Positions 1 to 64,000 of a stretch of DNA of 64,000 nt are shown here, piece by piece. Below the pieces are notes generated by a model. It saw only the letters and a program-made list of their open reading frames with translations, was not told where the DNA came from and made no database searches. The translations under genes were made by a program, and so were the position numbers. This stretch comes from Arbacia lixula (lineage: Eukaryota; Echinodermata; Echinoidea; Arbacioida; Arbaciidae). The stretch lies in the NCBI GenBank assembly GCA_963669155.1, contig OZ022576.1, positions 29,107,938-29,171,937 of the forward strand. Direction: 5' to 3'. Numbering within the stretch: position 1 is the first letter of the stretch; every line of letters starts with the position of its first letter.

Positions 1-385
1 GACCTCCAACGGTACCATAACATGAAGGTACCCCCAGTGCATCTATGACCCAAGTTAGGTTGTAATCCAAGCAACCTATGTGAAGTTATTTGTCAAAAGA
101 GAGTCTTGCAGGTAAACTTTAACATAGAAAAAGAGAGTCTTGCACATACTCTTTAATATATGACCTTAAATGACCTTTGACATCATCACATGACCTCTGA
201 CAACACCATAACATGAAGATACCCCTAGTGCTTCTATCAACCAAGTTTGGCTGCCATAGCTGTAACAGTTGCCAAGTTATGGATCATAAGAGAGTCTTGC
301 AGGTAAACTTTAACATTTGTGACGAACGACGGACGACGGACGGACGACGGACGGACGCCATTTGGAGCCCTTAGTCTCGCCTTCA
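1..385. repeat. 3' part of a dispersed repeat, two tandem units
   Basis: Two diverged units of about 190 bases share the words ACCATAACATGAAG, TACCCC and AGAGAGTCTTGCAGGTAAAC. The second unit ends in a run of GACGGACGGACGAC and then GTCTCGCCTTCACCTCCGGT and GGGCGAGACA, which can pair as a short hairpin (GTCTCGCC with GGGCGAGAC). This looks like the tail of an interspersed element cut by the window edge. I remember similar GACGGACG...GTCTCGCC tails from marine invertebrate genomes but cannot name the family. Confidence 0.5.
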
Positions 386-1245
386 CCTCCGGTGGGCGAG
401 ACAAAAAACTATACACTTTTGAAATGGCGGCCAAATAAAAAATACATGATTCAGGGGGGGGGGAAGATTATATGTACATGGATAGCTTATGGACTCAACT
501 TTCATATGACACAAAAACCTCTGAAAATAATTAATGCTTGGATGAGCACTACCCACTTTTGTAAATGGTATGAAAGTTAGGCTGCGCAGAAATTTACCTT
601 CCAATTTTGCGAGAGGTTGAATATTCAATTATGGGTTGTCAAAAAAAAAAAGAATGTCAAAGATGCTGGCAATTTATTCTTTAAGTCAATGGATAACCTG
701 AAGAATTGGCAGCCAGCAGTTGAGACATTCCTTTTCTTTTTCAACAAAATGTATTTGAATAATGAATATTAAATTGGAAGGCTAATTCCTGTGCAGCCTA
801 ATTTTCATACCCTTTACAAAAGTGAGCAGTGCTCATTCATGCAAGAATTATTTTTGGACGTTTTGGTGTCAGATGAAAGTTGAGACCATAAGCTCTCCAT
901 ACATGTAAATCATTCTCCCCGGAATCAATTTTTTTTTCATTCGGCAGCCATTTCAAAAGTGTTTAGTTTTTTTGAGACACACGGTATAAGTAACAAGAAT
1001 CTGTTTTTTTTAACAGTCCTCACTTGTTTCTGGTTTAAAAATGAATCAGTTATGTTGAGCATCAATCTTAATTTTTGCAAACTATGCAAAGCCTGTGCTG
1101 CGTGACAGAAAAAGAAATTGTTTTCAGACATAGCCATTAAATTCATTCAACTCAGTGCTCTTTGAGTTAAATAACTATATCAAATCCCCATCATGCATAT
1201 GCAACCTCTTGACAATGAAACCCTCTCTTTTATAGTTCTATACCA

Positions 1246-1401
1246 AAGTTTCCATCACAATTTTAACTACCCAAATATTAAACTCCAAAATGTAAACAGG
1301 TTATAAACTGTGTTGCATGAAAAAAAATACACAACACAGTTTACAACCTGTTTACATTTTGGAGTTCAATATTTGGGTAGTTAAAATTGTGATGGAAACT
1401 T
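1246..1401. repeat. Near-perfect 156-bp palindrome (foldback element)
   Basis: Arms of about 71 bases (1246-1316 and 1331-1401) are reverse complements with few mismatches, around a loop of about 14 bases. The outermost bases are AAGTTTCCATCACAATTTTA on the left. This is the form of a miniature foldback transposon. No clear target-site duplication is visible. Confidence 0.7.
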
Positions 1402-2321
1402 GTTTATTAATGCAGACTGTTATGAAATGACAAGATCTTCAAAGACAGGAAAGCAGAGTTAATAATCACCCTCATAGTATTTCTTAAGTAATATGCTATC
1501 CACAATCTTCCATTTACAAGAACAATCTCTTTATATCATATGTAAAATTTACTGGGTAGCAACACTGAAACACACCAATAAAGAATAATTATGATTTATT
1601 ATCACTTGCTTAGTGAGACATGTCATTTCAAAATAAAAATCATAGGGTAATGAACAAAAGAATATCTGTGTCAAAGTACAACGTATGGGTGCCACAAAAT
1701 AAAACCTACCTGCAAAAGCATGAAAGAAGTTTGAATTACAATACCCTTCAAAATTAGCCCACGAAAGGTAATTCAATGCAGGGATTCATCATCTTTCACA
1801 CAGGTTATCAGTAGAGTCTCTCCACCAAGTACTAGTATAACACTGTTTGTTTTCATAAGGTGAAATACACACAAAGAAGTACTTGCATTGTTGACCGTCT
1901 GCCACATACATGTACTTTGGGGGACTCGCTTTCTATGTTGACTGTAGTTGGAGTGAACTTTACCTTTGTCTGAGAGAGGAGCAGTGGCATTTAAATAGGT
2001 TTTGTGTGATCTCCTATTTCCCCTTGCTCTATTTTACTTTATCTGCCTGTCTGTCTGTCTACATGGCTGTCTCCATCCCTTTGTGTACATCCATTCTCTT
2101 TACATCCATTCTTTTCCATCATTCATGTGTGTGTGTGTCTCTCTCTCTCTTTCTAATATTTTTTTCTCTTTCTTGACCTGTATCTTTTTTTTCTCTTACC
2201 CCTTCCATTTCATCTCACCTTTTGTTTGTTTTATTTCTAATTCCACTCTTTTATATCAAGACTCTCCACCCGTCTTCTCCTCCACTCCAACTGCCTCCCC
2301 ACACTCAACCACACCTCTCTC

Positions 2322-2322
<1 letters not shown>

Positions 2323-2355
<33 letters not shown>
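2323..2355 (+). repeat. (CT)n microsatellite
   Basis: An uninterrupted CT run, within a wider pyrimidine-rich tract from about 2040 to 2360 with CTGT, CATT and GTGT runs. It lies in the presumed downstream intron of TBC1D30. Confidence 0.9.
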
Positions 2356-2359
<4 letters not shown>

Positions 2360-2454
2360 TAATTCCATCTTTACTGTGTGAAACTTGATAAGAGAAGTCC
2401 ATTTTTGATGGACAAAAATCTTACAATATTCTTCCAAATGGAAGTGGGGAAAAT

Positions 2455-3000
2455 TTGTTTTATTACATAATCCCCGAATTATCTTGTTACTTTAAGTAGA
2501 TGTCTTAAACAGATATCTACTTAGAGTGATGGAGTATTTTGAGAACATAATGAACATTGTTTTTATGCATTTATGTGGGAAACATTTGTTTTATTACATA
2601 ATCCCCAAATCATCTTGTTACTTTAAGAAAATGTCTTAAACAGACATCTACTAAGAGTGATGCAGTATTTTGAGAACATGGTGGTCATGAAGTGGTCTAT
2701 GAACTGGACATTTTCTATGTGAAAATTGCCAGTTCGGGAACACACATCCTTGTATCTTGTATTCATGAAAAGATATCTAGTTACAGTGTTCTTAGAAATA
2801 AGCTGGTCCATAACTTGGATATATGCCATGCTGAAGCTGCTATGTAAGACAACCTCTCCTTCTTACATTCCCAAACAATCATATCTTCTTTTAATACTCA
2901 CTTAAAAATATCCAGTTACAGTGGTCACAAGTGTTGCAGTGTCCTCAGAAATGAACTGGCGCAAAACAAGGACATTTGCCACATTGAAGCTATACACTAT
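2455..3000. repeat. Decayed tandem units of about 120-140 bp
   Basis: TTTGTTTTATTACATAATCC, followed by ATCTTGTTACTTTAAG and a GAGTGATG.AGTATTTTGAGA block, occurs at 2455-2550 and again at 2585-2685. More diverged relatives follow (CCAGTTACAGTGGTC and GAAATGAACTGG near 2770 and 2915). They appear to be old tandem duplications without coding content. Confidence 0.55.
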
Positions 3001-3555
3001 CTTTTTGCATAACTACAAAATCCTTTTGAACAATGCTGCCAACAATAAGAGGGGGAACAACCACAGGACTCAATGGAGATGCAAACATTATACAGGCCCT
3101 TCCCACATCTACATTGGTAGCTTTACAAAAGACTGTGTGGTACACATCACAACTCCTAGAGGGAGTCATAAGCTGGAGAAACCAGAGCTTCTAGGGTGGT
3201 ATTCTCAAAATAAAAAGACGTTTTGATATAAGTTCGACTTTGTTCTCTAGGATCTATGACTGTAACTGGCATATTGCCTCAGTTTTTTTATTTATTTGTT
3301 TACTTAAGTCCGTGGTCAAAATACGAACTGACATAGCTGAGACAGATGTGGACTTAACTCTGTTCCAAAAGACCATCCCAGGTCTCAAATGTATACATGT
3401 CATAGACCAAATTGCATGGAGAAGAGCCATATAATGAAATGACACATCCACCCCACAGAACAGGACAACAATGGACAACAATCAATGACCATGTTGACGA
3501 TGCGATAAGAACCGCATATATCTTAAGAAGGTGACACCATTAGTGCATCACTTAC

Positions 3556-6500
3556 TTGTATGAGATCATCTCCATCTAGCAGTTGATTTTGCAGCATTTC
3601 ATTGCAGAGCACCGACATCCGGCTGTAGAACTCATCAGCACTCTTGATGTCAAGAAGAGGTCTGTACAGAAGATAAATACAGACAATATCTGCAGGGATC
3701 CGATACCTGTCACACACAAATTGACCGCTAGATACCTTATTCCTTGTCCAATAATATTTTCACACTCTCTTCCTAATTTGGTTCTTTGATTTCTCTCTTG
3801 GGATATAAATCATCTTGCAATTAGGATTTTGTCCTCACCAAAGTCATTCACACACTGGCTTATTTCATCCAGACATAGATATATTGTATCTATACATCAC
3901 CTTATTTCATCCATCCATTCACTGGCTTTTTCATGAGATACTGGCTTAATACATGTACATCCATACATCAGCAGCTTTCTTACAGACACTGGCTCATTTC
4001 ATCCAGTCACTGTCTAACTTCATCCATATATTGGATTCTTTCATCTAGATACTGGCTTATTTCATCCAGATACTGGCTCATTTCATCCAGGTACTGGCTC
4101 ATTTCATTCAGGCACTGGCTTATTTCATCTAGATACTGGCTTATTTCATCCAGATACTGGCTCATTTCATTCAGGCACTGGCTTATTTCATGTAGACATT
4201 GGCTTATATCCCCCAGGCGGACATGAACCGGTGCAATCTCTATTTTATCCAAATATTGGCTTATTTTATCTAATGATTGGCTTTCGTGCACCTAGTTTTT
4301 CAGGATTGGGCATAGACCTGTGAGTGTTAGCCGCTCACTTACTGGGAGAGTTTGGCCCAGATGGCCAGGGCTACCCTGAGCAGCACCTCAGAGCCCTCAA
4401 GGAACAGGGTGTCCCAGACCCGCAGGACCAGGCGCTTGGGCAGGCAAGTAGCAAACAGGGTCAGGAACCACTGCATGGTGAAGACATTGGTCAGAGGGGG
4501 CTCGTAACTGCCTGTGAGGGGGAGACAATTTCAGGGAAGAATTTCCGATAACATTTATAACTCAAATGCAAAGCTGTACCACTGGCAAATACAGACTTAA
4601 TAAGCTCAATAATCTGCAATGTGTACCCTGCATAGGTTAATATGACAAGCAGATTAAGATCAAATTAGGAACTCATAAACATCAAAAGCATTTGTCATTT
4701 AGAGCATATGCATTGGGGCATGTACATGATTGATGTGCACATCCACAGAGTTAGGAAGACACCTAGGGGAAAGTCCCAATGAGATTCCTCCATTGTAATT
4801 GGCTCTTCATTATTAAACAAAAATCTACCCTCTATTGGTTAGGGCATAGGGGCACTGGGCGTGGTCAAACCCTCCATTATTTGCATTAGGATAATCCTAC
4901 AAGGGCATTCTAGAATACCAATTTAGCCTCTCCAAGGTACCTCATAACTTAGGTAATAAGGAGAAACTACTGGTAATTTTTCTGAGATCCTGGGCATCTT
5001 AATCCCCTACCTGACAAGCCATCATTGGCTGACTTCTGGAGTTTGTCCAAGTGCTGGGCCAGGTCGGGCAGCTTGAAGTGCAGCAGCTCGCGGAAGACCG
5101 CCATGTCCACGGAGAGCGCCCTCAAGTTGTTGGCAAAGTAGCTGTCGGGAAGGACATGGTCTATCAGGAATATCATTACCTGAGGAGAATGGGGAGAGGT
5201 GTACGTGTATCGTCATTCATCTATTTACTTATTCATGAAATCATAATATCTGCATAGTTCACACACAATACACAGTCCAACATACACAATTTTTCATAAC
5301 AAGAGGCGACATGATTGTGTCTTTGATGATTAATTAAAAATATAACAACAAATTATCATGGACAAACTATTACAGTACATGCATGACATAGGTACTTTTA
5401 ATAGTGAGACATGCAGAGATATGGCAACCTAACATGTAAGCTAGTCAAAGTACTTTTTTTCTCTGCTATTTTTTGAATTTTTCTGTTCTGTCCATCAAGG
5501 CTGTATTCTCATTTAATTTTTTTTTCTAATGAATCCCTTTTCATTTTTCACCCCTTGTTGTTTTTTTATGGGTGATTTCTTTCTTTCTTCCATTCTTTTT
5601 TTATAACGTCCCGTATCTTGTATGTATCTTGCCTGCTTACTTATACCATTGGTGAACAATTCATTCATGAAGTGGTGATGCCACTATTGTAACTAAGATT
5701 ACAACACTTTGCAACATCACTGCACCCAGTATGATTATATCAACACCAACTTTTTAAGTTTGGAGCTCAATCAAGATGTTACAATTATGTGCTATTCAGC
5801 CATAGGCATTTTATCATATCATGTAATGTGTTACGATTCCCAACATAGTAGTCTACAATGCAGACAAAGTTAGGCATACCCACATACATGACCTACCGGT
5901 GAGAACAGTACCCATTTTCTTCATCATTTCCCCAGGTCAGTGATTCACAGCAGGGTGCATCTTAAACCCTTTCTGCACCCAAGTTCGCACTAAAACCTCT
6001 TCAGAAAGACACAATTTTGTCGTCAAAATTATATTAGCCTTCTGAAACGGGAAAGCATTAAACCGATGAAAACAGATTGATTTGAATAGATACTGATTGG
6101 CTGGAGTATGAGCAATATTGAATAAATTGCGAAAAAGGTTCTCGAAGTGTAACAATTGTAACTACTGGCCCTGAATTCGCATCATTAACGTTCATGGGGA
6201 ACTCTATTCCATTTATCTTGTTATGCTCCACGGACCTGTAAATTTCCTTGTGCACAATTCACAGACTTGACAATGCCCTGAGTAGCAATACCAGTAAGTC
6301 ACAGTGTACTTGCATGGCAAGATAATATAGCTAGTGAAATACTTTTCTTGGAAAGCTTTTTGCATGATTTCATGCAGAATTTACTCAATCTGCTTTGATT
6401 TTCTTCTTGTTTGCTTTTTTCTGATTGTTTGCTTCTCTGCTTGTTTGGTGATGTTACCCTTTGAAGGAGTTCTGTTAACCCATGCTTCCTCAGCAAAAAT

Positions 6501-8810
6501 AACATCATTTCTACCTTGTAAGCTATAGCTTCAAGCAATACATCTCCTCTGGAAGCGTTGAGTAAGAAAAAAAGCTTTTATTCTCGTCTTCTTTAGCGCA
6601 AAAATTGCAAGTCACTGTTCGGGTAATGGAAAGGATAGTAATTGGGGTCAGAAAGAGAGACAGAAAAAGGAACAAAGATCTCATAAGAAAGACAGGGTTG
6701 CAAGACATAAAAGCTGAGATAAAAAAAGAAAGAGTGGATTTGAGCAGGACATGTCATGAGAAGAGATAACCCCAGATGGACCTGAAAGTATGGGAGTGAA
6801 TGTCATTATCATTGAAGAGACGAAGAGGAAGACAGCATTAGAGATGGTGTGATGAAATCATAGGGAAGACATGGAAACATCTGACATGGGACCAAAAAGC
6901 ATGCAAAGTTAGTGGAAAGGTTTAAATCTAGCAGTGGATTGAATTAGGCTAGTGATGATTTTCTTCTTTCTAAATCCCTCTCAAGAATAGAAAGCAAACA
7001 ATGACCACTAGTGATTGGCCATCTAGGACAGAGTTAACAATTGTTTTTTGTTGCGGTGTATAAAATGTATCAGTAAGAATTCACACAGGGTTGTCATGCG
7101 AAGGTAGTCTTTTTCATTCATTCATTCATCAGGCATTATTCAACCATTGTTGGATGAAGCCTTCTTTAATCAGTTTCCATTCATTTCTATTTGCTGTCAT
7201 TCTGTTCTATGCTGCTGTGTTTGTGTATGACGATATTTCATCTCTCCACCTTCTCTTTTGTCGACCCCTTCTTCGTTTTCTTGTTCTTGGTTACCATTCT
7301 GTGAGTTTCTTGGTCCATCTATAGTCTCAATTGAAATCAAAGTTGGAATTAAAATCATACGGATTCACAGACATGGTCTTCTCATACATGGGGTTAATAT
7401 TGCATAGTAAGTAAAATGCAGTCTGGGGATGGTCAGTGTGGAGGAATGTGGTCTTCTTAACCAGGTTCAATTGTATGCCAAATACATTATACAAACTAAT
7501 AAAGGTAGTATTTCAATACAGTTGGCATCTAAAAGGCCACCATGGACCACATGTTCCAATCAGTTGTTTGACACTGTGACTGGCTCGATCCCAGGACCCA
7601 GTCACCGCATTTGTGCAAGAAGGTGATGTCAAATTTCCAATCATCGGCTGCGGTGGCCTAAAGATGACTGATTTCTCCTGATGAATCACAGTAAATGTGA
7701 CCGGCCAAGCAGAGCAACGGTTGGATCTCTCCATCTCACTTCCTACCCCAGTGATTCCCCTAGGTGTGGGAACCATGCATCCATGCCCATGATAAGTAAG
7801 ACCTTGTAAATCACCTCCCTTTTGTCATGGTGTTGTGGGAGCACACGATTAAGTCCACACACTGATGAAGAATACTGCACTGTGGGTGATCAGACCATGG
7901 AAATTACACTTTAGAAGGAGGCCCTTGATGGTTGGGCAGCTGAACGTGTAACCATGCACAACAATTGATGATTTAGTTGCCATGAGTCACTAATAAAAAA
8001 TAAGGCACCTTTCAGATGCAGATTACAACAATTCAAAGTAAAAGTAATTGAAAAGTGTCATGAAGAAATTTACTTTATTACAATCAATTCCATCAAACGA
8101 ATGAATCTTTTCAAGGAAAAACAATTAAAAAGATTCATTGATATGGTTTTATGAATAAGACTTTAGAAAAATTCAATAATAATAGTTAACAACTGTAACT
8201 ATCAAAGAAATTTGAGGAGAAAATGAAAGTGAACATTTTTATGTAAAGATTGATTGCTATTACGAAAAAAAGTAGTACAAGTGCAAGTCAAGCCTGGCAC
8301 TCCTAGTAATACTAAATTGTTTCAACAAGTTTGTGCATTACGTTTTTTAATAATAAAGAGGAAAACATAATACATGTGTAACACATTTAACATTGAGACA
8401 TGTGTATTGTTGAATTGTATTGTACAAATATAGAGGTATTCTAGCCCTGAACTGAAATCTATCCATGGTCTTGTGGCTCCAAACAGAATCCAAATAAAGA
8501 TGATAATCCTATTATTTCCAGTAGTGGCCATTCAAGAGTAACTCAAGACCCTTCAGGGGTTATATTTCCATGATACAAACAAAAACAACTGTGTGAAATA
8601 AACACCCACCACATGGTCTACCAGTAACAAGTTAGGATTTCAGGTCAATGGAACATGTCTGTATCAAACAAAGGCACCACAATATATGCACCAGAAACAG
8701 AGAAACATAGGGCAGACAGAATAGGGAAAGAAAAAGGGGAAGACCACCAAAGAGAGAGAGAGAAAGAGAGAGAGAGAGAATGAGAGAGAGAGAGCGAGAG
8801 AGAGAGAGAG

Positions 8811-8865
<55 letters not shown>

Positions 8866-10042
8866 GGAGAGAGAAAGGGAGAGAGGGAGGGAGAATTAGA
8901 GAGAAATAGAGACAGATGGAGACAGACAGAGGGACTGAGATAAAGAGAAAGACGGACAGACAGAGGGGGGGGGGGGGGGTGGCAATGGAAAGAAACCAGA
9001 GAGATGGGAAAATGGAGACAGAAAGATAAACAGAGAAAGGAAAAGACAGGGATAGAAATAGAGAAATTAGGGCCATCCATCATCTTTCAAAATCTTGCAA
9101 AATAGCGTGGCAGTTGATCATAAAACCCCTCCCAAACAAAGATTTGCAGAGGAAGACAGACACACACATGGCCTGAGTGGTAAAGATAGAAAGATAACAG
9201 ATAAAAAGACATAAAAACCTTGAGAAACAAGGAGTCACAGGCACAACAATTGAAGAGATGGTGACATGTCTTAGTTTACCATTGGCAGGATCTATGGCGA
9301 CTAACTTTGCCCTGAAATTACCCTTTTTGTGGCTTCTAAATTGCGCCCAGTACAATAAATACAGGAAGTTTGAATTTCATGTCTTTCGTTCTTTTTCTAA
9401 TCCTCTTTGTGCTGATAATTCTAGTGAAAAACAGAGCATCTCCATGTGCACTGATTCTTATCAATAAGCTTTTCCAATCCAGTACACATACTACTCTATA
9501 TCATGTTATCATGTCTAACACATGCTACATGTACATGATGCATAAGCATCGTTTTCTGGTAAAAATCATATATTTTGTCTCACTCACAATTCATATACGT
9601 ACTCTAAAATGGGACTTTGGGTTGCGAATTACAGGTTAGAAAAAAAGGTTTCAGCTGAAGTTTGGAATTAGGGTTTATATTTATCTTATCTAGATAGAGA
9701 CATACCTTGAGAGCATCATCTCCAATTTTCTCCAACATCTCCAACAGGAGAGACAAACAGACAAGCAGTCAGACAGACAGACAGACATACATTTAATACA
9801 TCATCTTCCACCCTCTTCATGACCTCATGTAGGAGACACGACCAAACAGACAACAGACAGACAGACATACCTTGAACGCATCATCTTCCACCCTCTCCAT
9901 GACCTCCAGTAGGAGAGACAATCAGACAAGCAAACAGACAACAGACAGACAGACAGACAAGACATACCTTGAACGGATCATCGTTGATCCTCTCTATGAC
10001 CTCCAGTAGGAGAGACAATCAGACAACCAAACAGACAAGTAA

Positions 10043-10077
<35 letters not shown>

Positions 10078-10245
10078 TACCTTGAACGCATCATCTTTGA
10101 TCCTCTCTATAACCTACAGTAGGAGAGACAATCAAACAGACAACCAAATAGACAACAGACAGACAGACAGACAGACAGACATACCTTGAATGCACCATCG
10201 TTGATCCTCTCCATGACCTCCAGTAGGAGAGACAATCAGACAACC

Positions 10246-10278
<33 letters not shown>

Positions 10279-13200
10279 TACCTTGAGTGCATCATCCTCC
10301 ATCCTCTCCATGACCTCCAGGATGAGTGCAGCGATGACGTTGAAGCCCTGGCAGTAGCCTACAGACTTGTTCCAGCGTGCATAAGCCAGCAGCACCCTCT
10401 TGAGCACCACCCGGTCCTCCTCGGCCCCCTGCCCACAGAAGCCGCTGCATCCCGTTCGGTGAAGGTCCTGCAGGATGCATGGAAAATGGTTACATGTATT
10501 GATTAACTCTCTCAATACCAAGCCAGGAATAGCACATTGACCTATTACACATTTCATGCACCTATGGTACTGAAAGGATTCATTTCTGAGCACATTTTAA
10601 ATTATTTTCTTCTATGCATGGATACAGGTCTCCCCATAGTAACATGGCAAAACAATTTTAAATACACTGTATGTAATATTGCCTCTAAAATTGCCTCTAC
10701 TTGATAAAGAAATCAAAATTACTTTCTTGTAAATTAAAAATATCATGGTACCTCAGTAAGGAAAACATTGCAGATTTCAACAAGGGCATGACTTAAAGCA
10801 CTTAAAGTCTCACAACAATTGTGTCTGCTATATATGCAGATATACACAGTTCATACATCATATACATCATATACATCATATACATCATATACAAGAAAGT
10901 ATTTTTAGTTTGTGCAGTACTGGAAAGAGCCCCTGTCAATATCCACAATTTATCAACAAGCTACCGTACAAAACATAATGGGTGTTTGCCTCATGACATC
11001 AAGATGGAGAAATACGTTCCTGGAAATTACAAATTAACATTTTTTCCCCTGGTCGCATATGAATGCATCTGTACAATGTATGGATAAAGAATAATCCATG
11101 TGAAATGCCCTGTCTGTTACGCAAAATCAAAAACACCCCTTTAGTTCCTCTCCACTAAGTTGACTGAAGCTACTCAAAAGCTTGGTCGGTTGGCTACATG
11201 AATACTGCAATGCTCACAGTATGCATACTTGTGCACACACCACTCACTGAGTGTACATGCGTCATAACGTATCAAAGACTGCTGATAGCACGTGCGTGAC
11301 ATTGCGACTGCCGAAATTGTGGGGTAGGACTAATAGGACCGTCTCCGAAGGCGGCACCCTCTATTAACGATATTGCGCCATTTCAGCTCAGTTGTATGGG
11401 CCTTTAACATGTTGAATAAAAAACACCTGCATGCTAATGTTTAACACTTACACTGTAATGTGCCATGTGTGCCTACTGTCACCAGTAGTTTACACAAATC
11501 CAATTTACAGAAGCAGCATTTTATCTGGCACAGGATCAAGGGATAAAAAGTGGTCCACAAGCACACTTTAAGACAATTTATCATGCTGCCTGGCTTTAGG
11601 CTGCACGCCTGTAATTCAACTTTGGGGCACCCCCTAAAGCATACCAAAGATGTCATTATCATTGAAAAAATATTCCTATAAAATCAGTTGAACATCTTTT
11701 AGTACCTTCTTTCATATAAATAGTAAGCAAATAATCAGCGTTGGTGAGGGTGATGGGACGAACTATCACTTCCGAGGCGATCTGGATGTAGCTATCTTTC
11801 CGAAGCGCAGCTGAGGAAAGATAGCGTATACATTCAGATCGCCGAGGAAGTGACAGCTCGTCTCATTGCTTGAAACCAAAAGTTGATTATTTGCTTTATA
11901 TTCCACATCTGAAACCAACTATCTATACCAAAAATGACAATTTGACGTAAAAAAGTAATGTTTACACATCTCCATAACCCCCAGCCGCTGCCATGGGGAA
12001 CACATGTTAGGACGCGCATTAGGATGCGCATTAGGACGCGTATTAGGACACGTATTGGGACGCGCATTAGGACGCATCAGATGTCAAGTGATAGTCTGAG
12101 TGTAACGCACTTTTATTTCGCGCGTACTCAAAATATTTATCACGCATTAGGACTGTGAGGAGTGAAGAGATCAGCGAAACCAAAAAGTACTATCACCTAG
12201 AGTGTAACGAACTTTTATTCTCAGGTGATCTGATAGGAAAAACTATGCCTCATCACGTGATCAACTCTTGACCAATCATATAGCAACATTCTTAGTATGT
12301 GGAATATAATGGCAATTATTGCACAAGAGCAGTGCAATGGTTGAGCACAGATAGGTCCCTAATTAGAATTATGAGGACTTTATGACATCGCAAAAGTGTC
12401 TGAAATTTTGATCAAATTGGCTTGTAGCCTCAGTTTCAGGCTTTTAACAAAAACTCAAGTAAAAGTTCTTGCCCTTCAAATTTTCATTTGGCAAAGAAAC
12501 ATGTACAGGTACATGTACATGTAAATGAATTTAAGCTACTTGTGACTAGAATATGTATGGACGCATTTTCGACCCTGTGAGTGCCAGGCCAACTGAGGTC
12601 CTATGGGATTTGTGTGCATTACAGGTAAAAGTACACAAATGGCACACTAAGACTTAACATCTAAATGAATTATTCATGATTTTTTTTTTAAACTCTCATT
12701 TTTAATGCATAAACCAATTGGGAAATAATTACATGTGTCTGGCCTTCTGGAGCAGCTACAGTACATAGCCTATTGTAGTCTCATAATGCAGACTCTACCT
12801 AATGAACTATACGATAGACATGGTATGCGCCTGTAAATTAGGTTAGAGGGCAAACTACTGCAATTGCAATCAGTAAACAGACATATTACATGTACATGTA
12901 GGTTCTTGAACTCAGTGAAAATGTTGTTGTGGTTTTTGCTACAATGAGCCATACTCTAAATATTGTTTGACGTCAACGTGATTTGGCGATAAAATGAACA
13001 CTCAGTCATGTATTGCTAATTGCAACACTATATAAGATGACATTTACACAATCTGGATTTCAGACTAACATTATGCCTTGTTTTACCAGTTTGCTATGGG
13101 GAAAGGGTATATTTGAATCCAGTAATACTCACTTCAATTTAGAGATGAGAATTTCTAAGAAATATAGGACTCTGAAAGACCATGTTTCCAAGTGGCCACC

Positions 13201-16200
13201 TTACTGTTTTGTATGCTTTGTTCATCAGTTTAGTATATACTATACTGTATCTTACCCAAATATAACACTAATAAATTACTTATTTCAACAGTGATTTGTT
13301 ACTAGCAATTTGTATGCTTAAAACAGCCTTCCACTCCAACCATGTTGCATATCATGCGCAGCTTTGCGATTATTGCAACATCCATATAAACAGCCAATAA
13401 TCTGTGTGTACTTTAGCTGTTGCCATATGTAGTGGCAATAACTTCAAAGCTAAGTTCAGTATGACCCTAGCTCCCCAAATACATGTGCCTCAGTTAAAAT
13501 ATAGAAGAACAAAAGCTGGCTTGCATTTCTTACCTTCACGATCTGGACGCCGAGTTTGTCATCATCTGGATTTGAATGGTCATTAAAGGCTACCTTAACT
13601 GTCTTCTCCCAGTCTAACTTCAGGTGCTTGATGTGTTTGTCGGCTAGAGTCAGCCAGACGGCCTTGCGTAACTCCTGGGGCAGACCAAATGGAAGACGGG
13701 CTACCGCTCTTAAAGCATCGTACCACTGCAAGGATGGGCAAAGATTTATTTTATTAGTTAAACATAGTAAGGTAGAATATCTGAGTGGAATACGCCATTT
13801 ATGTAAAGCAAGATAAAAGGGATAACTAGATATAACAGCTTCCTGTATCCACTATGCAGATCACTGAATTCACTTAGCATATAAATCTCCTATCATTTAA
13901 ATTAAGTGTCATGTTTAAACATAAAAATAATATGTATCAATCAACACTGACAAAGTAAGCTTATATGAATGACAAAGAAAATAACATTTTACCGACTTGA
14001 TCATTAATGTATCTTCGAATTCTTCATCCTTATGATACAACCAAACAACACAAATTGTAGTAAAAACATTATTTTCCTTTCTCGTTCCTCTATGATCTGA
14101 CAAGCAGGAGAGGACATCCAACTTACAGGAACTCTGTGTACATGTTCTTGCATACTGTACATGTATGTGCACAGCTCATGACTCATGTTTTCAATGCCAA
14201 TTTGTCAAATTCTGCAAAAAGAACTACTGCTCCTTGCTTTTTGAATAAAATAATCATGCTCACTTTGCATTTTGATCAAGGAGGCCCCAACACCTCGGCC
14301 TGTTCATCTGTAGCACTATACCGGTACATTATACATGTACTCCTAACTACTGTAATATGTTGTAGCTTGCACTTTGATGTGACGCAATGTGACACATTGT
14401 ACATTGTGAGTTTTCACTTGCTGGCTCGTCTCAACCTCCCATGAGACCCACGCTCATGAGTCCCACTTAACCTGTTCAGTCCCAGAGGCAAGAAATCGAG
14501 TTGAAATTGATATGGAGCTATCAGTTCTTGCTACTGAGGGGGCTAAGGTTTTCGCAAAAGCAATCCACTCCAAACTCCCTGATGGGACTCGGTTAACAAT
14601 TCACCCCATGCCCCCCCCCCCCCCACCCCCACCTCACTTTAAAAAAAAAATAATGTGCCCAGCCCATGATAAACATGTACTTGCTAATATAACGGTTTAT
14701 GTTGATCTACCTGAACAGAGATAAATCATTACAAGTTAAAGGGATACTTACCTCGCTATTCATATACATTGAATACCATTTGATTGCCCCTATAAGGCAT
14801 GCATATACCTGTACAACATTTTAGCATAATCATTTTTTTTTTTTACAAAAGTATGAGATCTAATACTAATTTCAAGTGCTTTCTTTACTAGTGAACAATT
14901 TTTTATTTATACCTGTCATATCTGCCAACACAAAGTCTCAAACAGAGAAAACAGTGTCGTGTCTACAACCATGTTGCATATTAAATGCATACATGTGTAG
15001 CTTTGAGATTAATATAAAAATCTGCTTTTTTACCAGGACCTGGCATCAATAGCACTCTACATACAATACTAGCGCAAGTTGTACTAAACTGAAACAAACA
15101 GACAGACCCTTTCCTCTCTCTTAATAGTTAATGGAGAAGAGGCATTTGACCACTTAGAGCAATATGCACAACCCGGTGCATTTAGAGGTACTTGTAATTA
15201 CTTAACAGGGATAAATGCACCTGGGTTTCTGTTTTTAAAGGAATACTTTCTCGCCACAATTCCGCCTGTCGCAAACAACAATGAAGTATCACTTCATGTA
15301 ATGGGATAACATTGACCCAATATAGCATACATGTACCACACCTATATCAGTAATACACACAGAGGACTGAGTTTGTGTCACTCTTTTTGATACCAGACAT
15401 TAATTGTATACAGTTTACAAATTATGTAAACATAAAACAGGTACACTAGCCCATTTAAGTCATCATGGAATGAGTTGCATAATTTTTTTAATTTGTCTTT
15501 TGTACGTGCATGGATGTGGATCAAATATCTGTGTGTTGTTTTGTGGTGTTGTTGTGTCTGCTTGTGTATGTCTCAATATGCAAATTGATAGAAAAAATTT
15601 CTGTGCATTTGCAGGGTCGCACTACCTATACCCAGTGGAATAATCTTTTGGGCGCGAAGTCATTAATTATCATCTAGCAAAAACATGTTATGTACACATT
15701 CGTGTACATAACATTTTATAGTCAACAGCTGGTGACAAGGTAGGGTTAAACTAACAACTCTCTTCGATGTAATCATACTATAGTCATTGCCGTATAGATT
15801 ACAAATAATCCAGGTGTTTTCAGCTATCCTTTGCTCATGTGCTAATGTGAAAGTTACAATAGCATGCAGAGAAGTCACCTTTCACTGGTGTCCAAATTCA
15901 AAATGTTAAATGTGATTTCACTACACTTATCACAAATCTAGGAAAACACAAGAAAAGTATTATAAAGGAGATACAGTATAAGTAATAAATAAAATATTTT
16001 GCAAACTTTTGGACAATTTAGGAATTATACTTGTTTGAAATAGAAACAACTTGTGATCATACATCATGATAAACTATGACAAAAAAATTGAGGAAAATGT
16101 GAAATCCAAGCTTTTATGGAACATGGTTTATGCATCATTTTGGCCAATATTTCTTGAACGGATAATTGGTTTCCAGAAAAAAATGCAGGGATATTACGTG

Positions 16201-19200
16201 ATAACCACACATACTTGTGCATACATGCCTGAATCCAAGCAGTTTTATTAATATCTACTCTGCATATTACTGTTGTAGTTTCAATGAAAATGTAATTTAC
16301 TGATCAGCGGTGACCATATTTTAATAAAAAAACAAAACCATGTCAAATATTCCATTGTGACTTCAAAGAATGGGACAGGTGCAGGAATAAATGACAACAC
16401 CTGTTGATTCTCCATACTGTACATAACAGTGCCCTGTTCATAAAGTGGCACTTCAAAATTATGCACACAAAGTGCATGTCACTCATGCAGAAAGATGTGG
16501 TTAAATTGACAACCAACAACATTATTTTCTTAAGCACCTAGAGGCAAATACACCAATCAACCCATTTAAATTTGAAGTTTCTTTTAATGCATGATATAAG
16601 TAAATGAACCATTATATGATAATCACAATCTGATATGATTGTACAATAATAAAAGAGAAACAACAAAAAAGAAGTTGTAGAGACTAGAGAGCAAATTGTT
16701 CTTTCAACCTTCAAAATCATTCCTGGTGAGAAAAAATACACGAGTGACAACAATGAAAATATATGCTGTTAAAGAACCAGCTTTCAGAGTACCTGCAGGC
16801 TGCAGGCAAATATAGGTCAGATTTTTACAATAAAATATCTAAATATGTGTGTTGTTCACTTGTTCAATATCCAGAGTGGAAAAAAAGGTTATCAAGACCT
16901 AGAAATAGATCAATTGTCAGACATACATGTACTGTACATGTAGGAGAAGAACAAGAATATCTTTGAAAAGAGTCTATCAAGAACAAAGTTGCTGTAAACA
17001 TAGAAATGGTTAGAACAACGTGTTGAATGAAATCAAAAGCAGACTTTTTTTTTTCTTTTTACCTAACTTCATGTTCTAGAATTCTTTGTATCACTTTTTC
17101 ATCACATATGACAAAACATACAAAAATATGAGAGTGTTGTCCCCTTTATTTGCAAATCAGACATGGAAAAACACTGTACACACCCACTGTGTGACGTCAG
17201 TATTCAGTGTTAACCTACATTTTTCACAAAAAAATCAATACGCAGGAAAAAAATCCTTGAATATGACACCTGTCCTATATTTATTTCTAGCTTTAATATG
17301 TGCAGATGCAATGAAGAAAAATAGAAGAAAAATATTGAGAGATTTTTTAGCAAGTTGGTTTCAACACTTTGAAAGTCATGGGCCATTATTCTGTCAAATC
17401 CTGTATTATTTATGACACTTTGAAATCAATCTGTGAAACACAAGAAATGCATACAATATGCCTGTACCCTTAGGGAATAATGTCTTCTCTGAACATGAAC
17501 AGATGTGCATTATGCAGCATGCTACTCTTTACAATATGCACAATGTTGGTATGACTTTATAAGGTGTCAAAAAATAATCAGACACTTTTGTATGAACTCA
17601 AATTTACAACTTCAATCAAGCTAAAATGTTGTACAGCTGAAGGATGTATGTCTATTTGTTGGTCATTAAAGAAATAAAATTACTTTTCTTGTAATAATCT
17701 TTGAATATTTAGATTTTCACTTTTGGCCAATCGGGACAATAACGTGTGTGTAAATGTGTAAGAGATAATTTATTCAGAACCTAACAATAGCCTTTGTTGT
17801 ATGTATAACAAGTTATGCTTATCTACCAGTATCACATGCTGGTCTGGCAGTAGCTTTCGAGTAATAAACATAGCAAATGCCAGCACTTTTTTTAACACAT
17901 CATAGTTTTCAATACAGTTCAATATAGTTTTCAACTATCATAACTTTGAATAAAATATGTACTTACAATATCAATATTCATGAACATACGAAACGATCAG
18001 TGATTTTCATGAAAGGAAGTTGATATGAACAGAAATGTTAGGCATACACCTACATGTAGTAGTATTAAAGATGATATTGTAAAATGTATTTTCCTGATTG
18101 ATATAATCCTGTAAAATAAAAGATGAAAGGTAATGACTAAAGAACAAGTTGCCATCATCAAAATTACATAATAACTGTTTGATTTCTTGTCTGATAATCC
18201 TCTGACTTCATTTTATACTAGACTGCATATTCTTTTATTTCATGTGCTGGCCATGTTTTTGCCATATAAATATGAATAATAATAATAACTTCTTTTCATC
18301 TGTTTCTCTAATTTCTTTGCTCTTATTAGGAGCAATGTTTCTAATGTAGTGTATCTACATGTACCCCCAAGTGAAAACATTTTATTCAAACATTTATTTA
18401 TTCATACTAGTTAGAGCATTAACATTTAGCATACATGTATCTAATGGTCTCACCAATCAATGGTCTAACCAATATCCTATGATCTGCTCAGATGTTCAGA
18501 AGAATGAAACAGACAAAACCAAGTTCTGTAACTCATACATGTACATGTACAGCCCGTCAGCCACTCATGGATTTTTTTCAACATGCCATGCTTATTTTGG
18601 CCGTTTCACTGGTAAAAGGCAGAATGCTATGGGCTACTTTTTAGAGATCATCATAAGTCTTGAAGTAAACAAAAGAATGTTATAACTTATAACTTGGCAA
18701 GTAAGAATATTTTCTATTTAAAAAAATATCTGAAGGTTGAAAAAGTGCACACAATTTTGTAAAGGCTCTTTTAATTGTAAGTAAATATTCAAGGTCAACC
18801 ACAATGTAACTTGTACATCTATACATTCAGTGCAATCATACCCCTTTCAGTAACTCGCTGGCCCGTGCCATGCCGCGGAAGATCTGAGGGCTGAATTCTA
18901 TTCTAAAATGTAATTACCTGTCTGAATGCTTTCTTTCCTGGAAGAGGTTCAATACTAAATCGCAGCTGTGCATCCACTCCTGGAAGAGAGAAATGAGTTG
19001 AAAAACACAACACATGTTAGCTTTATTTCATTCAAGCATGCAAGTAAATAGCATCTAATTCACTAACTAATGAGTATGAAAGGACACTACATACATAAGG
19101 TATTAATGCACACACACAAAGCATATTTGGGGTTGATTAAATTAAAATTTTAAGGATAATTAGAATGGCAAGATTATATGCAATGACTAAACTTAAAATG

Positions 19201-22200
19201 TTAGCATCATATTAAGCGATAAAACATACAGTATATGAACCTGTTTAACTCCTAGAATGCCTAATTTCCATAGACTTAACACATGGACCACTAAGTTCCT
19301 ATAAGCTATGGGTTAAATAAGCATCAACTGCTGTAAGTTGCATGGGAAACAAGGTACTTTTTATATTTTAAGGGTAATTTGGCTATTTAGGTAAAGCTAT
19401 CATAGGGTGTACACAACAAAACCGCAAAGTACATCATTTTGGACTCCCTAGCTACCAGTCAGACTAGTTGCTATTGAGTCTCCGCAAACAAACCTGATCA
19501 CACTGGCGGAAGACAATGAGGACACAAAAATACCATGTACTAACTACAATGGACATACACAATTTAAAATGTAAGGGTATGCATGTACAGTACATGTTCG
19601 TGCATGTACAGCATATCACACTATGCATTCACATACCAGTAATCAAGACAAATCTATCATAATTTCACATTAAAACAATTTCATTCTTAATCCAGTTTTG
19701 GGAGATTCTAAAAGAAGGAAATATCAGGTTGGCATTTCAAAATATTTTACTCTTTGAGACAAAAATATTTCCTTCCAGCAGACCAGCAGACTTTGACCAT
19801 GAAAAGTCTATAGTTTGCAGAATGCCATTATTTAAAGGACAATAAATAATCAACTGCAATATAAATAAATGTCAATTCTGATGTCATAACAAAAAAAAAC
19901 ATATCCAAATTGTGAGCATTACACAGTAAAAAAAAATCAAGGAGTTCTAGCAACAACAACAAAAAAAAACCCACAACAGACTAACTCACACAAAGGCAGT
20001 TCAATTCTGCATGGTACCCTTACATTTCAAAGTGGGTCACTGTACACACTTCTTACATGCGCATGCCTATTGTTTTGAATCTATAACTTTTATTACGCTT
20101 GTCTTTATCTATTCTTTATCTATTCCTTGCTTCTGTTTCACTACGACTTCACGATCAATAATCATTATTAACATGTCAATCCCACACGGAAGGATGACTC
20201 CTCATATTTTCTGTGCAATGTATTCTAGCAAATTCTCAAATGAAAACAGTTAAGTACGTACCATCATTCTTTGATACGTTAAATGTAGGGTAGCCCTTTT
20301 GCAGATAAAGAAAATATAGAATTGTGTAAATAGTATTAAATACCACTGAAAATGGAAGAAAATCCAGTATCAGAATATCTGCATAATAATATTGCTACAG
20401 GTACATGTATGTACACTCCAGCTCAAAGGAAATGGCACAGGGAAAGGGAAAGGGAAGAAAGGGAAGGAGCCGCAGTTTTAAACCACGGTATATTTTGTCC
20501 AGTTCAGCATGGTATATTTTGTCCAGTTCAGCATGGTATATTTTGTCCAGTTCAGCATGAAACATGATGCTTTTTAGGCTAAAGCATCGTGTTTCATGCT
20601 GAACTGGACAAAATATACCACGGTTTAAAACTGCGGCTCCTTCCCTTTCTTCCCTTTCCCTATGCCAATTCCTTTAAGTTGTAGTATAGTTTGCATGTTA
20701 AGTGTTTCCGTGTTTCCTGTAGCCTAGAGACCAAAACCACAAAGCTCCACTGACTTCTTGTCGGTACATTACAGCATATATGTAAAGAAGCATAGTTGTT
20801 CACCTCTGACAAGGTTTGGTAAGCTTTCGCTAGGGTATAGAGCTTTCGTATACATGTATTTGGTACTGGTATGGTATGTCCTCACTCTCTACTACTAGTA
20901 CTTATCATTAAAAACCAAGAATTGCATTCTACTGCAAACACGCTGCAAATACATGTAAGATGTCCAATGCCATATGCTGGAAACATGAACATTGTAATAT
21001 CCAACACAAATATTCTTGCAAGATTGAAAGGCAGCATGAGCACAAGCAACAACCACAACAGCCTATATGTATATACACACTACAGGTATGGACACATCCA
21101 TAACCAAGCACTACTACACGTTTTAGAACACCAAAGGGTGACAGGATCATTTGTGCATGTTGTCAAGACAACCAGTTCTAATCTTACGACTTTGCAACTA
21201 GCTGATTCGCAGGGTAGGTGACATCAAATTTGTAGTCAGGGGCCCTTACGAATGCAGTTTTGCAGCAAAATTGTGTCGTCTGGTGGCCTTTAGTCTTGAT
21301 TGCAGCAGTGCGCATTAGATGAAACATCATTACAAGCAGACTCTACAGACTATCGGTAGAATATAGGCTTCAACCACAATCACAACAACAACAACAATGA
21401 CTCACTTCTCTTCTGTGAGACAGCTTGCAGCATGGCAGTGAGAACATCTTGGTTCTTTTGTCGCTTGGCGATGTAGCGATCCCTCCTCTTCAGCTGCTTG
21501 ATAAGTCTGCCCGACAACACCGCTGTGCCGTGCTGCAGGTCTCGCACCATGTCCAGCAGTTCGGTGGTGGCTGCAATGGGGGAACCATAAAAGCAAGGGT
21601 TACAGCTTCTGATACAAATCTTGTGGGAAATCTAAAATAAATATAATGTATGTTGACACATTGTGACGTTAATGTAATTAATAATTTCCCTGGCTACATA
21701 TAGCATTCAACTCAACAACTGCTGCATCATCAATTGGAAATTCCATTGCAGCAACTCAAATGTTCACAGCCCATAATGGCCATTTCTAGCCCTGTTGTTT
21801 CAATCAGTGTACAAAACACAATGGCCCGTATTAACAGTGGTTAAAAGGCGACCTCCGGGCATTACAAAACCAATGCTTCATTGTTTTGGTACTAGAATTG
21901 AATATCAACTATCTTATTGTGAGGTCTTATATGTTTCTGTAATTTGAGAAAAATGCAATTAATTAGTACATCGTCGGCACATTGGCTATCACAATGTTCT
22001 GCGCGTCTATTCGTTTTGCATGTCTGCTAGATAAATATGTGTACGTTGTAGCGATTTACTGCCAGCGGAAACGATAGTTAGTATCGCTTCGAGCGCGCTC
22101 CCTCAAACATTAATACTATACAATGTATGCGTGATACGTAAGGCCGTAATCAAGTACAGTACATTGTACCGGAGTTTTCATTAAATCCGCTTCATTAAAA

Positions 22201-25117
22201 GTCACTTGCGATAGATTCTGTTCCTGAATTCAAAGTTCCTATTTTATTCGCTGCTTGTGCAGCTGAATTATCTCAGTTTGGCGCACATACACTGCATTAC
22301 AGAGAATGCCTGCTCGGTGTGCAGCCCCCCTTTGTGATCAAACTCATATCCAGCGGTTTTGCTGTTCAAGTTTCCAAGCTCTGATCGGCAATCTTGCATT
22401 TATGAAGTGACAGCTTTGTCGAGTACATGTGTACGCAGTACTTGCGGCTGGGCTCTCCCCGCCCTAACACCTGAAGAAGTCTTTATGTACCATGCATGCT
22501 GAGTGGCACCCAGACAAACAATTGTCGAGATTTTCTTTGCTGGTTGCGATTGATTATCGTACATGAGGTGGTATCGTTTTCGTAGAGAACTATTGAAATG
22601 TGATATTAAAAATGATTCCCTAGCAATGTAGAAATAAATTCAGGATCTCAAACTTGTTTTGTATAGTCCATTTGAGATATCCTTGATATAAGAGAGCTAA
22701 ATTTCTGCCCGGTGGTACCCTTTAACAGTTAAACCACTGTTATGAATACGGGCCATGCACTAAACATAGACTAACTTTATGGGACACAAAACAAATCACC
22801 TAATGCTGTCATAAAATCATTGAATTCATCACATAAAGGCTTGTGAGTGATTTCAATCAGTGCAATTATTATATAGACAAACTCAGTATACATGTACCAT
22901 AGTGATTCAAAGGACAAAAATTAATTACCTCTATCAAATAAAAAATAATAATATTTCACGTTGTTTTATTTGTTTGCATTTAATCTCTGTCCTGAATACA
23001 GGTCGATAATTGTTTATTTCTATAAAACATGGTTATGGTCTCACTACACTACATCCAGTTTGAAGGGGATTGCTGCACTGTCCTGCACAACTTTGAAGAC
23101 TAAATGTTTTGCACGTTTTATACACAGCGTTTATGGAAGTTGAGCGTGCAGTACACATATGTACAGGTTTATTATCATTGCACAGGATTTTTGAATCAAT
23201 ATGTAGGTGGACACTTTGTGACATCGATTTTGCTTTAAAAAAAAATTAGGGTAACTTAGGCACTTAAGACACTCTGTACCATGGAAATAATACACGGGGG
23301 CTCGGGGCAATTTCACCCCGAAATGCTTAAAAGAGCCCTGGAAAATGTTAAAAGAGCCCCCCATAGGGCTCAAATTGTCCCAATTCCCAATCTAATGCAA
23401 AAATTAAAAGAGCACATTTGAAACAGCATGCACGCAAGCTTTTCGTAGCAGGAATGTTACAAGTTTGTTGGTAACCCCAAAACTCTCATAGCACTCTCAA
23501 AAGTAATTTTCAGTTCAGTTTTACCCCCATTACACTAACGCTACGTCCATGCAGTTCTCGCTACGTCAAAGAAAATTGGCTATGACACAGTGGGAACTGC
23601 TGCAGCGTACTGAGAGCGTAGCCAGAACTGTTATTGACGTGGCATAGTCTGCATTGATCTTCGGAGACAAATTTCTGCTACATGGACTTTGAACATGTCC
23701 AAAGTCCACGTAGCGGAAGTGCCGTCTGAGCAGTGCGTAGTGTTGACGCACTAAGGACCTTCTTATCGCGTACTAAAAGCTCCATCGACGTAGCGGACAC
23801 AGACGTCACAACATTTCTACTGCGCGGCCACTTCGCATATTCAGTTGTCGCTACGTCCTCTTCATGCAGACGTTTCGTCAATTCTACGTTGCTGAAAACT
23901 TCATGAAGTGCTTGCTACATTGTTACTGCACTGTACGTTCAAGTCCAAGGAACGTCCATGGTGGGGAAATGGTATAAAGACCAAACTGCATTGACGTAGC
24001 GTTGGTATAATGGGGTATATACCACGTCAATAACAGTTCTCGCTACGCTCTCAGTACGCTGTAGCAGTTCCCACTGTGTAATGGCCATTTTCTTTGACAT
24101 CGCGAGAACTGCATGGATGTAGCGTTGGTGTAACGGGGGTCTCGGCTAGAGAGGAGGCGTCATAATTATTGTAATCTTTTTCTTGTTACATCACCGCAAT
24201 TCTGTAAGGAAAAGTTGTCCCATGATGCACCGCACAGCCACCTTCTGCTGTGTTTGCAGTCATGGCCGCAAGCGAGACATACGAGACTGAAAGCGGACAT
24301 GATTGAACAAATAATCTGGATATCAGTCCCTACACGCTACAATGCATTATGGAAGGCTTTCCCTTAAAGAGAGATTCATAGTTTCCCTGTGTTTACAATA
24401 TAAAATATCTAGTAACAGAAATACATTCTCACTTTTGGCATTTAATAAGGCTTTGGGCAAGCGAGACGACTCTTGGAAACTGTCTCCTTTACTGCTCAGG
24501 TAAGCACCATCGGAAGAACACTCTGTAAACCCATCGCTATCCACACTCGATCTCGACACTGGATGACATCTGTCGTAAATCTCACACAAAAGCCCATCCA
24601 GAATTGAATCTTTCCTCTCTCGCATTCCCTCATCATCTCTATCTGTTTCCACACTGTCAAAGCTGTCAAATTTCTCCAAAATGCTATTGCGGTGGTGCTG
24701 GGATGAAGGCGTGTCGTTTCTGTTCCTGTTGGCTAGCGATAAGTCTTGAGAATCGAGGTGATTTCCGGAGGAGAGGGGAGAAGGTGAGGGGCATAACGAC
24801 GACGAGTCCCCGCCGCCACCGTCGGCCTGCGCCTCCAGCGGGCTTCTGATGGGATCGATGCGGCCGCTGTCCGCCCCGTTATCGCTCGAAGTCGAGTCCC
24901 CATCAAGCACAATTTCCACATATTCGCCGCTTGTTTCGAAGTCGCTCGGGTTGATTGTAGGATGAACATTCTGGCTCTGTATTGCTCTTGACAGTACAAA
25001 TGGGAGGAACAGATCATCCACGTCCGAATTTTCATCCGGTTCTTCCATATTGCAATTTAGGTCATTATCATGAAAACCCCATTCACGTTCACTGACCAAT
25101 CTTCTTCTTGCGTGCAA
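3556..25117 (-). CDS. TBC1D30: TBC1D30-like Rab GTPase-activating protein (3' end beyond window)
   Basis: Eight exons read on the minus strand: 25117-24433, 21570-21406, 18979-18918, 13725-13534, 10467-10282, 5179-5011, 4511-4343 and 3661-3556. All have GT-AG borders, and together they make 578 codons in one frame. Residues 1-228 are acidic and serine-rich. Residues 229-304 are a basic helical stretch ending in AVSQKRRVD, as in vertebrate TBC1D30. The TBC domain fills about 305-578. It keeps the arginine finger (IVKDLHR, Arg372) and the glutamine finger (GYCQG, Gln408), so GAP activity is expected. The vertebrate protein is known as a Rab8 GAP that restrains primary cilium growth. The start at 25117 is the most upstream ATG. 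A second in-frame ATG at 25048 (MEEPDEN) is possible. The rest of the TBC domain end and the long C-terminal tail must lie left of position 1, because I see no further exon in 1-3555. Orthology is very likely from long identical stretches; the precise start is less sure. Confidence 0.93.
3848..4285. repeat. 21-bp minisatellite in TBC1D30 intron
   Basis: About twenty imperfect copies of a 21-base unit, roughly ACTGGCTTATTTCATCCAGAT, lie in the intron between exons 7 and 8 of TBC1D30. Because the period is a multiple of three, it reads open on both strands: ISQYLDE heptads on the minus strand and YWLISSR heptads on the plus strand. No start context, splice match or homolog supports translation. 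Confidence 0.85.
6590..6960 (+). mobile_element. Decayed LINE fragment, RTE-like C-terminal part
   Basis: From about 6590 the plus strand reads AQKLQVTVRVMERIVIGVRK, then RDRKRN, IRKTG, and after frame breaks AGHVMRR, RWT and a GR-rich end. This is the ...MER..LG...RDR.RN..IR..T....AGH..RR..RWT... pattern at the C-terminal end of RTE-like non-LTR retrotransposon polyproteins. At least three frame breaks or stops lie in some 350 bases, so it is an old 5'-truncated copy. It sits in the TBC1D30 intron between exons 5 and 6. Clade assignment is from memory of the motif only. Confidence 0.6.
8750..8975 (+). repeat. GA-rich simple repeat with G-run
   Basis: A purine tract dominated by GAGA, then GAGG and GACA variants, ends in a run of G at about 8966-8979. 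It lies in the TBC1D30 intron between exons 5 and 6. The long open frames on its minus strand (Ser/Leu-rich) are artefacts of the repeat. Confidence 0.9.
9690..10280 (-). repeat. Minisatellite built from TBC1D30 exon 5 end plus its splice donor
   Basis: Six degenerate units of about 80-115 bases precede the true exon end. On the minus strand each unit reads approximately TACTGGAGGTCATGGAGAGG, a short variable part, TTCAAG and then GTATGTCTGTCTGTC. The first part is a diverged copy of the last about 40 bases of exon 5 (LEVMERMEDDALK). It is followed by the same GTATGT donor and the TCTG repeat that starts the intron. Five units keep the CAAGGTATGT donor; the unit near 9785 has lost it. Confidence 0.88.
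10850..10893 (+). repeat. ATATACATC microsatellite
   Basis: Four to five copies of a short CATATACAT unit lie just upstream, in the gene's direction, of TBC1D30 exon 5. Nothing else of note is seen in this intron up to the compound element at 11700. Confidence 0.8.
11700..12330. mobile_element. Compound repeat: hairpin plus 12-bp tandem array
   Basis: A palindrome at 11757-11862 has arms of about 45 bases (CACTTCCGAGGCGATCTGGA against its complement). Further right, a 12-base unit close to ATTAGGACGCGC is repeated six times at 12007-12075. Two direct copies of GAGTGTAACG.ACTTTTATT follow at about 12098 and 12199. ATTCCACAT at about 11900 and ATGTGGAAT at about 12297 bracket the array as an inverted pair. 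The local GC and CpG content is above the surroundings. This looks like one non-autonomous element, but no duplication of target sequence is clear and no protein is encoded. Confidence 0.5.
13726..18917. other. TBC1D30 intron 3, no recognised element
   Basis: This is 5.2 kb of AT-rich intron between exons 3 and 4. It has a C-run followed by an A-run at about 14613-14650 and scattered TACATGTA words. Short open frames are present on both strands, but none shows a known domain, codon bias or splice-linked continuation. Confidence 0.55.
20412..20688. mobile_element. Palindromic foldback element, copy 1
   Basis: A long inverted repeat. The left arm carries AAGGGAAGGAGCCGCAGTTT, CCACGGTATATTTTGTCCAG and TTCAGCATGAAACATGATGC. 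The right arm is the complement, with GATGCTTTTTAGGCTAAAGC at the turn. The ends resemble TACACTACAGCTTAAAGGAA. In the left arm a 24-base segment (GGTATATTTTGTCCAGTTCA then GCAT) is present three times in tandem at 20487-20558, against once in the right arm. It lies in TBC1D30 intron 2. A second copy is at 46796-46997. It encodes no protein, so it is non-autonomous. Confidence 0.85.
21821..22756. mobile_element. Non-autonomous DNA element with ATGGCCCGTATT terminal inverted repeats
   Basis: The left end ATGGCCCGTATTAACAGTGG is mirrored at the right end (complement of ACCACTGTTATGAATACGGG then CCAT, ending at 22756), with a three-base indel. The 936-base body has no open frame with a recognisable transposase. 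It is GC- and CpG-richer than the flanks. It lies in TBC1D30 intron 1. No target-site duplication is obvious. Confidence 0.65.
23523..24140. mobile_element. MITE-like element with about 120-bp inverted arms
   Basis: The ends ACCCCCATTACACTAACGCT on the left and the complement of AGCGTTGGTGTAACGGGGGT on the right begin arms of about 120 bases. The arms share CTACGTC, GTTCTCGC, GGGAACTGC and GCGTACTGAGAGCGTAGC. A third, partial end-like sequence (GTAGCGTTGGTATAATGGGG) at about 23996 suggests an internal rearrangement or nested copy. There is no transposase. It lies in TBC1D30 intron 1, 300 bases from the first exon. Confidence 0.75.
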
Positions 25118-26197
25118 AATGATAGCCGCTCATTCAGTGCGTTGCGAATTGCGTGTACACTCACGGCACGACTCATACCGTTTAGCTGCCTGCCTTTTTT
25201 CTACGCTCCTGCATTGTGTGTACCGCGTACGACAGAGATACTCTGCCTACGTCATCGTACTAGACGTTTTCCACGTACGGTTTGTGAACTTGTAATTTGG
25301 ATGAAGTAGTGACGTAATTTGACACTTGGACGATCAACATTTTTACAAAAATAGTTTTTCATCAAGAAAAATGTTGAAGGAGTTGAAATGGTGAATCAAG
25401 TGTGTATGCATTTGTATATCTGCCTGTGTACATGATATTAGGATTGATTGTTTGCTCTTAAATAGCCCCTGAATATTCGGGGTAGGCCTTAGTATTATTA
25501 GGCAAGAAAATGTGTGTTCAAATGGGGGCCTGTGACATTCAGATTGGATAGGATTATAGCGTATCATGTTAGCAGTATGACATTTTGGGGTGTGGTTGGG
25601 TGAAGAGTGGGGCTCGTGGCCTCAAGTTTCTCAGGGACACATAACTATTGTCTTGCCTTGTATCCACTAAAAACATATAAGGTCGATCTAATTAATGTAA
25701 ACACTTACTAGTACCGCTAGCTAGTACTATCTTCTTTTCGTTTCTTTTTGTCATTGATAAGAAATAACCATGGACCTAGGTAGGGTCCATGAATAACGAA
25801 ACAAACAATATGATAAGAGAAACTGTAAATGAGGCCTGTATAATTACTGTATGTGTTTTTTGTCCAACATGGACGAAATTTTCTGTGCACACTTTAGAAT
25901 CAAGTTCCCTTTGAAACTGTCAGTTGGTCTTTTTTTGCTTTCACAAGGCCCCTATCATGCATACACCTATTGGGTATTTCTCTCTTCGTTTTTCTACAAC
26001 AGATGAACACTTTCATTATCCAACTGGTATTCTCACACGGGCAGGGCCCGTTATTAAACAATGACGTTGTTAAAAAGTTGTTTTAAACTCTCATTGATTC
26101 AGACATTCTAACTGACGGATGTCCTGAGGGGTTTGTGGCTACAAACTAAGGCAGCTGGGAAGACGTGAAGAGAGGGAGAGACGGGGAGAGAGAGAGT

Positions 26198-26245
<48 letters not shown>

Positions 26246-26380
26246 GGGCAAGGGGGGGGGGGCGGGCGCATATAGAAAACATTTCTCTGAGACTGATTAG
26301 GTGAGGACACCTTTTCCTTACCAATTGCGAAAGAGAAAGAGAGAGAGACTTAGAGAGAGACAAAAAAGAGTGAGTAAGAG

Positions 26381-26415
<35 letters not shown>

Positions 26416-26549
26416 GGGGAGAGGGGAGGGGCAGGAAGAGACATGAAACAGATTAGGCGAGGACACCTTTTTCATACAATCCTTCACATCCACAAAAATA
26501 AAGAGAGAGAGACTTAGAGAGAGAGAGAAAAAAAACAGCGTGAGAAGAG

Positions 26550-26584
<35 letters not shown>

Positions 26585-28572
26585 GGGGAGAGGGGAGGGG
26601 CAGATAGAGACATGAAACAGATTAGGCGAGGACACCTTTTTCACACAATCCTTCACATCCACAAATAAAGCAGAGCACGTACTCTATAATGCCCATTCCG
26701 TGTCTGCCTTGGAAAATTTTATAATTAAGTTGAAATAGATATCGTTAAATTGTTGTTCTATGGTGCTTGGTGCTCAGCAAGTGCTCACAATTGCATTAGT
26801 ATAGGCTTCGTATCCGAGTAATGTTTTTCATTATTGTGTAAATATGTATTTACCATAGAGCTACATTATTAATATAGCTCTATGGTATTTACCCTCTTCT
26901 TGCTTACTGGGTATTTCTTTTTGTTTAGAGGGTGCCTATTGATGTTCCTTTCTTTAAAGATAGCATTTTTTCACTTCGCTTTATCTGTAATGTATTCTCA
27001 GAAATAAAATGCCCATGCATTTATTCCAGGAACAAAACCTCACTTATAATATGAAAACTGTATTCATAGTCTATCATAGTATTGGTCACCCATCCGCCGA
27101 GGTTGCGTCTATAAAAATGTGCATGGATTTCGAATAAAGGCCTACTGGTTTGGGTCGAGTATTGAATATAGGGGTAAATGGAGAAAGACATAATTTAATT
27201 TTGCGGAAAATGTATAGCATGACATATCTATAATTATTTTATACACCGTAAAATAAGTGATTTGTGAGAAATTACAATGGCTGATGTTTATTTAGCCCAG
27301 GGAGGTTCACACGCTTCACTGATCATATTTCGTTGTCCGTTTTCACAGACATAGTCCGTTTTGTTGAAGAGCGACATCTTCTGTTGACAAGGCGTAAAGT
27401 TTGGATGAATGACGGAATCGAACTTATCGAAGAAAACTTCAAATTTCACGAGTCTTGCTTACCTCCGATATTGTTACTTTTGTAAGTATATATTGTAAGC
27501 GTGGCCGTCCACATTACCAACAACTTTCGTAGATGACGAAGTGCGTTATTTTAAATATTAATTTCATATATATTGGTATCTTCATGCACAATTAATGTTT
27601 TAACGATAAAGTCAAATTAGACGGGTTTCCAACGGCCAGTCCCACGTATTGATATTATTGTTTGCGACTAGCCCAAGCTTGGTATTTTCTTAAAATACAA
27701 AACTGTCAAAAGGTCTAGAAAGATGTTTTGCCTGACACACATTAATATGATACAGAAGCAGTACTAATGAGAATGAATAGATAATTTAGATATTGCCTTA
27801 GTATCAGTTTATCACTGTCAGGTAGCCCATCCCTTTTTTTTTAATTATTGCAGACCTAACATAATTCTGAACGTTCCCTGACTTTGACTTTGTCATCATT
27901 TGAGAGAGAGAGTCAGTGGCTATATAACCTTTCCCTGGAATCGACAAAGCATAATATTCGGTTTTGAGGAAATTATCTTCGATGATTGATCGAGCTTTCT
28001 TTTTACGTACCATGAAAATAGTCAAATCTCAGTGAAAACCAGATCTAGATTTTCATTTATTCTACACTACAGGAGTAGGCCTACCTTTGACCTTCAAATT
28101 TCACAGTTGGTATGTAGATGTTTGTAAAAGGGACGGGCCATCTTTAAGATATCATGCCATATCGTAACTAAATTTTTCAAACTAGATCTAAATTGTACCT
28201 AGTTACTCGACTGTCTTATCATTACTCACCGTTAGTCTTTGCTTCAGAGGTTAAGGTAAGTAAACATTGACATTGCATTGGCCATTTTTATTGCATTGTT
28301 ATTTTGTTTTTTCAGGTGTTTAAAATATGCTGTAAATCGAAACAGATACAGGCACTTTAGTTTAGTTTGAACTGATTTGTCGCGCAATATTATCTTGCCT
28401 TCTGTTACGATGGGCCAAGCCTTTGTGCTGTAGTATTCGGACTGCGTGTCACCCAGTCCTTAAGAAGTTAATATACTCTTTTGGGATTCTTGATCTGTCT
28501 TTGTCTCTCTGGACTGCTGTTTTTTGCATTCAGATGTGTCTGTGAGATTGGTAGCCATCTGACCCAGACAAT
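25118..28572. other. Divergent intergenic region between TBC1D30 and NEDD1
   Basis: This 3.5-kb head-to-head spacer should hold both promoters. No TATA box or named operator can be assigned. A gtaagt at 27481 after a purine-rich stretch and a TTGCATTCAG acceptor at about 28532 could bound a 5' untranslated intron of NEDD1. The centre (26160-26680) is a GA-rich tandem array. A perfect short hairpin lies at 26851-26887 (TACCATAGAGCTA and its complement). I see no coding sequence. Confidence 0.6.
26160..26680. repeat. Three tandem GA-rich units of about 160 bp
   Basis: GATTAGG.GAGGACACCTTTT occurs at about 26295, 26452 and 26621, each time followed by a similar AT-rich piece (ACAATCCTTCACATCCACAA in the second and third) and preceded by a GAGA tract and GGGGAGGGG. 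Unit length is about 157-169. It lies in the TBC1D30-NEDD1 spacer. Confidence 0.85.
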
Positions 28573-29652
28573 ATGGAGGAGGAAGCCGCGCCCATCAGGT
28601 TTGCCTCCGGTGGCGATGACATCAAGATTTGGGATTTGTCCAGCTCGGTTCCCCTCCAGCAGTACTCCCCCCATGCTGGCCCCATCTCTAACGTCTGCTG
28701 GAGCCAGAACAATATCCTTTAACATGTCCACAGACCGCACCAATCCTAAAGTTTAGTTCAAACAAAGTGATTTTTTTTTGTCCTGTATAAACAAATAAAT
28801 GGGAAACACAAAATTGATGATATCTCCAATTAAAATTTTGGATAACATCAGACAAAAAAGAGATATTTGTGGGAAATGAAGGATAACTCAAAATTGTTGT
28901 TATTGTTAGTTAATTGCTGATGTAGAATAGAAATGGATACATCCAGGACCATCATTCCTAAAATGTTCATGTGAGCAATTATTATACCACAAATTTTGAA
29001 ATTTTCTTGAGTCGTTCTAATATGTAATTAGTTCAGAAACAAACAATTTTACAAATAATGTGCATAGACAAAAAGTCACTTTTCTTGATTTTTGCAAATG
29101 AAAAAACATATAATAAATATGTTTTGTAATTTGTGTAGTATTCATCTTTATATTTATGAGTTAAGAAATGGAGTCTGAGAGATTTTTGGCTTATAAGTAA
29201 TATTCACACTTTGTATTGTTTTATTGTTATTATGTTATTCAAATGCTTCTCATCACCTTATAATGTTTCTTATTTTCTACCCTCTATTTCCTGGGCTGTT
29301 AAAAAGCCTATTAGATCATGACTTCTTAAAGTGCGCATCCATGAAGAAGTGTCTGTAAGCTATGAGGCATTAATTTTTCTTGTAAGTTATGGCAAACATA
29401 TGAATGTTAACAGTCAGATTTGTTCTTAACTTCACATTCACATAATTTTATTGCTAGTGCATCAACTGTTGGGGATAAGATTGTGCTAACATATGCAAAT
29501 ATGGTAGCAACCCGTGTGGCTGAGCTGGCAGAGGGGGTAAGTCTTTGTATCACATGATGACTTATAATACATAGCAGAAATCATTTTAGTCGCTATATGT
29601 GTAATTATGAATATAATTTATTTGAATTATTCTTTTTACATCTTCCTTCCTT

Positions 29653-29708
<56 letters not shown>

Positions 29709-32700
29709 CTCTCTCACCCCCTGGTTACAGCTAGAATACCAAAAATAGAATTATTTGTAGTAAATTTATTTAGTGTTTTGTTGGAAGTCTTCTGGAAAAC
29801 AAGAAGGAAAGGGCATTCCCCAAATAAAGGTGACATTGTTGCTGTAATACAAGTAAGCAAAAGGTGCTTAAATTAGAATCGATCAAACTGATCATTTGTT
29901 AGATATTTGTTCACTCCAATAATTCTTTGAGGGAGTTATAAATATAAAAAGTGCCAATGAATGGGAAAGCTGATATTATTTTTCTGATATAAAAAACTAA
30001 AAAGTAAACATGAATGGTATAGGAAATGCAATAAAAAACTATATACACAGATGCAGTTAACATGTTTGTTTCTTGTGGTCTTTTCTCAGGCGAAGCAAAC
30101 ATGTATCGCCATGAACTCAACATCTCGCTATTTGGCCAGCGGTGGTAAAAACCAGCTGGTCAGCGTATATGACGTCAAGAATAAGAGGTTGAAGAAATCT
30201 TACAAGGTACGATTGAATGAGGTTTCATGATACCCCATTTATAGTCCAGGAATAGTATTTCCACATTATTGTTTTGTGACTAGCTCTTAAAAAAAACTCT
30301 GCAGAATTTGAGTCAGAAAGGAAAAATATGATCTTTTTTAATATATGATGATAAGCTATGAGAAGAGCTTTCTCTCATGTTTTTGAAGATATTGACTTGA
30401 TTTTTGTATTTGTATTAGTAAACAGTGCAGCCCAGGAGAAGTGTTACAGGAGTACAAAACCTTAAAAGCAAAATGATTTGTATGTTAGCAGGAAATTAGA
30501 AGCTTAAATTAATTTTGTATTATGAAAATTTTAAGGAATAAATTCAATACATGTAAATCAAATAGTTTAGATAATACTTTCCAAACATTTCCAAGTCTCT
30601 TTACCATATACAATTACAAACATATCTATAGAATTCAAAGAATATTTTTAATGCTGTGGATCACTGAACATTTTTTGGTAAACAGTAATGCTCTTTGAGT
30701 GTGAGGACATAAATCATACCTTGCTATCAGTTATTTTTTACTTGATTTTAAATTTTTTTCGCTGTGGTTTTTTCCCCCTACCATTCCACACGGCAGGAAC
30801 ACAGGGACAGTGTAACGTGTGTAATATTCAATTGGAATGACACATATCTAGCCTCGGGTTCAGCCAGTGGGGAGATTATACTTCACAATGTAGTCTCGGG
30901 CCAGGCCGGCACTCCTATGGTAGCCTCCAAATCACAGGTATGCACCAAATCTTTTATGACTTTTATTCACCTATTAGATGTATTTGGCATGTTACATTAA
31001 AGGGCCCCTGTCATCAAAATATATGTTGACTTCCGTTGATGCAACTTTATACGTATATAACAAAATCACTAACTGTTCAATGGAAATGTGTGTCCTATAT
31101 TTTAAAATAATTTTTCTATATTTTTTCTCAGCACTGATAAGCCCCGCCTCCAAAATATCCTCCAACTCAAGATTCCCCCTGTGACATCATCAAAGGTAGA
31201 AATTAGCAGGATAATAGACATAATTCATGCACTAACTAAACATTGCAATGACTACCTGCAAGTGCTTATAATAGCATCACATACCTAGCACATTTCTGAC
31301 ATAAGGAAACGATTATTCCCTCATGAAAGTTTGTTAGATGGTATTGTGTGAAGACATGTGATGCTCTTGTGGGCAGGTGGAGGTAGTCATTGCAATGTTT
31401 AGTTTGTGCATAAATTCTGCTTATTACCCTGCTAATTTCTACCTTTGATGATGTCAGAGGGGGAATCTTGAGTTGGAGGATATTTTGGAGGCGAGGCTTA
31501 TCAGTGCTGAGAAAAAAATAAAGAAAAATTATTTTAAAATATAGGACACATATTTCCATTGATCAGTTAGTGATTTTGTTATGTACATATTATGTTGCAT
31601 CAACGTAAGTCGATATGCATTTTGATGACAGGGGACCTTTAAATAATCTTGCTCATGTATCAATTACAATGGAAGAAATCTTTGAAGTTGGAGAACAAGC
31701 AAAAGGGGCTTCATTTATTGCCTTTCCTCTCTGAAAGATTAGGCAGTTAAAGAAAGAGAAAGGGTCTCAACTATTCATTTTCTCTACCCGCTAGTGAGAT
31801 GTAACAATGGTAAAATTGGGGACGGAAAGGGGGAAGGGTAGAAGTGTAGGGGTGTTTTTTTCCCTTTTGCAGACCTAAAATATAAGCACAACATATATGA
31901 GAACATATAGTTTAAAAAATAGAAATTATCTGGACTTAATCTACCAATTGATTTCAAATTAAACTGTAGATGTGTCATGGGAATAAAACCTTGCAGCCTG
32001 TCATAGGTAGCAAGCAATTAACAGAAAAAAAATATCTGCAGTCCACAGTGGGTATTATACAACATTTTGTGGGGGGTACCATTCAACGCATCTAAATTGT
32101 TATATTCTTGCGATCATTATTGCAGACAATCAGAGACTTGGGCTACTCCATCTTCAAGAAGTCGCTCCTAGCGGCCGCCTCGGATGATGGTGGCCTGACC
32201 TTATGGGACACCAACACATCCAAGATGGTGACAGCCTTCAAGGAGGCACACAATGCCCCCACATCGGCCCTCTCCTTCTCCCCCCTCAACAACCTCCTCC
32301 TGGCCAGCGCAGGCCTGGACAAGAGGGTGGTGTGTTATGACGTCAATGGCAAGAGGTACAGAGGTCTTAACTCTTTACTGAATGAGTGATAGGAGAACAC
32401 ACCAGGAAAACATGTTGATGTGTATAAATTATTGCAGAAAAACTGTTGGTGGAAGTGTGAGGAAATTCACACAGATGACAAGATTATAACATGTAAAAGT
32501 ATGCCAAAAATGGTATTGAATTTTCTAAATCTTTGAAAAAAATAGAGAGTATGTATGGTCAGTGGCTCATTCTCCACGCGGGGAGAGGGTGGGAGTTTTG
32601 CCTAGTTTAAACGTCTATAGATGGGTGTTAGCTCTAGATATGTTGGTTATCTATTCCCGACAATATTAAATATATGCAAATATGACGAAAAAATGTCATT

Positions 32701-35700
32701 GAAATGCTAATAAACACCTCAAAATATTGCTTGAATCTTAGGCTTAGGTGTATCGAGAATGTCCCCCTCCCCTGGTATTAATTATTGTGATGAAAACAAC
32801 ATGATTATCTGCAGGTATGTTTTCACCAGCACAATAAAAGATATGGTTTCATCCCGCCTTGTTTGTATCTCCCATGCAGCGTCATCAAGACCATGTCCGT
32901 GGAGTCTCCGCTCACCTCCCTCTGCTTCATGCAGGATGGAGCCACGCTGGCGGCCGGATCCACCCGCGGCAAGATCTACATCTTCGACCTGCGCATGGGG
33001 TCAGCCCCTCTCAAGACACTCAACGCCCACAAGTCGTCTGTGCAGCACATCCGCTTCCAGAATGCGCCTGTGCCCGCGCCCACCGTGAAGGTAACAGCCC
33101 CCATCACACCACTTCAAGGGAAAATATTACAAACTTATTCACAGGGGCTTCATTTTAAGCCTGTTGTCATGAATCAAATGCACTGAACTTTCTTTTTTTT
33201 AATTGAAAAGAAATTGTAGGCATAATCTCCAATATACTGCTTACTGGGCAGCGACTAAGCCATCAAGCCATTTCTAGTTCACAGATTAAAAAACCTAACT
33301 GTTTCACATTACACCCTATGAGAAAAACATATTTTTTGCGTATTTTTTCTTTCACGGGGCTGTGTGTTGCATTGCGGGGCATAGCTCGCCCTGAGCCTTT
33401 GTGTGATTTCTCTACTGCACTGCTTGGTTTGATTTGATTGCATTTGTAGTTGGACCTCTGTATGAATTGCTAAGAGTGTGATTGTACCATCAGGTTTTGC
33501 AGACAAGGAATGGAATGTATGGCTTGGGATGGCTTTATTCTCAAAGTGCTCAGAAAGAGGTAGTTCAAAGATCCCTGTAAAAAAAATACAGAGATTTTCC
33601 CATTAAAGGGGAAGTTCTTCCTGAAATTATTTTGGTTTCAATAAAAAGAGACAAATGAAAGAAATATATGAGTGAAGGTTTGACGAAAATTGGTGAAAGG
33701 AAAAGAAAGTTATTTGATTTTAAAGTTTTTATGCTGTGACGTCAGGTGCGAGATGCTCTCCCATATGTTGTGTAAATAAGTCAATAAATCGCTTTTTTTC
33801 TGTGTTTGACAACGGAATGATTTTTTTCGTACAGGTAGGTGTGTAAAAACATATTTCTAATAATGTATCAAATGCACAAGTCAAAGGATGCATGTCTTTG
33901 TGAGAAAATGCACTTTTTCGAAAAAAAAAATTTACACAACATATGGGAGAGCACCTTGCATATGACGTCACAAAATGAAAACTTTAAAATCAAATAACTT
34001 TCTTTTCCTTTGACCGATTTTCGTCAAACCTTTACTCATATGTTTCTCTGATTTGTCTCTTTTTATTGAAACCAAAATAATATCAGGTTGCACTTCCCCT
34101 TTGTGTGCCAGATAAGCTGCTGCTCTATGCTAATTGTGTGTAGTAATTGTGGGAAAAGTCACATGTGCCACACAAAGAGCTGATAACAAGATTTACACAT
34201 GATCTCTGACACTTAGATGTATTCATTCATGCCATGAAGCTGTGTATGTGTATTATTTTACAGCGTGCCCATACCAACAATAAAAGCATGTGCATATGGT
34301 GGAATGTTCTTTCACTACCTTCTCAGAGCTGATTCGCTGTTGTCATATCTGCATTATAATGGGTATAAACATGGTCCACTATCTATGGAATTTCCATTTT
34401 ACTCTGTGAGTGGTACAATTGGCCCGAGGTCATTCATACCAGTAATAATCTGATAATGCACACATTACAACTATGAACTCGCTTATTGGGAGCAAGTGGA
34501 ACAAAATGCCTCTCACTGGGATTTAGTTCATGACTTTTTACAAAATGTATCATTGGCACTTAAAGGGTTCATTTGAATGTGCCTTCCTGGTAATGAGATA
34601 TCAACACTCTATATGAATGTATAAACAATCAATGCCAAAATATACCCCCCCCCCCCCCCCACCCCCCTCTTCCAGGGTGAATCTCTAACACTTTTCTTTC
34701 CTTTTTATGACAGGCGAATGGGGCAGTCAGTAAATCCAAGTCGTCCATCTCACACAAGAAAAGCTCTTCCTCCTCGTCCTCGTCCGTATCGTCTTCCGCT
34801 GTGCGTGACCCCAGTGAGCTGGGCTCACTCGTTCCCGACAATACCAAGGCGTCGAAGGAGAGTCTGAACGAGAGGAATGGCAGAGATCCATCGCCGCGTT
34901 TCGACCACCTTGACAACATGGATATTATTTCACCAATTAGAGATGGTAAACATGTGACACTGTCATTGCCAGTTTATATATACCACATTAAAATTATTGC
35001 ATTGTCATGAGATTTGGCCTAACAAATACCAAATATCTCATGCAACAATTTGAGTGTTGGAAGTAGCTTTTGTTGTGACTTCAGAAACGTACCAATTTGT
35101 CAAAGAAGAAGAATAGCAGGAAGAAGAAGAGCAGGATGAAGACAAACAAGACAGAGAAAAAGGAGGTGGAGAAGAAGAAGAAGAATTAGGAGATGAAGAC
35201 GAGCAAAAAACTCAAAAGAGTGAGTGTAGAAGAGGGAAAAATATTATGTATCTTTGCTTCTTTTCTCATAGGAGGAGGAGACCCGACCACAGTGAGGGTA
35301 CCTCTGAGGAACGGTCCTTCCTCTGTGTCTGATGACCGGCCAGAGACCGTCGGCAAGGCAGAGACACAGCAAAGGCACAACAGCCTGCCAGGTAAGAGAA
35401 TGGTCATTTCCTGCTGAAGTCCTGTGGGATGCCACTTTATGGGATAAATCCTAAAAGGTAGTATTTCTTTTTTTGAATACAAAACCTAATTCTTCAAAAC
35501 ATTGGAATAACCAAAAGTAGAATATATATAGCAGGTCCAGTTTGCGAAATATGAGACTTGATGGTAACAAAGAATTTAAAATCATGCATGAGAAGCATAT
35601 TAATTTGTAGTTTGCCTCGCAACCTTATTCTCTTTTTCAAATGCAAAATTGAAATTGAAGCTAACAATTTAATATTATATATGTCCTTATAATCATTATT

Positions 35701-38421
35701 TATCACAAGCTTGACAAGAACTACGCATACATACAGCAGTAATCTGATTGAAGCAATCACATTGTGATTTTCAAAATGATGCTGTCCATGTAAGCGTCTT
35801 CAGGAACTAGACTGTACTTTAAATCACCTGCCCCATAATCAGTCTGAAATTTAAGGTTTGATGTGAATCCTTTGAAGGCCACTTTTTCAGTTCCTTCATT
35901 CTAAGTGAATGATTGCCTTGTCAAACTAACAAGAAAGATTGTGGATTTATCATTTCAGGATCGGGCATATTTTCCCCACTGTCTTCTGAATTGAACAATC
36001 CCAGCTCAGACAACTCAGTAAGAAGAAACCCCATTGGCTCAGTAGCGCTAGAGGCTAGCCCATTTGGACCAATCAGGAGAGCTTTTCCAAACAACACTGA
36101 CACCCTGGATAATGGAGCTGCTGTGACCAGTGTCCGATTTAGATCGGTGAGTTACGTATTCTGTCTGTCGTGTTTTGTCTCAGATGCATACCAATGGGTT
36201 TGAGGAAATGGAAAAGGGTGTGTGGACTAAGTGTATTCTCATCCTGCTTTGCTTCAGCTACACAGCACTTATACCTGACTTTCAGATGTAAATCAATGAC
36301 TTTGTTATTTATGCTTCCTCTATGGCAGCCCTTGCACAGTCCTGTTGAGCCCCCGTCTCCCAGGCGGACCTCGTTTCCCAACACGCTGCTTGACCCGCGG
36401 CGTATCCCAACATCCCTCAGCGTCAGCCCGGTCAGGCTGGACCAGCATGCAGCAGACACCAGGCCCGAAGGGGCGGAGACATCTCCGGCCACAACACCGA
36501 CCAATCACAGACCAGGTATAAAGCCATTCTATAGCCATTTGGTGGATTTGAAACTGTCATTTAACCGTTTCTTTCCTGCGCCCACATTTTTGCGGGCTTG
36601 CTTTTGCCACTCCGATACTTAACGGCGTGACTCCCGCGTAATATGCTGTGCAGACAATAGAAGTACAGGCTATGAATAAACATCTTATTCTTTATAGGGT
36701 GCAATTAAGCCAAACCCCTTTGGTTATTGCGGTTCCATGGAAAAGTTTGACAGCCTAACTGGAGCAGGGTCAAGAAGCCAGAAAATCTAACCATGAGCAA
36801 CTGGTTAAGATTGTATTTAATTCAGCCACAAACCTAAACTGTAATCCTGATCTTAACCCTCATCGTTGACCTTTGACCCTATTAGCCTGTTCTCATAGAC
36901 AAAATGGAAATCAGATGGAATAGCCGATGGGTGATTACCGTTCGTAGCTGAAGTTTTCAAAGAAGATTTCTGTAGACCATAACATGAGAAAAAGCATCTC
37001 TTTGTTTTTGGTATATCTTGACGATATCAAACAAAGGAGTATTGATTTTGTGTGTTCCAGAGTCTGACATAATTCTAATAAAGACGCGGAAGTGTGAAAG
37101 AAAGTTTTGGATCACATGTCACTTCATATTGTTGTTTGACTCTATTGGATGGGAGTGTTAATTGATTTATATAAATTACTTTTGATCTGCAGTCTAGGTC
37201 CTCATTTCCCCTTTGTGTCCTTGAATTCTATGATGACATTTGTTTGTTTGATGTGGATATTGGGAATAAGAAACAAATGAATATGACTTCTGAATTTACA
37301 TACCGGTATCCATATTAAACAACTATCCCTCTGATTGTATGATGGTCCTCTCATTTGTGCCATGCCATTAAATCATGTTCTTCCTTTCCCCAGTATTCTC
37401 ACCGGTGGAGCCCCAGTTAAACCTGGTACCTCACAGTATTCCCACCTCCCCATCAGCCTACTCTATGGGTGATCGACAGATCATCAGACATGAAGGAGGG
37501 GAAGTAGGTGGAGGAGGAGGGAAGGAAGAGAAAGGGGCAGTCGAGAGCTCTGTGCAGAATTCTACTCCATTCCAGTCATTCCAAGTTGAATTCATCAAGA
37601 ATCTCATTGAGGACTCGTTAGACCAATTTAGGTAAGGATATTTGTACAGGTAGTTGTAGATGTTTTTGATATGGTGTTGGTTCTGGCATGGTTTATTACT
37701 ATCTATCAATGGCCCTCTGTAGTAGGAGCAGTGGTATTTCTTCATGTTAGATTAAAAGTTTTCAGCCATTTAAGTTTCTATCCATTTGATTTTTGTCAAC
37801 TTTAAGGATCTCCAGTTGAAATTTTTTATAGTCTCAGCAAACCTTTCAAACAAGTAGGAGGCGCACTCCAGTAGCTGTTGCGTTTCAATTGTATTGAATC
37901 TGATCTTTCCATTTTTCCCTCCGTCTCTTAAATAGGGTCGCCATTCATAGAGATGTCACCAATCTGCAGCTAGAAATGCTACGCCAGTTTCAAATCCAAC
38001 AGGTAAGAGTTTCTTTGTCCTTTTAAGAAGCTCATATCCCCATCTTTTGTATGACATAATACTGTTTAATTGATTCAAATTCTTTTGTCATTTCATTCAT
38101 GCTCTTCATGGTAATGTATGAATTCTTTCCTTCATTTTTACTGCATTAGAAAAGAAAAGAAATGTAACTTGTTGTTGTTGTGCTGATGTTTTTTTGTGTG
38201 TACTATAAAGGGTGGGGTTTGGTGGGAGTTTTAATATTGGTAGAGGAGATTAGGAAGAAAATGATAAAAGGCAAGCATGACTAATATCTTTTTTACTGAT
38301 TCTTCAATCTTTTCAGACGGAGATCCAGTCCTTGCTCGAGCAATACTCAGTCAATGAGGGATTACTCACAGAGATTGAAACATTACGAGAGGAAAACAAG
38401 AGGTTAAAAGCAAAGTTCTAA
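28573..38421 (+). CDS. NEDD1: NEDD1, WD40 adaptor of the gamma-tubulin ring complex
   Basis: Thirteen coding exons: 28573-28711, 29442-29536, 30090-30206, 30797-30937, 32126-32355, 32880-33090, 34714-34945, 35272-35391, 35959-36146, 36329-36515, 37394-37631, 37936-38002 and 38317-38421. They total 690 codons including the stop (689 residues; human is about 660). Residues 1-311 are WD40 repeats that start with FASGGDDIKIWD. The middle is low-complexity and Ser/Pro-rich, with many SP and TP sites. The last 90 residues form the conserved helix that in vertebrates oligomerises and binds gamma-tubulin complexes (ending YSVNEGLLTEIETLREENKR and KAKF). NEDD1 targets gamma-TuRC to centrosomes and spindles. 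Intron 1 has AT-AC ends of the U12 type; the other introns are GT-AG. The ATG is chosen because it aligns with the start of the vertebrate protein. Untranslated upstream exons are plausible: a gtaagt donor at 27481 and an acceptor at about 28532. The frame closes exactly over all exons, so the model is strong. Confidence 0.95.
28712..29441 (+). other. U12-type AT-AC intron (NEDD1 intron 1)
   Basis: The intron begins ATATCCTTT, the exact consensus of minor-spliceosome AT-AC donors. It ends in CAC, and TTCTTAAC at 29423-29430 fits the U12 branch-site consensus about a dozen bases before the end. Joining 28711 to 29442 gives WSQNNNFIASAS, which lines up with WSSNNNFLVTAS in human NEDD1. Using any nearby GT-AG pair would break this alignment. 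Confidence 0.88.
29659..29705 (+). repeat. (CT)n microsatellite in NEDD1 intron 2
   Basis: An uninterrupted CT run within a pyrimidine-rich stretch, far upstream of the intron's acceptor at 30090. No coding content. Confidence 0.92.
31001..31638. mobile_element. Foldback MITE flanked by TTAA in NEDD1 intron 4
   Basis: The termini AGGGCCCCTGTCATCAAAAT and its complement (ATTTTGATGACAGGGGACCT) start arms of about 250 bases. The arms share TCCTCCAACTCAAGATTCCC, GACATCATCAAAGGTAGAAA and ATTGCAATGACTACCT. TTAA abuts both ends (30997-31000 and 31639-31642), which is the target duplication expected of piggyBac-type or other TTAA-targeting transposases. There is no open transposase frame. Arm divergence is modest, suggesting moderate age. 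Confidence 0.82.
33605..34102. mobile_element. MITE with AAAGGGGAAGT termini in NEDD1 intron 6
   Basis: Both ends read AAAGGGGAAGT inward. Arms of about 170 bases share GGTTTCAATAAAAAGAGACA, GAAAGTTATTTGATTTTAAA, TGACGTCA and TCTCCCATATGTTGTGTAAA. The total length is 498 bases. I recall closely similar AAAGGGGAAGTTC elements as abundant in sea urchin DNA. No target duplication is clear and no protein is encoded. Confidence 0.8.
34640..34668 (+). repeat. Poly(C) run before NEDD1 exon 7
   Basis: A C-run with one A lies some 50 bases upstream of the acceptor at 34713. It may count as part of a long pyrimidine tract for that acceptor. Confidence 0.8.
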
Positions 38422-41400
38422 ATGGTGACTAAACTGGACAATATTCACTGTCAATGTGAGAATGGATGTTCTCTGCATTGCCTTGTGAGACAGATTACAT
38501 TGCTTCGTCCCACCCAAGGAGTTGTTACCGTGCCTTATCTGACAGATAGTGAACAGCCCGTTATATTAAACATCATATGGAATTGATGTGTAAATGTGAT
38601 ATTTGCAGAGGCTTCTTCACTGGCTATTTCATCTCCAATGGAAACTTGGATAATCGCAAGCTCTGTGGAAGGGCACTGTCATCTTCTCTAAATATTGTGT
38701 GAATTACATGTGTAAATGCAACATGTGCGGGATCTTCTCTGATGGTTAATTCATCTCCATGGGAACATGAATACACGTAATTGCAATTGCAGAAGGGCAG
38801 GTTCATCTCCTCCACAAAGAGATCAGCGGAAGCAACCTCTGGGTCAACAGCTCTGATCGCTTTTACAGTGCCTTGCGGACAAAAAGGCAGAAATTATGTC
38901 ATGGCAACTGATGCTTTCACACTATGTATATGAAAGGCTGTCGCAGATATACTACAAGGATGTGGGAGGCATTTGCTGCTGTGTCTTTCACAGTTTATTT
39001 CTTTATGAATGTGGTGAAAACCTCATGGAAATCTTTTTCACATCTTGTACAATCACAGTGTCTGAATGGTTGTGAAATTAACGGCCCAACACATGGTCTG
39101 TTGCGCCTTCCTTTTTCAGGAGGCAGTGTTTCATAAAAATACAGCATATGTACAGTACATGATCTACAAATGTATTACGCTACAAAATTGCTATGTGAAG
39201 TGCCTTGTATCCAAACTGTTGAGTACCAGACTGACATATCAATCAAAGTCTCAAGTTAACAGTTGTACATACCACTTTCTTGGAAAGAAAAGTGATAACT
39301 GGTGAGAAATAGCATGTCTCTCACAAACATTGACTTAGTTTGTTGTCTATTCCACCTTCCAAGAATGATAACCTGTATGCTTATACATATATTACTGGCA
39401 TTATATACAAGGGTCTATTAGATGCTATTTTTCCAAAGGAGATATTTTGAAAGAAAGCCATGACTGAAGTCGGCCATTAACTTCTGTCATTCTTTCTGGT
39501 TTCCCTGCAAGTGTTTATTTATTGTTCAAATAAGTCAGATTGTCAATATGTTTTTGTGTGAAGGAGGTAGGAAAATTACAAAGAGAATTAGGAATAATTT
39601 TCTTCAAAGAATTTTTTTTTTTTTTTTTTACAAAGCTGTAATAGAATAGACTACCTATTAAGGATAGCCAGTAAAGACATTAAGCTTTTCCACATTTTAC
39701 TCAACATAGCAACAATGAGTGGGTGAAAACTGCATTTGGATCTTCTAAAACAGTCTGTTAAGGAAGTAATCCAAGGAATGTGGAGTTACTGGTAATGTAG
39801 AACTTTAGTGAACGTATGTAACAAAGAAGTTATAAAGCAAGAGTTGCATGCAATGCATCATATTTTACACAAATGTACCTCTTCTCTTTTTGTTCACTTT
39901 GGACATTGTGCTTAGATGCAGTTAAATATGATGTGTCTGTGTTATGCTTTTATTATAAAACACCTTGATAATTTTGCAACAAAAAACAGTCATTAATATT
40001 TTGTTGTACTTTATAAGGATTTAGTGAAGTTGTATTAATTCACTTATCCAAAAATATAATGAGGAAGTTGGCTTAATTGAGTGAAAAAATACGTTATATT
40101 AAGCTCAGATATTACTCAGCAAATATAATTGTATTGTGTACTTTTTTTCTGCAGGTCTTTCAGTACATGTCAGTATATTGTACCTTTACATATACGACAT
40201 ATACTATACACTTCATATTGGATGCAATTTAAAGTTCAAAGGAATGTTGTCAACAAGGAAACTGAATTAGAAATAAAACTCTATCTGAAAGAAAATGTGA
40301 AAATATTTTTCTCTGCCCACATGCACTTCCTGTAGGCAAACTAGTTAAATGGCTGTTTTGGGACATTACTTTAAAGTAGAACTCTCAGAGGAATAGTTCA
40401 GGTAATATAAATTTGTGTACAAATGTTTATAATTTAGACAGATGAACATAAATATTCATCTACCTATGTAGAAAATAGAGGAGAATGTGACAGTTTTAAT
40501 GTAACATGCAGTGCACATCGAAATAGATTGTCATTATGCAATTAGAAATTCTATCAAATATGATACATGTAGTATTATTGTTTCTATAAGATCTGCAGAA
40601 GTATAACAGCAAGAAAGTATAATGTTAGTTGCAAGTTTGCAATCACTTTGCATTACACAAAAGTTGTCTGGATTCAAAGCACATCACTGAAGTATGCATA
40701 AACTATTATCATAAAGCCTGTATGAAGTCTCCAACATTATGGGAAATGAGCAAGATGGTTCACTTTTTTCGATATCAACACTCTGGGCTATGTTTCACAC
40801 CTGATGTATTAATACAGACCCTCTGAACTACACTGTGCAGGGGGGAAATGAAAGATATATTTGCAAAGGCTTTTTTTTAAGTCTGATGTCAAGGAAAAAG
40901 CACCCTGAAATCAATACACCCCGTGAATAAAATTGTTTTCACAAGAGCTTTTTTTTTACAGGGTCTCTTCTTGCCATTGCAGGGGGAAATATTTGTTAAT
41001 ATTTGTTAACTGATGCTGTGTACAAATTTTTAGAAAGGCTCTTTTGTAAATCTGTTATGCTACATATTATGTATGTGTCTTTTCTGAACTCGTGTTCTGT
41101 TCCAGATAAAAGCCAGCTCTTTGAATGTGGTGTACTGTTCGTGATATATTGCACATCAGCATTCCAATCACATACATTTCTTTCTGAAATGTTAATGTTA
41201 ATTTGAAAATTAATGTGTGAACATTCTGTAAGGAAAACTACTGGGGTATAACAAGCTACAAATTATTCTCTTTCAGCTCTCACTTCACGCTCTTGGATAA
41301 AATGATTATGTTGTCTACTAAGTCATGCCATGAGTATTTATGTATTTGAAAAATGACAATGAAAACATGCGTATGCTGTATGCTGTCAAAATGTAAACAG

Positions 41401-43106
41401 TGGCTGTGAATAGAAATGCACTAAGTAGAAAGCAATATATCTGTCAACTAGCAACTTTCAAGAATAAAAAGTTAAAATAAGATTATTACAGGTTTTGCTT
41501 TAGGATTATTGGTATTCAATAAAAGTATTGTAATATGTTGTTAAATGTCCCCAACACTTTAATACTGACCAGCCTATTGTATGAATACATGACAAATGGA
41601 CATAGACAGAGTTCCTCTTCTCCAATGCCCACCGCATTAACGAACATAGGCAGTTGAATATGGCAATCATGATTTGAGCACATATATCCATTTATTTTTT
41701 ATTTATTTATTTGTGTTTATTCCTTCCTGCACGGTCGCTACGATGTAATGTAATCATGGCATTGAAGGTGAAAGAATGATAACAAGCTATGATAGACAAC
41801 AGTCTTAAGTTGTCACCATGGTAATGAGAGGGAGAGTAATTGTACAATTATAAAATGATTGAATGTCAATGGTGAAAGGACTGCTGAAATATCCAAGTTG
41901 TATGTACAGATGGCATGTTCCAACCCCATCCCCATTTTGCCCCTTTCATAACATTCACAATAATTATATTATTGATCTTATTGATCTCAACATAAATGAT
42001 ACCATGTTTTGTAAAATAGTACATCGTTATTGCCCAACCTGTGGTGGTCAGGACAAAATTGCTGTAAATATCATCAACTGAAAATATGTATTTATGTTTG
42101 TATTGGATTCTTCTTCTATGCATATTAGTACATGTATAACAGAGAGAGAAGAAAGACAATCTAGCAATAAAATATCACTAAGTGGCTTTTGCTCTTGGCA
42201 GACATAAATGTATGCATGTGGGTTTCTTTTATTTCTGTGTTCATATATTTGATTTCATATTGTTGTTTTATTGTATGCATGGTGTAGTGTTTTGGTAAGG
42301 TATGAAAAGATATCCATGGCAAAAATGCATGATTATGACTGGGTGCTCTTAAGCAGAAATAGAGAGATGGACAGAGAGAGCAAGAAGGGGGGGGGGGGAT
42401 TATGGAAGAAAAGATTGTGAAATGATAAGAGATAGAGTTGATGGTGGTGTAACGGTATCTCTTTTGCAGGTCTATAAATAAAGTAGTGCAAATTTTACAC
42501 AATAATTTACATAGAATATCTTGTTTAAGAACTTCCCTAAGGATATAAAAAGGTGACTTTGAATGGTGACTTTGAATGGGTTTGTGTTGGAGCTATGTGT
42601 CCAAGCAATACCCATTAAAGAATTAGATTTTGTCTGCAAAATGGGATACACTATTCCTGTAATGGGAGAGAACAGAAGTGGGGTGGAGAAAGCAAAACAG
42701 GTGGAAAGAATAGAGAGGAAGAATTTGTTTGTCATCACAACACACTTTGTTTTTCACTGTATCTCCATAATTATAAACATGGAAGATGGAAACGTAGACA
42801 GGAAATATTGCATCAATAACAAATATCAATGGTCAAGACTTCCTTTTTAACCATAAACATTATTGTGTGTAGTGTGTAACATGTATACATATAGCAAATG
42901 AAAATGTGTAAAAACATAAATTATAATACTGTAGTAACATTTGGGGTCTTAGAATTTAGAAAGTACATTTTTTCTGGATAAATTTGAAGACACCGTAGTG
43001 CAAATTTCTGTTCGCCCACGGAACCAACTTGCTAGAAAAGACCGGTGACTTTAAAATTTGAAGTGTCTTTGTGATACAGATTAATGTGCTAATTTCGAAA
43101 AGAAAA
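38422..43106. other. NEDD1 3' untranslated region and NEDD1-IMMP2L spacer
   Basis: Following the NEDD1 stop is a probable 3' UTR. At 38590-38815 it holds a tandem pair (TGTAAATG, TTCTTC or TCTTCTC, TTCATCTCCA.TGG.AAC, GAAGGGCA) with a unit of about 120 bases. The rest to 43106 is AT-rich, with poly(T) at about 39608, a G-run at about 42388 and many short frames that show no domain. Polyadenylation signals such as AATAAA occur repeatedly, so the transcript end cannot be fixed. The bases just before 43107 are the presumed IMMP2L promoter and leader. Confidence 0.55.
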
Positions 43107-45743
43107 ATGACCGCTCGCACTCAAGCTGTCAAAGTGTTTATTGGTGGATTTACAGTAGGCGTTGGTGGTTCACTGGCGTTCTTTGATAACGTTGGGTACT
43201 TTGCGACCGTGTCCGGAAAGTCTATGCAGGTGAGTGAGGTGGGTCATCGCATATCCCGGCCCGATGCTCCCCGTAACTCTGGGGGAATGTACCTGTACGA
43301 ATGGTGATGCAGCCAGAAGACGACAGTGCAGATATAATAATTGGGTTCATTGCCTGCGCACCTATAAATGGCTATATTTTATGCACTTCCTTTCGTGAAT
43401 CACGTATTTGTGCAATAGGTTAAGATACCAGCATGGGCACCAGCAGGACGTGTGCCTTGAAATTAATTGTTTAACTCAAAAGGCAAACCAAAGACAGACA
43501 AACAACCTAAAATTAATGACTCCCCCTCCAAAGGCCCCCCCCCCCCCCCCCCCGCAAAAATAAAATTGATTTTTGTAATAGGATACATGGGGAGGGGATG
43601 TTGCTGTTTGTGTGTTAGTGTTTTCATTTACCCTGATTAAACTTTGGTCGAAATTTGCCAGGCAAACATCCTAAAATTAATGACTGCCCCTCCCCAGGCC
43701 ATGCCCGCGCCCCCCCCCCCCCCCCCCCAAAAAAAAAAAAAAAAAAAAAATGATTTTGTAATGGGATGGGGAGGGGATGTTGCTGTTTGTATGTTACTGT
43801 TAGTGTTTTCATTTACCCTGGTTAAACTAAACTTTGGACTCAGTGAGTTCAACAGCAAATCTGCTTTTCAGTGGGTGCGAAAAGATGCCAAATGTTTTGT
43901 AGGTAGACAAAAAAAAGTAATTTCTTTCTCACATTTGCCCATGCATAATGTGTTTTGTTGTTATGTAATACAGCCTGTATTGAATCCTGAGCCCTTGAGA
44001 CAACGAGACGTCTTATTCTTGAACAGGTGGGCGATTCGTGACTATGACATAGAGCGTGGAGATGTTGTTTCATTGATGTAAGTAATCACTGATGCACAAG
44101 TTCCAGTTTTATTATTCAGGAATCTTGATCATAATAAGATATTATGCCACACTTAATACTTTATTTGTAAGCGCTGCTGTTGTAGTGTTCTCCTTCAGAT
44201 ACTCTTTATATTTACATAGCTTTTAATACCACCATGTTCTACACTTTGCTCATAATTAATCCACGAATGAGGTGAAGAATAAAGAGAAAATAAACAGAAA
44301 AGGAAGGAATGAAGGAATGAATTTACATTTGTATTACACTTGCAAGCAAATGACACAATACGGTCAGCCAAACTTGTTGGTTTGTGTTAATGTTATGTTT
44401 ATATGATGATAAATGCATTATGAGTAACAAAGAATTTTGCCCTTTTTCTGCTTTCTTTCACACACTGGTATATAGTTCTCCACATCATCCCAGAGAGGTT
44501 CTGGTCAAGAGAGTGATTGCACTAGAAGGAGATACGATAAGGTAACCATCCAAGAAAACATATATAACAATTATACTTCACTACAAACAGGATGTTCACA
44601 CAGTTTTTACATTTTACAATTCGCACTGCATTTCATAAAGAAAATGGAGAATTTTTCTCTCCCTTGTTATCAAAACATGTGTTCCTTTGATTTTCATTTT
44701 AATCATGAAATGAAAATGAGCAAAGTAAGCCAAAAGACAAGATTTGTTGTCACCTGGTCACACTTTTTGGTAAAAAAAAGTCACCAAAACTCATCTTACT
44801 CTGGGCTCATTTGCCTCTTCTTGTTCGATTTTAAATGTTGATGTGCTATGGCATCCCACTCATGAACGTTATGCATTGTTGTATTTATTTTTAAACTCGT
44901 TTTGTAGGACCATGGGGTACAAGAACCGGTATGTGACCGTTCCCGAGGGTCACTGCTGGCTTGAAGGTGATCATCATGAGGTCAGCCTGGACAGTAACTA
45001 CTTTGGACCGGTAAGTCTTAATAGAGCACTGTCTACATTAGACCCAATTTAGAGGGGAAAAAATGCCATTTCTGTTTTTCTGTGAATAAAAATACACATA
45101 CCACTTAACTTGCATCTTTTAAAGAGAGTTCTCTCCTCAAAATATTAAGGTTATGATTGCATGATGGTACACAGAAACAGAAATTTCCAAACTAGAAATG
45201 TTTTTGTTTTTGTATGGCATGGGATGATAATTTGGCCATACATCTTCATATTACTCATATGTAATAAACCGGTACTTATCCTCTTTTAATAATTCCCTTT
45301 CTGAAAGATTAAGAGATTTAAAATCAGGGTAAGTCTCCACATCTGTTACCCTCACATTCATTGACTGACGATTTAAAGAGTTGATCTATTATGTTCAAAC
45401 TTACAGTGATCTGCTTCTTTTATCTTTTATTTTATTCAGAATACCCATAGACTGGGATATTATCCCCATAAAAGTGGATTAATATTTCATTTTAAAAGAC
45501 CACAAACTAAACCACTGTTTCACTTTCCTTGCTCAGATTTCCCTGGGACTGTTGCATGCCAAGGCAAGTCATGTCGTCTGGCCTCCTCACAGAACTCAGA
45601 AGATAGAATGCTTCCAGCCTGCAGATCGCCCTCTGTTGACTGGAGCGAGTTTAGCCGAAGCACTTGCCGACATGTTTTCTACAAATCAGTCCTCCACCCC
45701 CATTGAAGTGGATGATATAGGAGAGTTTGCTGATAAGACGTAG
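43107..45743 (+). CDS. IMMP2L: Mitochondrial inner membrane protease subunit 2
   Basis: Five exons: 43107-43229, 43974-44077, 44476-44541, 44908-45010 and 45537-45743. They give 200 residues (human 175) in a single frame. This is a type I signal-peptidase-like enzyme of the inner membrane. With its partner IMMP1L it cleaves sorting peptides from intermembrane-space proteins such as cytochrome c1. A hydrophobic N-terminal segment (about 10-33) is the membrane anchor. The catalytic serine is Ser39 in SGKSMQ, and the general-base lysine is Lys87 in [10 protein letters not shown]. The conserved [13 protein letters not shown] box is present in the fourth and fifth exons. An in-frame ATG at 43071 would add 12 residues, but 43107 fits the family length better. 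The C-terminus carries about 30 extra acidic, polar residues not found in human. The gene spans only 2.6 kb. It converges with CHCHD3. Confidence 0.94.
43498..43840 (+). repeat. Tandem duplication with C- and A-runs in IMMP2L intron 1
   Basis: Two units of about 165 bases each contain CCTAAAATTAATGACT, a long C-run, an A-rich run, GGGGAGGGGATGTTGCTGTT and GTTTTCATTTACCCTG. The C-runs are at about 43537-43553 and 43711-43729. The poly(C)/poly(A) junction opens an artefactual frame on both strands just before exon 2. Confidence 0.85.
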
Positions 45744-48700
45744 GAATACAACTAGTTCAGGATGCACCAGGGCTTTGCCAGGCTTCTTGTCAGTGTGTTT
45801 GTTTTAATGCAAACCTGCTCGCTCATTGGACTGGGTGATACACGAAAGCTTTTGTTAGCAAGGCTTGAAGTACCTATTATGATCCTCAGTGAAGTGGTCT
45901 CATTTCAACAGAATATGTGCCTTTGAAGCGGATGAGGGATGTTTTCCAGAAGATTGGGAATCTGTGCTCTCCTGTGAAATGCTTCAACTCGGCAAGCAAA
46001 GGAGCCACACACAACGGCATTAAGTGAATTCCTCCTAACTTATGCAGGATTGTAGGGTGAAAAGTGCCTAAAGAACATGAGAGGGGGACCATATGCAATC
46101 AAGATGTTAACAAATTTGTTGAGGTCTCAACTATGCTTCCATTAATTCACCATATATGTGATGTGATACACGTTACCGAGATATGTGTCGGATGCAATTG
46201 AGAAATTAATCAATATCTCTGCTCATTTCCTGGTAAAGCTGGAGTTACCTCCATGTAGAATGTGTGTGACTTTGTAAAGACCTTGATACAGATAAATGTA
46301 ATACCATTGGCCTTTGCATCAATTGTATGTATTTGTAAACATTTTTGAACTATGATTAAGTAATGGAATGTTACAGAACTTACAGTGCAACATGGGCGAG
46401 TAGAGTCATTACCTTATTTCAGGTAGAGAATACTTGAATTTATCCACATGGTATGGTGCAACTCCACATTAGCATATACATGTATATTGCAATGATACGC
46501 AGTGGCGTTACATTGCATGTGCAAGAGACCATCAGTAAAGTAAGCGATAGAGGTGATGAAGATTACAGGCACCTAAATCACAGCCGGTTTGTGCAAGTTC
46601 TACTGTCGTTTTACATCAATTTCATTTGAAGGATTAATCTAGTGCAGGAGTTGAAATTACTGATCATTACAAGGCCCGTAGTCATTGTTGAATCACTCTG
46701 CCATAGCCAATTCAAGTAAAATAATAATAATGAATCATTTATAGAGTGCAGAAACTATATTTATATAATCTACTGTGCTGAAAGTAGGTTGAATGCACAC
46801 TACAGCTCAGAGGAATTGGCAAAGGGAAAGGGAAGGAGCCGCAGTTTTAGACTGATATATTTTGTCCAGTTCAGCATGAAACATGATGCTTTTTAGGCTA
46901 AAGCATCATGTTTCATGCTGAACTGGAAAAAATATACCACAGTTTAATACTGCGGCTCCTTCCCTTTCCCTATGCCAATTCCTTTAAGCTGTAGTGTAGG
47001 TTGAATGTAAGCATGCAGAGTTGGTAAAGATCAAAGCAGATGGAGGGCCTACGAGGATGAGGAATGCTGAATAGGGAAAGCGCCTTCCCATTTGATTTCA
47101 CCATCATGTGATGGAACCGTTTTAATATGATGTACCGGTAGTTGTTGAAATCAAACAAGTGGGAACTGTGATGACAACAGAACTGTTCTTCTGTAATCAT
47201 TACCACTACATGTACTTTCATTTAGCCAGTCGAGTTTCATATTTTATTTCTTGAACCCTCGTAAATGCATACTGTACCATATTGTTATGGCTTCTTTTCA
47301 TCCGTTCTGCTACCTCCTTCCCTCCTTTTGTGTTCGCCCCCTCCCCCAATTCTTCTCTTTCCCTACTCTTTCCTATTCATTCTCACTCGCTTTCATTCCT
47401 ATTTTTCAAAGGACACTACAGTATCATTGTTTCTGAGACATTTTGCATACACTTTCTATGTATCCAGTGTACCAGTATGTAAAATTGAAGAAAAAAAATA
47501 CTGGTACAGTATGTACAAAAAGTAATTCTATTCAAAATAAATAGCTAAAGCTTTGGAAAAAAAATGTTTCCACTTCTTTATTTTGAAGTTTTGCTTTTGG
47601 ATTGAAAGTTTCTGAAATCATGTCCTCAATCAAGGAAAAGTAACAAAAAGAAATAGATATCTTCCCCTTTACGTGTACTGAGTAACAAAAAGAAAAAGAT
47701 ATTTCCCGCTTTATGTGTACTGAGTTTAATGTTACATATTTGTATTACACAGACATTAAATATAGTCTGTAAGTGAAAATATGCACACAGAAAAGAATAT
47801 GGCAAACAAAGATTTTGATGCATTCATATAGAATCTCAAGCTTTTTAATCTCCACCAAGTAAACCTCTTTTCCACAAATCAATGAGCGACAATTGATAGA
47901 TTGTGTTAGCTTATCTGACACAATCGATGACATATACATTGCAAATGTTTACACCACTCTCCCTGCGTAGCTGTTCGCTGATGTTTGCACATCATAGGCA
48001 TATCATGTAGAGCAGTTTATTGTCTGGTACAGAATGAGTTAACACTGCCATCTAACTTCACATAATGGTTTCTGTTCCCGACATTTTCCTCAGATGAAAA
48101 TACTAGAACAAAACGTGTGTCTTGACTCAAAATCATGCATGGCAACAATCCAGTCAGCTCATGGCTAGGGTGTTATCATGCACTAACTTCAGTGCATTCC
48201 ACATATTTTCCAATACCTCACATTATAAAGGCATTAAACAAACAACTGTTAAAATTTCATTTTTAGGTAAAGTTCTTTTGAAATGAACTGTTAAACAAGT
48301 GACAAAAAGAAAATAAACCCCACACAAAGGAGAACATGTACAAGAACGTTTTTGATGTTGAATTGCTTGTTAATGCTGTGAGGGTAGGCCAAATGCAAAT
48401 ACCGGTATATGTATATCACTAGTATAAAATGGGAAAAACTTTTTTTAAGTTAGACTTAATTGTATCACTGTTAACAAATTTTGAAATTTGGTACTGTACA
48501 GCGAAAGCTTTAAGCTTTTGTTTCTAAAAACCACACACCAATTTCAAACTTCAGTATTTTTTAAGATGTTTTGAACAGCTTAATTTCAATCATTGTTTCA
48601 AAAACTTGCAAGTCTTACTCATCAGATACATACCCAATTCCAATAATTTTGTGGGAAATTGTGGTACCAGTGTTACATGTGTACAGACATCAATAAATAT

Positions 48701-49168
48701 TTTGATCTTAAAAATAAATAAATGTTTTCCCGTAATCCATTCTAATGTTTTAAAAGCAGATGCCCACAAAATGTATCTGTATCATCAGCATTAAATGTAT
48801 TACAGTGCCACCAATTCAGGGAAATTTTCAAATGGTCTATTTTCATTGTCTCATTTCAGTTCTGTATTTTCAGGTGACTTCATGTGTATGTAAATGAGTT
48901 GCAAATTTATATCCAGGTCTACTCACATTTACATTTTCACTTACACATGTGTAATTAACTACATTGAGTCTTTTCCCGCAATGTAACCAATAACATTTAC
49001 ACCTTTGAAAAGTAATCCACAATTGTGCCAATACTTTTTCCAGTGCTGTTCCATCATGATATCACATTGAAAACACATCATATCTGAGAATACCTCTGGT
49101 CAAATTCTTTCCTATTTACAAGGTCGTAGATATATCCATTCAATGACAATGGACGGATCTAGTCTTGG
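45744..49168. other. Convergent spacer between IMMP2L and CHCHD3
   Basis: This holds the 3' untranslated regions of both genes, whose ends are not certain. A foldback element lies at 46796-46997. The remaining sequence is AT-rich with several AATAAA or TTTATT signals and no credible coding region. Confidence 0.6.
46796..46997. mobile_element. Palindromic foldback element, copy 2, with 10-bp target duplication
   Basis: This is the same family as 20412-20688: AAAGGGAAGGAGCCGCAGTT, TATATTTTGTCCAGTTCAGC, ATGAAACATGATGC, then the turn GCTTTTTAGGCTAAAGC and the complement. The outer ends are ACACTACAGCT. AGGTTGAATG stands directly on both sides (46786-46795 and 46998-47007), a convincing target-site duplication. 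Ten bases would fit a Mutator-like transposase, but the family is not proven. It lies just downstream of IMMP2L. Confidence 0.88.
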
Positions 49169-52100
49169 TTACGATGCAGCTCCCATGCTCCTCTTCATTA
49201 GAACATTCTGTAAAGAACCAAACAAAACAAGAGGGAGATAAATGGGGGATAGGTGAGAAAGAGCAAGAAAGAAAGAGGGGAGAGGGAGGGGAAAAGGAAG
49301 AGAGGGTGTGATAACTAAAATGTTATCAGCAACGGATGGGTATCCGTAAGTAAGATTACATGGGTAAAGTGTCTTAATATTTGAAGCAGAAACATCTTAA
49401 AGAGATTATTTACAGTTCAAAAATTCATGTGGTCAGAGAAGCAGATCAGCTCAGGACTTGTGTACATATGACCTGAGGTAAATTTCCCTGTTGATATGTA
49501 CTGCTGTTGATTCTGCCAAAGTTCTAATGGCAAACACCTTTGTCATATCTTTGTCTAAAATGTCATGAACTATTTTTTGTCCTGGCAGATGCAATCTTTG
49601 TTCTGAATTTGATAAATTCTAAGTGATATTTTATGGAATAAGGGTATTCTGAATCCCCACATGATTGCCCAGTGGAGGATTAAGTATGTAAAACTCCTGC
49701 AGTGTGAATAAACTTCAAACCTACCTGTCTTGCTTGCTCAATGCAAGAGTTAAAGGCTTTGACCTCCTGGGCACAGTTTAACGTCTGTTTCGGGTTGTCT
49801 GCATAGCACTTGGCTACCTCGTTCTGCAAGTTCTCACATATGGGAACAAACCGCTGTTTCCTGGAATATTGAAAAGCCATGAAACATTGATGAATAACAT
49901 ATTAATGTCTTTAATTGCTGCATTTTTAAAATTCATTTGATTAGAAGGAGGAGGGGCAGGGGCAGGGTGAGGAGGAGGGAATCTCTCTGGGTCAAAGACG
50001 AAATCTCTGAGATGAACTCTCTTAATGGCACATGACCAATTTTCACATGAACTCCTTGTAATTTAAAAAAATATCCCCGAAACTTCTGCCAATCGGCATC
50101 TCTACTTTTCTTTAAATCAGCCTGTTTTCAGGGTCTGGTTCTCCTTCAACTCACATGAACTTTGCTTCCACTTCATCAGCAGCCTTCTGGAACTGGTCTG
50201 CAGTCAACTTGTAAAACGCAGCACTCTGGGGGAAGATGAGACAATCATGGTGAAGAATGAATCAAGTAAATGAGAGAAGAAAATAATAACAGAATGACGA
50301 GCGATCCTATTGGAAAAAAAATCCTAGAAATGTAAACAAAAATTTAATAATAACACATTTTCACAAAATCGTTCAGACATTTAATTGCATGTTACCATGA
50401 TGTTACTTTCTCTTCAATTGTTTAATCATTATCTTATCCTGAATCAGACTTCCAATTTTCATTCACAAACGTGAGCCAGAAAAAAAATCTGAAGAAGTAC
50501 ACCTCTGCATCACATAATTCAGCACTACTGGGTCAATGGCAGAGATGCCAACCTCTTGACACAAAAAATCAGACTGAATATCCTCAAAAATCGTATTTTT
50601 GAGTGAAAAATCAGATTTTCACGAAAACTCAACATGACCAGTGGCCTGTTGGCCACAAGCCAGGAAAATGTTAGAAAAATGTTTTACTGGTAACAATGGG
50701 AAAGTGAAATGTTTGCTCTTTCATCTGATCTTCACTCTTTTCATCCCATATCGATTACAGTATTACCAATAATGGGACATCTTCCCTGTAAAGCAAATGT
50801 ATAAGTGGCAACACATGCTATCACAATAGTATGAGAGCATCTATTTGGATCTTAGAATAAAGATCAGCGAAGTCACCTAAACCAGACCTGCCAACTTCTG
50901 GAGTTCAAAAACTGTATTCTTTAATCCAAAATGTTGTATTTTACCAACAAAAAAAAAATAAATAAAAAAACAAACAGATCAATGTCTCATACAGTTCCTA
51001 CATCGGGCATTTTTTATGGAGCATTGGTTGAATATGCATGATTTTGTCATGACTGGTGTGCTAGATGAACCAATGAACATCCCCAAATTGCTAATGTGAG
51101 ATGCTGGTAGGATACTTTACAAAATAGAATGGGCATTTCGCCATTGAATATGGCACACACACAAAATAAGATTTAAAAAAAAAAAAATAAATAAATAAAA
51201 AATCCTGTTTTTTTTTTTTTTTTTTTTTTGAAAATCGTATTTTTTAGAGGAAAATCGTACTGTCGTATTCAGTTCTAAAAATCGTACTAAATACGACAAA
51301 ATCGTACTGGTTGGCATGTCTGCAATGGTGATTATTCACAGTAGGACCTGATCATATGACTTGAAATTTTAAGTGACTGAAGTGAATGCTTCCACACCTT
51401 TTCTTCAGCTGACCTCAGCCTCTCTCTATAGTGATCTTCTAATTCATCCATTCGGGCCTTCCACCTCTCGTCAGATCTCTGGTTAATGAAAAGAAGCAAT
51501 TTAATCTCACCTCACTCATTATCACTGGCATGAAAATGTGTAATATGTCAATGCAGATTCCAAGGTTCGGGAATGAGACAGTCAAAAAAAAATATTCAAT
51601 ATCAAGGGGTAACATATACCAGGGTAACATATACCGGGGGTAACATATACCAAGAACATTTAAAGTGGGGTATCACTTTCTTATATATTTCTCTATAGCT
51701 ATATAGCAATTTAGAACCCCTCTTCCTATCATATGGTGACTAAACTTGTTGGAATTAAGATGGATCAGTATTCCAGGAGAAAGTGTTTCTGTGGGTGCAA
51801 AGTGAAATTTCCTAACATGTCTGTCAACATACATGTACATGTAAATATATTAAAGCCAATAGCTAAAAGATGTCAGTTGCAATCTAAAATAACCCCAAAA
51901 AACACTAAAACATAAGCAAAGCAATAATGTTGCATGGCCTGAAAACCTGCATTCTTTAGCCCATTATTGTTTACTAATACTATAGTAGACATTTTGCACA
52001 ACATGGAAATGTTACATTAGTATCAATATTCAATGTTTACCCACAATCAAAGAAGTATTCCTAGCTGATAGAATCTTCAGATTTATATTAAGAATCCAAA

Positions 52101-54079
52101 ATTAATCCCATATTTGCTACTGTTTTGAGATCTTCAGTCACAGTTCAAAATCACTTTACTTTGACACCTCCAGAAGTCTAGTAAAGACTACCAATTTGTT
52201 TGGTACAGAAAGAGCAAATTGCCCAAAGTTGTGACAAAGTGAGGCCAGTTGCATGAGATAAGGCCTGCATCTATAAGAGAAAGCACATAATGCTCTCATT
52301 CAGTTTACTAAATAACACTTCACCCTCATTCATTGTAATGCAAAGTTAAAAAGCTAATGCACTCTTACCCTAGGAAGTGCATCTGGTTTCCTTGATGGAT
52401 CATCTATTAGAAGAAAAAGGCAAAAATAATTCCTCTTTTTGTTTACATTTCCACTTTTTATGTATTTCAATTCTTCATGATATAAAAATAAGGACAGTTT
52501 ATGATTTAATTATACATTTATACATATATTGGACAAAGGTGGAATTAAAATCACACAAATCTAAGCGATTTGTCACATTAGTCATATTAGTCACACCACC
52601 AAAAATATGAGTTTTCATAACAAAACAAACTTGTATGTAGTTTTTGAAATGATATCATTTAATGATTGTTCATTCTACTAGAATTCACCCTTTACCCCTT
52701 TTCTTTTGATGAGGTGGGCCCAATTAATCAATAGCCTTACTTGAATAATTAATATAGAAACATGCACACATGTTTTTTTGCCTTTGCAATTTGCTTGTAA
52801 TATTATACAACAAGTGGAATGGCTGGTACAGATAATACCCCCAAATACACCAAAGAAATATTCAAGAAATTACAGTGACAGAGCAGCAAGACTGGTGGAC
52901 AGACATGTCAAATAAACAATACAATCAGGCCTACTTTACATGTAGTTAAGACAGGCATGTAGAAATATTGGAGAGTTGACCTCACAGACACACTACACTA
53001 CCTGATCTTGATGATTCCTGTTCACCAAACATTCGGCGAAGCACATCTTCCGACACCTGCCAATGATAAAGATGATTTGTTTCTTCAAAATAAAGGAAGT
53101 ATTTTACAAACATTTTCACTTTCAATGATATCTGATCTATATTTGATTGTGATATGTCAAATGGCTGACAAATTTGAGGCTGTTCACACGGGCATGCCAT
53201 TGTGTTTGCGTTGCATTGATTACAGAAACATAAAACAGTCGATAAACGAGCGACTTGATCACTTGAATATATTACAACAGCATGAACTTAATGCACTTCT
53301 GGACGATATTATGGTGGGTCCAGTTAGTTAGTCCACTAAATATTGTGTTTTGTGCAATTTTGTGATGATCCCTTCCTAATCAACCATTAAGTTTGTGTAA
53401 CTTAGTTTAAAGTAACTGACTTAGGCTACGTGTGCCCTAATCGTAAGAAATGAATAACCATCTCACTTTGGGAATTCTTTTAACATGTTTATCAACACAA
53501 CATATTTTGACTTATTCTACCCCAGACTAAGTAGGGCATTCAGAGTAGACCGAAAAATCAGTCTCTGTAGGACGTTGGATCCGCTGAGAGTGCATCTGGC
53601 TCCTCTGAACGCCGTATCTAGAGACAGAACATTACACCAGGAGGGCGTTTCTATTCGGGGATAAGTCCAAAAATGTAGTTTCGTTTAAAGAATGCGTCAA
53701 ATGAGACGGTAATTCCTGTCTAATTCAGAGGAGCCAGATAAAATCTTTGAGAGACGTAACAACGTAAGTCGCAACACTGACTGACTTTTTTGTGAGCATG
53801 CGTCCTGGCTATATGATCTGGATTCATTCTTGAAGTCTAACTTAACATGCTTAATGTTAAAGAACTTGAAAAGGAATGAATCCTGACTGAATGAATCGAG
53901 TTTAGATAGATTAGATTTAGATTAGAGACAGAGAGTTCTCTAAAAAGTGAAGTGGAATTGCTGGTTTTCTATGTAGCCTACACTTTAGGAACGCTTACTA
54001 AACTTACCTTCACAACCCCTCCATCTATATCTTGTTCCAAACTTATTCTCCGACCTGGAGAACTGCTGCTACCCCCCAT
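49169..54079 (-). CDS. CHCHD3: MICOS subunit MIC19 (CHCHD3-like)
   Basis: Seven exons on the minus strand: 54079-54008, 53056-53002, 52403-52369, 51478-51398, 50225-50155, 49860-49725 and 49207-49169. Together they encode 162 residues. The start MGGSSSS offers Gly2 for N-myristoylation, as in CHCHD3 and CHCHD6. Residues about 55-104 are a charged helix ending YKLTADQFQKAADEVEAKF. The C-terminal CHCH fold has twin CX9C motifs: Cys113/Cys123 and Cys134/Cys144, with ten residues between the pairs. These are substrates of the MIA40 import pathway. MIC19 links MIC60 to the rest of MICOS at cristae junctions. The product is shorter than human CHCHD3 (227 residues). Most of the missing part is the central coiled coil, so either a phase-0 exon was overlooked or the lineage has a short form. 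CHCHD6/MIC25 is the alternative name; the two vertebrate paralogs cannot be separated here. Confidence 0.88.
50534..51328. mobile_element. Non-autonomous element with CAGANATGCCAACC ends in a CHCHD3 intron
   Basis: The left end CAGAGATGCCAACC (50540-50553) and the right end, the complement of GGTTGGCATGTCTG (51309-51322), form a 14-base inverted repeat with one to two mismatches. CAATGG flanks both (50534-50539 and 51323-51328). A similar CAGACCTGCCAAC at 50883 may be a second, nested left end. The right part has repeated AAATCGTA words, a poly(T) run and A-rich tracts. No transposase frame is present. Confidence 0.6.
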
Positions 54080-56100
54080 TTTGGAAGAATTAAAAGTGGA
54101 AACTGACGATGTGGAGCACTCGGACAGACAGTTCTGTTCTACAGTTCAGTCCCACAAGGTTAAAATTGTGTAAGAGTTCAATCACTACACGCACAGGGCA
54201 CGAACGGCGAACGTGCAGCTTGTTTGTCGCCCTCTATGGGCCAACCAGAGAAAAAGCTTCAAATTCCTTTTATTTCCTTTGAAATTATTTTTCTTTATTC
54301 TGAACATGTTCCCCGTTATGACTACTTACATATTATTGTCACACTAAAACGACAGATATGCGGACAACCGGAAAGCGTACTTCACGAAGATATTTCAACT
54401 TCATTTTGAAACATTGTTACCAAAATATAGAAATTGCTAAATTCACTCCGAATAAGATAAGATAAGATAAGATTTTATTAATTCTATCGAATCGGTTCGG
54501 CCATGAACCGAAACTGATTGGCAGTCAGAATATGTAGTAAGATTAACTGACTGTATAAAATGCATATAAATACCCTTTCTTCCAATCAATACATTGATTA
54601 TACACGGTAGTTGGGGAAATTATCAAGAGGGAGGATTCAAAAGAAGGGGGGGGGGGCAAAAGAGGACTGAACACAAATGAGGTTTCATATGATTTTTTTT
54701 TTCAGGATTATAAACACCGATGCTCATCATTCCAGATTTACTAGGAATGAAAATATAACTTGTGGATGCACTTTTCGAACGAGTGGCCTTAAATCAGTTT
54801 GAAATACATGGTAGTCTTAAGAGGGTGGACGGGAAAGCTATACGGCCCGGCCTGATAACAGGGCTACCTATTTTGTGGTAGTTCTCATGAAAGGTCTTAA
54901 TCAATAGTCAATAATCAAATAATAGGGCAGATAAACGATATGAGGAACTGAGCGAAAATACATTGTGAAACTCCACTCAAGGTTGTGCACTGTATAAGGA
55001 AGCAAGAGCGTAAGCCTTAACTACAGGAAGTGACGGAAAGAAGGGAAGATGGAAAAAAAAAGGTAAAAAGGAGGAGCGGGGGGTGGTCTTTATTTAAGCG
55101 TCATAAATTTAGGACCGTAACAATAAAATAAACGATGAGAAATTAGAGTAATAGAGTAATAAAGCCCATACTTTGTAGGACGGATCGTTCGAGTGAAATG
55201 ATCTTTTTTATTATTCGATATGATGATAAATATAACATTACGATAATGTTCGACACAATACTGACAACGGGATGATTTACATTCGTTGCAAAATTGAAAG
55301 TCACGACATGCACAATTTCAATATGTTTCAAGAAAAACAATGAACAAAATACGTTTTTTCCAGCTATAAAGGCCAATAGATACAGTGTGTTTCGTAAAGA
55401 GAACAAACCATGTTTAATGACAACTGGGTGTTAGCTTGGGACACAACACAAATTAATTTAAAAATGAACAAAAAAGCGAATTATGAATGGCCGCTGGTGG
55501 TGGTTATCATGCTATATAGCTAAGATTTTAAAGATAGGTAAAGCTGAACAGAGAAACGCGTGAATGATACAGTCACACCGTAATTGTGAGGCTTATTCAT
55601 GGAAGCATAACAAAAAAACATGGCGGGTGTAATTATTATCTTTGACCATAATCATTCAAAACATTTTTAAACCGTGGAAATATTTGTACACTTCACGGGA
55701 AAGGAAGGCACGTCGGGAGAAATGTTACTGTTATAGTAATAGACGCACAGAATAGTGATGAACGAGTACGAATATAATACTCTTCTCTCTCCTCTTCTTG
55801 TGACAACGTTTTATACGTAAGTATAATTGACAAATTAAACATATGATGGTATGAATGACTTTTTGAAAGAGCTAGAGAATGAGAAAAAAGGGGAGAGGGA
55901 GAGAGAGAAAGAGAGAGAGGTAGTTAAAGTGTAGAAAAAGGCTCTAAACGATGTGATGCCTTCATGCCCCCTAACCCCTAACCCTGTGAGCCTAACCCCC
56001 CTACCCACCTCTCACACCAGCCCTCACTGCCCATGTTGCATAAAAAAATAGCCAAATATGAAGAAAGAAAATCCCTCGGTTAATGGGTTTGGTGAGGTTA
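54080..56100. other. Spacer between CHCHD3 and the P450 gene, with a possible LINE tail
   Basis: The CHCHD3 promoter should lie just right of 54080. At 54455-54485, AATAAGATAAGATAAGATAA followed by GATTTTATTAATTCTATCGA resembles the tail repeat of a minus-strand non-LTR element. Its body, if any, would extend to the right, but I cannot read a protein in it. A G-run lies at about 54647-54656. A GAGA tract occurs near 55895-55920. The P450 3' UTR occupies the right end. No gene is recognised. Confidence 0.45.
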
Positions 56101-58737
56101 TTAACGTTGACTCGCAATAATTTTGAATTTCTTAGGCGCTAGAGTTGAGGTGCGATGCCCAAAGCCATAATCTGGTGTCGCATCGTCGGGCAAGCTGAAA
56201 CGGAACCGCTGGAACAGGTTGGTGAAGAAGATGAACAGCTCCACTTTAGCAAGTTGCTCTCCGAGGCAAATCCGACGACCTGCACAAAGAAACGAGAACA
56301 TGTTAGTGCCGTCAATAAAGATCATGAATGCTTTAACAAAAAATAAAAAAAAGGTTAAACAAGCTTGCATTTCATGTTTCAGCACAAAGATTACATTATC
56401 TTCTGAGCATACTAACTTTCCCTTCCTGTATATTCAGCAAATTAATCAACGAGGGAGAGAAATATACAATATTTCAAAATTTGTTAAATCAAAAATGACC
56501 GACAGCAAAATAATGTAATACCTGCACCGAATGGCATGTGACCATCAGGCTTGGTCACTGTCTGACCGGTTTCATCCAAGAACCGGGTGGGGTCAAATGT
56601 CTCTGGGTCAGGCCAAAGGTCAGGGTCAAGGTGCATTCCGACCATGTTCATTAGAATGATGGAACGCTTGGGGAGGAAGTAACCTCGGAACACGATGTCT
56701 TCCGTGTTGATGTGAGGGATGCCGAGTGGTGCGATCGGACGGATTCGGAGGAGTTCGGCAATCGTCGCTTCCGTGTACGGCATCTTCGTCCGGTCCTCGT
56801 ACGACGGTGTGCCTTCCCGGCCAATGACTGCGTCGATCTCTTCACAGATCTATGGTTATCAACATCGAGGGGAAAAAAGTGAAACAGGGATAGAAATTGA
56901 TCAGAGCAATACGAGAAACAAATTAAGGATAGAATATTACTCTGGAATAGCCTGAGATGATTGCGAAACGAAATGTTCGTGAAGCGCGTAACCATACATT
57001 CACAAATGCCAAATACAATTTTCATGTACATGTAACACAATTATTCACTAATTTTCTTTCCTCAAAATAATGCCGTAGTTCCCTTTCCCAAAAATATCAT
57101 AAATGATCAAAGACTTTGAATGAACCTTTGTCTGGACGTCTGGGTATCCCGCCATATAGAGCAATGCCCAGGTCAGTGTAGTAGCAACGGTCTCCGTCCC
57201 AGCAAGATAGATATCGAGCAGTGTCCGCCATAGCAACGATTCGTCCAGGTATGTCACCTCCCCAGCGCCTTTTGCCCTGTCGATCTCTGCCAGGCACATG
57301 TCGATGACGTCTCTTACGACTTCGGGATCGAAAGACTCGCGGTGATCGATGACCTCTTGCTTCATCAACGCAATCAGAGAATTGCACATTGTCCGCTCCT
57401 TGGTAAACAACGGAGTGAAGTAGAGCCACGGCATCATTTCTAACGGTCCATAAAAGTTCTCTGCTCCTAGGACGTCCGTTATCAGCTGAACCATCTGCTG
57501 AAATCTAGCATCCGAATACTGGAACCGCTGGCCGGCAGTAATCGTTTTTATGATGTTGGCAACCGCGTAGTTGATAGTGCGGAACGGGTCGAAGGGTTTT
57601 TCTGCCGCCTTGGAAAATTCGCCACAGAGGATCTGAGCCTCCTCGTTGACTCCGTCGCCCATCGTCCGTTTACCCATGCCGAATTTCCGAAAGGCGAGAA
57701 GAAAGAAACGTCGCATGTCGCTCCAGGACTTCCCCTCCGCAAATATGATACTACCTGATAAAAAACAATTCGGACAACAAAATACAGACATCTGAATGAA
57801 AAAAAATAATGATCGGTAGCACAGCTAGTATAGTTTATGACGTCTTGATATCGTACGGAACACATTAGGCTCCTAATGACTTATCATATATTCGCCTTGA
57901 ATTAATTCGCTTGAAGGAGGGGCGGGAGCAGAAGGGCAAATCCGTAAATAATTTCAAAATACATATCAAAGATTATGATTCTTCAATACCAACTAAACAT
58001 TAACCAACCAACCAATCAATCAATCAATCTAACAGTCAACAAATAATAACCAATCAGTCAACACACCAAACAACCCGCCAATCGTTCAAACAGCCATGAT
58101 CAAGCGCCTCATGCATGAATCATCAACCTGCTGCCAAGCCAGCCAACATAATCAATCCACCAATACATCGATACATCAAACAATCACTCATTAGTTATCA
58201 ACATATCAACAAACAAATCAACAATATCAACTAATCCGCGAACACAATCAAACAACTAAACAATAATTAAGAACCGATATTGGCGGACAGATAACTTGAA
58301 AGTTTTGAGTTCAAAGTAAAGATTATTGCAAACTATTTCCCATTCTGCTGACCTTCATCTCTGAAGGCCACGTGAGCCAGGGGAGCGGTGTCGCGACCTG
58401 ACGTGATCTCAGCCTGCTTGACGAACAGCTCATGGACCATCCCGGGGTCGCTCAGGATGACGAGCAGCTTCGACCCCTTCGACACAGAGTAAATGTCGCC
58501 GTAGCGCCGGCGGAGGTCGGTCACCAGTTCGACAAGGTTGGGTGGCTTGGAGCGGGAGATGATACGGACGAGGTCGCTGAGGAAGATACTGGCCGTGGAC
58601 GGGCCCGGCGGCTGAGGCGGCCGAGGGCCGTTGGTGGCCGATGATGACCATCGACGACTGCGCACCCAGGAAAAGGTAAGAGCGGCAGCGGCGAGCCCGA
58701 GGAAAATTTGCGTTTGCGTCCACTCCATTCTGTTCAC
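56101..58737 (-). CDS. Cytochrome P450, CYP2 clan, microsomal
   Basis: Four exons on the minus strand: 58737-58353, 57754-57126, 56849-56522 and 56279-56101. They give 506 residues, the usual P450 size. A short hydrophobic N-terminal anchor (about 11-24) is followed by the proline-rich hinge PRPPQPPGP, which marks an endoplasmic-reticulum enzyme. The I-helix oxygen-binding motif is AGTET at 313-317. The K-helix ExxR is E370-R373. The meander motif is FDPTRF. The heme loop FGAGRRICLGE is split by the last intron, with the heme thiolate at Cys452. The stretch GKSWSDMRRFFLLAFRKFGM is a CYP2-clan hallmark. All catalytic motifs are intact, so it should be active. Substrate is unknown, and I cannot assign a subfamily (CYP2U- or CYP2J-like are possible). 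A second in-frame ATG at 58728 (MEWTQTQ) may be the real start. The exon 2 donor is a weak gttcat, but the frame and homology support it. Confidence 0.92.
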
Positions 58738-59200
58738 ATTATCTGTAGTTAAAAGAACATTAACAGCATGTCATAAAAGAAAGAAGCAATCAGAAAGTTA
58801 TCAATTTTCCTTTTGGACGTGTGTGCATGTGCATTTATTTTCTGTACCTCAGAGAAATTAAGTACTTAGGGTAAAGGAGATTTTGGAGAGATAGTTTCAG
58901 GCCCTATTTATTAGGCCACATATCCGTTTGAGACGTATTCAACCCAATAATTGACAGGCTGATTCAATCACTTACTGGCAGCCGCAGGTGAATTACTTTC
59001 GAAAAAAGAAGAACTTTTAAGTCATATAGGCATACTACATAATTATTATTAGGAAACCAAGATTAGAAGGGGCGGAGAGATAGAGACAGAGGGGTAAACC
59101 TATGATGAAGAACGAAAGAGAGAGAGAGGGGGGGGGGGGGGGGGAAGGGGGAATGAGAGGGGGGATGGAGAGAGAGAGGGGGGGGGGGAGAGAGATGGGG

Positions 59201-59237
<37 letters not shown>

Positions 59238-59998
59238 GATTAGATGAGAGAGAAGAGGGAGGGAACAGAACGAAAGAGGGAGAGATAATAATTTATTTAC
59301 TGGCTCAAGTTGAAACATATTCCGTGGATATATATCTATGCCTTGGTTAAGGGGCCTTTTTGTCTACTGTATATTATAACGTAGAATAACTTGTGGTAAC
59401 TTGTGGTAGCGAAGCTATTCTGCCTAATCTGAGCGATACCGGTAGAATGCACGTACGCAAGGCCCAAACACAAAGGGCTGAACCTGTAATCACTCTGCAC
59501 AAAACAGACTTCCAAACTAAGCAGGAAACGTATATCACGTCTGCTTTAAACGATATGCCTCACAAGAGAATAGGCCTATACGAGCAGGGAAGACTGCGAT
59601 AATGCAGTGACTATATTCGTGACAGTATCAGTCACACATCATAACGAAATAAACTCCACATAACATATGCCATGCATGCTTATTAATATGATTCCGCGGT
59701 ACAGTGTGCAAGCTGTAATTGATTTTACCTACCGTCGTGTTGGATGGGAAGAAAGCATAACGTGCTGCGGATGGTCCAGGGTGCGGTGCTTGCAAGCTCC
59801 GCCGCGCACGAGGCGATCAGCCAACATGGTCGCTCGTAGGCGGGCGAGCGGGCGCGGTAGTGCAAAGCGCGCCAAATACTTTTCAATGGGGAGTTCCCGC
59901 CACGTTTGACTGAACGTAGGTGAAGGAGATGGTGGGCCGCGATCCGCGGACCCGTAAAAGGAAAAACGAAGGTGAAGAATAACCTAGCACAGAATGGA
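58738..59998. other. P450 upstream region with GA tract and GC-rich patch
   Basis: A GA- and G-rich repeat fills 59118-59275. At about 59770-59905 the sequence becomes GC- and CpG-rich, unlike its neighbours. It contains GCGCGCCAAA (59867-59876) and TTCCCGCC (59894-59901), both close to E2F-type sites. This could be a promoter, but no transcript can be assigned to it. Short frames across it show no domain. Confidence 0.45.
59118..59275 (+). repeat. GA/G-rich simple repeat
   Basis: GAGA runs alternate with G-runs. The Ser/Leu/Pro-rich frame on the other strand is a product of the repeat. It lies about 400 bases upstream of the P450 start. Confidence 0.9.
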
Positions 59999-60680
59999 AT
60001 ATTTTCTTCGTTTCAATTCAATTCAATTCAATTTATTCCACTTTAAAAAAACAAGATGTAAAAAAATGCATAATGCTGTAGATTCACAAGTTTGTGGGGG
60101 AACCAAAATAAGCACGCAGGCTTGTTGGTATGGTCCCATTGCACATATAAGCACACGAGTCACAGTTAACTACATAACTTAACAAAACATACAAAAAAAT
60201 ATATTAAAAAAATTACAAGCATACAAAATATACCTTGGTAAAGAGAAAGGGGAGAAGAGGAAGAGGAGAAAGGGGGTTATAATTTTATTAGTGGGAATAA
60301 AGGAGAATGTAAAGAATGTTTTTCAAAGGTAGGTACCGTTTTAGTAAGAATTTGAAATAATTTGCACTATTGGATTGCTTCATTGATAGTGGTAAGACAT
60401 TCCAAAGTATTGGTCCAAAGTAAAAAAAAAAAGATACTTCTTTTTGTTAAACAGGTTTGTACTAGAGGGGTATGAAAATTATTTGCGTTTCGTGTATTGT
60501 ATGAGTGGACATGACAGTTCAATTGGAAATAATCTTTAAAAGGTAAAGGTAATAAATCTTTATAGCAATTGAACATAAAACATCTATTTGTAGTGAGATC
60601 ATATCATATATCGGTAGTATATTCAACTTGACAAAAAGAGGAGCAGCATGGGATGTATATGGAGAGCACTTCCAATCCAT
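59999..60680 (-). mobile_element. LINE 3' fragment (CR1/L2-like), minus strand
   Basis: On the minus strand the frame reads APLFVKLNILPIYDMISLQI, then MFNCYKDLLPLPFKDYF and HSYNTRNANNFHTPLVQTCL. It continues after a break at an A-run as GP.LWN-like and IK-like residues, the pattern seen at the C-terminus of many non-LTR reverse transcriptase proteins. The tail, on the plus strand, is the ATTCAATTCAATTCAATTTA repeat at 60017-60036, as expected of the 3' end. The copy is 5'-truncated and carries more than one frame break. The clade is uncertain. Confidence 0.68.
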
Positions 60681-60779
60681 TAGTTGTTGCTTTTCGGAAA
60701 AACCTCGGACAAGGTTTAATCTTGCCGTGAGAAGAGTATCAGGCCTATTTGGTGAACAACATGCATGTACACTTTGCAT

Positions 60780-61501
60780 AGTATATTACCTACTCATTGT
60801 GTGTTATTTGATGAGAATTTGTCATTAGTAAATGATGTACGTGATATGTGTAAATTTGGTCTCTATAAGCTAGTGAAGATTAGACAATATTTCGATAAAA
60901 GCACTACTGAGAGACTTGTCCATGCTTTTGTCTAATAAGTCACATTGATGATTAGTATCTTATTTGGTCTTCCAGATATATTATTAAGTAAGGTACAACA
61001 CATACAAAATTCCACTGCTCGCTTGATAACATGTACTAAAAAATGTGAGTCTATAAGACCTGTTTTGCATAACTTACATTGGTTGCCCGTAAATAAGCGA
61101 ATTATGTTTCAGATTTTAGTTATTTCATATCGATGTTTATATGGAAATTCTCCTGACTATATCCAAGAACTTATTACTTTGTATAAATCATCTCCGATTT
61201 TCGTTCAAATTCAAAGAATCTTTTAATGCAGTACTCCGTTAAAACCAAGACATACGGTCAGAGGTCTTTCCAGTTTGCCGCACCGTATGCTTTTGCATAA
61301 ACTCCCAGACTTTATTCGAGAATCTAAAACTGAGGATCAATTTTGCGCCAAATTGGAGAAATTTGTATTTCTTAGCGAAATATAGATTTTAATCATTTCA
61401 TCTTTGTTTGAATAAGGCTCTACTTCTTTCTTTCTCTTTTATGCGCATTGAGACTTAACTGTAAAATTGCACTATATAAGAATGGACTATTATCGTTATT
61501 A

Positions 61502-61567
<66 letters not shown>
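60780..61567 (+). mobile_element. LINE 3' fragment (CR1/L2-like), plus strand, with (ATT)n tail
   Basis: The plus strand reads DVRDMCKFGLYKLVKIRQYF, DKSTTERLVHAFV, then after breaks ILFGLPDILLSKVQHIQNST, ARLITCTKKCESIRPVLHNL and HWLPVNKRI. It ends with TYGQRSFQFAAP-like and LPDFIRESKTEDQFCAKLEK segments in another frame. This is the classic C-terminal third of a CR1/L2-group reverse transcriptase protein. It is followed by GCGCATTGAGACTT, GCACTATATAAGAATGG and a pure ATT repeat (61497-61567), the normal 3' tail of such elements. At least three frame breaks show it is inactive. Confidence 0.82.
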
Positions 61568-61568
<1 letters not shown>

Positions 61569-62085
61569 ACGCGTTTATCTTATTCACTTCTGTTAAAACT
61601 GTCTTGGAACTCAAACTGAAAACAAACAAACAAACGTCTATAATAATATACCCATGGGCCTATGGCCTTTAAAAAAAACCCACCGTCCGCCAACAATATG
61701 AACACAAAATGTGAAGGACCAATGTTCAAAAAAACTAAACGAAAACTAACCTTTTCACCAATTTGACACAAAGAATTGGTATCCCTGCTGCAATTTGCGA
61801 ATTCAAAAAAAACTGTGTATGCAAGCACGGACATATATTCGATTTTAGCTATAGTATTAATGTAGTGTTTGAATGACTTTAGTGTTTTAGTGTTTTGGCC
61901 TACAAAACAATGCATGCATCGGTGTCGTAGACATCAAAGCCATTCTTGCAGAAGCGAAGCTCTCCGCTGATTTCATTCACTAGTTTTGCATAGTGTTTTT
62001 GTGGCCGCGCCATCAGCGTCGAAGATTATGTAATGTTTCTATCTCACTGCGAGCTTCACAAGAAACTAGACGGAATATCCTCAGA
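61568..62085. other. ING3 upstream region
   Basis: About 520 bases lie between the LINE tail and the ING3 start. The segment 61930-62085 is less AT-rich than its surroundings and probably holds the promoter and leader. No TATA box or named site can be supported. No coding sequence is seen. Confidence 0.5.
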
Positions 62086-64000
62086 ATGTTGTACTTAGAA
62101 GACTACCTGGAGAGTAAGTATTGTCAATGACACACTATTGCTTCATTTATATGTTTGTGTGAACATTTAGTGCAATTCCTTTCGAAATAGATGCAAAACG
62201 ACTCTGATTAAATTTTCGAGCTACTCTGAAGTACATGTAATCGAATTGGAGAAAAATTACACTCAGTTTCCGGTCACCAATTTGAACGGCCGAAAGGGGG
62301 TTTGACATAGTTGTGGATGGAAGGTTTTAGCGGGGTAATTTCGGTCACTTCGTGTTATGTTACAGATAAATCCTTGGCAAGTGGAAAGTTAGCTTCCATC
62401 AATAATTTATTATTTTTCCATTATTATTAAGTACTGTGAAATTCAGAACATGAATTATTGTTGATTCAGTTTAAATGGAGACTGAAGTTCTGCAAGTTTA
62501 CATTGGTCCCGTCCATTGCGTATTGTGTTAGTGTATTTGTTGGGGAATTTTTACTTCATTGGACGCACATACTAGTACAAGTATTAATTGAATGCATGCG
62601 GAAAAGCCATTAAGATTCACGTTGAAGCTGAGTGTTACGGTGCGCAATCAAAAATTTTGGATTTTGCAATTTTCAGGCCACAAAATTACAAATTTCTTTT
62701 AAAATCACACATGTACCTCTATAAACCATACACTATCATGACAATTGTAGAATGTGTCCTAATTTTACCCTAATTTTAATCAAGTTTAAGCTGAGAACTC
62801 ATCAAAGAAACCATCAGAATGAATCCAAATGAGGAAAATTACTGCGATGAAGAACGAAAGACCTTATTTGTATAGTGTCAAATTTCATGAAGCTTGATTT
62901 TTAATTTCGATAGTATCTCGCCTGTGTCCTTGACCTGGATAATTGTATTTTGAAATCATATTGATGGTAATTTATACAACATATGCAAAATACTTTGCAT
63001 TTTAGGTGGAATTTGAGATTTAGAAAGATTAATGAACCATTCTTGTTGGTTTGGTCAGCCAACTGGTTGCTGCCAACCATCACCAATACAATAGAAATTA
63101 ATGACATCATAAATTTAGGAGATTGCGTATCTGTTGTTATGACCTCTTACAAATTGCATATTTTTATTAGTTATGCTACATGTACATCTCGATTGTGAAT
63201 TATTACTTCTAACATTAGAATAAACTGCTTTTATTACATGGTCATTTAAATTTTATTAATATATTCATTGCACAATAATTCATAATTTTCTTTTGAATTG
63301 TTGTGACTCTGAGAAATTATGTTGTTAAGTTGCCGACACATCCAACTTATTTTTATTGTGTTGACCCTATACTGTATTTTTACTTGTGCTGGCAATTCCA
63401 GCTTTATTTTTTTATTTTAGTGGATAGCATTCACATTTTTATTGCACCAATATAGTAATTGAGTTTTGAAAAGTATTGTCTCTCATTTGAATTTGCATGT
63501 TGTAGGTCACAAGTGTGCTTTGATTATGTAATGCTGTACACCTTTGCTTTAGAACTATTTTCCATAAATATTACAATTATAACATTGCATTCTTTATTTC
63601 TCATTTAGTGATTGAGCAGCTGCCAATGGAGTTAAAGGAGAGATTTACAGAAATGAGAGAAATGGATCTTCAGGTCGAAAGTAAGTTAAATTCCGTCAAT
63701 AAGGAGCAACTTTCATTCATTTTCTTTGCTTTTGCTTTTATACAGTATAACAAAATAGATTTCATAAACATTGTCTGTTGCATCATAATTTTCAGTACAT
63801 TGCACTGTAAGTGTGTAAACTTTTCTTTTATTAACCTCTATACCGGTATATTTCTATGTTGCACAGATGTCTTTACAGTATATGAAATAATACACATATT
63901 GCACAAGATTAGTCTTGTGTAAATGGATTACTGTTACAGAAATATTGATTCAGTATATCTAAAATATTTAAACTTTATTGATTGTAATTGCTGAAAGAAT
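62086..64000 (+). CDS. ING3: ING3, NuA4/TIP60 complex subunit (first two coding exons only)
   Basis: Exon 1 (62086-62113) encodes MLYLEDYLE plus one base before a gtaagt donor. Exon 2 (63609-63680) continues MIEQLPMELKERFTEM and REMDLQVE, again ending with one base before gtaagt. This differs from human ING3 at only a few positions over 33 residues and shares its unusual nine-codon first exon. ING3 is a subunit of the NuA4/TIP60 histone acetyltransferase complex. The N-terminal ING helices seen here dimerise and dock to the complex. The C-terminal PHD finger that reads H3K4me3 must lie right of the window. The 1.5-kb intron shows no recognised element. After 63680 only the start of the second intron is present. 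Confidence 0.92.

Follow-up and report, generated by a model that had tools for sequence, protein, structure and literature searches.

When the end of a coding exon recurs in a row within the intron that follows it, each time together with its splice donor, do the copies take part in making the message, or are they carried along and removed? We address this question in a stretch of echinoderm DNA of 64,000 nucleotides, hereafter the window, in which six such copies lie beside an exon of a TBC-domain gene. The reading that we favour, at a probability of about 0.85, is that the row is a boundary-spanning minisatellite, a "mirage" of the kind named in amphioxus, which is excised with an intron of 5.1 kb and is essentially neutral.

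Anatomy of the array and its place in the genome

The exon at 10467-10282 is flanked by AG and GT, is open over 62 codons and ends at 10282 with AAG|GTATGT. Besides its Pfam match, it resembles solved TBC structures at E 5e-4 and weaker; we take the gene that carries it to be TBC1D30, and presume that the exon following the intron is homologous to the same gene. The features, in coordinates of the window, are these:

10282..10467, minus strand: TBC-domain exon of 186 nt, phase 0/0, its 3' end the copied part; Pfam RabGAP-TBC, E 1e-9
10276..10285, minus strand: true donor CAAGGTATGT, from an exact-word search of the window
10185..10223, minus strand: exon-end copy c1; donor intact at 10179-10188; 34/39 identical to the exon end
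10081..10119, minus strand: exon-end copy c2; donor intact at 10075-10084; 31/39 identical; 33-nt cassette at 10081-10113
9968..10006, minus strand: exon-end copy c3; donor intact at 9962-9971; 32/39 identical
9871..9909, minus strand: exon-end copy c4; donor intact at 9865-9874; 35/39 identical
9791..9829, minus strand: exon-end copy c5; donor damaged, AAT|GTATGT; 30/39 identical
9706..9744, minus strand: exon-end copy c6, the outermost; donor intact at 9700-9709; 29/39 identical
9745..10281, minus strand: six TCTG-rich spacers of 41-74 nt, interleaved with the copies
5011..5179, minus strand: next exon, starting VMIFLIDHVLPDSYF; intron to the array exon about 5.1 kb

On the intron side of the exon, then, the minus strand carries six diverged copies of the last 39 exon bases plus the donor. 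They end at 10185, 10081, 9968, 9871, 9791 and 9706, with spacings, counted from the true exon end to c1 and on to c6, of 97, 104, 113, 97, 80 and 85 nt (range 80-113). In the exon part, 29-35 of 39 bases agree with the true exon; c5 is the copy that lacks a perfect donor, and c6 is the most diverged from the exon with its donor kept. The donor word CAAGGTATGT has six exact matches in the 64-kb window, all at the array (the true exon and five of the six copies), where 0.15 are expected and none of 100 shuffles reaches six. Likewise, a 24-base pattern of exon end and donor, allowing up to three mismatches, finds seven places in the window, all at the array, with 0 expected from 100 shuffles. 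Two traits of mirages are thereby found here: tandem units that span the exon-intron boundary, with seven exon ends and donor on one strand, and splice signals within the units, the donor being exact in five of six copies. A sequence-only reading of this DNA had described six units, each of a diverged exon-end copy, a donor and a TCTG tract, with five donors intact and forming a row of sense-direction decoys after the true exon. That description is borne out; its range of 9690..10280 becomes slightly wider in a self-comparison, 9698-10326, which counts in the true exon end.

In the same gene, a 21/63-bp minisatellite at 3844-4216 begins slightly more than 100 nt past the donor of the exon at 4342-4511 (minus strand), and its unit has no visible derivation from that exon. 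Elsewhere in the window a cytochrome P450 gene occupies minus-strand positions 53000-58770 (57048-57824 matches Pfam p450 at E 4e-38; the other exons are open frames only). Rfam and ARAGORN gave no matches on the window.

Is the array found elsewhere in the genome? A search with the 871-nt query region against the 606,990,701 bases of the same assembly (590 contigs; the search scores its best candidates and passes over simple repeats, which makes the counts lower bounds) returns at least 76 matches, the locus itself included. Among the at least 75 non-self matches listed, 66 cover no exon-derived base, 6 cover 1-5 and 3 cover 21-39. Two of these three, at C3:19511199 and C10:5221193, prove on alignment to be TCTG/TCTA tract, the exon part falling in gaps, and the third, C7:7850529-7850600, covers 21 bases of the exon end as known from its match coordinates alone. 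Among the matches listed in the 607-Mb assembly, no second locus holding exon copies is demonstrated and no second allele of the array is found. The sequence-only reading had allowed that the same array at many unrelated loci would make this an ordinary dispersed satellite, and the matches listed offer no such picture. A satellite lying here by chance, or an artefact of assembly, is barely credible as an explanation. Tandem arrays can be misassembled, and one amphioxus globin gene is reported to have 6 and 3 mirage units in two haplotypes (PMC3087553). The seven exon ends, however, differ pairwise at 4-17 of 39 bases, unlike an assembly echo, and we reject the dispersed satellite because 72 of at least 75 non-self matches overlap the exon-derived part by 0-5 bases and two of the remaining three are TCTG tract.

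History of the units and their possible use in splicing

Comparing the units with the exon had been suggested for ordering the duplications. Parsimony over 945 topologies yields a single shortest tree of 29 steps, (((c1,(c2,c3)),(c4,c5)),c6) joined to the exon, in which neighbours pair with neighbours and c6, adjoining the rest of the intron, splits first. Such a tree is what a single founding tandem duplication and subsequent local expansion would leave. The earlier proposal that the origin of the array is tied to TCTG is supported as well: TCTG repeats open all six spacers, and the same combination is seen in unlinked donor arrays described below.

On the mechanism that we propose, a local tandem duplication would have taken in the last 39 or so exon bases, the donor and the TCTG tract next to it, and slippage or unequal exchange would then have multiplied the unit. 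All copies lie intronward of the true donor; splicing would use the donor nearest the exon and excise the copies with the intron, and a decoy used now and then would leave a premature stop in the message. The recurrence of such arrays would reflect a high frequency of local tandem duplication in the genome, with selection perhaps acting as a filter that spares the arrays in which one complete exon retains a splice site of its own. In minigenes with duplicated identical donors, the intron-proximal donor is often preferred; this preference would favour a decoy and counts against exon-proximal use.

Change among the copies is unevenly spread, at 0.74 steps per site in the first 35 bases of the exon part, 0.33 in the 15 bases before and 0.20 in the donor. 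Within the unit it is the exon part that changes fastest, an observation that weighs against a coding use. Set against the exon part, the donor word, with 10 of the 45 sites, takes 2 of the 28 steps (P 0.035); set against the intronic flank of the unit, it changes no less (P 0.42), and special protection of the donor is a weak proposition that we do not retain. The same figures bear on a regulatory role, in which the decoys would act as a sink, lowering output by competing with the true donor for U1, or as a shield from premature polyadenylation. Five exact extra donors within 576 nt would suit such a role, as would the lesser change of the donor word than of the exon part and the fact that, in the whole 5.1-kb intron, a single further GT reaches the score of the true donor. 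Given that the flank is about as conserved as the donor, however, and that the acceptor-side arrays found elsewhere in the genome are ill-suited to a donor-specific role, we regard it as highly improbable.

Are the copies maintained as coding sequence? Five of the six contain no stop in 13 codons; the exception, c2, reads TAG at its second codon. The earlier observation that the exonic part stays largely open therefore stands as a description, but random mutation to equal divergence leaves 79-90% of copies open too. Changes among the copies at codon positions 1, 2 and 3 number 9, 5 and 14, with position 2 taking 5 of 28, a weak avoidance (P 0.057). The amino-acid differences between c6 and the exon are unusually conservative (P 0.014, one of six tests), the strongest single result of the kind, yet one that fails correction for six copies and that we do not count for coding use; constraint acting on the true exon accounts for part of this conservatism. 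Coding constraint on the copies accordingly finds no support in the codon positions on the tree, in the stop-free simulation or in amino-acid similarity.

Use of a decoy donor would lengthen the exon by 97, 201, 314, 411, 491 or 576 nt. Every one of these six readings runs into a stop: with c2-c6 it comes at residue 112, inside the array, and with c1 at residue 147, once the shifted frame has entered the next exon. It had been proposed that extra copies of a TBC-domain helix may be inserted; by exon extension this would fail, with a stop in six of six, and as a cassette it meets a poor acceptor in five of six copies. The cassette deserves a closer look, for a unit, above all c2, could serve as an alternative 33-nt micro-exon that adds 11 residues to the TBC domain, or could replace the last 11 residues of the exon via the AG|GT inside LE|VMER. 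The separate 33-nt piece is open and in frame in all six copies, an openness near to chance. In c2 a change from GAG to TAG gives the acceptor CTGTAG, which on an acceptor matrix scores 6.8, the best of the six copies and third among 248 AG sites scored in the intron, compared with 5.9 for the exon's own acceptor and 9.9 and 7.9 for those of the next two exons; the donor of c2 equals the true one, and a yTnAy word stands about 20 nt before the AG in c1-c4. In c1, c3, c4, c5 and c6, on the other hand, GAG is a poor acceptor (scores of at most 1.9 on the same matrix), the copies change fastest in just this exon part, and an insertion of 11 residues in the TBC helix region would likely be harmful. 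Use as a cassette or swap exon is thus improbable, and c2, a possible in-frame micro-exon of 33 bases, is the candidate that offers the most testable exception to neutrality. For the array as a whole, the most likely state is a neutral one in which it does little.

Similar arrays at other exons

Arrays of this kind stand beside unrelated exons of this genome, and the TBC case is less special than it seemed. We sampled 20 stretches of 10 kb at round coordinates of contigs C1, C3 and C4, a small set and not a random one. Local duplication clusters number 54 in 294 kb in total, 41 of them in the 200-kb sample and 6 in the 64-kb window. Six of the 41, picked as promising, were read (L022:452, L029:6708, L030:8849, L029:3374, L026:49 and L012:3642), and four of these six give at least four boundary duplications in the 200-kb sample, on donor and acceptor sides. 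Scaled up, four per 200 kb would come to about 12,000 per genome (about 3,000-31,000 by counting error alone, from this small, non-random sample). In the window, none of the other five duplication clusters is tied to an exon boundary, with gene models there partly worked out.

At L022:452-1415 (G000:C1:46000452-46001415, minus strand), ten copies of a strong acceptor, TTCTCTTTTCTTC(C/T)TCAG with the start of the exon, precede a TRPM-like exon (E 6.5e-4); nine of the ten are decoys, each with at most one mismatch over 42 bases, spaced 89-90 nt. At L029:6708-7422 there are five decoy donors with TCTG tracts, and at L029:3374-3856 two decoy donors with a GAAT tract; exon status in both L029 arrays comes from open frame and splice motifs only, with no convincing database match. 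At L026:49-243 (C3, plus strand) a fructose-1,6-bisphosphatase exon (E 2e-13) is followed by a single decoy donor, in a diverged repeat of the exon end with the donor GTGAGGTCA. Reversed-motif controls for four motifs (L022, the first L029 array, L026 and the TBC exon) gave 0 matches in 294 kb. Two further clusters were set aside: L011:7292-7732 (96 nt x 4.4) has a GTATGC word and no clear exon, and L009:4443-5763, with its many donor-like words, looks like a short-period repeat. A repeat with the words GCAAGACTCTCTT / AAGAGAGTCTTGC is similar-looking at window 1-316, L010:5248-5852 and L013:2812-3656, and forms short tandem arrays of 157- and 191-bp periods in L010 and L013.

Searches that start from the TCTG tract lead to two more arrays. 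The TCTG donor pattern, with one mismatch, occurs at four places besides the TBC array (L005-L008). One of them, L005 on C3, is a boundary array; no boundary array is seen at the pattern matches L006-L008. The gene at L005, on the minus strand, is SMC6 (solved SMC6 structure, E 2e-15), and units of 75-97 nt upstream of its exon carry the acceptor TTGC(T/C)AG; apart from the true acceptor, four come up in a strict scan, and BLAST adds a longer-gapped set of pieces. In the intron downstream of the same exon, behind the donor TTGTCTTTCAG, lies a 33-nt copy, at 85% identity, of an inner exon segment; the intronic fragment reads LIMAIWESLES against LIMALWESVES in the exon (L005 and L009:7177-7623, C3, minus strand). 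Seven TCTG-rich loci, L034-L040, were fetched and judged by their tandem-repeat listing, the stretches of L034 and L036 being read as well, and one of the seven, L035, is a boundary array. Located via its TCTG tract on C10, minus strand, it has an exon ending in INMGTYFRDAMCQCFSVGFE and eight further copies of that end and donor; six of the nine 70-mers are identical or differ by at most one mismatch, two more have one, and an older degenerate copy lies past the last.

It is conceivable, if doubtful, that the genome carries thousands of mirage arrays, with a sizeable share of its exons beside near-identical decoy donors or acceptors, and that such rows form a standing pool for micro-exons and new introns and a natural test of exon-proximal choice.

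Relation to known systems

The closest relatives are the amphioxus mirages (Adh3, the globins BflGb6 and BflGb9, troponin C and PGBD5), whose defining anatomy the TBC array shares. It differs in its echinoderm host and in the TCTG tract that is part of its unit. In amphioxus, RT-PCR together with earlier Adh3 data are reported to suggest that regular splicing is undisturbed, and the authors build a model of intron gain on the mirages (PMC3087553). For amphioxus PGBD5, a second report describes splice-site-spanning repeats inside which automatic annotation predicted an extra exon (PMC3902484).

The host is not a cephalochordate, a point that touches the distribution of mirages as described and not their definition: its mitochondrial cox1 follows the echinoderm code. 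On the mitochondrial contig C590 (15,740 bases), cox1 has internal TGA. Under table 9, both of its two AAA codons fall on Asn residues conserved in mammalian COX1 (N136, N217), and nine aligned ATA codons fall six on Ile, three on Leu/Val and none on Met. A nad4L-like frame lies between cox1 and cox2; we take it to be nad4L, and its placement to be the echinoderm gene order. No earlier report of mirages in echinoderms was found among the titles and abstract openings listed from open-licence literature, which excludes most subscription journals. The TBC array belongs to a type of repeat already described, here in a phylum where the same search turned up no earlier case.

In human IFI6, as beside the TBC exon, a row of repeated donors stands next to a coding exon. 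The IFI6 minisatellite has a unit of about 12 bp, without a long exon piece. A further difference lies in use: in IFI6 (G1P3) downstream repeat donors are reported to serve in splicing and to yield three mRNAs (PMC4526556), whereas each of the six extensions to a TBC decoy would meet a stop.

With proposals and cases of intron gain (the Rogers model, potato RdRp, human repeats) the array shares a tandem duplication across the boundary that supplies splice sites, and as in the intron-gain model its copied exon part holds AG|GT (CTGGAG|GTC). In contrast to these cases, the acceptor in five of the six TBC copies is still the poor GAG. New introns may arise from human tandem repeats that lie at exon-intron boundaries (PMC2812944), and the potato RdRp gene is reported to have gained an intron via duplication across the boundary (PMC4974935). 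Tandem exon duplication with mutually exclusive exons likewise places copies of coding sequence within one gene; we reject it here, given that just 39 of 186 exon bases are copied and that five of six copies have GAG acceptors.

Taken singly, the TBC array is a curiosity of a type that has been named before. Of broader interest is that mirages, described by the mirage papers (PMC3087553, PMC3902484) in amphioxus only, occur, and look dense, in an echinoderm. If that density holds, one genome would have many exons bearing several identical donors or acceptors in a row, the choice among equal splice sites would be testable directly from RNA data, and the birth of micro-exons and introns by tandem duplication might be caught in progress.
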